Of a stretch of 64,000 nucleotides of DNA, positions 1 through 64,000 are shown piece after piece. The stretch spans positions 1 through 64,000 of the forward strand of contig NZ_VUNM01000007.1 of assembly GCF_009695655.1 (NCBI RefSeq). The letters are read 5' to 3'. Source of the stretch: Sharpea porci (GTDB lineage: Bacteria; Bacillota_I; Bacilli_A; Erysipelotrichales; Coprobacillaceae). The notes below the pieces were generated by a model. The model was not told the origin of the DNA. It worked only from the letters and a program-made list of their open reading frames with translations, and did no database searches. Within the stretch, counting starts at the first letter, position 1; every line of letters starts with the position of its first letter. The position numbers and the translations under genes are program-made.

Positions 1-301
1 GTATATACCGCCAGTAAACCATCCTTGGAGACAGAACAGCTGGAAGTTATATTCTTCTTCAATCAAAGCTCATTTATATGGTGCTCATAATTAAAAATAT
101 TCAGGACATTTTCAAATTCGCTTGACACAGCGTATATCCTGATTCAAATAAGAATTGAAATACCATATATATTTGTTTATGCCCCCAAAATCAATAATAT
201 CCCATGGAAATTAAGAAAAGGTATAAACAAAACGATTAGAACAACAGTTTTTATAGTAGAGTTAAGTAGCTTCGTATTTTTATCCTTAAAATCAATTCAC
301 T
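1..301. other. Left edge, no confident gene
   Basis: I see no confident gene here. On the minus strand, the first ~70 bases keep an open frame that leaves the window at base 1. It begins after a stop near position 80 and has no convincing ribosome site, so it may be the tail of a remnant. The rest is AT-rich and downstream of the minus-strand gene that ends at 302. Confidence 0.3.
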
Positions 302-787
302 TTATATGAAAGGCAACATTATTTCTTTGAGTTTTGTTATTGCTTCATTTTTTTGCTTTGTATTGTAGCTTTTTGTAGAAGAATACAAAAGATCAACAAT
401 CGCCTTTAATAACTCAGCAGAACTTATAGTATCAATGGATTTTTGGGGAGTTTTTACTATTTCAATTAACTCGGTTCTGAATAAGGTGTGATTGTATATT
501 AAAGAGTCTAATAAGGAACTCTCTTTATCAAGTCGGATAAGTTCTCTACTATATGCGGACAAGGTTCGGGTTGGAGATGATAATTCAGTAGCAGATGACA
601 AAATCAAGTCAATTTGGTTCTCTGTAATTTGCTCAATTATAATCTTTTTTTTGGATCTTCTGAAATTTACTCCGGAATTACAATTATTAGCTGCAAGTGT
701 AAATATTCTATAATTATCCTCCAAATATTTGAAGTCAACACTCGTTTTTCGATTGGCAGGAGTTAAAGTAAACTTATATGTATGCAT
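302..787 (-). CDS. Hypothetical protein, 161 aa
   Basis: A complete 161-residue reading frame with an ATG start preceded by an AAAGGA ribosome site at good spacing. The protein is soluble-looking and charged, with no signal peptide or membrane segment. A lysine/arginine-rich patch (RRSKKK) lies near residue 45 and the second half looks helical. I do not recognise a family. It lies alone and points away from the strong promoter at 881-909, at the edge of a decaying accessory island, so it is probably a mobile-element cargo gene. Function unknown. Confidence 0.55.
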   Translation of the reverse strand: MHTYKFTLTPANRKTSVDFKYLEDNYRIFTLAANNCNSGVNFRRSKKKIIIEQITENQIDLILSSATELSSPTRTLSAYSRELIRLDKESSLLDSLIYNHTLFRTELIEIVKTPQKSIDTISSAELLKAIVDLLYSSTKSYNTKQKNEAITKLKEIMLPFI

Positions 788-880
788 AAATATCTATCCT
801 TTCTTTAATTTGTACTTATATTTTATAGTACGAAATGCAAAAAAATCAATAGTGTTAGCGTGGAATTCACAAAAACTCTA

Positions 881-909
881 TTGACAAATCAACAATCGCA
901 AATTATAAT
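881..909 (+). promoter_or_regulatory. Consensus sigma-A promoter
   Basis: TTGACA (881-886) and TATAAT (904-909) are separated by exactly 17 bases, a perfect match to the housekeeping promoter consensus. Transcription would start near 916, about 50 bases ahead of the 69-aa gene at 967. Confidence 0.8.
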
Positions 910-966
910 AAAAATACGGTCATTGGTTATTAAATTCTATAATATTTTGAGAAAGACGGTGAATTT

Positions 967-1176
967 ATGTTTAATTTTGAATTAGGTAATGCTTTATTTG
1001 CCAATGGTGGTGAATCATATACATATAGCTACCTTCGCTCTTGGCTTATGGGAACACTGGGACTCTCTGCACGCCAGGCTGCAGGAACTATAGGTGCAGG
1101 CGTTAGATATGGTTACATCATGGTAGCAACATACGCTGAGAATTCTGCGTTAAGAGAAGCAGTTTTTACAAGGTAA
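967..1176 (+). CDS. Small hypothetical protein, 69 aa
   Basis: A 69-residue protein directly downstream of a perfect sigma-A promoter and a GGTGAA ribosome site. The sequence is rich in Gly, Ala, Ser and Tyr (motifs NGGESYTYSYLRSW and LSARQAAGTIGAGVRYG) with no charged cluster and no clear transmembrane helix. I do not recognise the family. A GC-rich hairpin follows it, then the EEP-like gene at 1238. The strong promoter argues that it is expressed, perhaps as the first cistron of a short operon. Function unknown. Confidence 0.55.
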   Translation: MFNFELGNALFANGGESYTYSYLRSWLMGTLGLSARQAAGTIGAGVRYGYIMVATYAENSALREAVFTR

Positions 1177-1184
1177 ATATAGTC

Positions 1185-1208
1185 GCCAAGGGGCGATTTC
1201 CCCTTGGC
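1185..1208 (+). other. GC-rich intercistronic hairpin
   Basis: GCCAAGGGG (1185-1193) and CCCCTTGGC (1200-1208) form a perfect 9-bp stem with a 6-base loop. No U-tract follows, so it is more likely an mRNA processing or stability element, or a partial attenuator, than a classical terminator. Confidence 0.5.
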
Positions 1209-1237
1209 AACCCCAATACATATAGGAGAATAATAAA

Positions 1238-1981
1238 ATGAAAATCAAAATTGTGGAGACATCGTTAAATCTAAGAATTGAACGAGGAAAAAGAAAAGAA
1301 GATTATTTAATTTCACAAAACATCGCGAAGAAGCAACTATCTATAGCGGATACTGATATATATACCAACGTCGAATTTATGGATTGCGACAATTCTGATT
1401 ATCTAAAAACATTTGCAGATTCAGGATACAATGGTTTTACATCTTTAGATGAAAAAGGCAGAGGAATTCTTTGTGAAATTAAAAAAGAATATGTTGTTAA
1501 GAAAATATGCGAAATGACAGAACCTCATATGTTGCACTTACGTGTAGAAAAAGGAGACGAATATATTGACTTAATCACAGTTCGACTATTGGTTGCAGGA
1601 GGTAATGATGCAGATTTTAAGGATAGAAAAAAACAGTGGGATAGGGTGCTAAGTTATATTGAAAACCTGTCAGATAAATCCCGTCTTGTGTTAACTGGCG
1701 ACTTTAATCACGGAGTAATAAGTAATGATATTAACGGATATCGCAATAGACCAAGACAATATTTTAACTATCAAATGGTCGTAAATGATCTTAAAAATAA
1801 AAACATTATTTTGTATCCAATGGAAGGTAACAGTTATCGTGGTTATATGAAAATAGATCATATTGCTACAGGTGAAAAAATATTAGTAGAAGCTGCTGTG
1901 TATGATGATGTTTTTGATAATACAGAAATAATAGGAATTCCCGATCACAGTTGTATTGTTGCCAATATCAAATGTGCTTAA
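1238..1981 (+). CDS. EEP-type (endonuclease/exonuclease/phosphatase-like) protein
   Basis: A 247-aa protein starting at an ATG after AGGAGA. Its second half carries hallmarks of the endonuclease/exonuclease/phosphatase fold: LTGDFNHG near residues 152-159 (the GDxN core), KIDHI near 208 and a terminal PDHSCI near 237-242 (the catalytic Asp-His pair). The N-terminal third is divergent from well-known members and the classic early metal-binding Glu is not obvious. Family members cleave phosphodiester or phosphomonoester bonds in nucleic acids or lipids; the substrate here is unknown. It lies in an accessory island, follows the 69-aa gene and may share its promoter. Confidence 0.65.
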   Translation: MKIKIVETSLNLRIERGKRKEDYLISQNIAKKQLSIADTDIYTNVEFMDCDNSDYLKTFADSGYNGFTSLDEKGRGILCEIKKEYVVKKICEMTEPHMLHLRVEKGDEYIDLITVRLLVAGGNDADFKDRKKQWDRVLSYIENLSDKSRLVLTGDFNHGVISNDINGYRNRPRQYFNYQMVVNDLKNKNIILYPMEGNSYRGYMKIDHIATGEKILVEAAVYDDVFDNTEIIGIPDHSCIVANIKCA

Positions 1982-1992
1982 ATGTGATTAAA

Positions 1993-2327
1993 ATGAAAAA
2001 TCACAAAACCATAGCCGTCGATTTTGATGGCACGCTCAGTTTTGGCCGATGGCCTAAAGTTGGTCAACTCAGCACAGATCTTATTAACTTTTTAAAAAGA
2101 TGGAGAAACAAAGGAAACAAGCTAATCATTTAGACTTGCCGTACCGGACAAGCCCTTGAGGTGGCTTTTAAATGGGGTGAGCAACAAGGGGTGTGTTTCG
2201 ATGCAATCAACGATAATTTGCAGGAATACATAGAACTATACGGTGGCAATTCTCAAAAATTTGTTGTGATTATTATATTGATGATAAAAGCATTCCTCTT
2301 TTTGAATTACAACGTATAAGAAACTGA
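1993..2327 (+). pseudogene. HAD-family hydrolase, broken
   Basis: The N-terminus AVDFDGTLSFGRWP has the HAD motif I (DxDGT). The frame is broken by an in-frame TAG at 2131-2133, just where a Trp codon would give the usual WTCRTG segment. After the stop, homologous sequence continues in the same frame and then shifts by one base near 2260, where CDYYIDDKSIPL (the HAD motif with paired Asp) becomes readable up to a stop at 2325-2327. The gene therefore carries one nonsense mutation and one frameshift. Family members of this small size are common on phages and integrative elements. Confidence 0.75.
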
Positions 2328-2344
2328 CCAAAGGTGTGATATGT

Positions 2345-2891
2345 ATGAATAAGTTACAAGTCGAAGCAAGATTAAAGCAATACTTAAAATCCCATTTCAT
2401 TAATTTTGAGGTAGATATTGATAATGGTGTTCCTCGATACACTGTGATTTTTCAAGGATACGATAGTGCTCCAAACAGGGCTATAGAATCCCGTATTTGG
2501 TTATATAACGACGAAATTGAGGTAAGAACCTACTCCCCCCCATGTAGCGACGGAATGATGCGAAGATCATAGCAAAAACATACCTATGTTAATGAGATTA
2601 TTTAATTATATAAATGCGACGGGTTGGCTTAAATCATCCGATGGTGCTGGCGGCATGTTATATTAGCATCACCACCTACATACACCAAGAATTTATATGA
2701 CTGAGTATGATTGTTTTGATATTACCTTAACAATCGTTATTTGTTACGATTTATATGAAGTAGCTCCACTCGAAACAGAAGATTCCGTTACAGCTTATTG
2801 TCCGGAACTATTAGCGGATTTGAGTCCTGCAATATTTGGTTTATTCTTCTACCTGATTGATTTTGAACCGCTAAACAATACATTCAATTAA
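2345..2891 (+). pseudogene. Mobile-element hypothetical protein, frameshifted
   Basis: Starts at ATG 2345 after AAAGGTG. The first 75 codons read normally (VDIDNGVPRYTVIFQGYD), then the frame stops at 2572. The continuation lies in other frames: a stretch with SSDGAGG near 2640, and an open frame from about 2697 to 2891 reading APLETEDSVTAYCPELLADL. This looks like one ancestral protein of roughly 180 aa broken by frameshifts. I recognise the general look of an accessory-element protein but not its function. Confidence 0.6.
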
Positions 2892-2922
2892 ATGTTCTCA
2901 AGAATAAATACGGAGGGATTAT

Positions 2923-3864
2923 ATGGCCAATCAACCAATAAACAACGATGTTCTTGCTAAAATAACCGTAACTCTTGTTATAGGTGCTACAGCATCCGGT
3001 AAGACAACCTTTATTCAGAATCATTTTTCTAACAAGAGAAATACCGTGATATTGAATGTGTATGATTATCAACAAGCCGCCTATAAAGAGGCTGGATTCG
3101 GTAAGCATATCCCGTTTGGACAAGAATTCAAGTGTTTATACAAAGCGAATGAAAATCTATTGCTAGATATTATCGACACCTTACAAAATGGCAAAAACGT
3201 AGTTGTCGAACAGACTTTATATAAAGCAAAACGCAGAATTGGATACATAGATGTTATCAGAAACACATTTAAAAATATTAAGATTGAAGTTTATGTGATG
3301 TGCCCTAGTGACTCGGTTTGGGAAACATATGTTACGGAAAGAAGATTGGCACACTCTTTTCAGCAACTTAAAACCGAAGCCGAACAAATAGAATTTCCAA
3401 ATCCAATCGAAGGATTTGATTCCATTTACGAGGTTGTCGATGATGTTATTAAATTAAGGATGGATGAGCCTAAACCTGAAATTGTTGAACCGGCTCGAAA
3501 AGAAATACTTGAAGATGCTGAAGAATTGCGCAAAGAGAATGAAAAAATAAAAGCCAAGGCAGATTTGCTTGAAAGCATGAATTCACGACCATTTTGGCAT
3601 TATTGTGAGGTGTGTGGCACAAAACTTTACTGCACAGCTCAAGAAGCTTTTGATGCCGGTTGGGACTACCCGCCACAAATTGGTACGTTCGGATTATTAG
3701 GACCTCGCACTTGTGGAAAGTGTAGTATAACCGATACTTTGTGGTGGAAAGTCCAACAACAAGGGCTACCTATTGTTATTGAAAAAGACTTGACCGCAGA
3801 AGAACTAAAAACTTGGCGAAGAATAAAAAAGGAGCCTGAAAGTTTGCTTGAGGAAGAAAAATAA
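2923..3864 (+). CDS. P-loop kinase-like protein with Cys-rich tail
   Basis: A 313-aa protein with an ATG start after GGAGGG. Residues ~18-30 (VIGATASGKTTFI) form a Walker A P-loop of the nucleotide-kinase/zeta-toxin superfamily, and the N-terminal ~170 residues fit such a fold (VVEQTLYKAKRR may be a lid or Walker B-like segment). A charged helix around 185-220 links to a C-terminal zinc-finger-like part with a CEVCGTKLYC motif and a CGKC motif. The gene appears intact among broken neighbours. It could phosphorylate a small molecule, a nucleic-acid end or a nucleotide sugar; the substrate cannot be told from sequence. No partner antitoxin is evident. Confidence 0.6.
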   Translation: MANQPINNDVLAKITVTLVIGATASGKTTFIQNHFSNKRNTVILNVYDYQQAAYKEAGFGKHIPFGQEFKCLYKANENLLLDIIDTLQNGKNVVVEQTLYKAKRRIGYIDVIRNTFKNIKIEVYVMCPSDSVWETYVTERRLAHSFQQLKTEAEQIEFPNPIEGFDSIYEVVDDVIKLRMDEPKPEIVEPARKEILEDAEELRKENEKIKAKADLLESMNSRPFWHYCEVCGTKLYCTAQEAFDAGWDYPPQIGTFGLLGPRTCGKCSITDTLWWKVQQQGLPIVIEKDLTAEELKTWRRIKKEPESLLEEEK

Positions 3865-3890
3865 TATGAAATAAAGCGGAAGGTGACAAA

Positions 3891-4394
3891 ATGATAGTTG
3901 CAGGTTATTCAAGTGTAGGCAAAACAACTTTTGCAAAAGCGCATCAAAATATCATTGATCTACACGTTATGCCTTACAAATATTCTAATTTAAGTGAACT
4001 AAACAACAAATATTATGACGAAAGCATTAAAGCAGCTCCTGAACTGATTTTAAATATCGATTGGAGATATGATTATTACGATAAATTAATATCACTCGAT
4101 AAATCTGAACCCAACAAAATAATTGTAATTCCAACTGATATTCAAATAATGAATTGGCTTGAGTGTGATTAAATACCATTTACACTTGTTTTCCAATCGT
4201 ATGAATTAAAGGAAGAATATAGAAACAAATATTTAAAACGTGGAAACACGAAGGATTTTATTGATGTGTTTATAAGTGGTTGGGATTATTGGATTGGAAT
4301 GTTTAAGCAACAAAAGGGATGTGAGAAAAATGAACTTAAAACATGCGAATATCTATCGGATGTCATAATTTTCAATGGGATGTGTGATATTTGA
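3891..4394 (+). pseudogene. P-loop kinase-like gene with in-frame stop
   Basis: Begins with an intact P-loop (GYSSVGKTTFAK) after a good ribosome site. The frame is interrupted by TAA at 4170-4172, after which the same frame continues for 73 codons as recognisably coding sequence (TLVFQSYELKEEYRNKYL, FIDVFISGWDYW) to a stop at 4392-4394. The simplest reading is a single nonsense mutation in a protein of ~165 aa, probably a small nucleotide-kinase-like protein related in fold to its upstream neighbour. A truncated 93-aa product could still be made. Confidence 0.7.
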
Positions 4395-4767
4395 GATAAT
4401 TGATTCAAATTATACACGAAACATATATGAGGAAATAGGATTTAAATTGATGGATTTTCGACAAGTAACACTGATTTGGAATAAACCCAACACCACTCGT
4501 CAGGGGCGACTTTTTACCTTGACTGAATTGGCAATTAAAACCGACGATGTTGTTTTAAGATTCCAAATTGGTGAACGAATAGTCTATGAAGAAAAAGTAA
4601 TGAAACAATTTGAATACGATTCGTGTGGTGAAACGCTCTATGTCGTGTTTGATGGCGAAGATCATTATGCTTGCGGATATTTTCGAAAATATGAAACAGC
4701 TCTTACTTATGCCAAGAATTACATTATTAAAGAAAAAACTCGGTGTGTAATAGAAAAGAATTATTGA
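4375..4767 (+). CDS. Hypothetical protein, 130 aa, possibly remnant
   Basis: A 130-codon open frame that starts inside the tail of the preceding broken gene in another frame and has no clear ribosome site. The composition looks coding (ETLYVVFDGEDHYACGYF), but the start may be an accident of frameshift, so it could be the 3' part of a longer decayed gene. No known domain, signal peptide or membrane segment. Low confidence that it is expressed as drawn. Confidence 0.35.
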   Translation: MGCVIFEIIDSNYTRNIYEEIGFKLMDFRQVTLIWNKPNTTRQGRLFTLTELAIKTDDVVLRFQIGERIVYEEKVMKQFEYDSCGETLYVVFDGEDHYACGYFRKYETALTYAKNYIIKEKTRCVIEKNY

Positions 4768-4800
4768 TGGTGACACCATTCCTTTGGTTAAATCAAGTAT

Positions 4801-5416
4801 CGTTTAAATCCAAATCTTTCAACAGAAAAACAAGAAAAATTGGTTGAATATAGCGGAGAAGCTACTACTTGTTTACATTTGGATGAAAAAGCTAATATTA
4901 CAAATTTGTGATCTAATGAATTAGACGATAACGAATCGGACAAGGTTGATGAGTTTCGTAAAGATCGATTTGAATATCAATTTTTAGCATTGCCCTATAT
5001 TCATCACGAAGGGCTTCCCGTTAGGTATATTCCTACCGGTGAATATGGAATTATCGAAACTACTATGGATGAGTGGAATTGCTTCTTGGAAGAGTTAACA
5101 ATGGACTCTATGTTGATTTTTCCGACACAGCTATTACGGTGGATTTTTAACAGAAAAAGGCTATTGGTCGCATCAACATTGCAATCCGATATATCTTGAA
5201 GTAGAAATGCCTGAAATGGATATTGAAAATGAAAAGCAATGTGTTTTTTGCCGTGCTATAGATGCAATGAGTGACTATATGGATGGGTATAAAGATGAAG
5301 CGCAGGATAAACTCGTATTAAGAACATCAAGTGAGTATGGTATTATCTGTGAAAAGCCAATCGTTGCTGAACAGAGTGCCAAAAACGCAAAACAAATTAA
5401 AGATATTTTATGGTGA
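4801..5416 (+). pseudogene. Mobile-element hypothetical protein, multiply broken
   Basis: Coding-like sequence runs across frames. From 4801 it reads NPNLSTEKQEKLVEYSG and continues past a TGA near 4909 into LPYIHHEGLPVRYIPTGEYG. After about 5090 the sense sequence jumps frame (YVDFSDTA), then again into GYWSHQHCNPIYLEVE, which joins the frame from 5207 to the stop at 5416 (SDYMDGYKDEAQDKLVLRT). At least two frameshifts and one nonsense codon are needed to reconstruct one ~200-aa protein. The function of the parent family is unknown to me. Confidence 0.65.
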
Positions 5417-5447
5417 CACTTTTAATTAATTGGCGAGGTGATTTGTT

Positions 5448-5927
5448 TTGACATTGTATGAATTATTAAAGAAAGTATCTTTTATTTTAGCAAAAAGCAA
5501 TGCAGATGAATTGTTTGAATATATAATTCACTCTATGGATTATAATGGTGGATTTCTTCGATCGAGATATTGCTATTGGGAGAAAATATTATCTGATTTT
5601 GAATGCGGGAGTGATCTAAAAACTATTCTTGTAACTTTAAGATCACCATTTGACTTTTGTAATTCTACCCAATATTACGAAGAAGGTGATTTTACCAACT
5701 CAACTTTTACATTATTAAAAATGCAGATTTTTCTTTACGATTTATCAAATAAGGAGCATTTGGAACAGGAAATAATGTGGAGTTGCGGTGTGGGTTTTAG
5801 TTATCCAATAAAAGTTGATCTAATTAATGAAAGTTTTGAGATACTTCCGGCAATGAATTTGAGTGCTAAAATAGAGACTAAAAATAAAGCAAAAAGGAAG
5901 AAAAGAAATGTTGAAAATAAAATTTAG
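5448..5927 (+). CDS. Hypothetical protein, 159 aa
   Basis: An intact 159-codon gene. The start is probably TTG at 5448, seven bases after GAGGTG. The protein is soluble, acidic in the first half and ends in a very basic tail (KNKAKRKKRN) that could bind nucleic acid. No recognised domain. It is flanked by broken genes on both sides, so its integrity is either recent luck or selection. Confidence 0.5.
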   Translation: MTLYELLKKVSFILAKSNADELFEYIIHSMDYNGGFLRSRYCYWEKILSDFECGSDLKTILVTLRSPFDFCNSTQYYEEGDFTNSTFTLLKMQIFLYDLSNKEHLEQEIMWSCGVGFSYPIKVDLINESFEILPAMNLSAKIETKNKAKRKKRNVENKI

Positions 5928-5935
5928 ATAATTAC

Positions 5936-6271
5936 GAGAACGATTGTCTACTCTGACCGTATTTCAATTTGTCATAAGGAAACGTTACAGTATAAAAATT
6001 TTATTACAATAAAAGATGTACTTGACTCGTATGATGATTTAACCGTTTAACGTATAGTGATCATTGAAAGTGAGTTTTATAAAATTACTGATTTTGAATA
6101 TTCTGCCGAAGGGAAAGTGAAAATTTAGTATTGCTTTCTTGTGTAGAGATGCCGCAGGATGATTTACAAGAAGATGCACATAACGATAAGATAGGTATAG
6201 GAAGTATTTTAAAATCGTTGGAGAAGACAATGTTGGAAGTATAAAAGATATTCTGATAGGGAACAACTCTC
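5936..6271 (+). pseudogene. Degenerate accessory-gene remnant
   Basis: Coding-like fragments scattered over frames: DRISICHKETLQYKN, then VLDSYDDLTV followed by a stop near 6050, then IVIIESEFYKITDFEY, another stop near 6128, and finally QDDLQEDAHNDKIGIG. Read together they suggest one small (~110 aa) protein of an integrative element, now dead. No function assigned. Confidence 0.45.
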
Positions 6272-6395
6272 AGTAAGCGTTTTTTTTAAGTTTCGAAATA
6301 TAATCCCCAAAATGGGATTTAAACAGTCTCACTAGACGACCTCGTTCTTGAATCTAGGCTACAATAGTTTTAGATGGTCAAGGAGGCACTATACC

Positions 6396-7271
6396 ATGAA
6401 GAACAGATTACACCAGCACGCAAAAGCCAAGCCTAGAAAGGACTCGCTTGTTGATTTCATTAGAAGATTCTCTGATGAGGACAGGCAGGTTGAGTTCTTC
6501 ATTTCAGTCAAGTTCCCTAAAGAATTCGTATATGACTGTTGCGAATGCCATGAGTATTATCTCATCAAGAATGGATACATCCTTTAATGCAAGGAATGCG
6601 GCAAGCAGCATACCCTGCTTGGTGGAACTATCCTTGATAACTCCAACCTTACGCTCTCCAGATCCTTACTGCTCTCTATCTCTTTTTCACAAGCAGCAGA
6701 GGACTGAGTGCGCCTGATCTAGCCAACAGCATTTATGTCTATGTAAAGACAGCCCGAAGATACCTGAGAAAGTTCAGGATCCTTATGTCTGAAAGCAACA
6801 ACGAGAAGAAACGTGAATTAATGTTCTATGAGGCTGATATCATTGAGGTTGGCGGAAGAAATCCTCGCGGTAAGCGCGGAAAAGGCTCTGAAAACAAGCA
6901 GCAGGTGCTGATGGTTCTTTCCGCTGGTGAAGACAACAAGCATCCCAGGTACATGAAGCTTCATGTGGATGAAGGATTACGTGAATCTTGAGAACTCGAG
7001 AGTTGACTACCATGATGGAAACTACAAGATGAAGTGGCTCAATATTATAGCCAGCAACTTTTAGAACAACATCAAGAACATCTACAAGAGCGTATGCAAG
7101 AGAGACCTTCCTCTGCTTCTGGCTGAGCAGGAGTACAGGTTCAACCACAGATATACAGGAAGACACTTCATGGAGAAGATAGCGAAGTGCATCAGGAAGT
7201 TCATGCCAATGACCAATCAGGCTATCGGCAAGGCTCTTAATAGATATAATGCTAGGTTCGTCCTTATATAG
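6396..7271 (+). pseudogene. IS1595-type transposase, dead
   Basis: Starts at ATG 6396 after AAGGAGG. The N-terminus has a zinc-ribbon arrangement (CCECHEYYLIKNGY, then CKECGKQHTLLGGTILDN) typical of the IS1595 family. There is a stop at 6585-6587 between the two Cys pairs, a frameshift near 6700, missing sequence around 6985-7010 where the central DDE part should be, and another stop near 7060. The C-terminal end is still readable (EYRFNHRYTG). The element cannot encode an active transposase. It is visibly more GC-rich than the flanking island. I could not define terminal inverted repeats. Confidence 0.7.
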
Positions 7272-7357
7272 AGGTTAACTGAGAGAAGTTTCCTATCAGA
7301 TATCTTTTAAAGATAGATGATATGAGGAATTAATAGAAATACCAATATATATGTAAA

Positions 7358-7377
7358 AGGATGTCAAGTGACATCCT
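7358..7377 (-). terminator. Rho-independent terminator
   Basis: AGGATGTC/GACATCCT stem with a 4-base loop, followed on the minus strand by TTTT. It sits just past the stop of the DUF815 ATPase. Confidence 0.75.
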
Positions 7378-7381
7378 GTAT

Positions 7382-8695
7382 TTAGCTTCTGTTTTTACCG
7401 ACAAGATAATTGATGAATTGCTGTGCAGTTCTGCCAGAGAAACCACCATGGGCAATTTCCCATTTATTGGCTTCTTGCTTAAGTTCGTTTTCACTTAATG
7501 TGATTTCTGGATACTTTTTAGCAAGCGTGTTGACGATGTTTTCATATTCTTTCTTATTTGGCTTGAAATAGCCAATAGAACATCCAAAACGGGCAGCTAA
7601 TGAAAGCTTTTCTTGTACTGTATCATTTCTATGTAAATCATCATCTTCGCTTTCAAGATTACGATCATTCCAGCTTTCACGAACTAAGTGACGACGGTTA
7701 CTTGTGGCATAGATCAGGACATTGTCTGGCTTCGTCTCAAGACCACCTTCAATAACTGCCTTCAAATATTTATATTCATATTCACCTTCATCAAAAGAAA
7801 GATCATCCATAAAGATAATAAAACGATAATTTCTATTTTTTATTTCATTGATGACTTTCGAAAGATGAACAAAATCCTGCTTATAAACTTCAATCATACG
7901 TAAACCACGATCATAATATTCATTCATAATCGCTTTGACTGAAGTTGACTTACCAGTACCAGCATCACCATAGAGAAGCACATTATTCGCTAATCGACCT
8001 TCAATAAATGCTTCTGTATTTTCGACAAGCTTCTTTTTCTGTATTTCATAACCAACTAAGTCATCAAGGACCATTGTGCCTGTTGCCGTGATAGGTTCAA
8101 GAACAGAATCACTCTCTTCTGTAATGCGAACACGAAAAGCTTTATTTAAGCCAAGCTTACCCACACCATAATCCTTATAGAATGTTGTTACGACATTGTA
8201 TAATTCATCATCAGTTGTGGTCTTTTCAATTTGTGAAGAAAGGGCAATGACTTTCTCACTGACAGATTTATTAAAAATACGTTCCTTCTTAGTCAAGGCA
8301 TGATAGTTTTCAATAATCGTAAAACAATTCAAATCTAAAGCTTCTTCCAATCTTGAAAAATCATAATCAAAGAGTTCTTTAAAAATATGTAAATCATTCT
8401 TCGCAAAGAGATTCACCGAACCTTCATTCGCACCAACCTTCTCGCTGACAAGTGAAAAAGGAACTTCCGTACTGGCTAGTAAATAAGCTAAGTAATTATG
8501 CCAGAGGTTGTGGTCAAAGCCATATTTTGTGGATAATTCGAGTAAGCGATTGATTTCATCAAGAATACGTCCACGTAAATCTTCTTTTTCATAATGCCCT
8601 TGGTCGAATTCATGACAGATCTCGGAAAGTTGATAAAGAATGCTTTGTTTATCTATTGAACGATAGACAATAAGCTTGGATGTAAGTCTATACAT
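7382..8695 (-). CDS. DUF815-family AAA-like ATPase
   Basis: A 437-aa cytosolic ATPase. Residues ~200-437 match the DUF815 family: Walker [11 protein letters not shown], Walker B-like [10 protein letters not shown], sensor-like [10 protein letters not shown], and a C-terminal helical part with [11 protein letters not shown]. The N-terminal ~200 residues are helical and specific to this subgroup. DUF815 proteins are widely conserved in bacteria and thought to be AAA-like ATPases of unknown biological role. The gene stands alone, divergent from the diguanylate cyclase gene and with its own terminator. Length is normal and all nucleotide-binding motifs are intact. Confidence 0.85.
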
Positions 8696-8835
8696 AGTGA
8701 TGCCTTCTTTCTTTTTTTTCTTATTTTACTGACTTAAATCCTATTTGTCTATATGACAAGTATGGATATTTTGGCTTGTTTATTTGGAAAATAAGAATGA
8801 ATAAAGATATATTTACGCTTTCTCGTAAAATCTAC

Positions 8836-8862
8836 TTGTGATGTCATAGAATGTGATATAAT
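8836..8862 (+). promoter_or_regulatory. Extended -10 promoter
   Basis: TGATATAAT (TG extension plus a perfect -10, hexamer 8857-8862) with a weak upstream TTGTGA (8836-8841). It lies 20 bases before the diguanylate cyclase start, so the leader is very short. Confidence 0.5.
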
Positions 8863-8881
8863 GACGACAAGGGAGAAATCT

Positions 8882-10483
8882 ATGGAACAGTTACCAAGAG
8901 TCGAAAGAATTATTCAAAAGTTGTTCTTTGTCATAATCATCTTGAGTTTGATTATTCTAAGTCTTATAGGCTATACGAATACAGTTTCTCACTATTCAGA
9001 ACATAGTGAACGCTTAACGAAGCTTTCTTTAAAAGAAAAGAAAGTCATGAATAATAAAGCGAGGCATGGCTATTCTTATGAATATCATTTTACCTATTAT
9101 AAAAAGGCCCATAATCATGATAGCTTGATGTTTTATGTTGATAGTAGTGATGTGGATATTTATGTAGGTGATCAACTGAAATATCATTATTCATTGAAGG
9201 ATGGAATGGGGAAAACGGCTGGACCAGTATGGGTATTGAATGAATTCAATCATCAGGATCATGGAAAAGAAGTCAGAATTCTTATTTCTCCGGTTTATGA
9301 TACGATGCCTAAAGAAAAAATAACTTTTTATTTAGGGGAAATTGTCAGTATGTATCGTTATCAGCTTCATGGCGATCTCTTACAATTAGTCTTGGCTTTT
9401 CTCGCTATTCTTTTTGGCGCAGGTTATCTTATCTATGCCATCTTTAGACTTCGTTCACATACACCGACTCATGGGCTTGGTTATTTAGGCTTATTTGGCT
9501 TGAATATAGGAATCTGGCGTTTATCGAGCTTAGGTATTATTGCGCTTACTTTACCAGCTGTATCACGTGTCTTTATCTTTGCGGGATGGCTGATGTTGAT
9601 GTTGATGCCACTAAGCTTTGAGCTCTATATTACGCAATTTGCGAGAAAGAAGGTCAGGGCGTTACTTGATGGCTTTATTCTCTTTATGATGGTTTCTATC
9701 ATTATGGCGATTATTATGCAGTTTATGAATATCCGTGATTTACATGAAAATATCTGGCTTCTCAATGTCAATGTCTCAATCATGTTCTTCTCAACAATAA
9801 TCATTCTCTTAGTCTTAAATAATGAAAAGCGAGGCTATTTTGATCGAAAACAAAATGTCTTTTTAATAAGTCTTATTATCACAAGCATATTAATTGATAT
9901 CTTTAATTTTTATTACATCTCTTCAACAACCCCATACTTCTATACAGTCTTAAGCTTTGATATCTTTGTCATATCAGGAGGAGTCAGCCAGATCTTTAGC
10001 TTAGTCCATCAAGTCAATATCGATCTCCCAACCGGTCTTTATAATAAAGGACGTGTCAACGAACTCCTTTCAAGAAAAGGGGCAGCATCAAGCGATACAG
10101 GTGTAGCTGTATTTGACTTAAATGGCTTAAAAAAGACCAATGATACTTTAGGACATGAAGCAGGTGATCAGATGATTGCGGATTTTGCGAATGAATTAAC
10201 GAAAAATATTCCAGGGTCTGCTTTTATTGGACGCTTTGGTGGGGATGAGTTTATTGCAGTTATTCGTAATGCTGATTGTCAACGCATGGAAGATATATTG
10301 GATCTCTTGAAGAACTCTGTTCAACGTTATAATCAGAGAGAACAGGATGTGAAGATTAGCTATGCGGTTGGATATGCGGTTAATGGTGAAGAGCCGCTCT
10401 CTTTGCGGACACTCTTTAATATGGCTGATGATCGTATGTATGAAGATAAAAAACAACATTATGCCAATCTTATTAGAAAATAG
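8882..10483 (+). CDS. Membrane-bound diguanylate cyclase (GGDEF)
   Basis: Makes cyclic di-GMP from GTP. I chose ATG 8882 because AGGGAG lies 8 bases before it; a start at 8861 would have no ribosome site. The 533-aa protein has one N-terminal membrane helix (~15-35), an extracytoplasmic sensor region to ~150, about seven further membrane helices to ~350, and a C-terminal GGDEF domain. GGDEF is at residues 453-457 within RFGGDEF, and the upstream DLNGLKKTNDTLGHEAGD motif is canonical. The usual RxxD inhibitory site five residues before GGDEF is absent, so product inhibition may be lacking. No EAL domain. The external ligand is unknown. Confidence 0.9.
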   Translation: MEQLPRVERIIQKLFFVIIILSLIILSLIGYTNTVSHYSEHSERLTKLSLKEKKVMNNKARHGYSYEYHFTYYKKAHNHDSLMFYVDSSDVDIYVGDQLKYHYSLKDGMGKTAGPVWVLNEFNHQDHGKEVRILISPVYDTMPKEKITFYLGEIVSMYRYQLHGDLLQLVLAFLAILFGAGYLIYAIFRLRSHTPTHGLGYLGLFGLNIGIWRLSSLGIIALTLPAVSRVFIFAGWLMLMLMPLSFELYITQFARKKVRALLDGFILFMMVSIIMAIIMQFMNIRDLHENIWLLNVNVSIMFFSTIIILLVLNNEKRGYFDRKQNVFLISLIITSILIDIFNFYYISSTTPYFYTVLSFDIFVISGGVSQIFSLVHQVNIDLPTGLYNKGRVNELLSRKGAASSDTGVAVFDLNGLKKTNDTLGHEAGDQMIADFANELTKNIPGSAFIGRFGGDEFIAVIRNADCQRMEDILDLLKNSVQRYNQREQDVKISYAVGYAVNGEEPLSLRTLFNMADDRMYEDKKQHYANLIRK

Positions 10484-10497
10484 ATTGGCTTTTTTTA
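10463..10497 (+). terminator. Rho-independent terminator
   Basis: GCCAATCT/AGATTGGC stem followed by seven T residues. The stem overlaps the last codons and stop of the diguanylate cyclase. Confidence 0.85.
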
Positions 10498-10546
10498 AGA
10501 CAACCATTACTATTGGTGCTAGAATAGCGACAGGAGGAATATTATT

Positions 10547-11968
10547 ATGGCTTGTACAACAATTTTAGTAGGTAAAAAAGCATCTTATGACGGTTCAACA
10601 ATGATAGCCCGTAATGATGATGCATCAGCTGGTAAGTTTGCCCCAAAGAAATTTGCGGTCGTTTTAAGCAAAGATCAGCCAAGAGATTATAAATCAGTGA
10701 TTTCAGGAGTAGAAATAAAGCTACCTGATAACCCAATGCGCTATACGGCAATGCCTAATGCCTTAAAGGGTGAAGGCATCTGGGCAGCTTGTGGTGTCAA
10801 TGAAGCCAATGTCGGTATGACAGCTACAGAAACCATCACATCGAATGCTCTTGTTTTAGGAGCAGACCCCCTTGTTGAAAAGGGTATTGGTGAAGAAGAT
10901 ATCGTTGTGCTTACATTACCTTATATCCATAGTGCAAGAGAAGGCGTTGAACGCTTAGGAAGCTTGTTGGAAGAATATGGCACATATGAAATGAATGGTA
11001 TTGGTTTTAGTGACAAGGATGAAATCTGGTGGCTTGAAACTATTGGTGGACATCACTGGATTGCGAAACGTGTACCTGATGATGAATATGTCATTATGCC
11101 TAACCAACAAGGCATTAGTGAATTTGACTTAGAAGATGCCTTAACAACCCAAAAAGAACATATGTGTTCAAAGGATATGAAGACATTCATTGAAAAGCAT
11201 CACTTAGATCTTAATATGGGTGATCACTTTAATGCACGTCTTGTCTTTGGTTCACATGATGATAGTGATCATACATATAATACTCCAAGATCATGGGCTT
11301 TATTACGTTATTTTAACCCTCTTACATATGACTGGGATCATGAATTAAGACCAGAAGATGATGACTTACCATGGTCATTAGTGCCTGAAAGAAAGATTAC
11401 TGTAGAAGACGTTAAATGGGCTTTAAGTAACCATTACCAGGGCACTGCCTATGATCCTTATGGCAAATCAGACCATAAAGAATGTAAATATCGTCCAATT
11501 GGTATCAATAGAACAGACTTCCTAGGTCTCATTCAAATTCGTGATTATGTACCTGAAGACATCAGTGCTATTGAATGGATGACATATGGTTCAAATGTTT
11601 TCAATACATTCTTGCCTCTCTATGCCAATACATCAAAATCCCCTGACTATGTCGCTAATACAACGGCATTAGTTGATACTAATAATTTCTATTGGGCCAA
11701 TCGTTTAATTGGTGCTTTAGCTGATGCTCACTTCAATACAACAGAAATACATATTGAACGCTATCAGAATAAGGTAGCTGCTTCATCACATGCCTTAATC
11801 AATAAATATGATGCATTATTTGAAGAAAAAAAGGACTTAGCTGTTATTGAAGAAGCGAATGAAGCCTTGACAAATATGGTGCATAAAGAGACAGATGACT
11901 GCCTCAACAAAGTACTCTATACATCAAGTAATGGCATGAAGAATGCCTTTAGTCGTTCTGATGCCTAA
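10547..11968 (+). CDS. C69-family dipeptidase
   Basis: A 473-aa dipeptidase of peptidase family C69 (PepD type), an N-terminal nucleophile hydrolase. The start MACTTILVGKKAS places the catalytic Cys at position 3, exposed after N-terminal processing, followed by the family DGSTMIARNDD segment. Downstream family signatures include ACGVNEANVGMTATETI and GIGEEDIV. Length is normal. An AGGAGG site precedes the ATG. Members cleave a broad range of dipeptides in the cytosol for amino-acid supply. It is monocistronic, lying between a terminator and the methyltransferase gene. Confidence 0.9.
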   Translation: MACTTILVGKKASYDGSTMIARNDDASAGKFAPKKFAVVLSKDQPRDYKSVISGVEIKLPDNPMRYTAMPNALKGEGIWAACGVNEANVGMTATETITSNALVLGADPLVEKGIGEEDIVVLTLPYIHSAREGVERLGSLLEEYGTYEMNGIGFSDKDEIWWLETIGGHHWIAKRVPDDEYVIMPNQQGISEFDLEDALTTQKEHMCSKDMKTFIEKHHLDLNMGDHFNARLVFGSHDDSDHTYNTPRSWALLRYFNPLTYDWDHELRPEDDDLPWSLVPERKITVEDVKWALSNHYQGTAYDPYGKSDHKECKYRPIGINRTDFLGLIQIRDYVPEDISAIEWMTYGSNVFNTFLPLYANTSKSPDYVANTTALVDTNNFYWANRLIGALADAHFNTTEIHIERYQNKVAASSHALINKYDALFEEKKDLAVIEEANEALTNMVHKETDDCLNKVLYTSSNGMKNAFSRSDA

Positions 11969-12027
11969 ATTCTTCATATTTACAACAAGCCAATCTTTTA
12001 GTATCCTTTAACTATGAGGGAAAATCT

Positions 12028-12612
12028 ATGGATACGAATCAAATAGTTGATACAAATGCATTCTATAAAGAACATGCTGAAGAATATATCAAAGCGACAG
12101 AGAATATCGATATGAGCAGAGAACATGAGATGTTTGAAAGACATCTTGGTGAAGGACAACAATTCATCCTTGATGTTGGCTGTGGAAGTGGACGTGATGC
12201 ACTTTATTTTAAAAGCCAGGGGCATCATGTCATTGCGATTGATCCGAATGTAGAATTCGTAGAACATGCACGCCAAATCAATATCGATGCCTATCAGAGT
12301 GATGTTGCCCATATTGAATTTGTCGATATGTTTGATGGAATATGGGCTTGTGCAGTGCTTCTTCATTATCGTAAGAAGGAACTTTTTGCCGCTTTCACAA
12401 AGCTTTATAATGCCTTAAAAGAAGATGGTATATTATTTTGTTCGTTCTTGTATGGAGAGCTAGAAGAAGATCGTGAAGGTCGTCATTATTCTGATCTCAC
12501 TGATGAGAGTTTAAAAGATTATATTGGTGATTTTAAGATTATTGATGTTATGATTACTGATGATCGATTAAAGGAAAATAAGATTTGGTTGAATGTTGTT
12601 TTAAAGAAGTAG
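12028..12612 (+). CDS. Class I SAM-dependent methyltransferase
   Basis: A 194-aa protein with a class I methyltransferase fold. FILDVGCGSGRDALYF near residues 48-63 is the SAM-binding motif I, and VIAIDPN is the acidic end of strand 2. WACAVLLHYRK near 110 resembles the motif seen in small-molecule methyltransferases of the tellurite-resistance TehB/UbiE-like groups. The substrate cannot be told. The ribosome site GAGGGAAA precedes the ATG. It ends at a strong terminator. Confidence 0.85.
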   Translation: MDTNQIVDTNAFYKEHAEEYIKATENIDMSREHEMFERHLGEGQQFILDVGCGSGRDALYFKSQGHHVIAIDPNVEFVEHARQINIDAYQSDVAHIEFVDMFDGIWACAVLLHYRKKELFAAFTKLYNALKEDGILFCSFLYGELEEDREGRHYSDLTDESLKDYIGDFKIIDVMITDDRLKENKIWLNVVLKK

Positions 12613-12628
12613 CTTAGCTACTTCTTTT
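12603..12628 (+). terminator. Rho-independent terminator
   Basis: AAAGAAGTAGC/GCTACTTCTTT stem with a 3-base loop and T-run, overlapping the methyltransferase stop. Confidence 0.8.
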
Positions 12629-12633
12629 CAATT

Positions 12634-12658
12634 AAAAACCCATAGTTACAACTATGGG
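12634..12658 (-). terminator. Rho-independent terminator
   Basis: CCCATAGTT/AACTATGGG stem with a 2-base loop, followed on the minus strand by TTTTTAATT. It ends the minus-strand gene at 12659. Confidence 0.8.
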
Positions 12659-12994
12659 CTAGAGACTCAAGATTTCATCTTTGACTTTAATAAATTTGCC
12701 ATTCTCTACTTGATAAGTAATCTGATGATTCTTTTTATCAATGAATTCAATCGAAGTCACACGATCTTTAGAAATATCAGTAATATAATGGCCATCATGG
12801 GAATAAAGGGCATCAGTCAGATAACCTCCTTCATCATAGATAAATGCTTCAGGCCCATTACCATAAGAACGTACAACGACAAACTTCTGACCATAGGATA
12901 AACCCATCTGGTCATGCAAGGGAATCTTGACGACAACACGGTCATCTCTTTGAATAAATAAATGTGAAATATCACTTTCTACTTTAGTAATCAT
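12659..12994 (-). CDS. Hypothetical protein, 111 aa
   Basis: I place the start at 12994 (MITKVESD) because GAGAGGTG precedes it at proper spacing. A longer upstream frame has no ribosome site. The 111-aa product is predicted to be mostly beta-strand (VVVKIPLHDQ, KFVVVRSYG, ITSIEF-like segments), with no signal peptide and no membrane segment. No family recognised. It is transcribed divergently from the GNAT gene at 13169 across a short region containing a perfect 18-bp palindrome. Confidence 0.7.
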   Translation of the reverse strand: MITKVESDISHLFIQRDDRVVVKIPLHDQMGLSYGQKFVVVRSYGNGPEAFIYDEGGYLTDALYSHDGHYITDISKDRVTSIEFIDKKNHQITYQVENGKFIKVKDEILSL

Positions 12995-13067
12995 ATTTGT
13001 ATTACACCTCTCTTCATCTCTTATTGTAAAGAAAAATGAGAAGTCTTGCTTAAGAAAGGGGCGTTTA

Positions 13068-13085
13068 AATCCCATATATGGGATT
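13068..13085. promoter_or_regulatory. 18-bp perfect palindrome, candidate operator
   Basis: AATCCCATATATGGGATT reads the same on both strands. It lies between two divergent genes, in the region where their promoters must be, and has no U-tract. That fits a repressor or activator site for a dimeric regulator. Confidence 0.4.
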
Positions 13086-13168
13086 ATTTAACGATTTATA
13101 TATAAATAGGGTGTTGTCGAGTAAAGAATGTTCAGTTAAGATACTATTAGAATTATAGGAGTGATAAG

Positions 13169-13678
13169 ATGTTACAGAGTAGAAAAGTGAAGGCTAGCCA
13201 GCAGGAAGTGATTGAGCTTTATCATAGCTGTTTTCCTCCTGAAGAGAAGTTTCCCTTTGATCAATTGATGAATTTGAGTACGAGAAGGGATGTTGAATTC
13301 TTGGCTTATTATGATCATCAGATATTTGTCGGCTTTACTTTTAGTATTATTGGCTCAAAAAGTGTCTTTGTGCTTTATTTTGCGGTAAATAAGAAGCTTA
13401 GGAATAGGGGCTATGGTTCGGAAATATTGAACTTGTTGAAGGAAAGATATGAGAAGGTCATTAATCTCAATATTGAAGCCTTAGATCCTCAATGTGATAA
13501 TATGAATGAACGCTTGAGACGCTATGTCTTCTACAAGAAGAATGGCTTCATGAATACGCATTATAGATTGCTTTTATCACATGGTGAATATGCCATATTG
13601 TCAACACCAGGCTTTGATATGGAAAGCTATAAACAGACAATACAGATATTCAATAAACAATTGCCAGAAATAAAGTAG
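13169..13678 (+). CDS. GNAT-family N-acetyltransferase
   Basis: A 169-aa GNAT fold protein. The acetyl-CoA binding motif A appears as LYFAVNKKLRNRGYGSEIL near residues 70-88 (the R/QxxGxG/A loop is RNRGYG). It ends in a C-terminal strand-rich tail. The substrate is unknown. A GAGTGAT-type ribosome site precedes the ATG. The second GNAT gene follows 8 bases after its stop, so the two are probably co-transcribed. Confidence 0.8.
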   Translation: MLQSRKVKASQQEVIELYHSCFPPEEKFPFDQLMNLSTRRDVEFLAYYDHQIFVGFTFSIIGSKSVFVLYFAVNKKLRNRGYGSEILNLLKERYEKVINLNIEALDPQCDNMNERLRRYVFYKKNGFMNTHYRLLLSHGEYAILSTPGFDMESYKQTIQIFNKQLPEIK

Positions 13679-13686
13679 GTGTAAAA

Positions 13687-14244
13687 ATGATTAGAGAAGT
13701 AAGATTAGAAGATGCAGCGAGACTTGTAGAAATCTATGAGTACTATGTCACTTCAACAGCCATAACCTTTGAATATACAACCCCAAGTATTCAAGAATTT
13801 CAATCCCGCATCCAACATACCTTAGAACAATATCCTTATATTGTTTATGAACATGAGGGGGTTGTTCTTGGTTATGGTTATGTCGGTGCTTTAAAGGGAC
13901 GGGCAGCTTATGACTGGTCGGTCGAAACATCCATCTATGTAGATCATCATGCGAAAAAGATGGGCATTGGTCGAAAGATCTATGAAGCCCTTGAAGAGCT
14001 ATGTGCTAAAATGCATATTACCAATATGTATGCCTGTATCTCAGCCCCAAGAGATGATCATGATCCCTATCTTAATACCAACAGTATGGACTTTCATGAA
14101 CATATGGGATATAAGGAAATTGCGCGTTTTCATCAATGCGGCTATAAATTCCAGCGCTGGTATGATATGGTCTGGTATGAAAAGATTATTGGTGAACACT
14201 CTGTTCCTATGCCAGCATTATTAAGTTATCAAGAAATAAAATAA
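13687..14244 (+). CDS. Phosphinothricin acetyltransferase-like GNAT
   Basis: A 185-aa GNAT protein resembling the phosphinothricin/methionine-sulfone N-acetyltransferase subfamily: IREVRLEDAARLVEIY at the start, a TTPS segment near 40, YGYVGALKGRAAYDWSVE, then the acetyl-CoA loop KKMGIGRKIYEAL near 95 and the terminal GYKFQRWYDMVWYEK signature. Such enzymes acetylate the free amino group of amino-acid analogues. Preceded by GTAGGTG and forming a two-gene unit with the upstream GNAT. Confidence 0.85.
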   Translation: MIREVRLEDAARLVEIYEYYVTSTAITFEYTTPSIQEFQSRIQHTLEQYPYIVYEHEGVVLGYGYVGALKGRAAYDWSVETSIYVDHHAKKMGIGRKIYEALEELCAKMHITNMYACISAPRDDHDPYLNTNSMDFHEHMGYKEIARFHQCGYKFQRWYDMVWYEKIIGEHSVPMPALLSYQEIK

Positions 14245-14291
14245 GGATGACAATGCATATATGTATCGATGAGTTGTCTGTATAATAAAAA

Positions 14292-14329
14292 GGGAGATAA
14301 GTGCTAAAGCATCTTATCCCCTATTTTTT
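14292..14329. terminator. Terminator between convergent genes
   Basis: GGGAGATAAGTGC pairs with GCATCTTATCCCC around a TAAA loop, followed by TATTTTTTA on the plus strand. It serves the GNAT pair. On the minus strand the opposite flank is TTTTATTATA, so it may also act for the cupin gene. Confidence 0.75.
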
Positions 14330-14990
14330 ATTCCAATGTCAAGAGAAGGCCCATTTTAAATTTGCTTGTCGCTTTAACGGCATGTTTGCCACCACGGGCA
14401 AAATGGAAGTTTTCGCCAGCTTTAATCACATGATCAACACCTTCATAAGTAATCACAGCTTCACCATCTAACGCAAAGATAATCGCTTCACCAGGTGCGG
14501 CATGTTCACTTAAGCCTGTTCCTTCATCAAAACTCATAACCACAAATTTCATACTGTCATTATTGACAATATCCATATTCACAATACGACCTTCTTGATA
14601 GGGCAGAAGATCGGCTAAATGGAAAACTTCTCCTGCTTTAATAATACTATTCATCATTTCTTCACTCCTTATTTGTATTTCTGTATAAACTGCTGATGTT
14701 TTTGTACGCATACCAATGGCTATATCACTTGGTGTGATAATGCCATCCATTGTATGAAGCAACCAGCTTTGACCAGTATTTGTATAGACTTCAAGCTCAC
14801 CTTCATTCACAATGATATATTTGTGATAAGGATGAATTTCGGCACTAATATCCGTATCTTGACCTAAAGAAAAGTAATTGATGGCATGTTTGCCACTTAG
14901 TACTTCTTTAGAAATGGTACAATGAGCAATTGCGGGATTGTCATGGGCAATTGAGAATGTCATCCCGACTTTTTCTTGCATTGTCTTCAT
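14328..14990 (-). CDS. Two-domain cupin protein
   Basis: A 220-aa bicupin. The first cupin (residues ~25-95) shows HPYHKYIIVNEGELEVYT, and the second (~145-215) shows GLSEHAAPGEAIIFALDGEAVI with a final HFARGGKHAVKA, the typical metal-ligand His/Glu pattern. Proteins of this type are usually small-molecule binding or isomerase-like proteins of unknown substrate. An AAGAAGG site precedes the ATG. It precedes the PPOX-like gene in the same direction, separated by 80 bases. Confidence 0.75.
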   Translation of the reverse strand: MKTMQEKVGMTFSIAHDNPAIAHCTISKEVLSGKHAINYFSLGQDTDISAEIHPYHKYIIVNEGELEVYTNTGQSWLLHTMDGIITPSDIAIGMRTKTSAVYTEIQIRSEEMMNSIIKAGEVFHLADLLPYQEGRIVNMDIVNNDSMKFVVMSFDEGTGLSEHAAPGEAIIFALDGEAVITYEGVDHVIKAGENFHFARGGKHAVKATSKFKMGLLLTLE

Positions 14991-15070
14991 ATCAACACCT
15001 TCTTTCTAATGAAATTGTAGTAGATTATGGAAAAAGAAAATGTTGTTAAGAACACAAAAGTGAGAGTTTT

Positions 15071-15475
15071 TTAGAAGTTATAGGTTTCTGGTGCTTCAGT
15101 GAAGCTGTAGATTGTCGCCTTGGCATCCTTGAGATAGAAGATAGCCGTATTGCCATCACCAGCGGCATACATCTTTTTTAATGAAGGAACAGCGTCAAGA
15201 AAACGGGCTTCCTGTTCAACACGATTGTCATGGACAACAGTTGCTTCTAAGCGAATCCATTTCCCTTTGGCCATGCCGGAGATTTCTATTTGGGGATGTG
15301 CCAACATCTGTTTCGCAACCTTCTTTTTCAGACCAGTCTGAATATAAAGCTGATTATCGAGAATAGCCTGTGCGCCAAAAGGTCTTACATGGGGTTTGCC
15401 TTCATCATCTACTGTCGCAAGATACCAGACTTTTGCATCATTGAGAAACGCTAATACTTTTTCTTTATCATTCAT
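15071..15475 (-). CDS. Pyridoxamine 5'-phosphate oxidase-like flavoprotein
   Basis: A 134-aa split-barrel protein of the PPOX-like group. VWYLATVDDEGKPHVRPFG near residues 16-34 is the family's first strand-loop and LYIQTGLKKKVAKQM follows. These small proteins bind FMN, F420 or haem and often reduce or shield reactive compounds; the cofactor here is not determinable from sequence. A GAGG ribosome site precedes the ATG. It lies 11 bases downstream of mmuM and is probably co-transcribed with it. Confidence 0.85.
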   Translation of the reverse strand: MNDKEKVLAFLNDAKVWYLATVDDEGKPHVRPFGAQAILDNQLYIQTGLKKKVAKQMLAHPQIEISGMAKGKWIRLEATVVHDNRVEQEARFLDAVPSLKKMYAAGDGNTAIFYLKDAKATIYSFTEAPETYNF

Positions 15476-15486
15476 TTTATTAACCT

Positions 15487-16458
15487 CTAGACAGATATTT
15501 TCTTGATGGAAAGGTCTTTGAGATAGCGATTTTTTGCCTGAACGACTTGTCTGATATGTTTATCTACAGTCGTACAACAACCCCCAACAGCCTTAGCACC
15601 ACATTTAAACCATAAGTAAGCATGGTCTTCAAAAGACACATCTTCTTTGCCTTTAGACCATGTCTTTGTCTTTGGATCATAGACTTCACCACTATTAGGA
15701 TAGACGATGATAGGAAGGTCTGTGGCTGATTTTAAGGCTGTAATGAGTGATTCAATATATGTAGGATAAGTACAGTTAACACCAATCATCTTAAGATGGG
15801 GGAAGTCTTTGAGACTCTTGGCACATGTGATGATGGATTGTCCTTCATATGTATGCAAGCCATCACGGCAAGAGAAACTGATGATAAAGTCGGCATCAAG
15901 CTCTTCACAAATCTTTGCTTCAATAAGCGCTTCAGGCAAAGAAGGATCCGTCTCACAAAGCAGTACTTCTGCCCCTGCTTCCAAAAGCAATTCCATACGT
16001 CGCTTATGAAAATGATAAAGCTCTTCATCACTGACATGATAATGTCCCTTATACTCACTACCATCGGCAAGATAGGCACCATAGGGACCAACGGAAGCGA
16101 GACAGATAGGATATGTCGCATCAGCCTTCTTTCCTTCTTCTTCCCACCATTCATCCCTTGCTTCAAGAAAAAGCTTAACAGCCAAACGAATATAATCCTC
16201 AGCTTCTTCTTCACTATAACCAACAGCCATTAAACCAGGAATGGATGCTTGATAGGAACAGGTAATACCACAATTAGCTCCTGCACGAAAATAGTATTTA
16301 TGGACTTCTTTGACTAATGTTGGATTTTCAATAAGAACGGTTGCTGTCCAAAGCTTATTGGAAAGATTACAACCTAATGCTTCTAATGCACTTGACATGG
16401 ATCCATCTACAACCATGACTGTATTGTCTTTTAATATTTGATCAATTGTTTGTTTCAT
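15487..16458 (-). CDS. mmuM: Homocysteine S-methyltransferase
   Basis: A 323-aa enzyme that methylates homocysteine to methionine using S-methylmethionine or SAM. The start at 16458 is set by AAGGAG 8 bases upstream. N-terminal VMVVDGSMSSALEALGCNL is the family opening. Zinc ligands are visible as Cys in IGVNCTYP and the Cys pair in VGGCCTTVDKHI near the C-terminus. The stop of the AGCS transporter gene lies immediately upstream (one base apart), so transporter and enzyme form an operon; the transporter may bring in the methyl donor or another amino acid. Confidence 0.9.
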   Translation of the reverse strand: MKQTIDQILKDNTVMVVDGSMSSALEALGCNLSNKLWTATVLIENPTLVKEVHKYYFRAGANCGITCSYQASIPGLMAVGYSEEEAEDYIRLAVKLFLEARDEWWEEEGKKADATYPICLASVGPYGAYLADGSEYKGHYHVSDEELYHFHKRRMELLLEAGAEVLLCETDPSLPEALIEAKICEELDADFIISFSCRDGLHTYEGQSIITCAKSLKDFPHLKMIGVNCTYPTYIESLITALKSATDLPIIVYPNSGEVYDPKTKTWSKGKEDVSFEDHAYLWFKCGAKAVGGCCTTVDKHIRQVVQAKNRYLKDLSIKKISV

Positions 16459-16459
16459 A

Positions 16460-17881
16460 TTATTCTCCTTCAATCGTGCCATAGACAACATCTGGAACAT
16501 TCTCACCACGTTCTTTTGCAGGAATAAAACGATTCCAGAAATCGTTGAATAAACGCATGATTTCTTTTTGTTTTGTGATAATGAAGATAAAGGTAATAAG
16601 GATATAGATAGCAGAGAGAATATCAGTCATTGCCCAGAGACTCTGTGCTTTAATATTGTAGAAGAAGATACAAGGAATCAGATAATAAATCATATATATC
16701 TTTGTCGCAATCTTGTTTTTCTCAGTATCACCAAAGACATAATTCACCGATTTCTCACAACTATAATACATCCCAATAATCGTAGTCCAGGCAAAGACAG
16801 TAATAGAAATAGCGATAAACCAAGCACCTACCTGGCCATAAGAGACTTTAAAAGTCATTGTCGTTAAGGAAGCAGAGTCAACACCTGGGAAATCAATATA
16901 GGCATTGGTGAGAATGATTGAGAAAGCTGTGACTGAACATACGACAATGGTATCAAAAAAGACTTCACCCCAGCCCCATGATGATTGTCTTACATGATGA
17001 TCAGTTTTGGCTGAAGCATGGGCAATAATGCCATAACCCGTACCTGCATCGTTGGAATAAAGACCTCTAGCTACACCATAACGCATTGCATCACGAACAG
17101 TCGCACCGGCAAAACCGCCAACACCAGCCATTGGGGTAAAGGCACTTTTGATGATTAAGAAGAAAGCTTCAGGAAGGGCGGTAATATGCATAAGAAGAAT
17201 ACCCAATCCCCCAAGAATATAAATCATGGCCATAAAAGGCACCACCTTCTCCATAATCGAAGAAATACCTTTCAAGCCACCAAATATTGTCATAAAGCTA
17301 GTCATCCCCAATACCGTTACGACAAGACGAGGATCAAGACCAAAAGCTTGTTTCAAAGAACCTGTTACTGATTCTGTCTGAACAGCACATGTCCAAGGAC
17401 CTAAAAGGAAGCAGGCAAAGGCTAAAATAATAGCACCTTTCTTCCAGCCCAAGGCATTCTTCATAACGAAGGAACGATCACACATATATTCATCCATGCT
17501 TTTTGAATACTTTGTACGATAACGCTGTCCCAAGATAATCTCACAGGCTTTCGTGGACATGCCAAAAAGGCCAAAGAACCACATCCAGAAAACAGCACCA
17601 GGACCACCGGCTACGATTGCTGTCGCTACACCACCAATATTGCCTACACCAATCGTGTTCGCCATTGCTGTACAGGCAGCCGTAAAACCGGACACAGACC
17701 CTGTCCCTTCACCCGACTTAAACATCTTGCCATATGTATTCTTGAAGTGAAAACCAATCTTTCTAAAGTTATACATAAAGCGGAAGCGAATCGACAAGAA
17801 TATCCCTGTCCCAAGCAAAAATACTGTCATCCATGTTCCCCACATAAAATTCGACACATTAACTAAAAACTTTACAATCAT
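16460..17881 (-). CDS. AGCS sodium:amino-acid symporter
   Basis: A 473-aa sodium:alanine symporter-family (AGCS) membrane protein with about ten helices. The family signature GGPGAVFWMWFFGLFGMSTK is near residues 90-109, with GTGSVSGFTAACTAMANTIG just before it. AGCS members carry alanine, glycine or related neutral amino acids with Na+ or H+. It sits directly upstream of mmuM, so a methionine-related or methylated substrate is possible but not shown. Its ribosome site lies inside a hairpin arm (see 17890-17922), suggesting translational control. Confidence 0.9.
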   Translation of the reverse strand: MIVKFLVNVSNFMWGTWMTVFLLGTGIFLSIRFRFMYNFRKIGFHFKNTYGKMFKSGEGTGSVSGFTAACTAMANTIGVGNIGGVATAIVAGGPGAVFWMWFFGLFGMSTKACEIILGQRYRTKYSKSMDEYMCDRSFVMKNALGWKKGAIILAFACFLLGPWTCAVQTESVTGSLKQAFGLDPRLVVTVLGMTSFMTIFGGLKGISSIMEKVVPFMAMIYILGGLGILLMHITALPEAFFLIIKSAFTPMAGVGGFAGATVRDAMRYGVARGLYSNDAGTGYGIIAHASAKTDHHVRQSSWGWGEVFFDTIVVCSVTAFSIILTNAYIDFPGVDSASLTTMTFKVSYGQVGAWFIAISITVFAWTTIIGMYYSCEKSVNYVFGDTEKNKIATKIYMIYYLIPCIFFYNIKAQSLWAMTDILSAIYILITFIFIITKQKEIMRLFNDFWNRFIPAKERGENVPDVVYGTIEGE

Positions 17882-17889
17882 AAAATAAC

Positions 17890-17922
17890 TCCCCTATAAG
17901 TAGATAGGTTTATCATAGGGGA
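17890..17922 (-). promoter_or_regulatory. Hairpin covering the AGCS ribosome site
   Basis: CCCCTAT (17891-17897) and ATAGGGG (17915-17921) pair, with a 17-base loop and one further T-A pair. On the mRNA, the 3' arm ATAGGGG is also the Shine-Dalgarno for the ATG at 17881. When folded it should hide that site. Confidence 0.55.
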
Positions 17923-18050
17923 AAGAGAAAGAAATTACTAGGTATTGTTTTGTCGCTATGATACCTATTTCCATTCCTTAATAATAGTTTGTACCTATAG
18001 TATATTTATGAGCATCTTTGTGGTAGAATCGATACGAATAGGAGAAGAAT

Positions 18051-19103
18051 ATGGCAGAAGAACATAAACGTAGAAAAAGATATAGTGGGAAGTATCCCAA
18101 ACACTTTGATGAGAAATATAAAGAATTACATCCTGAACAATATGGCGATATTATTGAACATCGTATCAAGAAAGGAGCAACACCAGCTGGTATGCATATT
18201 TCCATTATGGTTGATGAATGTTTAAAACATTTAGAAATCATGCCTGGTGATCAGGGGCTGGATTGTACGCTAGGATATGGTGGACATACAAGACATATGT
18301 TGGAAAAGCTAGAAGGCAAGGGACATCTCTATGGTCTTGATGTTGATGCAATTGAAATTGAAAAGACAAAGGCACGCCTTAAAAACCTAGGCTATGGGGA
18401 AGATATCTTTACAGCTCTCCATACTAATTTTAGAAATATTGATCAGGTCGCAAAGGAATATGGGAAATTTGATTTTGTGCTTGCGGACTTAGGTGTTTCC
18501 AGCATGCAGATTGATAATCCTGAACGTGGCTTTAGCTATAAGGGTAATGGCCCACTTGACTTACGCCTTGATCCGACAAGAGGGATGCCAGCTAGCGCCT
18601 ATCTTCAAACACTCTCAAGGTGGGAAATCGCTCATATCTTAGCAGAAAACAGCGATGAACCCTATGCATCAGAAATCGCCAAAACAATTGACAGCTATCA
18701 AAAGAGTGGGATGACCATCGATACAACATCACTTCTCTACAAGATTATTGATAAATCCGTACCACATGATGGTGATACAAAAGGACGTAAAGACCTCATT
18801 AATAAAACAGCAGCCAGAGTCTTCCAGGCCATCCGTATTGAAGTCAATCAGGAATTTGAGGTGCTTTATGAATTCATGGAGAAACTGCCGACAGTCCTCA
18901 AGCCAGGCGGACGTGTTGTGATTCTGACATTCCATTCAGGTGAAGACCGAATTGTGAAGAAGAGCTTTAAAGAAATGAAGAATCTGGGCATTTATAGCGA
19001 TGTAGCACGTAATGTCATTCGTCCGACAAGTGAAGAATGTCATCGTAATCCCCGTGCAAAATCCACAAAACTGCGTTGGGCAATAAGAAGCTTTAAGGAA
19101 TAA
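18051..19103 (+). CDS. RsmH-type rRNA methyltransferase with N-terminal extension
   Basis: A 350-aa protein of the RsmH (MraW) family, which methylates N4 of C1402 in 16S rRNA. The SAM-binding segment LDCTLGYGGHTRHML is at ~66-80, ADLGVSSMQID and GFSYKGNGPLDLRLD follow, and the C-terminus has the family RNPRAKSTKLRWA end. Unlike classical RsmH, it begins with ~48 extra basic residues (KRRKRYSGKYPKHF) and is not in the division and cell-wall cluster with ftsL or pbp genes. That suggests a second, paralogous copy. AGGAGA precedes the ATG. Confidence 0.85.
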   Translation: MAEEHKRRKRYSGKYPKHFDEKYKELHPEQYGDIIEHRIKKGATPAGMHISIMVDECLKHLEIMPGDQGLDCTLGYGGHTRHMLEKLEGKGHLYGLDVDAIEIEKTKARLKNLGYGEDIFTALHTNFRNIDQVAKEYGKFDFVLADLGVSSMQIDNPERGFSYKGNGPLDLRLDPTRGMPASAYLQTLSRWEIAHILAENSDEPYASEIAKTIDSYQKSGMTIDTTSLLYKIIDKSVPHDGDTKGRKDLINKTAARVFQAIRIEVNQEFEVLYEFMEKLPTVLKPGGRVVILTFHSGEDRIVKKSFKEMKNLGIYSDVARNVIRPTSEECHRNPRAKSTKLRWAIRSFKE

Positions 19104-19114
19104 TGAGAGAATGT

Positions 19115-19180
19115 ATGAAAAAAGAAACAAAATTGCATTCTTCAAGCGATAAGCGTATGATACATGAAACAAAGAGGTGA
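19115..19180 (+). CDS. Possible 21-aa leader peptide
   Basis: A 21-codon frame between rsmH-like and vanZ genes whose last two codons and stop (AGGTGA) form the ribosome site of vanZ. It may couple translation of the two. The ribosome site before its own ATG is weak, so it may not be made. Confidence 0.25.
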   Translation: MKKETKLHSSSDKRMIHETKR

Positions 19181-19186
19181 TGTATT

Positions 19187-19765
19187 ATGGCTTATACATT
19201 AAATAAAGTTCTTGCGGATCATTCCCATAAATGGCTGATTGCCTTAAGAATCGTCTTAATTATTGTACTGGTGTGGTGGATGTCTGTCATATTTCGTTTC
19301 TCAGCCCAGAATGGCACACAAAGCACTCAGGCCAGTGATCAAGTTGTGGAAGTCTTTAGTGATGTGATTGCGAAAGTCACAGGCAATGATCATATTAAAA
19401 TTAAGCTTACAGTGACCTATCGTAGTCAGTTTGAATATGGTATTCGTAAGTTAGCTCATATGTTTATTTATTTCATTCTTGCGATTACGGCAATGTTATT
19501 GCTTTTTACATTTGAGAGAGTTCCTATGCTTGTAAGGATGTTGTTGAGTGTATTTGGCTGTTTCTTATATGCATGTACGGATGAATTTCATCAGTCTTTC
19601 TCATATGGTAGGGGACCTTCATTGAGAGATGTATTTATTGATACTTTTGGGGCTTCTATGGGCATTATTGTTGCCCTAATACTCTTCTGTATTATCTATA
19701 CGATCTATCATTCCTACCAGGCTTATAAAATCAAAAGATATAATGCTTCGATTAGCGAAGCATAA
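19187..19765 (+). CDS. VanZ-family membrane protein
   Basis: A 192-aa membrane protein with about four helices. The VanZ signature DEFHQSFSYGRGPSLRDVFIDTFGA spans residues ~127-151, and KLAHMFIYFILA lies near 93. The prototype VanZ affects teicoplanin resistance; most homologues have unknown cell-envelope roles. The AGAGGTG ribosome site precedes the ATG by 7 bases. It probably shares a transcript with the rsmH-type gene 83 bases upstream and ends at a strong terminator. Confidence 0.85.
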   Translation: MAYTLNKVLADHSHKWLIALRIVLIIVLVWWMSVIFRFSAQNGTQSTQASDQVVEVFSDVIAKVTGNDHIKIKLTVTYRSQFEYGIRKLAHMFIYFILAITAMLLLFTFERVPMLVRMLLSVFGCFLYACTDEFHQSFSYGRGPSLRDVFIDTFGASMGIIVALILFCIIYTIYHSYQAYKIKRYNASISEA

Positions 19766-19796
19766 GAAATAGGTGCAGTTTTCTGCACCTATTTCT
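19765..19796. terminator. Bidirectional terminator
   Basis: AGAAATAGGTGCAG pairs with CTGCACCTATTTCT around TTTT. It serves VanZ on the plus strand and could end the interrupted GH32 gene on the minus strand, whose stop codon touches it. Confidence 0.8.
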
Positions 19797-19929
19797 ATAT
19801 TACAAAATCATTTTTCATTGCATCTTTCAGTGTCCATATTTTGATATCAGCTTGACCAATATAGGTGAAGTGATGTTCTTTAGCTTCAGGGAAGACGCGG
19901 GTAGTAAAGAGAGCATCACCGTCATAAAT
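19795..19929 (-). pseudogene. scrB: GH32 sucrose-6-phosphate hydrolase, 3' fragment
   Basis: About 44 codons reading IYDGDALFTTRVFPE and continuing to QADIKIWTLKDAM, then a TAG at 19795-19797. This resembles the C-terminal beta-sandwich end of GH32 enzymes (sucrose-6-phosphate hydrolase). It lies directly beyond the stop codon of the iscB gene, with the matching 5' fragment on the other side of the element at 21441-21743. Some 330 codons that should lie between the two fragments are missing. Confidence 0.65.
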
Positions 19930-19931
19930 GT

Positions 19932-21170
19932 TTAGCGGTTCCTCCTTTTCTCAATGAGCATGTTCTTGCGCATTTCCAGCAGATGCAAATTCTTGCATCC
20001 AACAGATGCGTTCACCTTGGTGCCATCCAGAAGCCTCAGGTCCATCCTGCCTGTGGAACGCCTGCCGAAGATGAAGCATTCACGGCCTTTCCACTTCACC
20101 TTGTCAAAAAGCCTGAAGCCCATTACTTCATAGGGCGCCTGGTTACGCTTCCTGATGCCTCCCTTCAGGATGCCGTTCTTATGTATCCTGCGGTTGTGGC
20201 ATCTTACCTTTTTCTGGCAGTACATAGTGCCATCCGATTTAGCATTGGGATTGCCACTTATGCACCGTGCGTCTATATAGTGATCTTTAGGCAGGCCGTT
20301 CTCTATACGAATGCTCTTTGTAATGTAGCCATAGGTCAGATGCACGTCTGGATAAATCACCCTCAGTTTATCGTAAAGTACCCATCGCATGATGCCCATG
20401 AATGCTGCATCCCTGAAGGTCATCCCTCTGTGTATGGTCTTTGGCAGTTTTACTGTCCCGTTGTGATAGCCTGTATGGCAGGTCTCACACAGCGTAATCA
20501 GGTTATTGGGTGCATTGCCGCCAGTCTTTCTGCTTTCGATATGATGAACGTTCAGAACCTTGGCTCCTGACCTTCCATGACAGCACTGGCATTCATGGCC
20601 GTCACGGAAGAGAATATACTCAGGCACATTCCAGAACCCCATATGTTCACCCTGCTGGTATTCCGTACCGCTTATGTCAGGATTCTTGATCTTCTGAATG
20701 TCAAAGGACGCCACTTCCACGATGATTCTGCTGACTGGCAGAATTTCGTGCACCCTGCGGATTGCCGTCAGGTGGGTATCCACCTTGTTCTGGACGGAAG
20801 GTGCCAGCCATCCATCCTTGCGCTTGCGATTGCTGAAACGCTGCTTGCGGTATCTGGTCTTGCGACTTCGTCTGGCTCTGCGATTCTGTCTGCGTGTAGA
20901 AAGCAAATCCACTATGTCATTACGCTGCTCTACATCAGACTCAAATAATACCTTGTCCTTTGTGGTAGCTGAAAGACCGATATGCCTGCTTCCGCTGTCC
21001 ACGCCTAAGGCAATCTCCTGCGTATAGCTCGTAGTGTCATACATCAGTTGTATTGTAAACGGACATCTCCTGACCACTCTGGCTTTTCCGCTCTTTAACA
21101 GGATGCGCACCTTGGCGCAATTGTCTGTCGGCATGAGCGGCTGTCCGCTGATATTAAGTACATATACCAT
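19932..21170 (-). CDS. iscB: IscB RNA-guided nuclease (Cas9 ancestor family)
   Basis: A 412-aa IscB, an omega-RNA-guided DNA endonuclease. Domain order is complete: N-terminal PLMP domain (QPLMPTDNCAKVRILLKSGK, residues 10-29), RuvC-I with Asp58 in GVDSGS, an arginine-rich bridge helix (~93-115), RuvC-II with Glu152 in IIVEVA, an inserted HNH domain with CxxC pairs at 194/197 and 228/231 and catalytic HH at 209-210, RuvC-III with His297 and Asp300 in DHYIDA, and a C-terminal target-interacting domain. All catalytic residues are present and the length is typical. AAGGAGG precedes the ATG. TnpB is excluded because of the HNH insertion. Confidence 0.93.
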   Translation of the reverse strand: MVYVLNISGQPLMPTDNCAKVRILLKSGKARVVRRCPFTIQLMYDTTSYTQEIALGVDSGSRHIGLSATTKDKVLFESDVEQRNDIVDLLSTRRQNRRARRSRKTRYRKQRFSNRKRKDGWLAPSVQNKVDTHLTAIRRVHEILPVSRIIVEVASFDIQKIKNPDISGTEYQQGEHMGFWNVPEYILFRDGHECQCCHGRSGAKVLNVHHIESRKTGGNAPNNLITLCETCHTGYHNGTVKLPKTIHRGMTFRDAAFMGIMRWVLYDKLRVIYPDVHLTYGYITKSIRIENGLPKDHYIDARCISGNPNAKSDGTMYCQKKVRCHNRRIHKNGILKGGIRKRNQAPYEVMGFRLFDKVKWKGRECFIFGRRSTGRMDLRLLDGTKVNASVGCKNLHLLEMRKNMLIEKRRNR

Positions 21171-21179
21171 TTCTGGTGC

Positions 21180-21440
21180 CTCCTTGAAATCTGTAACAGA
21201 TTTAATAACTCGCCTCGAAGGGCGGTAAGTGTACCATCGCCAATGTTAATGAGAGGTTTATGAGCCTGCAACACTGTTCCTGTACCTCAGAACTGTTTAA
21301 TCACAGACCTTAGAGCTGCAGACTTGGTACTACATCCGCAGGTAACTATATATTCTCTCTTAACGTAGTTCAGCCGAAAGGCTTCACTCAGGCTACTCAC
21401 TCAGGGCTGCTATGCAACCCCACAGGCTTGCCTGTGGGTA
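21180..21440 (-). ncRNA. Omega-RNA (HEARO-type) of IscB
   Basis: The ~260 non-coding bases upstream of iscB are densely structured. On the minus strand they hold the CCCACAGGC/GCCTGTGGG hairpin, a TGAGTGAGTAGCCTGAG segment followed by AGCCTTTCGGCT, further GC-rich stems, and AAATCTGT/ACAGATTT just before the iscB ribosome site. IscB omega-RNAs (the HEARO RNA family) are encoded at this position, with the guide at their 5' end drawn from flanking host DNA. Here that flank is the GH32 gene fragment. The exact 5' and 3' ends are inferred. Confidence 0.7.
21419..21438. repeat. Left-end hairpin of the IscB element
   Basis: CCCACAGGC (21419-21427) and GCCTGTGGG (21430-21438) form a perfect 9-bp stem with a 2-base loop, within a few bases of the junction with the GH32 fragment. 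Subterminal hairpins like this are recognised by the transposase of IS200/IS605 elements. Confidence 0.65.
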
Positions 21441-21743
21441 TTAGTGAGATTCAGTATCCGGCTTAATACATACCCCTTTGTTTTCAAAGTGTACAAGATC
21501 TTCAGATTCTGTCTGATACCAATATTTTAGACCATGTACAGCACCCCAAGGACACCATTGATAAAACAAATGCCATTTTCCATCATGATAGACAAAGCCA
21601 TTAGGATCATTTAATAAACCGGTAATAGGCTGGATATGGAAGTGTTGGCGGTAGTGGGTGAGTTTGATACGATTGTATAATGGTTTGATTTCATCAGCCG
21701 ATTTTAAAACTCTATAGCGTTCTTCTTTAGTCCATGTTTTCAT
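21441..21743 (-). pseudogene. scrB: GH32 sucrose-6-phosphate hydrolase, 5' fragment
   Basis: The first ~97 codons of a GH32 enzyme (sucrose-6-phosphate hydrolase / invertase type). The catalytic nucleophile motif LLNDPNGF (residues 43-50) and the following HLFYQWCPWGAVHGLKYWY are canonical. The frame runs into the IscB element after KPDTES and stops. The rest of the catalytic domain is absent; a C-terminal scrap survives beyond the element. GAGGAAATAATC precedes the ATG. The gene is dead, so the strain has lost this sucrose-type hydrolase unless another copy exists. Confidence 0.85.
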
Positions 21744-22198
21744 GATTATTTCCTCACTTAGATATGAAAAAAGATACTCTATTTATTATCATCATTTGAT
21801 CTGTTTGCGATCCTTTAGGAACATCATTATTCTCGTTCCTTCTTGTCCTGACACTTTCTCTTGAGGAGTATTACCCATCTTTCACCTAAATAATACCCAG
21901 CCAGAACGCAACCCTGTGCTTGGATTTTAAGCTTCTTGTATACCGCCTCACCACACTGGAGAGTTGCTCATATACATTGGCTTTGCACTTACTTGGCTTT
22001 ACCGTATTTTACATGTCACTTTATGAACATTTCTCAAACTTTGTTATGCCAAATATTATGATGACTTTTATTTCAAGTACCTTTTTCTCGAAGGACTTTA
22101 TCCCTTCTTTGCACCTTTATAATAGCACTATATGTAAACGCTTACAAGTATCAAATGCATATTTTCGTAAATTGAAAAAATATTGATAAAAAGAAGAA
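21744..22198. other. Long leader of the interrupted GH32 gene
   Basis: About 450 bases without a convincing gene. It contains the promoter with its cre site at the far end and ~370 bases of transcribed leader. On the minus strand a short stretch near 21890-21960 looks weakly coding (VYKKLKIQAQGCVLAGYY in one frame), possibly a relic of another gene or insertion element. Confidence 0.4.
22119..22147 (-). promoter_or_regulatory. Promoter with cre operator
   Basis: On the minus strand, TTGTAA (-35) and TATTAT (-10) are 17 bases apart. Positions 22132-22147 read TTGTAAGCGTTTACAT, a full match to the catabolite response element consensus WTGNAARCGNWWWCAW. The site covers the -35 and spacer, so CcpA or a LacI-type sugar repressor would block this promoter. 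It points at the GH32 gene. Confidence 0.65.
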
Positions 22199-22226
22199 AA
22201 ACAGCATCGTCATTACGATGCTGTTT
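22199..22226 (-). terminator. Rho-independent terminator
   Basis: AAACAGCATCG/CGATGCTGTTT stem, followed on the minus strand by TTTTTCTTCTTTTT. The stem overlaps the end of the Rrf2 gene. Confidence 0.85.
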
Positions 22227-22650
22227 GGGAAAGATGAGAGTTGTGATAGATTTCTTCAAGTGTATGACTTGCGAGATCTTCTTCAAAATGATTTTGAATC
22301 GTATGAAGTACTTCATCTAAGCCATCATGAATATGTTCTCCTACAGGACAGTCAGGATTAGGATGTTCGTGGAATCTAAAGAGTGTATCATCAGCTTTTG
22401 TTTCAACAGCGCGATAAACATCCAGTAATGTGATGTCTGATAATGGACGTTTTAAAACAATTCCACCTGGTCCTCTCTTGACATCTATTAAGCCCGCTTT
22501 CTTTAATGCTGACATACTGTTGCGAATAATAACAGGGTTAGTTCCCACGCTACCAGCTATCGCTTCGCTTGTATTCTTGCTGCTGTCTTTGACATAAGCT
22601 ACATAAGTTAATATATGAATTGCTACCGTGAATTTTGTAGATACTTGCAT
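22213..22650 (-). CDS. Rrf2-family transcriptional regulator
   Basis: A 145-aa winged-helix regulator. The start at 22650 (MQVSTKFTVAIH) follows GGTGAGG at proper spacing. The HTH covers ~25-50 (IAGSVGTNPVIIRNSMSALKKAG), then the wing GLIDVKRGPGGIVL. Only one Cys lies in the position where iron-sulfur Rrf2 proteins have three, so it resembles the redox- or ligand-sensing YwnA type instead of IscR/NsrR. The gene for an NAD(P)-binding protein lies just upstream in the same direction, the same pairing as ywnA-ywnB in Bacillus subtilis. Confidence 0.85.
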   Translation of the reverse strand: MQVSTKFTVAIHILTYVAYVKDSSKNTSEAIAGSVGTNPVIIRNSMSALKKAGLIDVKRGPGGIVLKRPLSDITLLDVYRAVETKADDTLFRFHEHPNPDCPVGEHIHDGLDEVLHTIQNHFEEDLASHTLEEIYHNSHLSQTAS

Positions 22651-22732
22651 ATTCCTCACCTTCTTCTGCATGATAATATATCACACCATACATTGAAGTA
22701 CAAACGAAACACTGCCCTTTTAGGGCAGTGAT

Positions 22733-23365
22733 TTAGTCTGCATAGACAGAAATACGTTCTTTATCATGTTGGCCATTTTCAATAACATCCAACATAGCGC
22801 TGGCATAATCAGCGTAAGAAATTGTGGATTCGTTATTTTTATTGAGAGTAAGTTCTTCACCGGCAAAGGCATATTTGCCAGTTGCTTCACCGTCAGCGAC
22901 AAAGTTAGCGGCTGGAGATAAATATGTCCAATGCACATCATTGCGCTTGCGAAGGGCGTTAAGACTATCAGCCATCGCATTGGCTACAGGTAGCCAGTCA
23001 TGAGGGAAATCAGGCCCTGATGCGACTGTTTCAGTATGTTCTTTATTTGTATAAAGACTACCTGCGCCACCAACAATCAATAATCGTGTATTTGTATGTT
23101 CAAGTAAATCGGCTAAATGCTGGGATGTTACAGTATGTAAGTGCATCGCTTCACTTGCCCATGTTCCAAAGGCATCGACAACGACATCGAAACCCTCAAG
23201 ATCTTCTTTCTTTAAATCTAAGATATCTTTGATCACATACTTTGATGCATCTGTATTGTTCTCTTTATGACGACCAAAGGCTGTTACGTCGTGACCTCTC
23301 TTGATTGCTTCTGTAATAACTTTTCTTGCCACTTTACCATTAGCGGCGACTACTGCTATTTTCAT
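22733..23365 (-). CDS. NAD(P)-binding Rossmann oxidoreductase (YwnB-like)
   Basis: A 210-aa NmrA-like/SDR-related protein. MKIAVVAANGKVARKVITEA at the N-terminus is the dinucleotide-binding motif (variant GxxGxxG), VVDAFGTWAS and LLIVGGAGSLYT follow. Relatives are NAD(P)H-flavin or quinone reductase-like proteins of unclear substrate. A GGAGG site precedes the ATG. The paired Rrf2 gene downstream probably controls it. Confidence 0.8.
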   Translation of the reverse strand: MKIAVVAANGKVARKVITEAIKRGHDVTAFGRHKENNTDASKYVIKDILDLKKEDLEGFDVVVDAFGTWASEAMHLHTVTSQHLADLLEHTNTRLLIVGGAGSLYTNKEHTETVASGPDFPHDWLPVANAMADSLNALRKRNDVHWTYLSPAANFVADGEATGKYAFAGEELTLNKNNESTISYADYASAMLDVIENGQHDKERISVYAD

Positions 23366-23462
23366 AATATATCCTCCTTGATGTAAATATATTTATTACA
23401 AATATCAGTATACTGATTTTTCTCTAGATGTCAACAAATATGTTACAACAATAAATAAAGAA

Positions 23463-23490
23463 AACTCCAATGCCTTAGCACTGGAGCTTT
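23463..23490 (-). terminator. Rho-independent terminator
   Basis: On the minus strand GCTCCAGTGC pairs with GGCATTGGAG and is followed by TTTTCTTT. It ends the DAACS symporter transcript. Confidence 0.8.
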
Positions 23491-23493
23491 TGA

Positions 23494-24828
23494 TTATGCG
23501 TTGACAACTTCTTCTTTAGGATCAGCGTTGTCAGCATTATAGACTTCATGATCAATCATATTTTCGCTTTCAGCCACTAAGACTGTTGCTGTTGCGGCAC
23601 CGATAACGTTTGTAGCAGTTCTTGCCATATCCACGATCATGGAAATAGGGGAGAAGAGAACAATCATTTCAACAGGTAAACCTGCAGCAGTAAAGAGGGC
23701 TGTAGCGGTAATTGTAGCTGTACCTGGAACACCAACAGTACCGATTGATACAAGTAATGTAAGAACGATTAATAAGCCATAATCACCAGCAGTATAGTTG
23801 AGTTTCTGCATATGAACTACAAAGACGGCAAGAAGCATTGGCCACATACCTGCACATCCTGGCATACCAAGGTTGGCTCCAAGTGATGCTGTAAAGGAAG
23901 CAATATCTTCATGAACACCCATCTTTTCTTTTAACTGACGAATAGTAACAGGCAGTGTACCAATAGAACTTTCTGAAGTAAAGGCTACAACACCAGCAGG
24001 AGCAACCTTCTTTAAGAACTTAATTGGATTTAATTTAGCGACAAATCGAATCAATAATGTTTCAACACCAAAGACCTGAATAGCGCATAAAACATAGGCA
24101 ATTACTAAGATCAGTAAGAGTGGAAGCATGTCAGAGATCTTATTAGCTCCAACAGCACGGAAAATCAATGCTGTAACGGCATATGGTGTAAAGTCAATGA
24201 CAATACCAATAGCCCCAGACATTACCTTATTACCAGCATCAATAAATTTCTTAAAATAAACAACATCAGGATTATCTTTCACTAAGCTGTTATAAGCTAA
24301 AGCCACAATAATCGCAAAGACAATGACTGGAACAACCGCATTTGTAGACCATTGTGCAACTAAGTTTGATGGGAATAATCCAACAATAGTATCAATGATA
24401 GAAGGAACTTCCTTTGCCTTTGTAGCTGTTTCTGGAACATAGTGGAAGTTTGCTCCAACATTAAAGATTAAAGCAGCAATCAAAGTAAGAACTGAAGCAG
24501 ATAGAGTCTGGAATAATAACCAGAGAACTGATTTCAAGCCAATATTCTTCAAACGAATAGAATCACTTAAGTTAGTGATACTTGCGGTTACACTAAAGAG
24601 AAGAAGAGGAACGACGAAGGCTGAAAGAGCCTGTGAATAAATCGTACCTACCATGGCAACAATATTATAATGTGTTGTAAAGAGTACACCTAAGAGTATA
24701 CCAAAAGCTGTTCCTATTAAGACAAGAAGACCAAAGTCTAGATCCTTTTTCTTATCTAGGAAGAATAACACTGCAAACATCACAAGAGCGACTGCAGCAG
24801 CGACAAAATCTAAAACTGTAAAAGTCAT
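23494..24828 (-). CDS. Dicarboxylate/amino acid:cation symporter (DAACS; TcyP-like)
   Basis: A 444-aa symporter. The start at 24828 follows GGAGG. About nine membrane segments and re-entrant loops are visible. Family motifs include SAFVVPLLLFSVTAS, a serine-rich hairpin FTSESSIGTLPVTI near 265-278 and ANLGMPGCAGMWPML and VGVPGTATITATAL further on. The overall pattern resembles L-cystine transporters of the TcyP type more than glutamate carriers, but substrate choice is inference. It is monocistronic with its own terminator and a long AT-rich upstream region. Confidence 0.85.
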   Translation of the reverse strand: MTFTVLDFVAAAVALVMFAVLFFLDKKKDLDFGLLVLIGTAFGILLGVLFTTHYNIVAMVGTIYSQALSAFVVPLLLFSVTASITNLSDSIRLKNIGLKSVLWLLFQTLSASVLTLIAALIFNVGANFHYVPETATKAKEVPSIIDTIVGLFPSNLVAQWSTNAVVPVIVFAIIVALAYNSLVKDNPDVVYFKKFIDAGNKVMSGAIGIVIDFTPYAVTALIFRAVGANKISDMLPLLLILVIAYVLCAIQVFGVETLLIRFVAKLNPIKFLKKVAPAGVVAFTSESSIGTLPVTIRQLKEKMGVHEDIASFTASLGANLGMPGCAGMWPMLLAVFVVHMQKLNYTAGDYGLLIVLTLLVSIGTVGVPGTATITATALFTAAGLPVEMIVLFSPISMIVDMARTATNVIGAATATVLVAESENMIDHEVYNADNADPKEEVVNA

Positions 24829-25230
24829 ATTACTTTCCTCCATTTCTTAAACTTTATTTCCCTATAAACCCACTTAATAAGTAGGAATATGGTGATATTC
24901 TACAATGTCCTACTCGTAATGTCAAAAGATATAGTTATATTTTTTTTAATCTTATTTGTGGTATTTGATTAAAGCGTTTACACTTCTTTGTCCTTCGTTT
25001 TTATGCTTATTTATACCAAAATATCACTTAATATTAAGTGATGTAAAATAGGCAAATAATGATGTATATTATACATAATTTAAGAGCATATTATTTTAGA
25101 ACAAAGAGTTAATTAAAATAATAGCGTTATGATAAATAGAAAAATAAATATCGTAAAATATATCTATTAATAGGATAAATAAATGATAACTAAAAGAAGC
25201 TATTAAAATTAAGTAAAATAATAAAAGAAA
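24829..25230. other. AT-rich 400-base intergenic region with cre-like site
   Basis: No gene is visible on either strand. Positions 24968-24983 match the cre consensus in 14 of 16 places around a central AAAGCG core, upstream of the symporter gene. The remaining ~230 bases are low-complexity A/T sequence upstream of no plus-strand gene. Confidence 0.45.
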
Positions 25231-25254
25231 AGAATGAGCTGATTTGCTCATTCT
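25231..25254 (-). terminator. Rho-independent terminator
   Basis: AGAATGAGC/GCTCATTCT stem followed by TTTCTTTTATT on the minus strand. It overlaps the nuclease stop codon. Confidence 0.85.
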
Positions 25255-26287
25255 AGGGATTGCATATTTTACAAGGGTTGTAGCCTTGACTTATAGCACT
25301 ATCACGATTATCGAAAGTGACTTTGTTTGCGGGGGACATGCGTGTAACCATCCGACAGTCACTGCGATGGAATTTCTTTGTGTTTTTGTTTCCAATATAA
25401 GCTGCGTTTACCGGTGTGCTTTGGGCTGGCTGAGGCTTGCTTTGTGCTTTTTGTGTATTTTGTTGGGGAGATGGCTGTGCCGATGATGTTGCACTGCTTG
25501 TACCATTGGCATAGTTGATTGTCACCCCAGGCTGGACATTATAACAGAAGACGTTGAAGAGAATCGATGCCCCATTATCAGCCAGGGATTTCGCTTCCAT
25601 AAGAACACCAGAAGCCACAAGATTGTTGCCATCGAAGACTGGCGTAACACGGTAATAGACGGGTTGATTGGTTTCTTTGATATAGTCGGTTACCATGTTT
25701 TCAAAAGGCAACATGCCTTCAATATTCAAGTAACGGGTACCGGTGATTAAATTCTTGACATTCGCATTTTCTCCGGTTAACTGATAACCAATAAGATGAC
25801 AGCGGTTATAGAGATAGCCAGCACTGCCCTTGCCGACAACTTCATAACGTACTGTCTGCCAGCCACTTGGTTTCACATCGGCAATGGAACCTCGTTTTGT
25901 CGTTGGCATTAATGCTTTGGTAATGCAGGCTGTGGCTACCCCACAACGTCCTAATGAATCGAGATTTGAATAACTCTCAAAAGGCTTGTTGTTTAAATTA
26001 TTGGGGAAGAAAGGCTTGTTGTCATTGACAACGACATAGGGCTTACCACTATAAGCAGGAATGCTTGCGAGTGAGAAATTTGTTTGCGGCGTTGTTGTAA
26101 CGGGTGTTGATGCTTCTTTATTTTGGGTTGTTTTTTGTTCTTCTTGTTTTTTATTTTCTGTTTTTTTGTCTTGAGCGACTTCGCTTGTTTTTGGCTCGCT
26201 TTTTGGTGTTGTTTCACTTGCACATCCCGTCAGCAATAGTGTGGCTAGAAGGATGGCGGAGAGAAAACGTTGGAACTTTAGTTTCAC
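25253..26287 (-). CDS. Lipoprotein DNA/RNA non-specific endonuclease
   Basis: A 344-aa secreted nuclease. The N-terminus is a lipoprotein signal with lipobox LLTGC (Cys22), then a low-complexity Lys/Gln/Thr-rich linker to ~75. The nuclease core (~80-255) contains YNRCHLIGYQLTGEN near 160, the bacterial variant of the DRGH motif with catalytic His, and NLITGTRYLNIEGM with the metal-binding Asn. After a Gln/Ser/Ala linker, the last ~50 residues (IGNKNTKKFHRSDCRMV, ending CKICNP) form an Ada-like cysteine motif. Relatives such as EndA degrade extracellular DNA. Its start overlaps the upstream gene by 4 bases. Confidence 0.85.
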   Translation of the reverse strand: MKLKFQRFLSAILLATLLLTGCASETTPKSEPKTSEVAQDKKTENKKQEEQKTTQNKEASTPVTTTPQTNFSLASIPAYSGKPYVVVNDNKPFFPNNLNNKPFESYSNLDSLGRCGVATACITKALMPTTKRGSIADVKPSGWQTVRYEVVGKGSAGYLYNRCHLIGYQLTGENANVKNLITGTRYLNIEGMLPFENMVTDYIKETNQPVYYRVTPVFDGNNLVASGVLMEAKSLADNGASILFNVFCYNVQPGVTINYANGTSSATSSAQPSPQQNTQKAQSKPQPAQSTPVNAAYIGNKNTKKFHRSDCRMVTRMSPANKVTFDNRDSAISQGYNPCKICNP

Positions 26288-26688
26288 TTTTCAAATACCT
26301 CCAATAAAATATCATCATGGGAAGATCCCACGAATTCCATAGAATCCTTTAATTGCATAGCATTCTCAGGAAGATAATCAAGTGAGAAGTCACTTGGATA
26401 ATGTCTGTTCCAGTGGAATAGATAAAACATGTTGATTTTATCTTTGTAGGCAAGAAGTTTCTTGTCTTCCACAAAGCAATAGTCATGATCTTGGGCATGT
26501 TCTAAATAATCATCATCAACCACAATATGATCCTTATTCTCAAATAAAGATGTTGAGAAAGAACTGATATAAAGCTTATCATTGCCCACAATCTCAAGCA
26601 CTTTCTCAATAAGAATCCGGTCTTTCGAAACCCTTCGGTGATTAAAAAGCAGTCCGCCTTCATCATCAATAACACATAATATTTTCAT
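26284..26688 (-). CDS. Conserved hypothetical protein, 134 aa
   Basis: A 134-aa cytosolic protein reading DDEGGLLFNHRRVSKDR near the N-terminus, a conserved-looking segment, and an acidic C-terminus. I do not recognise a defined enzymatic domain, although proteins of this look are sometimes loosely labelled ribonuclease in databases, which the sequence does not support (no metallo-beta-lactamase motif). It overlaps the nuclease gene by 4 bases (ATGA), so the two are translationally coupled. A role linked to nuclease export or regulation is only guesswork. Confidence 0.65.
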   Translation of the reverse strand: MKILCVIDDEGGLLFNHRRVSKDRILIEKVLEIVGNDKLYISSFSTSLFENKDHIVVDDDYLEHAQDHDYCFVEDKKLLAYKDKINMFYLFHWNRHYPSDFSLDYLPENAMQLKDSMEFVGSSHDDILLEVFEK

Positions 26689-26800
26689 ATAAACCTCCTA
26701 TTTGAAACAAATTAAATAATTATAAAGACAAAGTATATTAAATTGTGTATAATATGTATGAACTTCGATATATTTCGTTAGCAGCCACTAGGAGGTATAT

Positions 26801-26968
26801 ATGAAGAATGATGACATCCGTGATATTTATCTTGAACTCAATGCCATTAGTCAGATCATGCATCTGATTAGTCTACATGATGAAGATGGCTCACTTGCCT
26901 ATCTTGATTACCTCGCTTTAAGAATTGATGACCTTCTCGTTCGTTTAAATCAACACTCCCTTCAATAG
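26801..26968 (+). CDS. Small conserved-looking protein, 55 aa
   Basis: A 55-codon gene with an ideal ribosome site (AGGAGG, 7 bases before ATG) and its own terminator immediately after the stop. The product is acidic and helical (DIRDIYLELNAISQIMHLI, then YLDYLALRIDDLLVRLN), likely a two-helix hairpin. No family recognised. Its clean expression signals make it a real gene despite its size. Confidence 0.7.
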   Translation: MKNDDIRDIYLELNAISQIMHLISLHDEDGSLAYLDYLALRIDDLLVRLNQHSLQ

Positions 26969-26983
26969 GGAGTATTCTTTTTT
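26955..26983 (+). terminator. Rho-independent terminator
   Basis: ACTCCC/GGGAGT stem with a 7-base loop, then ATTCTTTTTT. The stem straddles the stop codon of the 55-aa gene. Confidence 0.8.
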
Positions 26984-27078
26984 ATGTTATCACTTCGTTA
27001 ATGTTTCGTGAAGAATTTCTTAGATACGTCTGTTTCAAAGAATACATTTGGTATAATAACAAAAAGGTGGCGAAGAGA

Positions 27079-27999
27079 ATGATTGAAGTCAAACATTTAA
27101 GTAAGTCTTTTGGTGATCTTCAGGCAGTGGATGATATCAGTTTCTCGGTAAAGAAAGGCCAGCTTTTTGCCTTTTTAGGCGTCAATGGTGCAGGCAAGAG
27201 TACAACGATTTCAATGCTGACAAGTGAACTTATGCCGACAAGTGGCAGTGTGTGGATTGATGGTGTTAATGTCCAGGATGAAAGTGAGCTTATTAAAAGG
27301 AAAATCGGAGTTGTTTTCCAGGAAACGGTTCTAGATCAAGAGCTTACAGTCTATGAGAATCTTGAATGCCGTGCTGCTCTTTATGGTATAACTGGAAAAG
27401 ATTTCCAATTACGCTTGCAACAACTTGTGGAGATGTTTGATATGCATGATTTTATCAAGCGTCCATTTAAACACTTATCGGGAGGACAGAGAAGACGTGT
27501 TGATCTGATCCGAGCCCTTATTCATCGCCCCCAAATACTTATTCTTGATGAACCAACAACAGGATTAGACCCAGGAACAAGAAAGATGATCTGGGCTATT
27601 ATTGAGCAATTACGTCAAGAAGAAGAACTTACAGTCTTTTTGACAACTCATTATATGGAAGAGGCGAATGATGCAAGTTTTGTTGTTATTATTGATCATG
27701 GACATATAGTTGCTAAGGGGACACCGCATGAACTTAAGAATCAGTATGCGCTTGATACTCTTTATCTCTATCAAGTGAGTGAAGAAGATGTTCAAAGACT
27801 TCATATGTCCTATCGATGTATCAATCATGGCTATGCCATAGCTCTTAAAGATGTCAAAGAAGCAACAAAGCTCATTATCACTTACCCACAACTCTTCACA
27901 GATTATGAAATTATCAAAGGTGATATGGATAGCGTATTCTTAAATGTTACAGGAAAGAAGGGAAATGGATATGAAGACAACACTGATCCTGATGCATAG
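27079..27999 (+). CDS. ABC exporter ATP-binding protein
   Basis: A 306-aa ATPase of the drug/antibiotic exporter (DrrA/CcmA-like) group. The start at 27079 follows AGGTGG; an upstream in-frame extension lacks a ribosome site. Walker A GVNGAGKSTT, Q-loop VVFQE, signature LSGGQRRRVDL, Walker B ILILDEPTTGLD and H-loop TTHYMEEAND are all intact. The C-terminal ~80 residues are a divergent tail. It overlaps the permease gene at 27971, forming a two-gene half-transporter exporter of unknown substrate. Confidence 0.9.
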   Translation: MIEVKHLSKSFGDLQAVDDISFSVKKGQLFAFLGVNGAGKSTTISMLTSELMPTSGSVWIDGVNVQDESELIKRKIGVVFQETVLDQELTVYENLECRAALYGITGKDFQLRLQQLVEMFDMHDFIKRPFKHLSGGQRRRVDLIRALIHRPQILILDEPTTGLDPGTRKMIWAIIEQLRQEEELTVFLTTHYMEEANDASFVVIIDHGHIVAKGTPHELKNQYALDTLYLYQVSEEDVQRLHMSYRCINHGYAIALKDVKEATKLIITYPQLFTDYEIIKGDMDSVFLNVTGKKGNGYEDNTDPDA

Positions 28000-28870
28000 A
28001 CATCAGAAACTCTTTTTTAAAGATAAAGGCATGTTTCTTTCATCATTGATTACACCTGTCATTCTCATAGTGCTTTATATGACCTTTCTTGATCGTATCT
28101 ATCATAATAGTTTTGTCTCTTATATGCCTAAGAACTTCTCGTTGTCATCGTCCATTATTAATGCCACTGTTGCTTCGCAGCTTATTTCCTCCCTGTTGGC
28201 AGTGACATGTGTGACTGTGACATTCAGTGTCAATATGACCATGGTGCAGGATTACGCATTAGGTATACGTAAGGACTTTGATATTGCCCCAGTGAAGAAA
28301 AGTGTGCTCTATTTGAGTTATTTGTTTGCGACGATTTTAAATAGCTTAATCGTCAATATGGTGGCGCTTATTTTAGGCTTATTCTATATTGCGACAAGGG
28401 GCTGGTATTTACAGGCTGTTGATATTGTATGGTTGATTGGTGATGTTGTTTTATTGGTTGTATTTGGGGCAGTGCTTTCAGGTATTATCTGCTTTCCATT
28501 AAGAACACAAGGTGCGCGTAATGCCGTTGGGACGATTGTTTCAGCTGGCTATGGCTTCTTCTGTGGGGCCTATATGCCATTGCATTACTTTGGGACGCAT
28601 CTTCAAAATGTCATGAGTTTCTTTCCAAGCACTTATGCGACATCCCTATTAAAGAATCATTTCTTAAACCGGCCTTTCCACCAAATGCAGGAGGCAGGTG
28701 TACCCAAAGCTGTCATCAAAGAAATTGCCATAAGCTTGGACTGTAAGCCAAAATTATTAGGGCATGTTGTGTCGGTAGAGATGATGATCTTGTTGCTTCT
28801 GATGGCTACAATAATATTGCTTGTTCTTTATCTTTTCTTAAGTCAATATCGGTCAAAGAAATTATCATAA
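27971..28870 (+). CDS. ABC-2 type permease
   Basis: A 299-aa membrane protein with about six helices, partner of the ATPase encoded upstream, which it overlaps by 29 bases. The start at 27971 is chosen for spacing to the AGGAAAGAAGGG site. Family features include an N-terminal cytosolic segment, a first helix at ~22-42, a large external loop, and a conserved membrane core with GARNAVGTIVSAGYGFFCGAYM. The substrate cannot be predicted; related systems export antibiotics, lipids or peptides. Confidence 0.85.
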   Translation: MKTTLILMHRHQKLFFKDKGMFLSSLITPVILIVLYMTFLDRIYHNSFVSYMPKNFSLSSSIINATVASQLISSLLAVTCVTVTFSVNMTMVQDYALGIRKDFDIAPVKKSVLYLSYLFATILNSLIVNMVALILGLFYIATRGWYLQAVDIVWLIGDVVLLVVFGAVLSGIICFPLRTQGARNAVGTIVSAGYGFFCGAYMPLHYFGTHLQNVMSFFPSTYATSLLKNHFLNRPFHQMQEAGVPKAVIKEIAISLDCKPKLLGHVVSVEMMILLLLMATIILLVLYLFLSQYRSKKLS

Positions 28871-28945
28871 TATGACTAATAAGTAACCGTATTTGATATG
28901 TAAATATGGTAGGATAAGAAAAAGACGATTAAGTGAGGAACATAT

Positions 28946-29653
28946 ATGCTTCAAATCAAACATTTGACAAAAACATATGGCAACAAGATAGCAGTAAAAG
29001 ACCTAAGTTTACATATCAAGCCGGGGGAAATCTATGGCTTTATTGGCCATAATGGTGCCGGAAAGACAACGACATTACGTTCAGTTGTCGGCATCCAACA
29101 ATTCGATCAAGGTGAAATCCTTATTGCCGGGAAGAATAACCAGGAGGACCCGCTTGCCTGCAAGAAAGTGATTGCTTATATTCCAGATAATCCCGATCTC
29201 TATGAATTTATGACAGGATATAAATATTTGAATTTTGTGGCGGATATCTATGGTGTTGATAGTATATTAAGACAGGAAAATATTCAAAAATATGGTGATC
29301 TCTTTGAAATCACTCAAGATCTTGGACAACCTATTAGTACCTATTCCCATGGGATGAAGCAGAAACTCGCTATTATTGCGGCATGGATGCATAATCCCCA
29401 GCTCATTATTATGGATGAGCCTTTTGTCGGGCTTGATCCTAAAGCATCTCATTTACTTAAGGGGATGATGCGTGAAGTCTGTGAAAAGAATGGGGCTATC
29501 TTCTTCTCAACCCATGTCCTTGAAGTCGCTGAAAAGCTCTGTGATAAGATTGCGATTATTAAGAATGGTGAACTGATCAAACAGGGCACAATGGAAGAAG
29601 TGAAAGGGGACGAGAGTCTCGAAGATGTCTTCCTGGAACTGGAGGAAGAATAA
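28946..29653 (+). CDS. ABC transporter ATP-binding protein
   Basis: A 235-aa ATPase. Walker A GHNGAGKTTT, signature YSHGMKQKLAI (the usual LSGGQ is replaced by YSHGM, as in lantibiotic and Na+-export type ATPases), Walker B LIIMDEPFVGLD and H-loop STHVLEVAEKL are clear. GTGAGGAAC precedes the ATG. It is followed one base later by the 532-aa permease gene. It belongs to a second exporter, distinct from the 27079-28870 pair. Confidence 0.9.
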   Translation: MLQIKHLTKTYGNKIAVKDLSLHIKPGEIYGFIGHNGAGKTTTLRSVVGIQQFDQGEILIAGKNNQEDPLACKKVIAYIPDNPDLYEFMTGYKYLNFVADIYGVDSILRQENIQKYGDLFEITQDLGQPISTYSHGMKQKLAIIAAWMHNPQLIIMDEPFVGLDPKASHLLKGMMREVCEKNGAIFFSTHVLEVAEKLCDKIAIIKNGELIKQGTMEEVKGDESLEDVFLELEEE

Positions 29654-29654
29654 G

Positions 29655-31253
29655 ATGTTAGGGATTCTTGTTAAGAAACAGTTGGCTGAGATCTTCCGAA
29701 ATTATCTCTATGATCCAAAACGTAATAAAGCACGTTCGTTATCATCAAAAATAATGATGTTTGTGTTGTTTGCCTTTCTCATGATTGTGGTGATAGGAGG
29801 GATGTTTTTCTCCATGGCACTAGGTATGCAGGTGATGATTAGGCTTGATTATGGCTGGTTTTATTTTATTGTCATGGGTTTTGCGGCATTGTTTTTAGGA
29901 GTGTTTGGGAGTGTTTTTTCGACTTATTCAACACTCTATCTAGCGAAAGATAATGACTTGTTGTTGAGTATGCCCATACCTATTCAAGACCTCATTGCCT
30001 CAAGACTGATCAGTGTTTATTTGATGGGATTGATGTATAGTGGTATTGTCTGTATTCCTGCCCTGATTGTTTATTTCCTCATTACACCATTTACTTTTCT
30101 TCGCATACTTGGAGGACTTGTCTGGATGTTTGTAGTGAGTGTTCTCGCTTTTGTCTTAAGCTGTCTATTGGGCTATGTTGTGGCGCAGGTTTCAACAAGG
30201 CTTAAGCGTAAGAATATTGTCACTGTCATTATTTCTGTCATCTTTCTAGCCATCTATTATGTCTTTTATGCTAGAGCTATGGATATGATGAATATTCTTG
30301 TCAAGAATGTTGCCCTCTATGGGCAGTCAATTAAAGATGCATCGTATTTAATATATCTTTTTGGCAAGATGCCTGAAGGCTTTCTTGGAAGTATGATTGG
30401 ATATCTGGCTGTTTCATTATTGCTTGTCTATGCTATATGGCATATCTTAAGCCACAGCTTCCTTAAAATCGCTACCATGACAAAAACAACCACAAAGACA
30501 AACAAAAACAAGACCACCTTCCACCAACATTCCCTCTTTAAAGCCTTGCTTTTAAAGGAATTTGGACGCTTTACGAGCAGTGCGAACTATATGTTGAATT
30601 GTGGCTTGAATATTTTTGTGATGCCGATTGCCGGTATAGCACTCATCATTAAGAGTCAAGAAGTCATGAATGTTGTCAAAGCCTTAAGTCAAAATGTTGA
30701 AGGCGGGTTAGTCGTTATGATTTGTGCAGGCATATGCTTGTTGGCTTCTATGAATGATATGGCTGCTCCAGCAACATCACTGGAAGGAAAGAATATCTGG
30801 ATTGTGCAATCATTACCTATCGAGGCCTCTCTACTTGTCAAAGCAAAAGCCTGTATGCAGTATATCCTGACTGCTCTTCCTGTTTGTTTCTTATCTCTTT
30901 GTGTGATTTTTGCTTTTCGCTTGTCACTTCTATCAAGTCTTGTTGTTCTTATCTTCCCCCAGCTCTATTGTCTTTTTACAGCTTTATTTGCGGCATGGAT
31001 TGGGATGATGAGAGCGAATCTACAATGGACTAATGAACTCTATCCCATTAAACAGTCACTTTCAGTAACAATCTGTTTATTTGGGGGATGGGCAGTAAGT
31101 GCTTTGATTGGCTTTTTCTATATCTATGTTGGGCATTATTTAGGTATGGGGGTTTATCTATTACTGATGGCCATCATCTTATTGGTATTATCTTATGTGA
31201 TTGTGCACTATATTGATCATCATGCCAGTGAGAGATTTATGAATATGCATTAG
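29655..31253 (+). CDS. Large ABC exporter permease, 532 aa
   Basis: A 532-aa membrane protein with about twelve helices in two halves separated by a charged segment rich in Thr/Lys (~275-300). The start at 29655 lies one base after the ATPase stop and shares its GGAGGAAGA ribosome site. The size and layout match the large putative ABC exporter permeases found next to short ATPases in Bacillota. Substrate unknown. Confidence 0.85.
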   Translation: MLGILVKKQLAEIFRNYLYDPKRNKARSLSSKIMMFVLFAFLMIVVIGGMFFSMALGMQVMIRLDYGWFYFIVMGFAALFLGVFGSVFSTYSTLYLAKDNDLLLSMPIPIQDLIASRLISVYLMGLMYSGIVCIPALIVYFLITPFTFLRILGGLVWMFVVSVLAFVLSCLLGYVVAQVSTRLKRKNIVTVIISVIFLAIYYVFYARAMDMMNILVKNVALYGQSIKDASYLIYLFGKMPEGFLGSMIGYLAVSLLLVYAIWHILSHSFLKIATMTKTTTKTNKNKTTFHQHSLFKALLLKEFGRFTSSANYMLNCGLNIFVMPIAGIALIIKSQEVMNVVKALSQNVEGGLVVMICAGICLLASMNDMAAPATSLEGKNIWIVQSLPIEASLLVKAKACMQYILTALPVCFLSLCVIFAFRLSLLSSLVVLIFPQLYCLFTALFAAWIGMMRANLQWTNELYPIKQSLSVTICLFGGWAVSALIGFFYIYVGHYLGMGVYLLLMAIILLVLSYVIVHYIDHHASERFMNMH

Positions 31254-31275
31254 GGAGACACTGTCTCCCTTTTTA
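31253..31275 (+). terminator. Rho-independent terminator
   Basis: GGGAGAC/GTCTCCC stem with TTTTT, directly after the permease stop. Confidence 0.85.
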
Positions 31276-31281
31276 GATACC

Positions 31282-31309
31282 AAAAAGACGATGCTGTACA
31301 ACATCGTCT
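31282..31309 (-). terminator. Rho-independent terminator
   Basis: AGACGATG/CATCGTCT stem followed by TTTTTGG on the minus strand. It ends the NmrA-like gene, back to back with the permease terminator. Confidence 0.8.
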
Positions 31310-31343
31310 ATGATTATTATTTGGGAAATTTGTATTTTAGGAA

Positions 31344-32291
31344 TTATTTTTTATCTTTTGAATGACGATCACCAATCTGGAAGTCATCACTATGTTCAAA
31401 CATATAGGATACCGTTAGTGGATCATCACCAGTGAGCTTTTTAAAGTCATCAGTGCACTGAGCCATCTTTCCTTCACGAATAGACTGGCCAAAAGTGACC
31501 ATGCCTTCAGAAGAGAAAGGCGCTTCACTGCCATCTTTGAATTTACCATCCGTTGTGCGTGGAACACCCATGGCATCAAAGACTGCATAGTTTTCTTCAT
31601 CCGTGATGTATTTATAGACAACATGATGACCTGTCGCTTTATTACCGTATTCAATGAACTGTTTGATTGTCATTAATTCAGGACCATTAATATTCAAAAC
31701 AACATTGCCATATTCAAATGCACGATGAAGACCATAGGCAACTGCCTTAGCACAATCTTTTCTTGAGATATAGGCCATTAAGCCATCGCCCTGATTGTTT
31801 GTAAGTGGCGCATTGAGATGCACATAAGTGAAATAGTTTGTGATCATTGCTTCGGCATATTGGGAATTACGCATGAAGATATAATCAAGACCAGCATCCT
31901 TAATATAGTTTTCAGTATAGATATGATCAATCTTTTCTATTGAAGGCATGCTTTCATCATCGGCATTGACAAGGGATGTATAGATGATTTTCTTAACACC
32001 TGCCTCTTTAGCCGCATCAATACAATTGCGATGAGCAGCCTGTCTCTTTGCCCCGACAAAAGGCATGGAAATAAGAGCTAATGCATCAGCTCCCTTAAAT
32101 GCTTCAACAAGACCATCTTTGTAGTTAAAATCAGTGACATGTGTAGTAATGCCCATATCCTGATAAGGCTTAAGCGCTTTTTCACTATAACCACAAAAGG
32201 CAAGATGATCTTTGTCTTCAAGCGTCATGAGGACTTTAGCAGCTTCTTGGCCAAGATTACCATCAACACCAGTTAAAACAAGTTTAGCCAT
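31344..32291 (-). CDS. NmrA-like NAD(P)-binding protein
   Basis: A 315-aa Rossmann-fold protein; the start at 32291 (MAKLVLTGVDGNLGQEAA) follows GAAGGAGG. The glycine motif TGVDGNLGQ at residues 6-14 binds the dinucleotide. VKKIIYTSLVNADDESM near 100 matches the YxS region of NmrA/QOR2-type quinone reductase-like proteins. The substrate may be a quinone or an aldehyde. The LysR regulator gene lies just upstream in the same direction, so control by that LysR is possible. Confidence 0.8.
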   Translation of the reverse strand: MAKLVLTGVDGNLGQEAAKVLMTLEDKDHLAFCGYSEKALKPYQDMGITTHVTDFNYKDGLVEAFKGADALALISMPFVGAKRQAAHRNCIDAAKEAGVKKIIYTSLVNADDESMPSIEKIDHIYTENYIKDAGLDYIFMRNSQYAEAMITNYFTYVHLNAPLTNNQGDGLMAYISRKDCAKAVAYGLHRAFEYGNVVLNINGPELMTIKQFIEYGNKATGHHVVYKYITDEENYAVFDAMGVPRTTDGKFKDGSEAPFSSEGMVTFGQSIREGKMAQCTDDFKKLTGDDPLTVSYMFEHSDDFQIGDRHSKDKK

Positions 32292-32372
32292 TTCTTTTAC
32301 CTCCTTCAGCCTCATTATAATGAATTATTTCACATATATCCAATTCAATAATCCAATGCCCTATTAGAAAAA

Positions 32373-33239
32373 CTAATGAAAGCTTTCAATAAACTTAGAT
32401 AATGTTGTACTTGTAGAATCCTTAGAATATCCTGCACATATTTGATAAGTATGATGTGTATCAATAATAGGCACATAATGAATAGCTTCATGAAAAGGAA
32501 TGGTAATATCTGCAGAAGGCGCAAAACCCAACAAGTTTTCAGTAATAATATAAAACATCTCCGTATCGAGATCATCCACAGTTCTCACAATCATCGGTTC
32601 ATAGCCATCTAAATTGCGACTTCGCCTTAAGAATTCATCATAGCTATCACCTATCTGATTTCTTGAAAGCATAATCATGCGATAAGTATAGAGTTCATCA
32701 ATAGTAACAGATTCACGCTCATAAAGGGGATGCCCTTTACCAACAATAGCTCCATATTGCCCTTTAGCTAATACTTCAGAGACCATCCCCGCTTCATCAA
32801 AGCTATGAGTGAAACTTAATATACAATCATACATATGACTATGAATCGCCTCATTAATATCTTTAATCAAGACTTTATCAAGATCAATCTTAATTTCAGG
32901 ATAACGTTCCTTAAAGAGAGGAATATAATGCAACAAGAATTTTAAATCCTCATAAGACGTATAACCAATATAAAGAGCAGGGGTGTCGGCTTGCATAACT
33001 TCTTGCAGTCTTTCATATTGCTTAAGAATGAGCTTAGCTTGGTTATAGAAGATCGTGCCTTTCGTTGTTGGAATGATGGGGGTTTTCTTATGATCGAAGA
33101 GGGGTGTATGGAATTCCTGTTCGAGCGAAGAAACGAATTGGGAGAGGGAAGCCTGGGAGATATAATTCTTCTTGGCGACTTGCGTAAAGTTGCGACATTC
33201 ATAAAGGTCGATATAATATTTTAGTTTTTCAATATGCAT
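32373..33239 (-). CDS. LysR-family transcriptional regulator
   Basis: A 288-aa LysR regulator. The winged HTH occupies ~1-60 (FTQVAKKNYISQASLSQFVS, then LEQEFHTPLFD). The effector-binding domain runs from ~88 to the end. GGATATC precedes the ATG weakly; GAAAGG is close by. It lies directly upstream of the NmrA-like gene and divergent from the Wadjet operon, with only ~90 bases in between, so its binding site could affect either side. Confidence 0.9.
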   Translation of the reverse strand: MHIEKLKYYIDLYECRNFTQVAKKNYISQASLSQFVSSLEQEFHTPLFDHKKTPIIPTTKGTIFYNQAKLILKQYERLQEVMQADTPALYIGYTSYEDLKFLLHYIPLFKERYPEIKIDLDKVLIKDINEAIHSHMYDCILSFTHSFDEAGMVSEVLAKGQYGAIVGKGHPLYERESVTIDELYTYRMIMLSRNQIGDSYDEFLRRSRNLDGYEPMIVRTVDDLDTEMFYIITENLLGFAPSADITIPFHEAIHYVPIIDTHHTYQICAGYSKDSTSTTLSKFIESFH

Positions 33240-33348
33240 AGGTGATATCCTTTCTCTTTATACTATAGCGAAAAAGTTTTTTTTCGTTAAGTACTTCTTA
33301 TTTCATCTTCTTATAAGGCATGATATTATTGTGAAAATGGAGGAAAAT

Positions 33349-34695
33349 ATGGAAAAACATTTGTTTGAATATGTACCGACAAACTTCTTTTCCCTTCTTG
33401 CTTCACCGACAAGAGAAATGAATGCTGATTGCTTGTTTATTACTTATGATGCCTTGCGAGGGAGAATGAGTTATGCGTGTTTGAAGGAAGAGTTTGTGGA
33501 TTTAATGACGGAATATTTTGAGAATCATTATATGAATATTCCTGATGATGAGATTAAAGGAACGCCAAGGGAAAAGGCTTTGGCCATGCTTGCACGTTTT
33601 AAGGAATTTGGCTGGGTGAATATTGATGATGATAGTGGGAATTATGAAGTCTATGTGACTTATACGGATTATGCGATTCGTATTCTTCAGACTCTCTTTG
33701 ACTTGGATCATCTCCATGATATTACTTATTCTGGTTTGATCTATGCGATTGCGAATTGTTTTCGGCATTTTGATTTTGAACATGGCTATCTCGCCTTCGA
33801 TAATGCCTATAAGCAGACTATGGTCTTAGGGGAGAAACTCCAGAATCTCAATTCAAGCATCAAGAAATATATCCAGAAAATCTATGATGAAAAGAAGAAT
33901 GAGAACTTAAATGGCTTACTAGATACTTTGTTGAAGGATTTCCAGATTGAGGTAGTGGACAGAGCTTATCATAACCTGACAACCTATGACAATCCTGCCA
34001 AATTCCAGCTTGAAATCATTGATAATATCGATAACATCATGAACAATGACAATTTAGTCGAACTCATTATTCATCAGATTCAGGATCGCCAGGGTGTTGA
34101 CTATGAGGAAGCCCACTATATCCTCCATCATCAAGCTGATTATATCAAAGACTCTTTTGATCACATTGAAGATATCATGAATGAAATAAATCTCAAACAT
34201 TCACGCTTTGTCCAGTCAGCCCGTGTTCGAATTGAATTCCTCTTAAATAATAAGAAAGACATTGAAGGAAAGATCAATAAGATTATTCGTTATCTTGATG
34301 ATGACATGGATATCACAAAGATGAGTCAATTGGCCTATCTTGATAGTGAGTCCCTCTATACACCACGGACAAAGAGTGTCAAGGGTGATATTGAAGAAGT
34401 GAAAGAAATTGAATGGGATGAAAAGGATATTGAGAAAAGGATTGCCCGTCTTCATCTCACCAATCGTATTAATAAGAAGACTGTGGATGCGTTTGTTTTG
34501 AAAAGACTTGAAGAAGAAGACGCTTTTCTCGCAAGCAGCTTACCACTTGAGACAAGTGAAAATGCCGCCTATCTCGCCTTGATCTTCCTCTATGGCTATA
34601 GCCATATGGCAAGTTATGCTATTGATTTAAGGGATGATCTTGTAGAGAAGAATGGCTATCGCTTTAAAGAATTTGTCGTAAGGAGGAAGATATGA
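33349..34695 (+). CDS. jetA: Wadjet subunit JetA
   Basis: A 448-aa protein, first gene of a four-gene Wadjet system, the plasmid-restricting SMC complex. The start at 33349 follows GGAGG. JetA proteins are kleisin-like, analogous to MukF, linking the SMC heads. The opening HLFEYVPTNFFSLLASP and the long helical middle resemble the DUF5716-type JetA. The end overlaps jetB by 4 bases (ATGA), the usual gene order being A-B-C-D. Assignment rests on this context plus family look. Subtype (I, II or III) I leave open, leaning to II. Confidence 0.8.
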   Translation: MEKHLFEYVPTNFFSLLASPTREMNADCLFITYDALRGRMSYACLKEEFVDLMTEYFENHYMNIPDDEIKGTPREKALAMLARFKEFGWVNIDDDSGNYEVYVTYTDYAIRILQTLFDLDHLHDITYSGLIYAIANCFRHFDFEHGYLAFDNAYKQTMVLGEKLQNLNSSIKKYIQKIYDEKKNENLNGLLDTLLKDFQIEVVDRAYHNLTTYDNPAKFQLEIIDNIDNIMNNDNLVELIIHQIQDRQGVDYEEAHYILHHQADYIKDSFDHIEDIMNEINLKHSRFVQSARVRIEFLLNNKKDIEGKINKIIRYLDDDMDITKMSQLAYLDSESLYTPRTKSVKGDIEEVKEIEWDEKDIEKRIARLHLTNRINKKTVDAFVLKRLEEEDAFLASSLPLETSENAAYLALIFLYGYSHMASYAIDLRDDLVEKNGYRFKEFVVRRKI

Positions 34696-35333
34696 GTTAT
34701 CGCGAAGATGCAAGAAGTTTTTATGAACGTTATAGCCAGTTAGAAGAGCGTGATCAGACAAGAATAAGCAAGCTGGTGAATAAGCTATTAAGTATGAATT
34801 TTCTTTGTCGTGCAAAGGAAACGGATCGTGAGGATTATTATTTCTGTGTGCGTTATGAAGCAATTTTTAAGGCTTATTTCTCGTTGATGGATTATGATTT
34901 GAAAATTAATAAACAAAATGAAGTTGTGGCTATTACGAATCGTGAGGGTTATAACCATCTCCAGTTACGTCTTAATGAGTCATTGATCTTGTTGATATTG
35001 CGTAAGATGTATTATAAGAAGATGAATACATTATCACTTAATGACAATATCAGTATGAGAATTGGCGAATTACATGAAGAAATTCTAGCGACAAATCGCT
35101 TTGATAAGCGTATTGGTAAGAGTGAATTGGGTCAAATTATAAGACTATTTAAGCGTTATAATCTTGTTGATATGATTGGGGATGTTGGTGATGATGATAG
35201 TGTCTTAATTCTTTATCCAAGCATTCTTTATGCCGTATCCATCGCCCAAATTGAAGAAGTTGAACGTAAAATTGATGCCTTAGCTAAGGGGGAAAGTGGA
35301 AATGAAGAAAATCACGAAAATGAAGCTGATTAA
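34692..35333 (+). CDS. jetB: Wadjet subunit JetB
   Basis: A 213-aa protein of the DUF4194 / JetB type, analogous to MukE: a winged-helix KITE protein that binds the kleisin. Helical segments and two wing-like strands are visible (LSLNDNISMRIGELHEEIL, then RIGKSELGQIIRLFKRYNL). AAGGAGG precedes the ATG. It overlaps jetA by 4 and jetC by 32 bases. Confidence 0.8.
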   Translation: MSYREDARSFYERYSQLEERDQTRISKLVNKLLSMNFLCRAKETDREDYYFCVRYEAIFKAYFSLMDYDLKINKQNEVVAITNREGYNHLQLRLNESLILLILRKMYYKKMNTLSLNDNISMRIGELHEEILATNRFDKRIGKSELGQIIRLFKRYNLVDMIGDVGDDDSVLILYPSILYAVSIAQIEEVERKIDALAKGESGNEENHENEAD

Positions 35334-38300
35334 CTGGCATCAGTTTCATAACCAGACGATTGAGATTACGGATAATGTGATGTTGACAGGGGAGAATGGG
35401 ACAGGTAAATCGACAATCCTGGATGCCATTCAGTTTGTCTTAACAGCTGGCAAAGTGAAATTCAATTCCGCTGCCAACGATAGTGCCAAACGTTCAATTA
35501 AAACCTATATGCGTGCTAAATTAGGTGTGGAAGGCAAGGAAGTCTTAAGAACTGGAGCTGTTATCAGCATGATTGCCTTGGAATATTTTGATGAGAAATC
35601 AGGAAGAAGCAATGTTATTGGGGTTCATTTAACACTGAGTGAAAGTGACTATTTACGTAAGCTCTTCTTTAACTACCAGGGGACTATTGCGGATCAGTAT
35701 TTCTTTAATGAACACTATGTAAAAGAACGTCCGGACTTTAAGAAAACAATTCAACAGCTAGACCATAATGCGACATTTGTGGAGAAGGAAGAAGAAGCGA
35801 GAGATCTCTTTAGAAAGATCATGGGAGTGGATAAAAAATATGCGGATCTGATTCCAAGAGCTTTAGCCTTCAAGCCGCTTTCTAAAGTAGATGAATTTAT
35901 TTTTGAATTCATTCTTAAAGAAGAAAGTATTGATATTCCTGTTTTATCAGAAAATATCCGTAATTATCGTTTATTAGAGAATAAGCTTAAAGAAGTGCAG
36001 GAGAAAATTGAGGCTCTCACAGATATTGATGAAAGCTATGCTTCTTTTCAACAAGCCAAAGAAGATATTCAAACATCAAAAGACCTCACCATCTATTATC
36101 AAATCAAACAAACCCAAGAAACCCTCAACCGTATCGAAAAAGATATCACCCTTCATACAAGTGAAATCGCTTCCCTAAACCACCAAATCCTCACTCTAGA
36201 ACAACAACGTACCGATCTTTCCAACCAACAACATCACTATCAAAGCTTACTTGATGGTAATGCCGATTACCAACAAATGAAAGAACTCAAGAATGACCTA
36301 GAACGTGCAAAAATAACCCTCTCCCAAAAAGAGAAAGCATATCAGTCCTTCATGAAAGACTTCCATCAGGAAATCGCTATCTACAAGAAACTACGTCTCT
36401 TTATGCCTTTTGTGGAAAAGGTTCAAAGTGGGGACTATGAGACATCCTATCTGCGCTCTACGCTCAATGACATTATTCAGGAATTCAATAAACGTACGAC
36501 CGAACTTCAAAGAGAAATCACAAAATTAGAATATGATTTAAACAATCAACATCGAGATTACCAACAACTCAAAGACATCCATACGCGTTTAAAACAACAT
36601 CGTTTCTCCTATCGACCAGAAATGGAACGCTTGTTGAAGATTTTAAAAGAAGAGCTCTTAGAACATTATGGTAAGCCCATTGAAGTAAGACCGGTTTGTG
36701 AATATCTAGAAATTCAGGATGAAGAATGGCGTCAAGCGATTGAAGGCTATATGAATACACAGCGTTTTGATTTGATTATTGAACCTGAATATTATGACTT
36801 TGCGGCTAAGGTTTATGAAGCCCATCATAAAAGAGACCGTCTCTTTGGAACTGGGATTGTCAACTGTGCTCGTCTTAAAAAGTATGATGTGGTGGAGGAA
36901 AACAGTGTCGCTACACTTGTCACTTCTAAAAACACCTATGCCCTTCTTTATGCCAAGATGATTCTTGGCAAGGTCACAAAGGCCAATAGTGTGGAGGAAA
37001 TGAAGCAATATAAGACAGCATTGACAAAGAGTTGTATGGTCTATAAAAATTATACATTGCGTGCTCTTAATCCAAAGGTCTATGAGATTCCTTATATTGG
37101 TATTGAAGCCTACAAGCTCCAGATGCAGCTTATTGAAAGCAAGCTTAAGGAACTTAAAGCCATCATTGATGAAAAGACAAAGACAATGAAGACACATGAA
37201 AATAGACTTCAGCTCATGCTTCAAAGTAAATCATCCCTTCTCGTAAAACAGCTAGATATCATTGATGAATATCATACAATGAAACAATCTACATCCAACC
37301 TCCAAAAACAATTCAATGCGATTAAAGATAATCCATCCTATATGGACTATCTCAATGCATTAGAAAAAGTACAGGATGACTTAAAAGCTCTCAATCAGTC
37401 CATTAGTGAGAAATATACATCCAAGGGTAAGAATGAAGAAAGTCTCAAGAATGCCCAATCTCAACAACTTCTCATCGACCAACAACTTAAAGACCTACAA
37501 AGACATGAAATAGATTTTCAGCTCTATGACCAACAAATTCAATATTATAATGAAAAAAACAAAAAGAATTACCAAAAAACACTCAATACCCTCAACAATA
37601 TTATTCAAGAGGGAGAAAACCGTATTCATCTCAAAGAGACACAAGTTATTCAGAAGATGCATGATTTCAATTTAGTCTTTGATGCGGGCTATGAAGAATC
37701 CATCCAGGGTTATCCACAGTATCAGGAAGAACTCTTGCGTCTTCGTGATATAGAGGTTATTGAAAGACAAAATGAAGTTAGTGAAGCCAAACGTAAATCT
37801 GAATCAAGCTTCCAGGAATCCTTTATCTCTAAGCTACAAAGCTATATTAAGAATGCGAGAAGAGAAATTGATCAATTAAATAAGGGCTTAGTGGACATTG
37901 ATTTCAATGGTGATCATTATCGCTTTATCTGCACAAAATCCAAGAATCCACGCTATAGTCGTTATTATGACATTATTATGAGCGGGCAGCAGTTCTATAG
38001 TGAAGACCTCTTTACGACGTCACTCTCTGATGAAAACAGAGCGATCATGGGAGAACTCTTCGATCGTCTATCAGATTATGAACAAGGGGATGACAAGATG
38101 GAAGAGAATCTCAGAACCTTTACGGATTATCGTCGTTATCTTTCCTATGATATAGAGATTACGCATGAGAATGGTGATGTCACACTCTATTCTAAAGTCA
38201 GCGATGAAAAGTCCGGTGGGGAAACACAAACACCATTCTATGTCGTTATTGCCTCTTCCTTCCAGCAACGTATTAAAGAACGGGCGAATGAAGATTCTGG

Positions 38301-38511
38301 TTGTGTTGTTCTGTTTGATGAAGCTTTCAACAATATGGATGAAACACGTATTCAGGAAATGATGAAATTCTATCGTGAGCTGAATATCCAGATTATTCTC
38401 GCTGTACCACCTGCTCGTGCTGAAACAATTATGCCATATATTGAAACAACGTTGGTTGTTGTTAAGACAAGTGATCATGCGGCTATAGTCAGAGGAATTA
38501 ATCATGGTTGA
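35302..38511 (+). CDS. jetC: Wadjet SMC-like ATPase JetC
   Basis: A 1069-aa SMC/MukB-like ATPase that extrudes DNA loops in Wadjet. The start at ATG 35302 fits AAGGGGGA spacing better than GTG 35296. Walker A GENGTGKST is at residues 30-38. Long coiled coils occupy ~225-390 and ~600-800 with a hinge-like globular part around 440-600. The C-terminal head has the ABC signature region KSGGETQTPF and Walker B VVLFDEAFNNMDE near 1002-1014. All ATPase motifs are intact. Length is in the normal range for JetC. Confidence 0.9.
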   Translation: MKKITKMKLINWHQFHNQTIEITDNVMLTGENGTGKSTILDAIQFVLTAGKVKFNSAANDSAKRSIKTYMRAKLGVEGKEVLRTGAVISMIALEYFDEKSGRSNVIGVHLTLSESDYLRKLFFNYQGTIADQYFFNEHYVKERPDFKKTIQQLDHNATFVEKEEEARDLFRKIMGVDKKYADLIPRALAFKPLSKVDEFIFEFILKEESIDIPVLSENIRNYRLLENKLKEVQEKIEALTDIDESYASFQQAKEDIQTSKDLTIYYQIKQTQETLNRIEKDITLHTSEIASLNHQILTLEQQRTDLSNQQHHYQSLLDGNADYQQMKELKNDLERAKITLSQKEKAYQSFMKDFHQEIAIYKKLRLFMPFVEKVQSGDYETSYLRSTLNDIIQEFNKRTTELQREITKLEYDLNNQHRDYQQLKDIHTRLKQHRFSYRPEMERLLKILKEELLEHYGKPIEVRPVCEYLEIQDEEWRQAIEGYMNTQRFDLIIEPEYYDFAAKVYEAHHKRDRLFGTGIVNCARLKKYDVVEENSVATLVTSKNTYALLYAKMILGKVTKANSVEEMKQYKTALTKSCMVYKNYTLRALNPKVYEIPYIGIEAYKLQMQLIESKLKELKAIIDEKTKTMKTHENRLQLMLQSKSSLLVKQLDIIDEYHTMKQSTSNLQKQFNAIKDNPSYMDYLNALEKVQDDLKALNQSISEKYTSKGKNEESLKNAQSQQLLIDQQLKDLQRHEIDFQLYDQQIQYYNEKNKKNYQKTLNTLNNIIQEGENRIHLKETQVIQKMHDFNLVFDAGYEESIQGYPQYQEELLRLRDIEVIERQNEVSEAKRKSESSFQESFISKLQSYIKNARREIDQLNKGLVDIDFNGDHYRFICTKSKNPRYSRYYDIIMSGQQFYSEDLFTTSLSDENRAIMGELFDRLSDYEQGDDKMEENLRTFTDYRRYLSYDIEITHENGDVTLYSKVSDEKSGGETQTPFYVVIASSFQQRIKERANEDSGCVVLFDEAFNNMDETRIQEMMKFYRELNIQIILAVPPARAETIMPYIETTLVVVKTSDHAAIVRGINHG

Positions 38512-39715
38512 GATAGATTATAAAAAAGAGATTGCGAATAAAATATTAGCTAAGTATGAAAATTCTAAGCACTTTCTTTCTCTTCATAGTACTAATAGAC
38601 GGGTATTATTGAAAATGACAGAAATCAATAAGCATTATAATGATTCCTCATTTTATAATACTTATCGTGCTATTAATGAAGTTGTTGATGAACTGAAAAA
38701 AGAAGGCTATATTGCCATAAACAAAGATACACAAGAAGACAATATATCAATTGCCTTAAATCTAGACTTAGAAAAAATTCAACAGCTCTATATTATTGCC
38801 AAGAGAGTCAATAAGCATGACTTATTAGCTGGTATTCTTGAAGTATGTGAAGAAGAGAAGAGTGATGTAGATTGGATCAACACCTTTCTCTTAGAAACAA
38901 TGCAGTCTTTAAAAGAAGGGCATGCCTCGCCCTATTTAAAAGACAAAGAAGATGCCCGAGATATCCTTCATATACTCAAAAAGCTCACAAGACAAAAAGA
39001 AGAAATCTCACTACGTAAATTCTCCATTCTTTGTTTTCATGATTCAAAGAAATTAGAGGGTTATCTTCCTCGTGTTGAAAGCATTATCCAACATTATGAT
39101 CATGAAGAATTAGAAGAAGATGTCCTTTCTTCTTTCAATGTGCTTAAAAATCCTGGCTTTATCTATCTTAAAGGCCATATTGTCATTGCCTTACATGGCC
39201 AGGTGATTGATATTGGGAAAATCAATGGACCATTCTCCATCACAACAGAGAATCTGACAGCTTTAGAAATCATCGCTATTGAAGACCATCATCTTGTCAC
39301 CATAGAGAATTTGACATCATTCTATGACTTAAAACTCAATGACAGTCTGATGATCTATTTAGGGGGCTATCATAATACATTAAGACGTAGCCTGCTTTTA
39401 AAGATTATCGCATTTAAGCCAAGTCTTGCTTGTTTTCATTTTGGTGATCTTGATGCTGGGGGGATGAATATCTTTCACCATTTACGCACAAAGACCAATA
39501 TTAACTTCAAGCCACTGGCCATGAATTGTTTTATTTTAGAAAAATATCGTGATTATGGGCGAAAACTTACCCAGAACGATATGATACGTCTCAACAATAA
39601 TGATGATTCCTATTTCCAGGATGTCATCAAACTGATGTTGGAGTGGCATATTAAGCTAGAACAGGAAATTATTGATTTACCTGAAGATGTCTTTGAACAG
39701 CCACAATATTTCTAA
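38504..39715 (+). CDS. jetD: Wadjet nuclease JetD
   Basis: A 403-aa protein, JetD (DUF2220 region), related to topoisomerase VI subunit A. It cleaves circular plasmid DNA once JetABC has extruded it. The C-terminal Toprim part shows FHFGDLDAGGMNIFHHL near 307-323 with its acidic metal ligands. The N-terminal half is winged-helix-like. It overlaps jetC by 8 bases and ends the operon at a strong terminator. Confidence 0.88.
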   Translation: MVEIDYKKEIANKILAKYENSKHFLSLHSTNRRVLLKMTEINKHYNDSSFYNTYRAINEVVDELKKEGYIAINKDTQEDNISIALNLDLEKIQQLYIIAKRVNKHDLLAGILEVCEEEKSDVDWINTFLLETMQSLKEGHASPYLKDKEDARDILHILKKLTRQKEEISLRKFSILCFHDSKKLEGYLPRVESIIQHYDHEELEEDVLSSFNVLKNPGFIYLKGHIVIALHGQVIDIGKINGPFSITTENLTALEIIAIEDHHLVTIENLTSFYDLKLNDSLMIYLGGYHNTLRRSLLLKIIAFKPSLACFHFGDLDAGGMNIFHHLRTKTNINFKPLAMNCFILEKYRDYGRKLTQNDMIRLNNNDDSYFQDVIKLMLEWHIKLEQEIIDLPEDVFEQPQYF

Positions 39716-39716
39716 A

Positions 39717-39742
39717 AAAACCGAGCTTATTGCTCGGTTTTT
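39717..39742 (+). terminator. Wadjet operon terminator
   Basis: AAAACCGAGC/GCTCGGTTTT stem with a 5-base loop and T-run, 2 bases after the jetD stop. Confidence 0.9.
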
Positions 39743-39765
39743 GCACTTATTATGATAATTTATAT

Positions 39766-39801
39766 GTAGAAAAGACTTAGCACTTGCTAAGCCTTTTCTA
39801 C
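39766..39801 (-). terminator. Possible terminator of the lipoprotein gene
   Basis: GTAGAAAAG-A-CTTAGC pairs with GCTAAG-C-CTTTTCTAC. The stem is long but the T-run on the minus strand is poor. It overlaps the lipoprotein stop codon. Confidence 0.5.
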
Positions 39802-40437
39802 ATTCTTGACTTGTCCATAAAATGATAGAGCATCATATTCAAAATGACTATCCATTATTGTAGTGAAAGCTTTCGTCTCATCTGCCTTAAGAGCACCAAC
39901 ATCAACCTTAGAAACAAAAACAACCTTCTTGTTCTTCTTAAATATCAATACAACCTCTACATTATTGGCATGATAACGACTCTTATTCGTAATGGTACCA
40001 TGATAATAGTTATGATCCTCATCATCATTCACACGACTTTTCACATTCACATCAAACGAATCACGCTTAATCACTCGTTTCAAATCACTCAAAGCAGTCC
40101 ATTTCTTTGTCTTGACCTCAAAGTCAACATGATCAGGTTTCTTCGCACATTTCAAGCTATCACCAAAATAGGTATGATCATTAGGTAAAACATAGCTTGC
40201 ATAATGTGTTGCTGAAGCAATGATTTGGCCTTTTTCATCCTTGGCATAGACTTTGATCGCAGGCTTCATACTAACAGCATTCTCACTATTATTCTTGAGC
40301 ACAACACCATAACGCAATATGCCATCATAGTAGCTTGCGCCATGTTCTCCTATTTTCAACTCTTGGGTGTCAAGTGAACCTGTTTGACTACAACCTACTA
40401 ATATCAATGATAAAATCAAACATAGAAACTTCTTCAT
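39787..40437 (-). CDS. Lipoprotein, 216 aa
   Basis: A surface lipoprotein with a short signal peptide and lipobox ILVGC (Cys16). The mature part looks like two beta-sandwich repeats: ILRYGVVLKNNSENAVSM in the first half and YYHGTITNKSRYHANNVEV in the second, both of the FxxLxL-type fold for extracellular Ig-like modules. GAGGCC precedes the ATG. No enzymatic motif. It may bind a surface or extracellular partner. It stands alone between the Wadjet operon and the nanE cluster. Confidence 0.75.
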   Translation of the reverse strand: MKKFLCLILSLILVGCSQTGSLDTQELKIGEHGASYYDGILRYGVVLKNNSENAVSMKPAIKVYAKDEKGQIIASATHYASYVLPNDHTYFGDSLKCAKKPDHVDFEVKTKKWTALSDLKRVIKRDSFDVNVKSRVNDDEDHNYYHGTITNKSRYHANNVEVVLIFKKNKKVVFVSKVDVGALKADETKAFTTIMDSHFEYDALSFYGQVKNVEKA

Positions 40438-40546
40438 AAAAAGGCCTCCTCTCTCTTTTTATTGTAAAAAGGACACTAAAGCAAAGCAATAAAAATAACG
40501 CGTTTGGTATCATTATTCATACTTATCAATCAATCAAACATGCAAG

Positions 40547-40574
40547 AACCAAGGTTATATGATCTTGGTTTTTT
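40547..40574 (+). terminator. Orphan plus-strand terminator
   Basis: AACCAAG/CTTGGTT stem with a 10-base loop and T-run. No plus-strand gene ends before it; the preceding gene is on the other strand. It may close a short untranslated RNA or act as an attenuator ahead of nanE. Confidence 0.6.
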
Positions 40575-40721
40575 AATGTGATTTGGTGAAACTACTTTCG
40601 TTGATGTGTTTGAAAATAATAGGTATATGCATGTTTTTTGAAAGTACAATCTCAACGCTTTGGATTTGTTGAGAATTAGAAATGGGTTGTTTATGATGAA
40701 TCTAACGAAAGGAGAAATGAT

Positions 40722-41408
40722 ATGGTCGAAAGTATTAAGGGACATTTGATTGTATCTTGCCAGGCATTACCTGATGAGCCCCTTCACTCATCATTTATTA
40801 TGTCGAGAATGGCTAAAGCTGCATTGGAGGGTGGAGCGAAAGGTATTCGGGCAAATACAGTTGAAGACATTACGGAAATTAAGAAAACGGTTGATCTTCC
40901 TATTATTGGTATCATTAAAAAGGACTATGACGATAGTGCTGTTTATATTACACCAACAATGGATGAAGTTGATGCGTTAGTGGCATGTGGTGTAGATATT
41001 ATCGCTATGGATGCCACAATAGCGAAAAGGCCTGGTGAAAGAGAACTGGATGATTTCTTTCAGGAAGTCAGAAAGAAATATCCTGATCAGTTATTTATGT
41101 CTGACTGCTCTACTGTTGAAGAAGCTGTTCATGCTGATCAGTTAGGATTTGATTTTATTGGTACAACACTAGTAGGTTATACACCACAAAGTCAGAACAT
41201 GCACATTGAAGCAGATGACTTTAAGATTATAAGAGATATTCTTGCCCAGGTTGTTCATCCGGTGATAGCCGAAGGGAATATCGACACCCCACAAAAGGCA
41301 AAAAGAGTGCTCGAACTAGGGGCTTATAGTGTTGTTGTGGGATCAATTATTACACGTCCACAAGTTATCACAAGAAGATTTACAAAAGTAATTGAGGGAG
41401 GAAAATAG
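40722..41408 (+). CDS. nanE: N-acetylmannosamine-6-phosphate 2-epimerase
   Basis: A 228-aa TIM-barrel epimerase converting ManNAc-6-phosphate to GlcNAc-6-phosphate in the cytosol. Family features include [18 protein letters not shown] at the N-terminus, [13 protein letters not shown] near 38-50, [19 protein letters not shown] with the catalytic Lys, and a C-terminal [10 protein letters not shown] and [10 protein letters not shown] phosphate-binding region. AAAGGAG precedes the ATG. No NanA lyase or NanK kinase is nearby, so the 6-phosphate probably comes from PTS import by the next gene. Confidence 0.93.
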
Positions 41409-41409
41409 T

Positions 41410-42702
41410 ATGGATGCTTTTATGGATAAACTCGCTAATAAGATGTTACCATTCGCGCAAAAGCTTTCTGAAAATAGATATCTTGGTGCAATCAGAGATG
41501 CCTTTGTGACAATTATGCCTATTATTATTGGCTGTTCTTTATTTACGTTATTGAATTGTGTATTCCTTGGTAAAGGTCACTATTTCGATCAATGGTTTGG
41601 TCAACCATTTAACGGTGTAGTGGAAATGGGGAGTGCAATTTCATCAGCTGGTATGAGTGTGATGGCATTATTAATTGTATTCTTAGTTGCGAAGAACTTA
41701 GCTGAACGCTATAAAATGGATGGCAGTATGGCTGCTACAAGTGCTGTTGTGGATTTCTTGATTGTGACAAAATTCCTTTCTACAGCGAAATTAGGGGAAT
41801 TCATTCAGACTTATTATTTAGGTGCAGCTGGTTTATTTACAGCATTTATTTGTGCAATTGCGACAGTGGAGATTATTCGTAAACTGATGAATGTTAAGGC
41901 ATTAGTGATTAAAATGCCAGATAGTGTACCAAGCGGTATTGCTAGAAGCTTTAACAGCATGATTCCTGTGATTCTTACAATGTTGATCTTTGGTATTATT
42001 CGTTTAATCACAAATGCGATTGGTATGCCACTTAATGATATTATCTTTAAAGGCTTACAGCAGCCATTAAGTGCTATTGTGACATCACCAGTAGGATTAA
42101 TCGTTATTTATATCTTCTATATGCTTTTATGGGGATTTGGTATTCATTCGGCTTATATTATTGGCACACCAATTCTTGAACCTATCTATCTTGCAAACTT
42201 AACAGCTAATGCTGCATTAATTTCAAAAGGTGCTGCTGCCACAAATATTCTGACAAAGCCATTTACTGACGGCACGATGTTTATGGGTGGTGCTGGTAAT
42301 ATGTTGGCTTTAGTCATTGCCATCTTCATTGTATCAAAGCGTAGTGATTATCGAGATATTGCGAAATTAGGCTTTGTGCCAGCACTCTTTAATATCTCTG
42401 AACCTATTATGTTTGGTTTACCAGTAGTCATGAACCCAATCTTAATTATTCCTATGATTCTTGTGACTTTAGCTGGTTTACTGATTGGCTATATTTCTAC
42501 TATTGTAGGTTTGATGGGTTATACTTATGTATTAGTGCCTTGGACAACACCACCAGTGATTGGCTTATTCCTCTCTTCAGGAGCTAATGTTGGTGCTGCT
42601 TTGACAGGTGTGATTATTCTTGTTGTCTCAGTTATTATTTATATGCCTTTTGTGAAAGTTATGGATAAGGCTTTAGAAGCAGAGGCAACAAATGAAGAAT
42701 AA
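41410..42702 (+). CDS. PTS sugar transporter EIIC (cellobiose/lactose type)
   Basis: A 430-aa EIIC of the lactose/cellobiose superfamily with about ten helices. The start at 41410 follows GGAGG. Features: FMDKLANKMLPFAQKLSENR at the start, LWGFGIHSAYIIGTPILEP near 240-260, and NISEPIMFGLPVVMNP near 330-345, the sugar-binding and phosphotransfer loops of this family. No EIIA or EIIB domain is fused or adjacent, so these must be supplied from elsewhere. Its location between nanE and the HAD gene suggests an amino-sugar disaccharide as cargo. Confidence 0.85.
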   Translation: MDAFMDKLANKMLPFAQKLSENRYLGAIRDAFVTIMPIIIGCSLFTLLNCVFLGKGHYFDQWFGQPFNGVVEMGSAISSAGMSVMALLIVFLVAKNLAERYKMDGSMAATSAVVDFLIVTKFLSTAKLGEFIQTYYLGAAGLFTAFICAIATVEIIRKLMNVKALVIKMPDSVPSGIARSFNSMIPVILTMLIFGIIRLITNAIGMPLNDIIFKGLQQPLSAIVTSPVGLIVIYIFYMLLWGFGIHSAYIIGTPILEPIYLANLTANAALISKGAAATNILTKPFTDGTMFMGGAGNMLALVIAIFIVSKRSDYRDIAKLGFVPALFNISEPIMFGLPVVMNPILIIPMILVTLAGLLIGYISTIVGLMGYTYVLVPWTTPPVIGLFLSSGANVGAALTGVIILVVSVIIYMPFVKVMDKALEAEATNEE

Positions 42703-43453
42703 TGTTGTTGTTTTTGATTTAGATGGGACTTTGTTGGACTGTGATAATCATATTATTGGTGGAACTGAGACTTTAGCACTTCTACAAAAACTACAAGCCA
42801 ATAATTATCGTCTAGCTATTTGTACAGGTCGTCTTGATCATGATATTGTTGCCATCAACAATCTTTATGACTTAAATATCAATGAGCGTATCTCACAAAA
42901 TGGTGCTGTCTTCTACCAAGGTGATCATCTTGAAGCGACATTATTGGACAAACATTCAGCATTAGCCTTAAATCAACTACTCAAAAACTATCCCAATGTT
43001 CGTGTCGAAATGAATACAATTTCTAATCGTTACTGGCATAGTGATCGTGACCCTGATTTCCCTAAAGAATTCTATGATTCTTCGATTATTACACAACAAG
43101 ATTATGGTGATATTATTCCCTTTCAACCGGTTGTCTTATTCTTGATTGTTGGTCAGATGGAAGATTTAAAAGCAATTCAAAAAGAAATCATTGGTCGTTA
43201 TGAAAATGTTGATGCCATCATGACATCAGCGACTTCATTAGAAGTTGTGCCACAAGGCATCTCAAAAGGTAAGGCGTTAGAAAGGATGTATCCTGAGGCA
43301 TGTGTTTATGCGATTGGAGATTCGGAAAGTGATACATCCATGGCCCAATATGCCAAGCAATTCTATTATGCTGGTGAGGGCTTTGATGACGGCATGAAAG
43401 TCAACACGATTACCGAAGCATTAGAAGATATTGTGAAGAAAGCTGGGATATAA
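42692..43453 (+). CDS. HAD-superfamily (Cof-type) phosphatase
   Basis: A 253-aa Cof-type HAD hydrolase with a C2 cap. Motif I VFDLDGTLLDCDN is at residues 7-19 (nucleophile Asp9). CTGRLDHD near 49 is motif II, and AIGDSESDTSMA near 210 is motif IV. Such enzymes dephosphorylate sugar phosphates. It overlaps the EIIC gene by 11 bases and is followed by DUF4127, so it is probably part of the same operon and may remove a phosphate from a pathway intermediate or relieve sugar-phosphate stress. Confidence 0.88.
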   Translation: MKNNVVVFDLDGTLLDCDNHIIGGTETLALLQKLQANNYRLAICTGRLDHDIVAINNLYDLNINERISQNGAVFYQGDHLEATLLDKHSALALNQLLKNYPNVRVEMNTISNRYWHSDRDPDFPKEFYDSSIITQQDYGDIIPFQPVVLFLIVGQMEDLKAIQKEIIGRYENVDAIMTSATSLEVVPQGISKGKALERMYPEACVYAIGDSESDTSMAQYAKQFYYAGEGFDDGMKVNTITEALEDIVKKAGI

Positions 43454-43454
43454 C

Positions 43455-44942
43455 ATGAAAACACTCTTTTTACCATTGGATGAACGCCCTTGTAATGCTG
43501 ACTTCCCAAGAATGTTGGCGAATACCAACCAACAGTTGACATTATTGATGCCTGAAAGCAAGATTCTTGCCCATAAACGTAAAGCAGCAGATTTTGAAGG
43601 CATCAAGGCGTATCTTTTAGAACATTGCCAGGAAGCTGATAATGCCGTAATTTCTCTCGATATGCTTCTTTATGGTGGGTTAATTCCTTCACGTTTGCAT
43701 CATCTTGATATTGTGGAATTAGAGAATAGGCTTGATGTTATTTCAATGCTTAAGATTCACAACCCCCAATTAAAAATCTATGCCTTTCAATGTATTATGC
43801 GTTGTCCGCAATATAATTCATCTGAGGAAGAACCTGATTATTATGAAGATTATGGTTATGCGCTTTTTAGAAAGTCTTATTTAGAAGATAAAGAAGTTCG
43901 CGATACTCTTACAAAGCAAGAACAGGATGAGCTACATAGCATTCATATTCCACAAGAATATGAAAAAGACTATGAGAGTCGTCGTCATACCAATGTTCAA
44001 ATGAATGCGAAAACACTGGAGCTGTTAGAAAAGCATATGATTGATTTTCTTGTCATTCCCCAGGATGATTCCTCACCCTATGGATATACAGCGATGGATC
44101 AAAAAAAGATTCTTGCCCAAGTCAAAGAAAAGCATCTTGAGTATCGTTGCATGGTCTATCCTGGTGCTGATGAAGTTGGTATGTCATTGTTGACAAGAGC
44201 CTACAATACATTCTATAACCGCCAGTTATCTATATATCCTCTCTATGCTTCCATTCTTGGCCCAACCATTATTCCACGCTATGAAGATCGGCCAATGTAT
44301 GAAAGCTTGAAATCCCATATTCAAGTCACGGGCGCAAAAATGGCACATAGTATTGAAGATGCAGATGCTATTCTGGCTATTAATTGCCCAGGAAAATATA
44401 TGCAGGAATCTTTTGATGATGTAAAAGATATTACTTATACGTCCTATCGTAATCTCATGTCTTTTGCCTTGATGATCGATGATTTTATTAAAAAGGGATA
44501 TAAAGTAGGTCTATGTGACAGTGCTTATTCTAATGGTGGAGATATCGACTTGATTACTTATCTTGATTACTTTGATATCTTAGACAAACTTTATGCCTAT
44601 GCTGGATGGAATACGAATTGTAATACGCTAGGTACTGTGCTTTCCCAAATGCAATTAGCAGAAGATATTCCCCTCAACAATAACATCTATCGTTATATCG
44701 AAGATGTTTTCTATCAAGCTGATGTACGTAAGTATGTTGTTGAGCATGATTTAAAAGAACTTGGGCTGAGTTATTATGATTTCAAGGATCAGCAGGATGT
44801 TGTTGAAGAACGCATTAGTCACTATCTCCTAGAACACTATAACCGCCTCAAGTTATCTCAACACTATCCCATCCAACAACTCAAAGTAAGTATGCCTTGG
44901 AAGAGAATGTTTGAAATTGGTATGAAGGTGACGATGAAGTAA
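43455..44942 (+). CDS. DUF4127-family protein
   Basis: A 495-aa cytosolic protein of the DUF4127 family. The opening LFLPLDERPCNADFPRML is the family signature; ISLDMLLYGGLIPSRLHH follows near 75-92, and FLVIPQDDSSPYGYTAMD near 200. The biochemical role of the family is unsettled to my knowledge. It starts one base after the HAD stop and has no ribosome site of its own, so it is translationally coupled to it. Its position next to nanE and a PTS EIIC suggests it acts on a phosphorylated amino-sugar conjugate, perhaps hydrolysing it as MupG (DUF871) does in the neighbouring cluster. That is inference. Confidence 0.85.
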   Translation: MKTLFLPLDERPCNADFPRMLANTNQQLTLLMPESKILAHKRKAADFEGIKAYLLEHCQEADNAVISLDMLLYGGLIPSRLHHLDIVELENRLDVISMLKIHNPQLKIYAFQCIMRCPQYNSSEEEPDYYEDYGYALFRKSYLEDKEVRDTLTKQEQDELHSIHIPQEYEKDYESRRHTNVQMNAKTLELLEKHMIDFLVIPQDDSSPYGYTAMDQKKILAQVKEKHLEYRCMVYPGADEVGMSLLTRAYNTFYNRQLSIYPLYASILGPTIIPRYEDRPMYESLKSHIQVTGAKMAHSIEDADAILAINCPGKYMQESFDDVKDITYTSYRNLMSFALMIDDFIKKGYKVGLCDSAYSNGGDIDLITYLDYFDILDKLYAYAGWNTNCNTLGTVLSQMQLAEDIPLNNNIYRYIEDVFYQADVRKYVVEHDLKELGLSYYDFKDQQDVVEERISHYLLEHYNRLKLSQHYPIQQLKVSMPWKRMFEIGMKVTMK

Positions 44943-44956
44943 ATTTCCATCATATT

Positions 44957-44977
44957 ATGTATTGTGTTATGATACAT
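44957..44977 (+). promoter_or_regulatory. Inverted repeat at the RpiR promoter
   Basis: ATGTAT and ATACAT flank a 9-base spacer, overlapping a TATGAT -10-like hexamer 15-35 bases before the RpiR gene. It could be an autoregulatory operator. Confidence 0.35.
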
Positions 44978-44991
44978 TTAGGTGATGAAAT

Positions 44992-45816
44992 ATGAGTAAA
45001 TTTCTTAAAAGCATTACAACAACAATAGAAGAACATTATGATGAACTGACACAAGTAGAGAAGAGAATTGCGGATTATTTTATCAATAATATGTCACAAG
45101 ATGATTATTCTTCTAAGAATGTGGCATCACAAATCTATGTATCAGAAGCTTCATTGTCCCGTTTTGCGAAAAAGTTAGGCTTTAAAGGCTATCGTGAATT
45201 TGTCTTTGCCTATACGAATCAGATTAATGAAAATAAGCGTTTAGATTGTTTAACAGAATTTACGATTCATCAATATGAAACCATTCTAGAGAAAGCCTAT
45301 GCCATTATTGATAATCACCAAATGGTTAAAATAGCCAAATGGCTAGATGGCTACCAAAGAGTCTTTATCTATGGTGTAGGTTCTTCTTCTTTAGCTGCAC
45401 AAGAATTCTATTCCCGTTTTAGACGTATTGGCCTTGATGTTGATGCCCAGACAAGCCCCAATGACATCGCCCTCAATATCTCAAGAGTCACCAAACAAAG
45501 CTTAGTGATTGGTATTTCTATTTCAGGTATTACGGAAGAAGTTGTCAATGGCTTAAAAGCGGCTCATCAAAAGGGCGCTAAGACGATATTGTTGACGGGG
45601 AAGAGAAGTGCTTATTTTGAAGCCTTTATTGATGAAATTGTACGTTTGGCTTATATTCCTAATATGAATGTGTCCAATATCATCTCACCACAATTACCAG
45701 CTCTTATTATGATTGATATTATTTATACGCATTACTTGAATTATAATCGCGAAGGTAAGATTGAAAAACTCAATGAAACCTTAAAACAAATCAATTATCC
45801 TTTAGAAAAGTCGTGA
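44992..45816 (+). CDS. MurR/RpiR-family regulator (nan cluster)
   Basis: A 274-aa regulator with an N-terminal RpiR HTH (~1-77; SKNVASQIYVSEASLSRFAK is the recognition region) and a C-terminal SIS domain (~120-250; GVGSSSLAAQEF and GISISGITEEV) that binds a sugar phosphate. It lies between the DUF4127 gene and the esterase gene, and would sense a pathway 6-phosphate. GGTGATG precedes the ATG. Confidence 0.9.
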   Translation: MSKFLKSITTTIEEHYDELTQVEKRIADYFINNMSQDDYSSKNVASQIYVSEASLSRFAKKLGFKGYREFVFAYTNQINENKRLDCLTEFTIHQYETILEKAYAIIDNHQMVKIAKWLDGYQRVFIYGVGSSSLAAQEFYSRFRRIGLDVDAQTSPNDIALNISRVTKQSLVIGISISGITEEVVNGLKAAHQKGAKTILLTGKRSAYFEAFIDEIVRLAYIPNMNVSNIISPQLPALIMIDIIYTHYLNYNREGKIEKLNETLKQINYPLEKS

Positions 45817-45821
45817 TCTAT

Positions 45822-47255
45822 ATGCATATTAATTGGCCATTTACTAGTCATATGGTCTTACAAAGAAATCAAACAATACATTTTAGTGGTTGTTCCAACA
45901 ATAACTATGTCAAAATACAGGTTGATGAAGATATTTATGAAACAAATGTGGTGAATAAGAAGTGGAGTGTTGATTTGTATTTTGATGAAGTTGGAGGTCC
46001 TTTTTCTATTCGTGTTATGGATGAAGAAGAGACGGTTGTTCTTGATGATTTATATGTTGGTGATGTCTTCTTAGCGGGAGGACAATCCAATATGGAATTT
46101 AAAGTCAAAGAAGGCCTTCCTTCAGCATTTGAATGTAAGGGGAATGTGCGTTATCTGCATGTCCCTCGATATGTCTATGAGAAAGAAGGAAAGCTTTATC
46201 CAGAAGAGGAAAGAAAGAACTGGCAGGTCCTTGATGATCAAAGCTATCTTGAATTATCAGCAGTTGCCTATTATTTCTGTCAGCATCTTCCTAGCGATAT
46301 CCCTATTGGTATCATCGATCTCAATAAGGGTGGAACTTCAGCCTCATGTTGGCTAAGCGAAGATGTGCTAAAAAGTGATCCTGTACTTAAAAAGACCTAT
46401 ATTGATGGTTATTATGAAGATGTCCATACAACATTAGAAGAACAATATCAAGCCACATGTAACTACAATCAAAAACTCAACACCTATCTTTCCATGTTCA
46501 ACAACTTTAAACAACAACATCCAGAAATGACAGTTGCGCAGATGAAAGATCAAGTTGGACATACACCATGGCCACCAGCCAAAGGACATTTTGATTTTAG
46601 AAGACCATCAGGTCTCTATGAGTATATGTTGAAGAGTGTTTTCAACTATCCAATAAGTGCTGTGCTTTGGTATCAAGGTGAAGAAGATTCCCTTAAACCT
46701 CAGCATTATGAACATTTAATGGAAGCCATGATTAATTGTTGGAGAAAGGTTTATGGTAGAGAATTGCCATTCTTTATTCTTCAATTACCAGAATATGATG
46801 GCATGAATATATGGCATTTTGGCTCTATTCGGATTATCCAGTGGCAGTTATCACAGAATGAAGATCATGTTTACCTAGTACCATTATTGGGATGTGGTGA
46901 GAAAGATAATGTTCATCCTGTTGATAAAAGTGTTGCAGGGTATCGCCTAGCTGAAAGTGTTAAACATGAGTATTATCATAAATCCGGGTCAGTTTTTCCT
47001 AAGTTAGAAAGTTATGACTATGATGGTCATACACTTACTATAACTTTTGATCAGTCATTAAAAGATACAACACTTCAAGTCAATGCAAAAACATTAAAAG
47101 GAACGATAAAAGTAGACCTGACAGCAAGAAAAAAGCAATTGATTTGTACTCAGGATGACTTAGTATCAATTGCTTATGGTGATGAAGATTACTTTACTGA
47201 GTACTTCGTTGGTATAAATGGTATACCTATTTCACCTTTTATGATTACAATTTAA
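45822..47255 (+). CDS. Sialate O-acetylesterase-like SGNH hydrolase
   Basis: A ~477-aa esterase of the sialate O-acetylesterase (SGNH) group. FTSHMVLQRNQTIHFSG is the family N-terminal segment; LAGGQSNMEFKV near 85-96 contains the nucleophile Ser, LWYQGEED near 285 the glycine/asparagine block, and VHPVDK near 365 the catalytic Asp/His region. No signal peptide, so it is cytosolic and probably deacetylates an imported sugar. The start is ATG 45822; a GTG at 45813 overlapping the RpiR stop is possible. Ends at a strong terminator. Confidence 0.85.
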   Translation: MHINWPFTSHMVLQRNQTIHFSGCSNNNYVKIQVDEDIYETNVVNKKWSVDLYFDEVGGPFSIRVMDEEETVVLDDLYVGDVFLAGGQSNMEFKVKEGLPSAFECKGNVRYLHVPRYVYEKEGKLYPEEERKNWQVLDDQSYLELSAVAYYFCQHLPSDIPIGIIDLNKGGTSASCWLSEDVLKSDPVLKKTYIDGYYEDVHTTLEEQYQATCNYNQKLNTYLSMFNNFKQQHPEMTVAQMKDQVGHTPWPPAKGHFDFRRPSGLYEYMLKSVFNYPISAVLWYQGEEDSLKPQHYEHLMEAMINCWRKVYGRELPFFILQLPEYDGMNIWHFGSIRIIQWQLSQNEDHVYLVPLLGCGEKDNVHPVDKSVAGYRLAESVKHEYYHKSGSVFPKLESYDYDGHTLTITFDQSLKDTTLQVNAKTLKGTIKVDLTARKKQLICTQDDLVSIAYGDEDYFTEYFVGINGIPISPFMITI

Positions 47256-47264
47256 GATATATTA

Positions 47265-47296
47265 ACTGTGAGATGATTCATCTCACAGTATTTTTA
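47265..47296 (+). terminator. nan cluster terminator
   Basis: ACTGTGAGATGA/TCATCTCACAGT stem with essentially no loop, followed by ATTTTTA. Confidence 0.85.
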
Positions 47297-47314
47297 TGGG
47301 CGCTTTAAGAAATC

Positions 47315-47611
47315 GTGGGGTCTTAGCTGACAAAATTTAAATTCGTTTTAAAAAACTGTGGGGTCAGTATGCACCTGATACATATGATTCCACAGTTTTT
47401 GTCCGTCCCATTAGTTTTAGATTGTTGTTTAGTATCTTCTTAGCATAATTCTTTATTGTCTATAATTTCATTCCCCTTCATCTAAGAGACGGACCTCATT
47501 ATTATGCATAATTTAAAAGGATCATGAAATATATGTTCATGCCCCTGCGATATTTTATAGCCTCATATCTAAATGACCCCACAATTATTTAAAGGGCTAC
47601 TATGACCCCAT
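47315..47611. repeat. Four inward-facing TGGGGTCA motifs, insertion-element scar
   Basis: GTGGGGTC at 47315-47322 and GTGGGGTCA at 47358-47366 on the plus strand face two copies on the minus strand (TGACCCCA at 47574-47581 and 47603-47610). The last two are direct repeats extended by ATTATTTAA. An 11-bp inverted repeat (AAAAACTGTGG/CCACAGTTTTT, 47351-47361 and 47390-47400) overlaps one copy. No transposase lies between. The region holds no gene and looks like both ends of a collapsed element or a MITE. Confidence 0.45.
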
Positions 47612-47636
47612 GATTATTTAATATACCTGCATTTTT

Positions 47637-48252
47637 TTATTTCCGTGATTTGAATAATCTATCGGCTTTTCTATCATTTCCATAGTAACGCTCTTGTTCA
47701 AGCTTGTGTTCCTTATAATTCCTGGTGACAGAATTAGCTGTTCCAGTAGTTGGTAAACTATGCACATTCGCAACAATGCTAACACTATCCACTTTACCAA
47801 CGGTGCTTGAACTGGCAGCATTATAGTCTTTTCTATTTACAAGGTAAGGAATGCTACCGCCATTATAATCGCTATTATACCCCTTCATGATTCTTACTTT
47901 TTTTCCATCTTTATTTCTCTTCATTGTATAAAAATCATATTGATAAATCGGTATTCTGGTTTTTATAGCTGCTTCAAAGACATTATCTGTAGCAGGTCCA
48001 TATACTATAATACCTGATGGATGCAGCACATCAACGACTATTGTAACCCGTTCTATAATTTAACTACATATCCCTGTAGATTATTTAAAATCGGAATAAA
48101 ATTGCTATCGTTGCAATAGAATGAGATCCCTAATATTTCTGTAACAATTACATCTTGTCTTCTATCCCACTAGAATAATTCTTTTGGTGGTTCTTTAGGA
48201 AGCATCCATTCTTCGATGATAGGATATCCATCTGGCTTTGTTTTTTTGGCAT
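47637..48252 (-). pseudogene. Degenerate DUF4417-like gene
   Basis: On the minus strand from ATG 48252 the sequence reads DGYPIIEEWMLPKEPPKELF, then hits a TAG, continues in frame as DVIVTEILGISFYC, hits another stop, and after a frame change becomes VTIVVDVLHPSGIIVYGP in the 130-codon frame ending at 47637. The last segment resembles the C-terminal part of DUF4417 proteins of phages and plasmids; the middle of that family is missing. The C-terminal tail is low in complexity and basic. Identification is tentative. Confidence 0.45.
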
Positions 48253-48288
48253 TTTTTGTTAATTTTGCTTGAAATACATCCCTATGTC

Positions 48289-48372
48289 ATGATTGATGCA
48301 CAACATATTGCTGAATTAGTATCTTGTGAAACTTATGAAGAGTTTTTCAATAAACTGAGAAGTATGATATAA
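48289..48372 (+). pseudogene. 3' remnant of an unknown gene
   Basis: A 27-codon frame (IDAQHIAELVSCETYEEFF) with no ribosome site but directly followed by a good terminator. It looks like the end of a larger gene whose body is gone, possibly a nuclease or transposase of the type that ends in a similar helix. Confidence 0.3.
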
Positions 48373-48375
48373 ATG

Positions 48376-48407
48376 AAAGCATCTGTTTTATGAACGGATG
48401 CTTTTTG
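48376..48407 (+). terminator. Rho-independent terminator
   Basis: AAAGCATC/GATGCTTT stem with a T-run, four bases after the stop of the 27-codon remnant. Confidence 0.65.
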
Positions 48408-48462
48408 TTTGGTTACAGTTCAAAGACATTATTTGTTATAATGGAAACAGGTGGGTGATGGT

Positions 48463-48867
48463 ATGGATGAGAAGCGTTCAAACAATATGAAAGCTATTAA
48501 AGGCAAAGATACGTCTTTAGAACTTAAAGTACGCAAATATCTCTATCATCATGGTTTTCGTTATCGCAAGAATGTGAGAGGATTACCCGGTACACCTGAT
48601 ATTGTTATCGATAAATATCATGTATGTATCTTTGTCAATGGCTGTTTCTGGCATCATCACTATCATTGCAAGCTAGCGACTGTGCCTAAAAGTCATCATT
48701 GCTATTGGGTTAAGAAGATTGAGCGTAATATGACTAATGACGCTAAGAACTACCACCTTCTTGAACAAATGGATTATCGTGTTCTAACTGTTTGGGAATG
48801 TGAAATCAAGGATGCTTTTGAAGCAACAATGAACAATCTTATAGAAGAAATCAAAGATATTGACTAA
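48463..48867 (+). CDS. vsr: Very short patch repair endonuclease (Vsr)
   Basis: A 134-aa Vsr nuclease that nicks DNA 5' of T in T:G mismatches made by deamination of 5-methylcytosine. The start at ATG 48463 follows AGGTGG. The family core is intact: GLPGTPDIVIDKYHVCIFV with the catalytic Asp in PDIV, then NGCFWHHHYHC, the His/Cys zinc and catalytic cluster. Vsr normally sits next to a DNA cytosine methyltransferase; none is in this window, so it is orphaned here. A TATAAT box lies at 48437-48442. Confidence 0.9.
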   Translation: MDEKRSNNMKAIKGKDTSLELKVRKYLYHHGFRYRKNVRGLPGTPDIVIDKYHVCIFVNGCFWHHHYHCKLATVPKSHHCYWVKKIERNMTNDAKNYHLLEQMDYRVLTVWECEIKDAFEATMNNLIEEIKDID

Positions 48868-48884
48868 GGTTGATATCTTTTTTG
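48853..48884 (+). terminator. Vsr gene terminator
   Basis: AAAGATAT/ATATCTTT stem around the stop codon, followed by TTTTG. Confidence 0.7.
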
Positions 48885-48993
48885 TGTTATAAGTAGTATT
48901 TCATTAATTAGTCACTTATTTGCTTAAAAGGCCAAAAAAATTGAGGTCTACGTGTATAAAATATAAAATATGAAATTGCATTACATAAAATAT

Positions 48994-49005
48994 TTGAAAT
49001 ATAAT
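48994..49005 (+). promoter_or_regulatory. TTGAAATATAAT box before RpiR
   Basis: The 12-mer TTGAAATATAAT contains a -10-like TATAAT and recurs exactly upstream of murQ. It may combine a promoter element with an RpiR binding site. Confidence 0.4.
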
Positions 49006-49026
49006 AAGGTGTAGGAGGATGGAGTC

Positions 49027-49863
49027 ATGAGCGTTAATGATAGAATACATGCATCTTATAATGAATTGACTGAAAGTGAGAAAAGGATTGCAAAATACTT
49101 TTTAAAGCATGGTGATGAAATGATTTCCTATTCATCAAAACAAATGGCAGAACTATGTCATACAAGTGCACCAACGATTGTCCGTTTTGCGAGAACACTT
49201 GGCTATAAAGGTCTTGCAGACTTAAAGGTGGATCTCATTGTTCATAAGAAGAATGAGGTTCCTGATTTAACAAAAGAGCTAGAACAGGATGAACATCCTA
49301 TAGATTTAATTAAAGCGGTGTATTCACACCGATTAGGAAATCTCAAGCGTACTGAAGAAATGGTTGATCCACAAGTTGTCAATGAGACGGTTGATGTAAT
49401 AGAAAAGGCTCAAAATATCTATCTTTTTGGGATAGGTGCAAGTGGGAATGTATGTTTTGACCTCTATCAGAAACTCAATCGAATAGGCTATCATGCCGTT
49501 TATACACCTGATACACATGTGCAGATTGCTTCGCTTGCAGGCGTTAAGAAAGATGATGCAGTTATTGCGATTAGTTATTCGGGTGAAACAGAATCAGTTT
49601 TAGAAAGTGCCCGTGTTGCTAAGGAGTTGGGAGCGCAGGTAATAGGAATATCGCGATTAGGCAATACTTCGCTAAGAAGTATAAGTGACTATAACTTCTT
49701 TATTCCCTATGAAGAAAATATGCTACGTGTTGGTGCTATTGCGAGTAGGGATTCATCACTACTTATCACTGACATACTCTATCTAACACTCTTTTCTAGA
49801 AATCTAGAAAAGAACAAGAAAACACTTCAAAAAACACGGGAGTGGGCAGGAAATATCAAATAA
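49027..49863 (+). CDS. MurR/RpiR-family regulator (MurNAc cluster)
   Basis: A 278-aa RpiR regulator: HTH ~1-77 (SSKQMAELCHTSAPTIVRFA) and SIS domain ~125-255 (GIGASGNVCFDLYQKLNRIG, then AISYSGETESV). Upstream of murQ and the MurNAc EIIBC, it most likely senses MurNAc-6-phosphate as E. coli MurR does. TAGGAGG precedes the ATG. It shares a sequence box with the murQ promoter. Confidence 0.9.
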   Translation: MSVNDRIHASYNELTESEKRIAKYFLKHGDEMISYSSKQMAELCHTSAPTIVRFARTLGYKGLADLKVDLIVHKKNEVPDLTKELEQDEHPIDLIKAVYSHRLGNLKRTEEMVDPQVVNETVDVIEKAQNIYLFGIGASGNVCFDLYQKLNRIGYHAVYTPDTHVQIASLAGVKKDDAVIAISYSGETESVLESARVAKELGAQVIGISRLGNTSLRSISDYNFFIPYEENMLRVGAIASRDSSLLITDILYLTLFSRNLEKNKKTLQKTREWAGNIK

Positions 49864-49940
49864 TATTATTTGAAGCTAGGGAAACCTGGCTTTTATTATG
49901 TTTCTATATGAAATAATATTACAAAATAAAATAAAATATA

Positions 49941-49968
49941 TTGAAATATAATTACATTGAGATATAAT
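49941..49968 (+). promoter_or_regulatory. Twin TTGA(A/G)ATATAAT boxes before murQ
   Basis: TTGAAATATAAT (49941-49952) and TTGAGATATAAT (49957-49968) are direct repeats 16 bases apart. The first is identical to the box upstream of the RpiR gene, which suggests a shared regulator site or tandem promoters. Confidence 0.45.
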
Positions 49969-50017
49969 AAATATATCGATGAAAGTGCTTTCTGTGAATA
50001 AGTAAAGGAGGAATATA

Positions 50018-50917
50018 ATGCTAGATGAAAACATAACGTATCTTGATACAGAGCAGAGAAACCAGAACACAAAGAATATTGATCAGTTAAGTACATTAGA
50101 AGTATTAGAAAAAATTAATGCTGAAGATGCAACCGTACCATTAGCTATTAAAAAGGTATTACCTGCAATTGAAAAGATCGTTAACTTAGCTTATGCATCT
50201 ATTAAAGAGGGTGGCAGAGTTATTTATATTGGAGCTGGCACATCAGGAAGATTAGGTATTCTTGATGCGAGTGAATGTCCACCAACATATGGTGTTTCAC
50301 CTGAAATGTTTCAAGGTCTTATGGCCGGGGGAAAAGACGCTATATTTAAGGCAAAAGAAGGTGCTGAGGATTCTTTGACATTAGCACAAAAGGATCTTGA
50401 GGAGATACATTTAAATAAGAATGACTTGGTTGTTGGTATTGCTGCTAGTGGAAGAACACCTTACGTGATTGGAGCTTTACAATATGCCAAGAAAGTTGGT
50501 GCTTCTACAGCAAGTATAGCTTGCAGTTCAAATGCCAGAATTTCTCAATATGCTGATGCACCAGTTGAAGTGATCACCGGAGCTGAAGTCATCTGTGGCT
50601 CAACACGCATGAAAGCTGGAACTGCACAGAAATTAGTATTGAACATGATTTCCACAACAACAATGATTAAGCTTGGTAAAGTTTATCAAAACTATATGGT
50701 TGATGTTCAACCAACAAATGAAAAGCTCAAATCAAGATCAACACATATGATTCAAGAGATTACAGGTGTCAGTGATGAAAAAGCACAAGCACTCTATAAA
50801 GAGAGTCATGCACATGTCAAAGTTGCGATTGTTATGGCATTATGCCATGTCAATCTAGAAACTGCAAATAAATTGTTAGAAGAAAATGAAAAGATTTCGG
50901 ATATTTTAAACAAGTGA
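50018..50917 (+). CDS. murQ: N-acetylmuramic acid 6-phosphate etherase
   Basis: A 299-aa SIS-domain etherase that removes D-lactate from MurNAc-6-phosphate to give GlcNAc-6-phosphate, a cytosolic step of peptidoglycan recycling. Family segments: GRVIYIGAGTSGRLGILDASECPPTYG near 66-92 and GITAASGRTPYVIGAL-like (GIAASGRTPYV) near 146, with catalytic Glu in DASECPP. The AAAGGAGG site precedes the ATG by 8 bases. It forms an operon with the EIIBC and MupG genes. Confidence 0.95.
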   Translation: MLDENITYLDTEQRNQNTKNIDQLSTLEVLEKINAEDATVPLAIKKVLPAIEKIVNLAYASIKEGGRVIYIGAGTSGRLGILDASECPPTYGVSPEMFQGLMAGGKDAIFKAKEGAEDSLTLAQKDLEEIHLNKNDLVVGIAASGRTPYVIGALQYAKKVGASTASIACSSNARISQYADAPVEVITGAEVICGSTRMKAGTAQKLVLNMISTTTMIKLGKVYQNYMVDVQPTNEKLKSRSTHMIQEITGVSDEKAQALYKESHAHVKVAIVMALCHVNLETANKLLEENEKISDILNK

Positions 50918-50928
50918 GGAGGATTGCT

Positions 50929-52359
50929 ATGAAATATGAAGATTATGCAAAAAATGTTTTAAATCTCGTTGGTGGAAAAGATAATGTTATTTCTAATGTG
51001 ACATGTATGACACGTTTGCGTTTAAGAGTTAAAGATGCAAGTAAGATTGATGTTGATGCTATTCGTAAATCAGAAGGTGTTCTTGGTATCGTAGAAAAAG
51101 ATAATGGGATTCAAGTTGTCTTTGGTCCAGGTAAGGTTGATGAAGTTGGTCGTGCATTTTCTAATTTGACAGGTATACCATTAGGTAGTGTTAGCGAAGA
51201 TGAAGACGACGTAAGAGAACTCGCAAAAGAGAATAAAAAAGAAAACAAAGCAAAGCACTCAGGTCCAGTACAACATTTCTTGGAACACATTGCGAATATC
51301 TTTGTGCCATTACTTCCTGGTATTATTGCTGCCGGCCTTATTAATGGATTATCAAATGTTATTAATGTTGCTAGTAACAATGCCTATCAATGGGATTGGT
51401 GGTATCAGGCAATACGTACTATGGGTTGGGGTCTATTCACATTCCTGCCAATCTATGTAGGCTTTAATGCAGCTAAGGAATTCAAAGGAACACCTATCTT
51501 AGGTGGTATTATAGGTGCAATGTCTATTGCCATTCCTTCAATGCCATTATTACTTGCTGACAAAACACATTCAGTACTCCTTCCATTTACTGGTAAAGCT
51601 TTCAATCCAGGTACTGGAGGATTACTTGCAGCATTAATGATGGGTATTATTGTGGCTTATATTGAAAGAGCTGTTAATAAATATATGCCAAACTTATTCA
51701 AATCATTCTTTACACCATTATTGACATTGATTATTAGTGCATTCTTATCAGTTCTTATTATTCAGCCATTAGGTGAAGTACTCACAAACGGTATCTATTA
51801 TATCATGAACTTCATGTATACAAGTTTAGGTGTAGTAGGTGGTTATGTTTTATCTGCTGGTTTCTTACCAATCGTATCAGTTGGTTTACATCAGGCATTA
51901 ACACCAATTCATGTTATGCTTAATGATCCAAATGGTCCTACTCAGGGTATTAATTACTTATTACCAATCTTAATGATGGCTGGTGGAGGCCAGGTAGGTG
52001 CAGGCTTTGCATTATACTTAAAGACAAAGAATAAACGTTTAAAACAGCTTACACGTGACTCATTACCAATTGGTATTCTTGGTGTTGGTGAACCATTAAT
52101 GTATGCTGTAACATTACCTTTAGGCCGTCCATTCGTAACAGCTTGTTTAGGTGCAGGTTTAGGTGGTATTCTTTCTGTTGTATTCCATCTAGGTGCTGTC
52201 ACTCAGGGAGTTTCAGGATTGTTTGGAGCGTTAATTGTAGTGCCAGGAACACAGCTTCAATATATTATTGCCATGGTTGCAGCTTATATTGGCGGATTTG
52301 TACTGACTTGGTTCTTTGGCGTAGATGAAAGTCGAATTGATGAAGTATATGGTGAATAG
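50929..52359 (+). CDS. murP: PTS EIIBC, N-acetylmuramic acid type
   Basis: A 476-aa glucose-superfamily EIIBC. The start at 50929 follows GAGGAGG. The EIIB domain has the phosphorylated Cys26 in NVTCMTRLRLRVKD. The EIIC domain has about ten helices with PLLPGIIAAGLINGL near 128 and a GVGEPLMYAVTLPLGRPF sugar-binding loop near 385. Its place between murQ and mupG points to MurNAc or a MurNAc-containing disaccharide. No EIIA domain is fused, so it depends on a shared glucose-type EIIA. Confidence 0.9.
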   Translation: MKYEDYAKNVLNLVGGKDNVISNVTCMTRLRLRVKDASKIDVDAIRKSEGVLGIVEKDNGIQVVFGPGKVDEVGRAFSNLTGIPLGSVSEDEDDVRELAKENKKENKAKHSGPVQHFLEHIANIFVPLLPGIIAAGLINGLSNVINVASNNAYQWDWWYQAIRTMGWGLFTFLPIYVGFNAAKEFKGTPILGGIIGAMSIAIPSMPLLLADKTHSVLLPFTGKAFNPGTGGLLAALMMGIIVAYIERAVNKYMPNLFKSFFTPLLTLIISAFLSVLIIQPLGEVLTNGIYYIMNFMYTSLGVVGGYVLSAGFLPIVSVGLHQALTPIHVMLNDPNGPTQGINYLLPILMMAGGGQVGAGFALYLKTKNKRLKQLTRDSLPIGILGVGEPLMYAVTLPLGRPFVTACLGAGLGGILSVVFHLGAVTQGVSGLFGALIVVPGTQLQYIIAMVAAYIGGFVLTWFFGVDESRIDEVYGE

Positions 52360-53362
52360 TGTTGAATTAGGGCATTCCTTCTATCATCTTGAGAACTTGA
52401 ATCAGTTTGAAGAGTTCTTGAATGAATATAAGCCACAAGTCTTGTTTACATCATTTCAAATCAAGGAAATCCCACTAACACTTGATCAAATGTGTGAAGC
52501 TTTGAGATTAGCTAAAAAGTATCATACAAATCTTATTGCTGATGCAGGAAGAGAAACATTAACAGAAGAAAATGTAGAAAGACTGCATCAAGCTGGATTA
52601 AAGTATTTAAGAATGGATGAATTCTTTGATGAAGAACAACTTGCATTACTCCTAAGATATTTCAATCCTGTTATCAATGCCTCGACATATACTTTAGAAG
52701 AGCACAAGCTATTATCATCATACGTATCTTGTAAGTCCATTCTCGCTCTTCATAACTACTATCCAAAAAGATATACAGGATTATCACTAGAACATTATAA
52801 CAAGATCAATACTTTTCTAAGATCCCTCGGTATTAAAATAGGCGCATTTATTCCTGGAGATCTTAATCGAAGAGAACCATTGTGTGAAGGATTACCAACA
52901 ATAGAAAACCATCGCACCTTAACACCATTAGAAGGCTTTGTTGAACTGCAGAATACTGATGTTGATATGATTATTGTAGGTGACAGTGGTCTTACACCAC
53001 TTTCAAATGAACAAGTACAAAAAGCCAATCAAGGTATTCTCGTATTAAGTGGAGATGTACCAGAAGCACTGTTAGATCATACATACAATGATCGTGTAGA
53101 TTACAGTGATATGCTTTATCGTGTACAGGGCACAAGAGGAATGCCTCATATTTCTTCGAAATCCATCCAACATGGTTCCCATTTAGAAAAGGGAGGCATC
53201 TATCAAAGCAATGAACAATTCTTACGTTACTGTGGTGAAATTGATATTGCGAAGATGGATCTGCCTGCTGATACACGTTTTAATAAAATAGGTCAAATAA
53301 AAGAACAAGAAACATTAAAGTATGCCTCAAAGTACAAACTCCAATTTACTATTTCCCAATAG
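52325..53362 (+). CDS. mupG: MupG-type 6-phospho-N-acetylmuramidase (DUF871)
   Basis: A ~345-aa TIM-barrel protein of the DUF871/MupG family. MupG cleaves MurNAc-6-phosphate-GlcNAc disaccharide inside the cell. Family features include NLIADAGRETL near 80, the LALHNYYPKRYTGLSLEHY stretch near 140, and IGAFIPGDLNRREPLCEGLPT near 175-195. It overlaps the EIIBC gene by 35 bases; the true start may be ATG 52340 or 52349, since no ribosome site marks 52325. Its presence indicates that the EIIBC brings in the disaccharide. Confidence 0.88.
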   Translation: MKVELMKYMVNSVELGHSFYHLENLNQFEEFLNEYKPQVLFTSFQIKEIPLTLDQMCEALRLAKKYHTNLIADAGRETLTEENVERLHQAGLKYLRMDEFFDEEQLALLLRYFNPVINASTYTLEEHKLLSSYVSCKSILALHNYYPKRYTGLSLEHYNKINTFLRSLGIKIGAFIPGDLNRREPLCEGLPTIENHRTLTPLEGFVELQNTDVDMIIVGDSGLTPLSNEQVQKANQGILVLSGDVPEALLDHTYNDRVDYSDMLYRVQGTRGMPHISSKSIQHGSHLEKGGIYQSNEQFLRYCGEIDIAKMDLPADTRFNKIGQIKEQETLKYASKYKLQFTISQ

Positions 53363-53382
53363 CAATCTTAAATTTGACCAAT

Positions 53383-53407
53383 GCACCCTTATATAAGGGT
53401 GCTTTTT
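53383..53407 (+). terminator. MurNAc operon terminator
   Basis: GCACCCTTATATAAGGGTGC is a perfect stem, followed by TTTTT. Confidence 0.85.
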
Positions 53408-53594
53408 GCATTTTAGATATAATTGCGTAAGCATATATACAAAATAGAAGGAATGAATGAAATATAATGAATATACTCTTTTAAAGAAGATTGATTTATT
53501 ATAAAAGTAATAATTGTGTGACAAATATATCTCTATAATCGATTGTTTCATCTTGATATAATAAATCTAATAATTGAATGAGGAGGACATTACA

Positions 53595-54611
53595 TTGAAA
53601 AATAAATCAAATAAGGATATGAGATTGGATGGTGTAGATTATAGAATCAAAGACGGTAAGATAAAGTTAGGACAAAAATATTACACTGCTAAACAAATAC
53701 ATATTTTTTCGATATTATTCTATATTTTAGGAATTCTAATAGTTTTAATAAGTTTAGCAATAATGCCAATTGGAATAATATTTCTATTACTTGGTGTAGG
53801 TATTATATGGTTTGGATGGTCATATTCTCATTTTCGTAAGATATTATTGAATGCGCAGACGATCCATGAGCAGCCAACTCAGGACACTACATCAGAGTAC
53901 AACTATAATGAAGAAAATTTAGAAAGTGAAACATCAATAAATTCTAAAGTAAAGCAGTCTCATTCGAAATATCCATTTAAAGATGATGAAGATAGATTCT
54001 TGCGTTATAGTTATTATGATGTTGAAGTAAAAGGCTTTGGCTATCAAAATTTTGATATTACAAAGTTAGAATTAGATAAGTTTGTAACATTTGATTTTGA
54101 ACCAGATAATCCATATGATCCCAATGCCATTGCTATATTTTATGATGACCAGAAAATAGGTTATATACCTAGGAATTCTCTTCAAAGTATGGTGAAGGAT
54201 TATTCTGATGGTATTGAACATCAAATATGTGGATTTATTTCTTATATCAATGAGGAATTAAATGAAGTTCATCTTGGATTAGGATTTTATTCAAAAGAGA
54301 ATAAAAATCTTGATGTAATGACATGTAAGTTAATCAAAACAAAGATGAAAGATTTCATGGGAAATTCTAGGCAGGATAATCTTGCGATGGCTGAGATTGG
54401 ATCTCCAGTAGAATTGGAATATAGCTATGATAGTGATACATACATAGTGAATGATGACACAGGATTTGAACTAGGAGAAATATCTAAAAAGCAGTCAGAA
54501 AAGTTGTTTGATGTTATTGGAGATACAAAACCGTTTTATGCTGAAGTTAATGATCTTGAAATGGATGACGATGGTAATTATATTTGTAAGATTAAAGTGT
54601 GGTATAGATAA
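53595..54611 (+). CDS. Membrane-anchored HIRAN-domain protein
   Basis: A ~338-aa protein. TTG 53595 is the likely start because AGGAGG lies 8 bases before it. After ~30 soluble residues come two membrane helices (~35-80, IFSILFYILGILIVLISLA and GIIFLLLGVGIIWFGW). A linker rich in Glu/Thr/Ser leads to a HIRAN domain (~135-235; FDFEPDNPYDPNAIAIFYDD then KIGYIPRNSLQS). The last ~90 residues show a second similar beta-rich part (GFELGEISKKQSEKLF). HIRAN domains recognise DNA ends or nicked DNA; a membrane-bound form is unusual. It has its own promoter region and terminator, so it is separate from the CRISPR operon. Confidence 0.8.
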   Translation: MKNKSNKDMRLDGVDYRIKDGKIKLGQKYYTAKQIHIFSILFYILGILIVLISLAIMPIGIIFLLLGVGIIWFGWSYSHFRKILLNAQTIHEQPTQDTTSEYNYNEENLESETSINSKVKQSHSKYPFKDDEDRFLRYSYYDVEVKGFGYQNFDITKLELDKFVTFDFEPDNPYDPNAIAIFYDDQKIGYIPRNSLQSMVKDYSDGIEHQICGFISYINEELNEVHLGLGFYSKENKNLDVMTCKLIKTKMKDFMGNSRQDNLAMAEIGSPVELEYSYDSDTYIVNDDTGFELGEISKKQSEKLFDVIGDTKPFYAEVNDLEMDDDGNYICKIKVWYR

Positions 54612-54699
54612 TAGTATCTATTATTTTCAGTGCAACCACCACAAACTAGCATAGTAGACGTAGTTATAAACAATCAACTTTAAAAATAGAATATGATGT

Positions 54700-54753
54700 A
54701 AATACCCTTTTAGTAAATAGATGATACACATGTAAACTAGAAGGGTATTTTTG
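54700..54753 (+). terminator. Terminator with long loop
   Basis: AAATACCCTT/AAGGGTATTT stem with a ~31-base loop and TTTTTG. It separates the HIRAN gene from the CRISPR-Cas operon. Confidence 0.65.
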
Positions 54754-54793
54754 TTATAAAAAGAAATTTTGAATTTTTGTAAGCCCTTTTAAA

Positions 54794-54826
54794 AACGTAT
54801 ATTTATGGTAAAATAAAATATACGTT
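54794..54826 (+). promoter_or_regulatory. Operator-like inverted repeat at the CRISPR-Cas promoter
   Basis: AACGTATATTT (54794-54804) and AAATATACGTT (54816-54826) are a perfect 11-bp inverted repeat with an 11-base spacer. The spacer contains TGGTAAAAT, an extended -10 (hexamer 54809-54814), so the arms bracket the -10 of the operon. csm6 begins 34 bases later. No T-run follows, so it is not a terminator. It looks like a repressor site. Confidence 0.6.
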
Positions 54827-54859
54827 AAACATATGACACAAATGGAAAGGAGCTTAGAT

Positions 54860-56218
54860 ATGAAAGTTCTATTTACACCCATTGGGAAAACAGATCCAAT
54901 GTCAATATCTGAACGTGATACGCATCTGAATATCTATGATGCTTCAATGATGCATATATGTCGATTTTATGATTTTGATAAAGTTGTCATGTACATGTCA
55001 AAAGAAATCTGTGAATTTGATGAAAAAGATAATAGGTATGAAATAGCTTTAAACTTTCTCATGAAATATAAGGGAAAGTCATTTGAAATTGAAAAGGTTC
55101 GCAACAAAGAAGATACAGATCCACACTTATTTGACAAGTACTATGATGAATTTGAATCTATCATAAAAGCACAAATAGAGAAGTATGGAAATGATACGGA
55201 GATATATGTCAACGTGTCTTCAGGAACGCCAGGTATGAAAATGGCTCTTACATTTATTTCGGCTTTATCTAAATACTGCATTACAGCTTTGCAGGTATCT
55301 GATCCAAATCGAGGAAGAGGACAACGTAAAGATGATTTAGGAGATTATGATGTTGAAGGATATTGGGAAGATAATGAGGACAATAGGTTATCAACTCCTG
55401 AAAGAATAGCGGTTCTCAAGACACCCAATATGCAGTTTAGGATTCAGAAGGAATCACTGCTAACTATGATTGATAATTATGAATATAATGCGGCATATAA
55501 TTTCATAAAGGATGCATCTGCTAGACTTGATTCATCTCTTCTTGAATTAGCTGAGTTTGCGAAAGAACGATACGCATTAAACAAAAACAAATATCTCAAG
55601 ATTCAAAAAAATAATAATTGGGATTTTATTCCATATAAACAGGATGGCCGAATTGAATTATTTGAATTTGCTTTGTTGATGAATATTAAGGTTCAGAAGA
55701 AAGAATTACTTGATTTTTGTCGTTGTATGACACCATTCCTATATCAATCATCAATGATGATTCTTAAAGATATATATAAGATTAATCTAGAACAATATAC
55801 TGATTACAATGGTAAACTTACACGTTATAAGCTACAAAATGATCAAACTGGAATCAAAATACTGAGTATTCTTGATGATTCTTATTCATCATATTATAGC
55901 AATCGTATTTATGTAGATACGCATTTAACACAAGCGCAGTGTATTAATATCATAAATAGGCTAGAAACAGATAATAGAAAGCTCATTAATGCCCTCAATG
56001 ATTTGGATGAATTCAGGCAGGAATTAAGAAATCAGGCCAGTCATGAAATTGTCTGTATAACACAGGAATATATTGAAAAAACAGTTAAGCATCCATTGAG
56101 TTATTACATTAACTGCATGAAGACAATCTTGAAGTCACTCAATTATGATATTACGAATAATTGGGATTCTTACTTGAAGATGAATCAATATATAAAAGAT
56201 AAAATAAAGGAGATTTAA
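54860..56218 (+). CDS. csm6: Csm6, CARF-HEPN ribonuclease
   Basis: A 452-aa Csm6, the RNase activated by cyclic oligoadenylate in type III-A systems. The start at 54860 follows AAAGGAG. The CARF domain (~1-170) has VNVSSGTPGMK at ~119-129, the cOA-binding loop. The C-terminal HEPN domain has the catalytic RxxxxH as Arg390-His395 (RNQASH). A middle helical part connects the two. Length is normal. It is the first gene after the operator-like repeat and 3 bases ahead of cas10. Confidence 0.9.
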   Translation: MKVLFTPIGKTDPMSISERDTHLNIYDASMMHICRFYDFDKVVMYMSKEICEFDEKDNRYEIALNFLMKYKGKSFEIEKVRNKEDTDPHLFDKYYDEFESIIKAQIEKYGNDTEIYVNVSSGTPGMKMALTFISALSKYCITALQVSDPNRGRGQRKDDLGDYDVEGYWEDNEDNRLSTPERIAVLKTPNMQFRIQKESLLTMIDNYEYNAAYNFIKDASARLDSSLLELAEFAKERYALNKNKYLKIQKNNNWDFIPYKQDGRIELFEFALLMNIKVQKKELLDFCRCMTPFLYQSSMMILKDIYKINLEQYTDYNGKLTRYKLQNDQTGIKILSILDDSYSSYYSNRIYVDTHLTQAQCINIINRLETDNRKLINALNDLDEFRQELRNQASHEIVCITQEYIEKTVKHPLSYYINCMKTILKSLNYDITNNWDSYLKMNQYIKDKIKEI

Positions 56219-56221
56219 ACT

Positions 56222-58630
56222 ATGGAGGATAAGTTTACGTTAGAGAAGTACAGTATAGTTGAAATAGCTTATGCTGCACTTCTTCATGATATTGGAAAGT
56301 TTTACCAAAGAACATTTCCAAAATCAAATTTAACTGAAGCAGAAAAAGATACAACCCCAATAAATCCAATTGGACAATATCATACCCATTTACATAGTGG
56401 TTATACATCTCGTTTTTTCAAAGAATATCTTCATCGCTTTGATGAATTTGAAAGAGTGACAAGTGAACACCATAAAGATCCTGATGGAAAGCTCTCGATG
56501 ATTATTAAAAAGGCTGATCATCTCGCATCAGCTATTGATAGAAGTGATGAGAGTTGTGATTATGAAGAAAAGAATAAGCGAGGTGCTTTCATTACTGCAA
56601 GACTTTCTTCCATCATGAGTGAAGTTACATTTGGTGAAAAAGTAAGTCATGAGAGCCCTGTTTTTCCGCTTTCATCTTACAAACAAATTGTTAGACCAGA
56701 ATCCCATTATCATTTTAAAAACATTCAAGACAGCGCTGACGAATATGCGAAATTGTTTGAAGAATTTACAACACAGGTAAAGAATAGACCTCTTTTTACA
56801 AAGAATATAGATATGAATTCTTATCATGCTATGTATAACTTGTTGAATGAATATCTTGTAACTATTCCGGCTTCTACTTATGAAGGAAGACGTTCATCAG
56901 TTAGCTTGTATGATCATTTAAAACTAACTTCAGCGATTGCAAGCTGTTTAGGATATAAAGAATGCTATGATGCAGCATTCTCAAAGGATGAGAATAGTAA
57001 AGTATTTTATATGCTTGAACTTGATGTATCAGGCATTCAAAGCTTTATTTATAAGATTGTAGAAGGAAGTAGTTCTAAGCCTAAACTGACTAAGGCCTTA
57101 AGAGGGCGTTCATATTTTGTTGGTCTTGTGACAAACGCTATTTCATATGCTTTTCTAAACGAATTCTCACTAACTGAAAGCAATATCTTATTTAATACCG
57201 GTGGTGGAGCAGTCATTCTACTTCCTCATACAAAAGATACTCAGAAAAAGGTTGAAGAAACAGCACTTAGACTACAGCATGACCTTTATGATATTTTTCA
57301 TAATGACATCACATTTGTTTATGGCTTAGTGCCAATGAATTGTGATGAGCTAGAAACATTTAAGTCAGAGAAATCAATAGAACTTAAATCAGTACTTGGA
57401 CGTAACAAGATGCGTAAGTATGCCAAAATGACATCAGCAGAATTCTTCTATAAACAAGCTAAGGGAAACAATACTTGTGTTATGTGTGGAGATGAAATAG
57501 AACAAGGAACAATGTGTACAATCTGTAAGTCTATTGAGACTGTTTCTCAATATATTACGAGTGAAAAACATCATGATTATGGTATTTATTATAATTACGA
57601 TGATGAAGTACTACCTCATGACAAGGATGATATTTTTATTGACTTGAATTTTGTGAAGATTCAGTCAGTAGAAAACCCAGAAAGTCTTTATACAAGAAAT
57701 CATTATTATGTTGATGGTATTAATGATTTTGGCTTTGGAAACATGAAGCTTTCAGCTAATTTAGTTCCGAAGACTAATAATAATCGTACGCTAAATTTTG
57801 AAGAAATAGCAAAATGGGAAAGCAAGGATGACTTAGCTGATCAGTTTGGTGATCCAAAACTTGCCATACTGAAGATGGATGTTGATAATCTTGGTGGTAT
57901 TTTTGCATTTGGACTTACAAAACAAGAGGATGTACGTGTTCAAAGATCTATTTCTAAATATGTTACTCTCAGTAGATTTATTGAATACTTCTTCACATAT
58001 CGCATTATTGATATTTGTAAGAAGACAACTCAACAAATTATCAAAGACAGAGATAATATCTTCTATATTAACTATGCTGGTGGGGATGATTTAGTTATTA
58101 TGGGACCAGCTTATGGTATTCTCTATTTAGCTGAGAATATTGATAAGGAATTTAGTGCTTATACATGCAACAAGAACATCACAATATCAGGAGGCATTAA
58201 TATTCAAAAGCCAACAAGACCTATACGATTTGGTGTGCAGGAAGCAGAGAATAATCTTGAAATATCTAAGAGTGGTGAGAAGCATGCAATCACAGTCCTT
58301 AATACGAGAATTCCATTAAATGAATATACAGAATTCCTAAATGAAGTGGAATACTATCGTGATGCGATTAATAATGAAATGATTAGTCGATCAATGCTTT
58401 ATAACATTATGAGTAATATCAGAGATTGTGAATATGGCCGTGATTTTTTAAGACTACTCCCACGAATTCAATATGTCCTTTATCGTAGTGAAACAGACAA
58501 AAATCGCAGTTCTCTCGACAAGGTAAAGATAGATATCGTCTCCATCGATTCTAATGAGAAACTGCAGAAATATATATTACTTTTAAAACTAGCAATCATG
58601 CTGACAAGAGAAGCAGGAGGAAATGAATAA
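56222..58630 (+). CDS. cas10: Cas10/Csm1, type III-A large subunit
   Basis: An 802-aa Cas10. The N-terminal HD domain (His22-Asp23 in LLHDIGKFY) is the DNase. A zinc-ribbon with Cys419, Cys422, Cys432 and Cys435 (CVMCGDE...MCTIC) separates the two Palm domains. The GGDD of Palm2 is intact at residues 620-623 (YAGGDDLVIM) and makes cyclic oligoadenylate from ATP when target RNA is bound. AAGGAG precedes the ATG. It overlaps csm2 by one base (TAATG). A fully active enzyme is expected. Confidence 0.95.
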   Translation: MEDKFTLEKYSIVEIAYAALLHDIGKFYQRTFPKSNLTEAEKDTTPINPIGQYHTHLHSGYTSRFFKEYLHRFDEFERVTSEHHKDPDGKLSMIIKKADHLASAIDRSDESCDYEEKNKRGAFITARLSSIMSEVTFGEKVSHESPVFPLSSYKQIVRPESHYHFKNIQDSADEYAKLFEEFTTQVKNRPLFTKNIDMNSYHAMYNLLNEYLVTIPASTYEGRRSSVSLYDHLKLTSAIASCLGYKECYDAAFSKDENSKVFYMLELDVSGIQSFIYKIVEGSSSKPKLTKALRGRSYFVGLVTNAISYAFLNEFSLTESNILFNTGGGAVILLPHTKDTQKKVEETALRLQHDLYDIFHNDITFVYGLVPMNCDELETFKSEKSIELKSVLGRNKMRKYAKMTSAEFFYKQAKGNNTCVMCGDEIEQGTMCTICKSIETVSQYITSEKHHDYGIYYNYDDEVLPHDKDDIFIDLNFVKIQSVENPESLYTRNHYYVDGINDFGFGNMKLSANLVPKTNNNRTLNFEEIAKWESKDDLADQFGDPKLAILKMDVDNLGGIFAFGLTKQEDVRVQRSISKYVTLSRFIEYFFTYRIIDICKKTTQQIIKDRDNIFYINYAGGDDLVIMGPAYGILYLAENIDKEFSAYTCNKNITISGGINIQKPTRPIRFGVQEAENNLEISKSGEKHAITVLNTRIPLNEYTEFLNEVEYYRDAINNEMISRSMLYNIMSNIRDCEYGRDFLRLLPRIQYVLYRSETDKNRSSLDKVKIDIVSIDSNEKLQKYILLLKLAIMLTREAGGNE

Positions 58631-59094
58631 TGAGTTACATGTATGATCAAAAGAAAAGAAGCTCTTATCAAAGAAAAAAAACAGAGGAAAAGAAGGAAAT
58701 CAATCCTTACAAACCTATAACGATTCCTTTAAGCCAATATTTCAATGATCCAATTGAACTATACCTTCCCGAAAAGAAGGCTTATAAATACGCAAAAGAC
58801 TTACTTGGAGCTAATAACCATCAGATGAGAAAGGTACTTGATGGCATTAAGGAAGCAAAAGCATATGTAGAGGCAAATGACTTCAATCTTGCTAAAAAGA
58901 CAGTCTTCGTTCTTGTCGCCATGAGTGCATACAATGCTGGTAGAGAACCTAAATTAAAGCAGCTCTATTATTTCGTAGAATCAGTTATTAATGAAAAATC
59001 AATTGTTTCAAAAAAAGATATCATTACACTCGATGAGCTCTTTACAAGTATCATCGCATATCATAAGCAATTAGGAGGCAATAAAAATGCTTAA
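58630..59094 (+). CDS. csm2: Csm2, small subunit
   Basis: A 154-aa helical small subunit of the Csm complex, which lines the belly of the complex in several copies. A basic, disordered N-terminus (DQKKRSSYQRKKTEEKKE) is followed by a helical bundle with QMRKVLDGIKEAKAYVEAN near 79-97. The gene begins within the cas10 stop codon and overlaps csm3 by 8 bases. Assignment rests on size, helical pattern and position. Confidence 0.85.
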   Translation: MSYMYDQKKRSSYQRKKTEEKKEINPYKPITIPLSQYFNDPIELYLPEKKAYKYAKDLLGANNHQMRKVLDGIKEAKAYVEANDFNLAKKTVFVLVAMSAYNAGREPKLKQLYYFVESVINEKSIVSKKDIITLDELFTSIIAYHKQLGGNKNA

Positions 59095-59704
59095 TGAAAT
59101 CTATAAAATCAACGTTAGACTTAAATTATTAACAGGACTCTATATTGGTGGTACGGATAATGGATTTGATATTGGTGGTGCTGATGCAAATGTCATTAAG
59201 AATCCTTTAGATAATATTCCTTATATTCCAGGCAGTTCAATAAAAGGAAAGCTGAAATATCTTTTGAAAATTCATGAAGGAAAACTTAATGATGAAGGTA
59301 ATGACTACAAATTTGATGATGACAACATTACAAGCCTATTCGAAAAAGCTGAAACAAAAGAAAACCAGTCAACGCGTGCTATCTTCAGAGATTTAACGCT
59401 CAGCAACAAGGAATACCTTGAAAGTAAGCTGGGGAAGGGACGCTATACAGAAATCAAAGGTGAAAATAAGATTGATCCACTCAAGAGTACGGCTAATCCG
59501 CGTTTTATCGAAAGAGTGCCAGCTGGCGCTATCTTTGAAGGTGAAATTGTCATCAATATTTTTGATGAAGACAATAAGGATACAATGATCCATGCCATTG
59601 AAAAAGCATTGGGACTTTTGGAAATGAACTATCTTGGTGGTAATGGATCAAGAGGCTATGGACGAGTAAAAGCTGAATGGAAAACTGAGAAAGTGGATAT
59701 CTAA
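59087..59704 (+). CDS. csm3: Csm3, backbone RNase subunit
   Basis: A 205-aa RAMP protein, the backbone that cuts target RNA at 6-nt intervals. The catalytic Asp is present as Asp33 in IGGADANVIKNP. PYIPGSSIKGKLKYLL near 48-63 and a C-terminal glycine-rich loop GGNGSRGYGRVK near 185-196 are canonical. GGAGG precedes the ATG. It lies between csm2 and csm4 with near-zero spacing. Confidence 0.93.
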   Translation: MLNEIYKINVRLKLLTGLYIGGTDNGFDIGGADANVIKNPLDNIPYIPGSSIKGKLKYLLKIHEGKLNDEGNDYKFDDDNITSLFEKAETKENQSTRAIFRDLTLSNKEYLESKLGKGRYTEIKGENKIDPLKSTANPRFIERVPAGAIFEGEIVINIFDEDNKDTMIHAIEKALGLLEMNYLGGNGSRGYGRVKAEWKTEKVDI

Positions 59705-59705
59705 T

Positions 59706-60665
59706 ATGAAAACGTATCGCATTACTTTCAAAGTGCTCTCTTCAATCACTCACTTACCTGATGCCCAGACTCTCTTTGGTAGCTTCTGCAATATCATTAG
59801 GTCAACCCAGGGAGAAGAGGCACTTCAGCAGTATTTTCAGTCCTTCCAGACACAGCCACTTTTCATCCATTCCTCAATGTTTCCCCATGAGTTGCTACCA
59901 ATGGTCAAGGTTGGTCTAATTTCTATTCAGGAGAAGAATGATATCATTTTTAATAAAGAAAAACCACTTTCTCCTAAGCAGCAGCTTCACTACCTTTCCT
60001 ATATGAAAGAATTTAAGAAAATCAATTATACAACACCATTTATCTACAAAAACTACATTGCCAAGGCACGTTTTACAGATTTGAAGAAAGCTCTTTTTGA
60101 TGGAAAAGTATACTTAAATTCAGGAATACTTTCGGAGAAAGAAATGAGTGCACAAAGAAGTGATACAGAGTTGATTTTTCATGCAGCTAATCTTTCGGAT
60201 AATAATAGAGAAGACGAAAGGGGACTGTACTTCGATCGAAATCTTTATTTCAAGGCCGGCGAGCTATTTGATGTGTATATCAAGACGGATGATATTGAAT
60301 ATGTTAAGAATATTATGAAGTATGCGCCATACTTTGGTTTTGGCAATAGAATATCTGTTGGCAAGAACAGCTTTGAAATGGTTGAGGTTAAGGAATTTAA
60401 TATTGCAATACCTCAAACAGATGATGTCATATTGCTTTCAAAATGTATCTCAGAAGATTTTGATTTTGATGAATCTTCATACATCATGGAGAGTAACAGC
60501 TATAAAGGCTCAAGTTATTATAGTTCAAACACAATAGGAACCTTTACAAAGCTTGTGGAAGGAAGCTTCATGAGAGTAAAGACTCATAAAGAGTATTATG
60601 GCTCACTCATAAAAACAGACAACGGAAAGACAATCTACCATTATGCAATTGGTTTTGTCTTTTAA
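59706..60665 (+). CDS. csm4: Csm4, 5'-handle-binding subunit
   Basis: A 319-aa RAMP protein that caps the crRNA 5' handle and binds Cas10. It begins one base after csm3. LPDAQTLFGSFCNIIRSTQG near 17-36 is the N-terminal RAMP segment and YFGFGNRISVGKNSFEMVE near 207-225 the glycine-rich loop. Identification combines these features with operon order. Confidence 0.88.
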   Translation: MKTYRITFKVLSSITHLPDAQTLFGSFCNIIRSTQGEEALQQYFQSFQTQPLFIHSSMFPHELLPMVKVGLISIQEKNDIIFNKEKPLSPKQQLHYLSYMKEFKKINYTTPFIYKNYIAKARFTDLKKALFDGKVYLNSGILSEKEMSAQRSDTELIFHAANLSDNNREDERGLYFDRNLYFKAGELFDVYIKTDDIEYVKNIMKYAPYFGFGNRISVGKNSFEMVEVKEFNIAIPQTDDVILLSKCISEDFDFDESSYIMESNSYKGSSYYSSNTIGTFTKLVEGSFMRVKTHKEYYGSLIKTDNGKTIYHYAIGFVF

Positions 60666-60674
60666 GGTGATCAT

Positions 60675-61829
60675 ATGACTAAAGTGAAAATTGAAACAAT
60701 AACACCTGTACATGTGGGTACAGGAGACACCAAGTTACCTATTTTCTATATGGAAGATGGAGAATATATGTCCTTCTATGATGAACAGGAAGTGCTCTCT
60801 TGTGTACCGGATAAAGTCCTTTTGGACAAGCAATTCCTAGATAAGCTCTCTCATTTTAGCGATAAAGGAGCACGTAGTGGACAATCACCATCAAAATATT
60901 TACAGAATACTTTGAAACGATATGTGAATTTCTCAAAGCTAACACCACGCTATCAACTTAAAAGTGATGTAGATTACTATATTACTGAGAACAAGAAATA
61001 CAATGAACAAATTAAGACGCTTGACAAACCTTATATTCCTGGATCCTCGCTTAAAGGAGCGATTCTCAATGCAGTCTATTATTCTTTCCTTCTGTTTAAG
61101 GGAAAAGAATTAAGCTATAAACTTTCACATATAGAAAGGCTTTCATTGGAAAGCATTATGGAGGCGTTAGGTATTTCTACAGCTTTCATAAAGGAATTCA
61201 ACAGTTGTCTTACTGTAAGAGATGTTCCGTTCAATGAATTGCGAATAATGGATGCAAAAAGACTAGATACTCGTAATGAAAAAAAGGATTTATCCAGTGC
61301 ATTACCATTGTTTGAATGTATCGATTATGGACAAGATACAACTGATAGTTATATCTTAATAAATCGAGAAAAACTCAATTTAATAAAGGGAGAAGATAAT
61401 GATTCAGAAGCTTGTAAACAGTTAATAAATTGCATGAACTATAAAATGATTCGTTTAGCTTGTAATAGATATATGTTGGATATATTAAATGAGGAGCTGA
61501 ATCTTGATGATAACTTAGATTTCTATTCAAAAAATAATTTTAGAAATGCGCTTGAGGGTTTGAAGAAAAATGTTGCAAATAAAGAAAGTAATGCTTTTTA
61601 TTTGCGTATTGGCTCAAGTACAAACTATTTTTCAAAGACAGTATCGCTGCTATTCAAAAATAAATTTCCACATGAATACGATAAGCGTTTTAATCAATCT
61701 TTTTCACCTAGTAATAGAAAGAATACAAGAGCAAAGTCTGATACGCTTCCTAAGACACGCATGCTTTATCTAGATGAACAGGTAGGTAATTGCTATCCAG
61801 GAGTCATAAGAATTGAATATGTTGACTAA
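60675..61829 (+). CDS. csm5: Csm5
   Basis: A 384-aa RAMP protein at the 3' end of the crRNA in the Csm complex, also involved in recruiting maturation nucleases. It opens with ETITPVHVGTGDTKLP, the typical RAMP start, and has PYIPGSSLKGAILNAVYYSF near 119-138. AAGGTGATC precedes the ATG. Its end overlaps the next gene by 17 bases. Confidence 0.88.
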   Translation: MTKVKIETITPVHVGTGDTKLPIFYMEDGEYMSFYDEQEVLSCVPDKVLLDKQFLDKLSHFSDKGARSGQSPSKYLQNTLKRYVNFSKLTPRYQLKSDVDYYITENKKYNEQIKTLDKPYIPGSSLKGAILNAVYYSFLLFKGKELSYKLSHIERLSLESIMEALGISTAFIKEFNSCLTVRDVPFNELRIMDAKRLDTRNEKKDLSSALPLFECIDYGQDTTDSYILINREKLNLIKGEDNDSEACKQLINCMNYKMIRLACNRYMLDILNEELNLDDNLDFYSKNNFRNALEGLKKNVANKESNAFYLRIGSSTNYFSKTVSLLFKNKFPHEYDKRFNQSFSPSNRKNTRAKSDTLPKTRMLYLDEQVGNCYPGVIRIEYVD

Positions 61830-62532
61830 ATACGATATAACGCTATCATTCCCTCTTGGTGCGAAGTTCTACAATAATATCAATACTCTCATTTATAAAA
61901 AACTAATGGAATTCATCCATCATTTAACATGCATCAACAAAGGTGGAAAATGTAAAGATTGTCCACTTCAAGATAAATGTCAGTATTACCATTTAACAGG
62001 CGAGAACTTCTCATTTTATCCAGGTATTATTATTGAAAACTCACCATTCACCAAAAGACTTTTAAGACAGAATGACGAGCTTCAGCTCGTCATCTATCTC
62101 ATCGGAGAGTGCAACGTATCATCTGGGTATATCAATCTATTCTTTGAAGAATACTTAAATCATCATATAGCTGGATCGTTCTTTCTTATTAAGCAGCTAG
62201 AATATTCGCAGATAAAACTATCAAAAATAAAAAGAAACACACTTTCTTTTAGTTCTCTTTTTGAGAAGGATAGCTTCAAAAGTGTTTATAACAACATGAT
62301 GATATACTATAGAAATAATTATGGCATGGATCTAAGTATTCTAGAAGATGACTATGAAATGTTGAATACAATCGAAAGCTCACTTGAACCAATTAAATTT
62401 AAGACTAGGTACATCAAACCTAAAGGCATAATATGCCAATCAATCATTATTTCAGAAGAGATAGAAGATATCATATTCTATACTGGTCTTGGACGATACA
62501 ATTACATGGGAGGTGGAAGGATTGAGAATTAA
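61813..62532 (+). CDS. Cas6-like RAMP with cysteine motif
   Basis: A 239-aa RAMP of the Cas6 type (PF10040-like look). The start is probably TTG 61813, nine bases after AGGAG; ATG 61819 is the alternative. A CKDCPLQDKC motif (Cys at ~48, 51 and 57) suggests zinc binding. The C-terminal loop GLGRYNYMGGGRIEN is glycine-rich as in Cas6/RAMPs. It precedes a second, classical cas6, overlapping it by 11 bases, so the operon encodes two Cas6-like proteins. It may process a second repeat type or act as an accessory subunit. Confidence 0.7.
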   Translation: MNMLTKYDITLSFPLGAKFYNNINTLIYKKLMEFIHHLTCINKGGKCKDCPLQDKCQYYHLTGENFSFYPGIIIENSPFTKRLLRQNDELQLVIYLIGECNVSSGYINLFFEEYLNHHIAGSFFLIKQLEYSQIKLSKIKRNTLSFSSLFEKDSFKSVYNNMMIYYRNNYGMDLSILEDDYEMLNTIESSLEPIKFKTRYIKPKGIICQSIIISEEIEDIIFYTGLGRYNYMGGGRIEN

Positions 62533-63259
62533 GATAACAATGCAGAAGAAGGACTTCACCTTACCTATTGCTTATAAGCATGCCATACAAGGAACAATCT
62601 ATCATATGTTTCCTAAAACAAAGGAGGGAGAGTTCTTCCATGATGAAGGTTATAGAATTGAAAACAAAGTCTTTAAGATGTTCACCTTCAGTGATTTGAA
62701 AGGGAAATATAGTATTGTTGATAGAAAGATTATATTCGATGAATATACTACTTTATATATTGCTTCACTTAATGAAGAATTTATCCGCTACATCTATGAT
62801 TACCTTTGTAGAAATAGTATGCTTTTCATCAATCATCAGGAAGTAAAAGTTGTAAGTGTAGACATTGAGGACTTACGTCCTTTTTTGGGAATACAAAAAA
62901 AGACAATCATTACGCTTTCTCCTGTTACAGCCTATAAAACAGAAAATAGATATACAACATACTATAAGCCAAGTGATGATGAATCTGAGAATCTAGTACT
63001 AGAAAATATCAAAAAGAAGGCAGAAGCTTATGGATATCCACTAGAAGCACTGCATTTTCATATTATAAATGTTGACTATGAAAAAAAGCAGCTCATTAAG
63101 TTCAAAAATACCTTATATGAAGCTTATAGAATAAGAATGAGTGTTGAAGCAGATTATGATACATTGTCTATTATCTATAATACTGGGCTTTCCAGTAAAG
63201 GATCATGTGGGTTTGGCATGATTGAGGTGGCTGATGAAAAAGACAATCTATTTGTATAA
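62522..63259 (+). CDS. cas6: Cas6 pre-crRNA endonuclease
   Basis: A 245-aa Cas6, the RNase that cuts the repeat RNA to make crRNAs. I set the start at TTG 62522 (RIKITMQKKDFTLPIAYKH) because GGAGGTGG lies 7 bases before it; that reproduces the usual Cas6 opening. The ferredoxin-like N-half has HAIQGTIYHMF, and the second half ends with the G-loop SSKGSCGFGMI near residue 230. It overlaps cas1 by 26 bases. Confidence 0.88.
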   Translation: MRIKITMQKKDFTLPIAYKHAIQGTIYHMFPKTKEGEFFHDEGYRIENKVFKMFTFSDLKGKYSIVDRKIIFDEYTTLYIASLNEEFIRYIYDYLCRNSMLFINHQEVKVVSVDIEDLRPFLGIQKKTIITLSPVTAYKTENRYTTYYKPSDDESENLVLENIKKKAEAYGYPLEALHFHIINVDYEKKQLIKFKNTLYEAYRIRMSVEADYDTLSIIYNTGLSSKGSCGFGMIEVADEKDNLFV

Positions 63260-64000
63260 GAGTGGTGAACTTCATCGAAAGGATTCATCGTTGTGTCTTT
63301 TGGATAAGAATGGTGATGTGACATATATTCCTATTGAACAAATTGATGCAGTGCTTTGTTTTGGTGACATTACGCTCAACAAGAGAGTCTTAGGCCTTCT
63401 AAACACATATTGTGTTTCAGCGCAGTTTTATAACTACTATGGGCAGTATATTGGAAGATTTATACCAAAGGAATATGTCTCAGGAAAAGATATGATATGT
63501 CAGATAGATTCATTTAGAAATGATAAAATGCGTTTATCCATCGCATATGCCATTACTGAAACAGAATTACATAATATCTTGTCTTTACTTAAGTATTACA
63601 ATAAGAAGGATATTGATCTTATAAACATGATACATGCTAATTCTGATATTCTATCAGAATTAGATGAATGTAATTCAGTTGATCAGCTTTTATTGAAGGA
63701 AGCTCAGGCTAAGAAAATCTATTATGCAGGAATCGATAAGATACTGGAAAATACAAACTATCATTTCGTCAAAAGAAGTATTCAGCCTCCAGGTAATGAA
63801 GTCAATGCGTTGATGAGTTATGGTTATGCACTACTATATGCAAACTTTCTTACTGAGATAGATAAAAGTCCGCTTATGGCTAATATCAGTTATGTACATA
63901 GTATTGCGAAGACCACAGATTCCCTTCAGTACGACCTTGCTGATATTCTTAAACCAGTTATCGTAGATAGAATGGTTCTAAGAATGATTCGTAAGAATCA
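63234..64000 (+). CDS. cas1: Cas1 integrase, partial
   Basis: The first 255 codons of cas1 (spacer acquisition integrase), truncated by the window edge. It starts at ATG 63234 after GAGGTGG, inside the end of cas6. KKTIYLYKSGELHRKDSS and the following VLCFGDITLNKRVLGLL, then AQFYNYYGQYIGRF, match Cas1 of type I-B/III loci. The catalytic Glu/His/Asp come partly within or just beyond the window (GNEVNALMSYGYAL near 186-199 carries the first Glu). cas2 and an array are expected to the right. Confidence 0.92.
   Translation, partial: MKKTIYLYKSGELHRKDSSLCLLDKNGDVTYIPIEQIDAVLCFGDITLNKRVLGLLNTYCVSAQFYNYYGQYIGRFIPKEYVSGKDMICQIDSFRNDKMRLSIAYAITETELHNILSLLKYYNKKDIDLINMIHANSDILSELDECNSVDQLLLKEAQAKKIYYAGIDKILENTNYHFVKRSIQPPGNEVNALMSYGYALLYANFLTEIDKSPLMANISYVHSIAKTTDSLQYDLADILKPVIVDRMVLRMIRKN

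Follow-up and report, generated by a model that had tools for sequence, protein, structure and literature searches.

Introduction

To our knowledge, crRNA maturation in the known type III-A CRISPR systems is carried out by one Cas6. Loci of the Staphylococcus and Streptococcus kind, whose enzyme falls under the PADLOC model Cas6_IIIa (PDLC01781; here L088 and the Thermocaproicibacter locus L094), have a single gene of the Cas6 family at the csm operon, and the sequence read around it contains no other Cas6. Outside this group, the closest described proteins are classical Cas6 (PF01881/TIGR01877, such as Pyrococcus furiosus Cas6), the longer PF10040-type Cas6 (PDLC01477; 276–354 aa), a member of which is Rhodothermus marinus WP_014072545.1, and the P. 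furiosus Cas6-related protein of PDB entry 3ufc, which comes from a genome that also encodes a normal Cas6.

Here we describe a type III-A locus of Sharpea porci in which a Cas6-like gene of about 237 codons, gene X, lies between csm5 and a normal cas6. X is conserved, and its description is absent from the literature that we searched. The conserved extra gene would imply a crRNA maturation or loading step, in a III-A lineage of gut-type bacteria, that the Staphylococcus and Streptococcus models lack, and it suggests that a part of CRISPR RNA processing has gone undescribed.

Results

Gene X and cas6 follow csm5 in a complete type III-A locus

The window, a 64,000-nt stretch of contig NZ_VUNM01000007.1, ends within a type III-A CRISPR locus with the gene order csm6-cas10-csm2-csm3-csm4-csm5-X-cas6-cas1-cas2-array; all locus genes in the window are on the forward strand. 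HMM matches identify csm6, which encodes a CARF-HEPN protein (54833–56218), csm3 (59087–59704), csm4 (59706–60665), csm5 (60675–61829), and cas1, which is cut by the window end (63231–64000). The cas10/csm1 product (56222–58630) scores 498 bits against a cut-off of 170, and that of csm2 (58630–59094) falls just under the TIGR01870 cut-off and is clear in PADLOC. Past the window end lie cas2 and a single array of 24 repeats (GTTAGATATCGTTCTTATAAAGGATTAACGC; contig positions 64651–66276), so that Csm1/Cas10, Csm2 to Csm5, Cas6, and an array are all present. Directly upstream of csm6 is a 345-aa ORF (53574–54611) in which inspection by eye suggests a HIRAN-like stretch and hydrophobic stretches at the N-terminus; it is not known to be part of the CRISPR locus.

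Gene X extends from ATG 61819 to 62532, with TTG 61813 as an alternative start, and cas6 extends to 63259 from a likely start at GTG 62513 or TTG 62522, its longest ORF beginning at 62489. Depending on the choice of start codon, X overlaps the end of csm5 by 11–17 nt and cas6 by 11–20 nt, and these overlaps make coupled translation of csm5, X, and cas6 likely. An earlier sequence-only reading of the window had noted that X and cas6 overlap; its statement that the two must be co-translated is softened here to this likelihood.

The same reading had called the second gene a classical Cas6, and by its profile scores the protein is clearly an ordinary PF01881/TIGR01877 Cas6, with 92 bits for TIGR01877 (cut-off 58.65) and 74.3 bits for PF01881 (cut-off 23). 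Tyr27, His40, and Lys52 (numbered from TTG 62522; His codon at 62639–62641) are invariant in an alignment of the 14 Cas6 proteins adjacent to X, and they correspond to the Tyr/His/Lys set of Pyrococcus Cas6.

Gene X has a predicted Cas6 fold

The X protein of the window has no match above cut-off in Pfam or NCBIfam, including PF10040, PF01881, and TIGR01877, and a sequence search of the PDB found no relative. An HMM check of both proteins against PF10040 and PF01881 had been proposed; the second protein passes PF01881, and X reaches neither. The PADLOC Cas6 model PDLC01477, by contrast with these families, matches the N-terminal half of the window protein (E = 4.4e-6) and of 13 of the 14 X homologs (best E = 2.5e-17).

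An AlphaFold2 model built from the 14 homologs (pLDDT 86.4, pTM 0.86) was used in place of an earlier, poor model from 5 sequences (pLDDT 50). Structure prediction had been proposed as a check in the sequence-only reading, and this model retrieves Cas6 structures first when compared with the PDB by Foldseek: matches 1–15 are all Cas6, and 19 of the 20 best are Cas6 proteins or domains, while the remaining one is a type IV-A Csf complex chain. The best match is P. furiosus Cas6 (3i4h; E = 1.3e-6, probability 1.00), and the Cas6 structures matched include S. thermophilus 6fjw and P. furiosus 3ufc (E = 8e-5), the latter resembling X in fold and in second-Cas6 status. The TM-scores are moderate (about 0.5–0.55) and the rmsd is high; Csm3 structures match only at E of about 0.01 or worse. 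X matches no HMM of the Csm families, and its identification as a known Csm subunit was rejected. The model thus portrays X as a Cas6-superfamily protein with two RRM-like domains and a Cas6-like fold, which, together with the PDLC01477 match and the TIGR01877 and PF01881 matches of its neighbor, bears out the proposal of two Cas6-family proteins in one III-A operon.

A RAMP-type glycine loop had also been reported in X, and it is found near the C-terminus (GLGRYNYMGGGR; pattern GxGxxxxxGGG). It spans codons 223–233 (GLGRYNYMGGG; 62485–62517), and in the 14-homolog alignment G223 and G231 are invariant and G225 and G233 occur in 13 sequences.

Relative to classical Cas6, X shares the predicted tandem-RRM fold but has a four-cysteine loop, no invariant His, and no HMM match, and the classical role in its operon is filled by the partner gene. 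The PF10040-type proteins are closer: they have in common with X the N-terminal RRM, the C-X6-C-X2-C-X5-C loop, the C-terminal glycine loop, and the type III context, whereas X is shorter, lacks the RYSxRQ/GGLxGE region, and always stands beside a PF01881-type Cas6. PF10040 matches the Rhodothermus member and none of the 14 X proteins, whose C-terminal halves resemble it by fold and glycine loop alone; judged by these profiles, X is therefore a relative, not a full member, of the cysteine-containing PF10040-type family. We favor the view that X represents a branch of the cysteine-containing PF10040/PDLC01477-type Cas6 proteins that has diverged and become shorter. Cas6_IIIa, which in L094 directly follows csm5 and so takes the position of X, differs in having no cysteine motif and in keeping its His-containing N-terminal region.

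A conserved four-cysteine loop in X may hold an iron-sulfur cluster

The cysteine loop of X (codons at 61930–61980) follows the first helix and reads C38-INKGGK-C45-KD-C48-PLQDK-C54. The segment CKDCPLQDKC had been recognized in the sequence-only reading, and the fourth conserved cysteine, C38, had been missed. All four cysteines are among the residues invariant in the 14 X proteins (C38, C45, C48, C54, Y56, F64, G203, G223, and G231), and their C-X6-C-X2-C-X5-C spacing has a sole exception, the homolog of L048, with X7 in the first gap.

This spacing is the [4Fe-4S]-binding motif of endonuclease III and MutY (PMC11138216, PMC2954223). In local sequence (TCVARKPKCEQCSLTSLCKYYK against TCINKGGKCKDCPLQDKCQYYH) as well as in cysteine spacing, X resembles the endonuclease III/MutY loop (PF10576); the likeness is confined to the loop, the overall fold of those enzymes being unrelated to X. 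Two independent observations agree with this: the MutY loop ranks first among the NCBIfam matches of X (E = 0.012), and X profiles retrieve an endonuclease III (L049, genome G405) via its residues 185–208, which contain the Pfam EndIII_4Fe-2S domain (188–204); having been found through the cluster loop, this protein was rejected as an X homolog.

From the conservation and spacing of these residues, a [4Fe-4S] cluster is the most likely ligand of the X cysteines. Zinc is the alternative, as four cysteines in such spacing could bind it too. An iron-sulfur or other metal site in X is a strong, testable prediction. Among Cas proteins, Cas4 is the one known to carry iron-sulfur clusters; no report of an iron-sulfur Cas6 was found in the literature searched, with subscription journals mostly outside it. 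X might also use such a cluster to sense redox state, iron, or oxygen and so tune crRNA production or Csm activity. The endonuclease III/MutY spacing is what makes this conceivable, but many clusters of this kind are structural, and we regard a sensing role as very unlikely.

The loop extends beyond the X family, to Cas6 proteins of other phyla. The long PF10040-type Cas6 of Rhodothermus carries a four-cysteine motif (CITRLPACTDCPFRWPC), and the same arrangement is found in long Cas6 proteins of Allochromatium, Deinococcus (with one extra residue in the first gap), and an Arcobacter plasmid; a Rubrobacter member of the long family has lost some of the four cysteines. For the long proteins of Rhodothermus, Allochromatium, and Deinococcus, an iron-sulfur nature of the endonuclease III/MutY-type loop is possible.

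X is a standard gene of one Cas10 lineage

We sampled 395 genomes of the class, the sampling for X covering the window's own lineage, and found homologs of X in close relatives and across the class. X is present in 10 of the 13 class genomes with a Csm-type Cas10 (Csm1-type, over cut-off). In each of the 14 loci read, all of them III-A and with their own Cas6, it directly follows csm5, and in most of them cas1-cas2 and an array lie downstream of X and cas6. The pairing of X with Cas6 is accordingly not special to one operon, and chance or misannotation was rejected as an explanation of X. A contig scan that required conserved peptides gave only four near relatives, and a search of viral contigs and plasmids with the window's X found nothing; hits in three genomes (G046, G057, and G071; L014–L016) were false.

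Three genomes with Csm-type Cas10 are those in which X was not seen. In one (G016), the locus is complete and of the Staphylococcus type, its Cas6 gene preceding cas10; in the second (G061), whose Cas10 groups with that of G016, the contig stops in csm3; and the third (G168) belongs to the X lineage by its Cas10, its contig stopping in csm5. In the Cas10 tree, G016, G061, Thermocaproicibacter, and Nostoc form a group apart from the X carriers (support 98/99), the deeper forks being weak, and Cas6_IIIa loci are likewise of a separate Cas10 lineage. Most III-A loci of one Cas10 lineage in the class carry X, as a standard gene.

X is kept in two loci where the stretch read has no cas1 or cas2, L010 (csm5-X-cas6-repeats-unrelated genes) and L047 (X-cas6 between arrays), and in two where csm6 is missing, L048 and L087. 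It is therefore tied to the processing/effector part of the system, not to acquisition or cyclic-oligoadenylate signalling. A service of X in spacer acquisition with Cas1-Cas2, which the placement of cas1 and cas2 after cas6 in most loci might suggest, is weakened by L010 and L047, and we give it very little credence.

The same loci bear on the possibility that X has a purely structural place in the Csm effector complex, as a subunit that does no cutting and caps, say, the Csm5 end or the crRNA 3′ end. Its persistence without csm6 or, in the stretch read, without cas1/cas2 would fit such a subunit, as would its constant place after csm5, which it overlaps or abuts, and its co-inheritance with Cas10 and Csm5. 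Distances among X proteins track those of Cas10 (r = 0.91), Csm5 (0.86), and Cas6 (0.81), values reached in 0 of 2000 permutations and of a kind expected for any jointly inherited genes. X is, however, tied equally to cas6 and belongs to the Cas6 family, not to that of Csm3 or Csm5, and we know of no comparable subunit in any known Csm structure; we consider a purely structural Csm role unlikely.

Two variations among the loci may be recorded. Among the 14 loci, gene order is rearranged in L048 alone, where cas1 separates X from cas6 (csm5-X-cas1-cas6; 7373–10137). At the csm6 position or in its neighborhood, L047 (7293–8744) and L086 (14550–16031) encode a different large protein that the csm6 model does not match and that may be another CARF-type effector.

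X as a putative non-cleaving partner of Cas6

A catalytic Cas6 is marked by conserved residues, usually a His with Tyr/Lys, and these are found in the partner Cas6 and not in X: no His is invariant in the alignment of the 14 X homologs, and K4 (13/14) is the only nearly invariant Lys or Arg. X is thus probably devoid of cleavage activity. Active sites are diverse between Cas6 families, and a missing His is no proof of inactivity. X could instead be a ribonuclease with an atypical active site that makes a second cut, either in the array repeat or in the 3′ tail that remains after Cas6 cleavage. It has the Cas6 fold, in a family whose active sites vary so widely, and its conserved Tyr56, Tyr164, Tyr168, and Lys4 could act in catalysis; moreover, the related long cysteine-Cas6 family is presumably active, because its Rhodothermus member is the only annotated Cas6 in the part of its locus that was read. 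Yet X is missing the RYSxRQ-like stretch of several of these long proteins, in addition to lacking an invariant His, and its companion is in every case a Cas6 that retains all of Tyr, His, and Lys. A cutting X seems to us improbable.

The sequence-only reading had also offered a second repeat family as the substrate of X. Some archaea and cyanobacteria do have several Cas6 proteins for several repeats (PMC4041471). In this genome, however, a pattern search for the III-A repeat (up to 3 mismatches) found a single array, and the only other Cas1 belongs to a locus with cas9-cas1-cas2-csn2-like order (L100 132–5995, on G000:C5), followed from about 6063 onward by about 53 repeats beginning GTTTTAGAGTTGTGTTATTTTGG, which are unrelated to the III-A repeat. 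Cas9 systems use tracrRNA and RNase III for processing and should need no Cas6. On the search for this one repeat and on the Cas1 genes of the genome, a second repeat family is disfavored to the point that we attach almost no probability to it.

Since a normal Cas6 always adjoins X, a non-cleaving RNA-binder is the most economical reading. We tentatively propose, at slightly less than an even chance, that X is a cluster-bearing, non-cutting, Cas6-fold RNA-binding partner of the catalytic Cas6 in crRNA maturation or loading. Two further suggestions of the sequence-only reading, a heterodimer partner and a new Csm-associated subunit, lie near this proposal. The PF01881-type Cas6, with its Tyr/His/Lys set intact, would cut the pre-crRNA repeats, and X would bind RNA beside it, where it would help to hold the repeat, itself weakly structured, or the 3′ repeat tail once released. 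The repeats are weakly folded (MFE −0.1 to −4.2 kcal/mol), and a second RNA-binding subunit could help on them. X might then pass the crRNA or repeat tail on to the Csm complex at its Csm5 end. The maturation nucleases of S. epidermidis are recruited at Csm5 (PMC9762709), so that X could reasonably be placed at that end. That a [4Fe-4S] cluster can lie where a protein binds RNA has a precedent in T. maritima TrpRS (PMC2954223).

If the loop binds [4Fe-4S], Cas6 proteins of several phyla would have to be counted among the iron-sulfur proteins that bind RNA, and their purification and assay would be affected (anaerobic handling). A still broader statement, that a widespread Cas6 branch comprising X and the long PF10040-type proteins is iron-sulfur and that in one III-A lineage a pseudo-Cas6 as second maturation subunit makes crRNA production iron- or redox-dependent, is one that we think decidedly unlikely to hold in full. 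In another phylum, the III-A locus of Arcobacter cloacae plasmid pACLO (L099) likewise encodes two Cas6 proteins a short distance apart, one of the PF10040 type with four cysteines and one PF01881-like (3240–3989 and 7371–8201).
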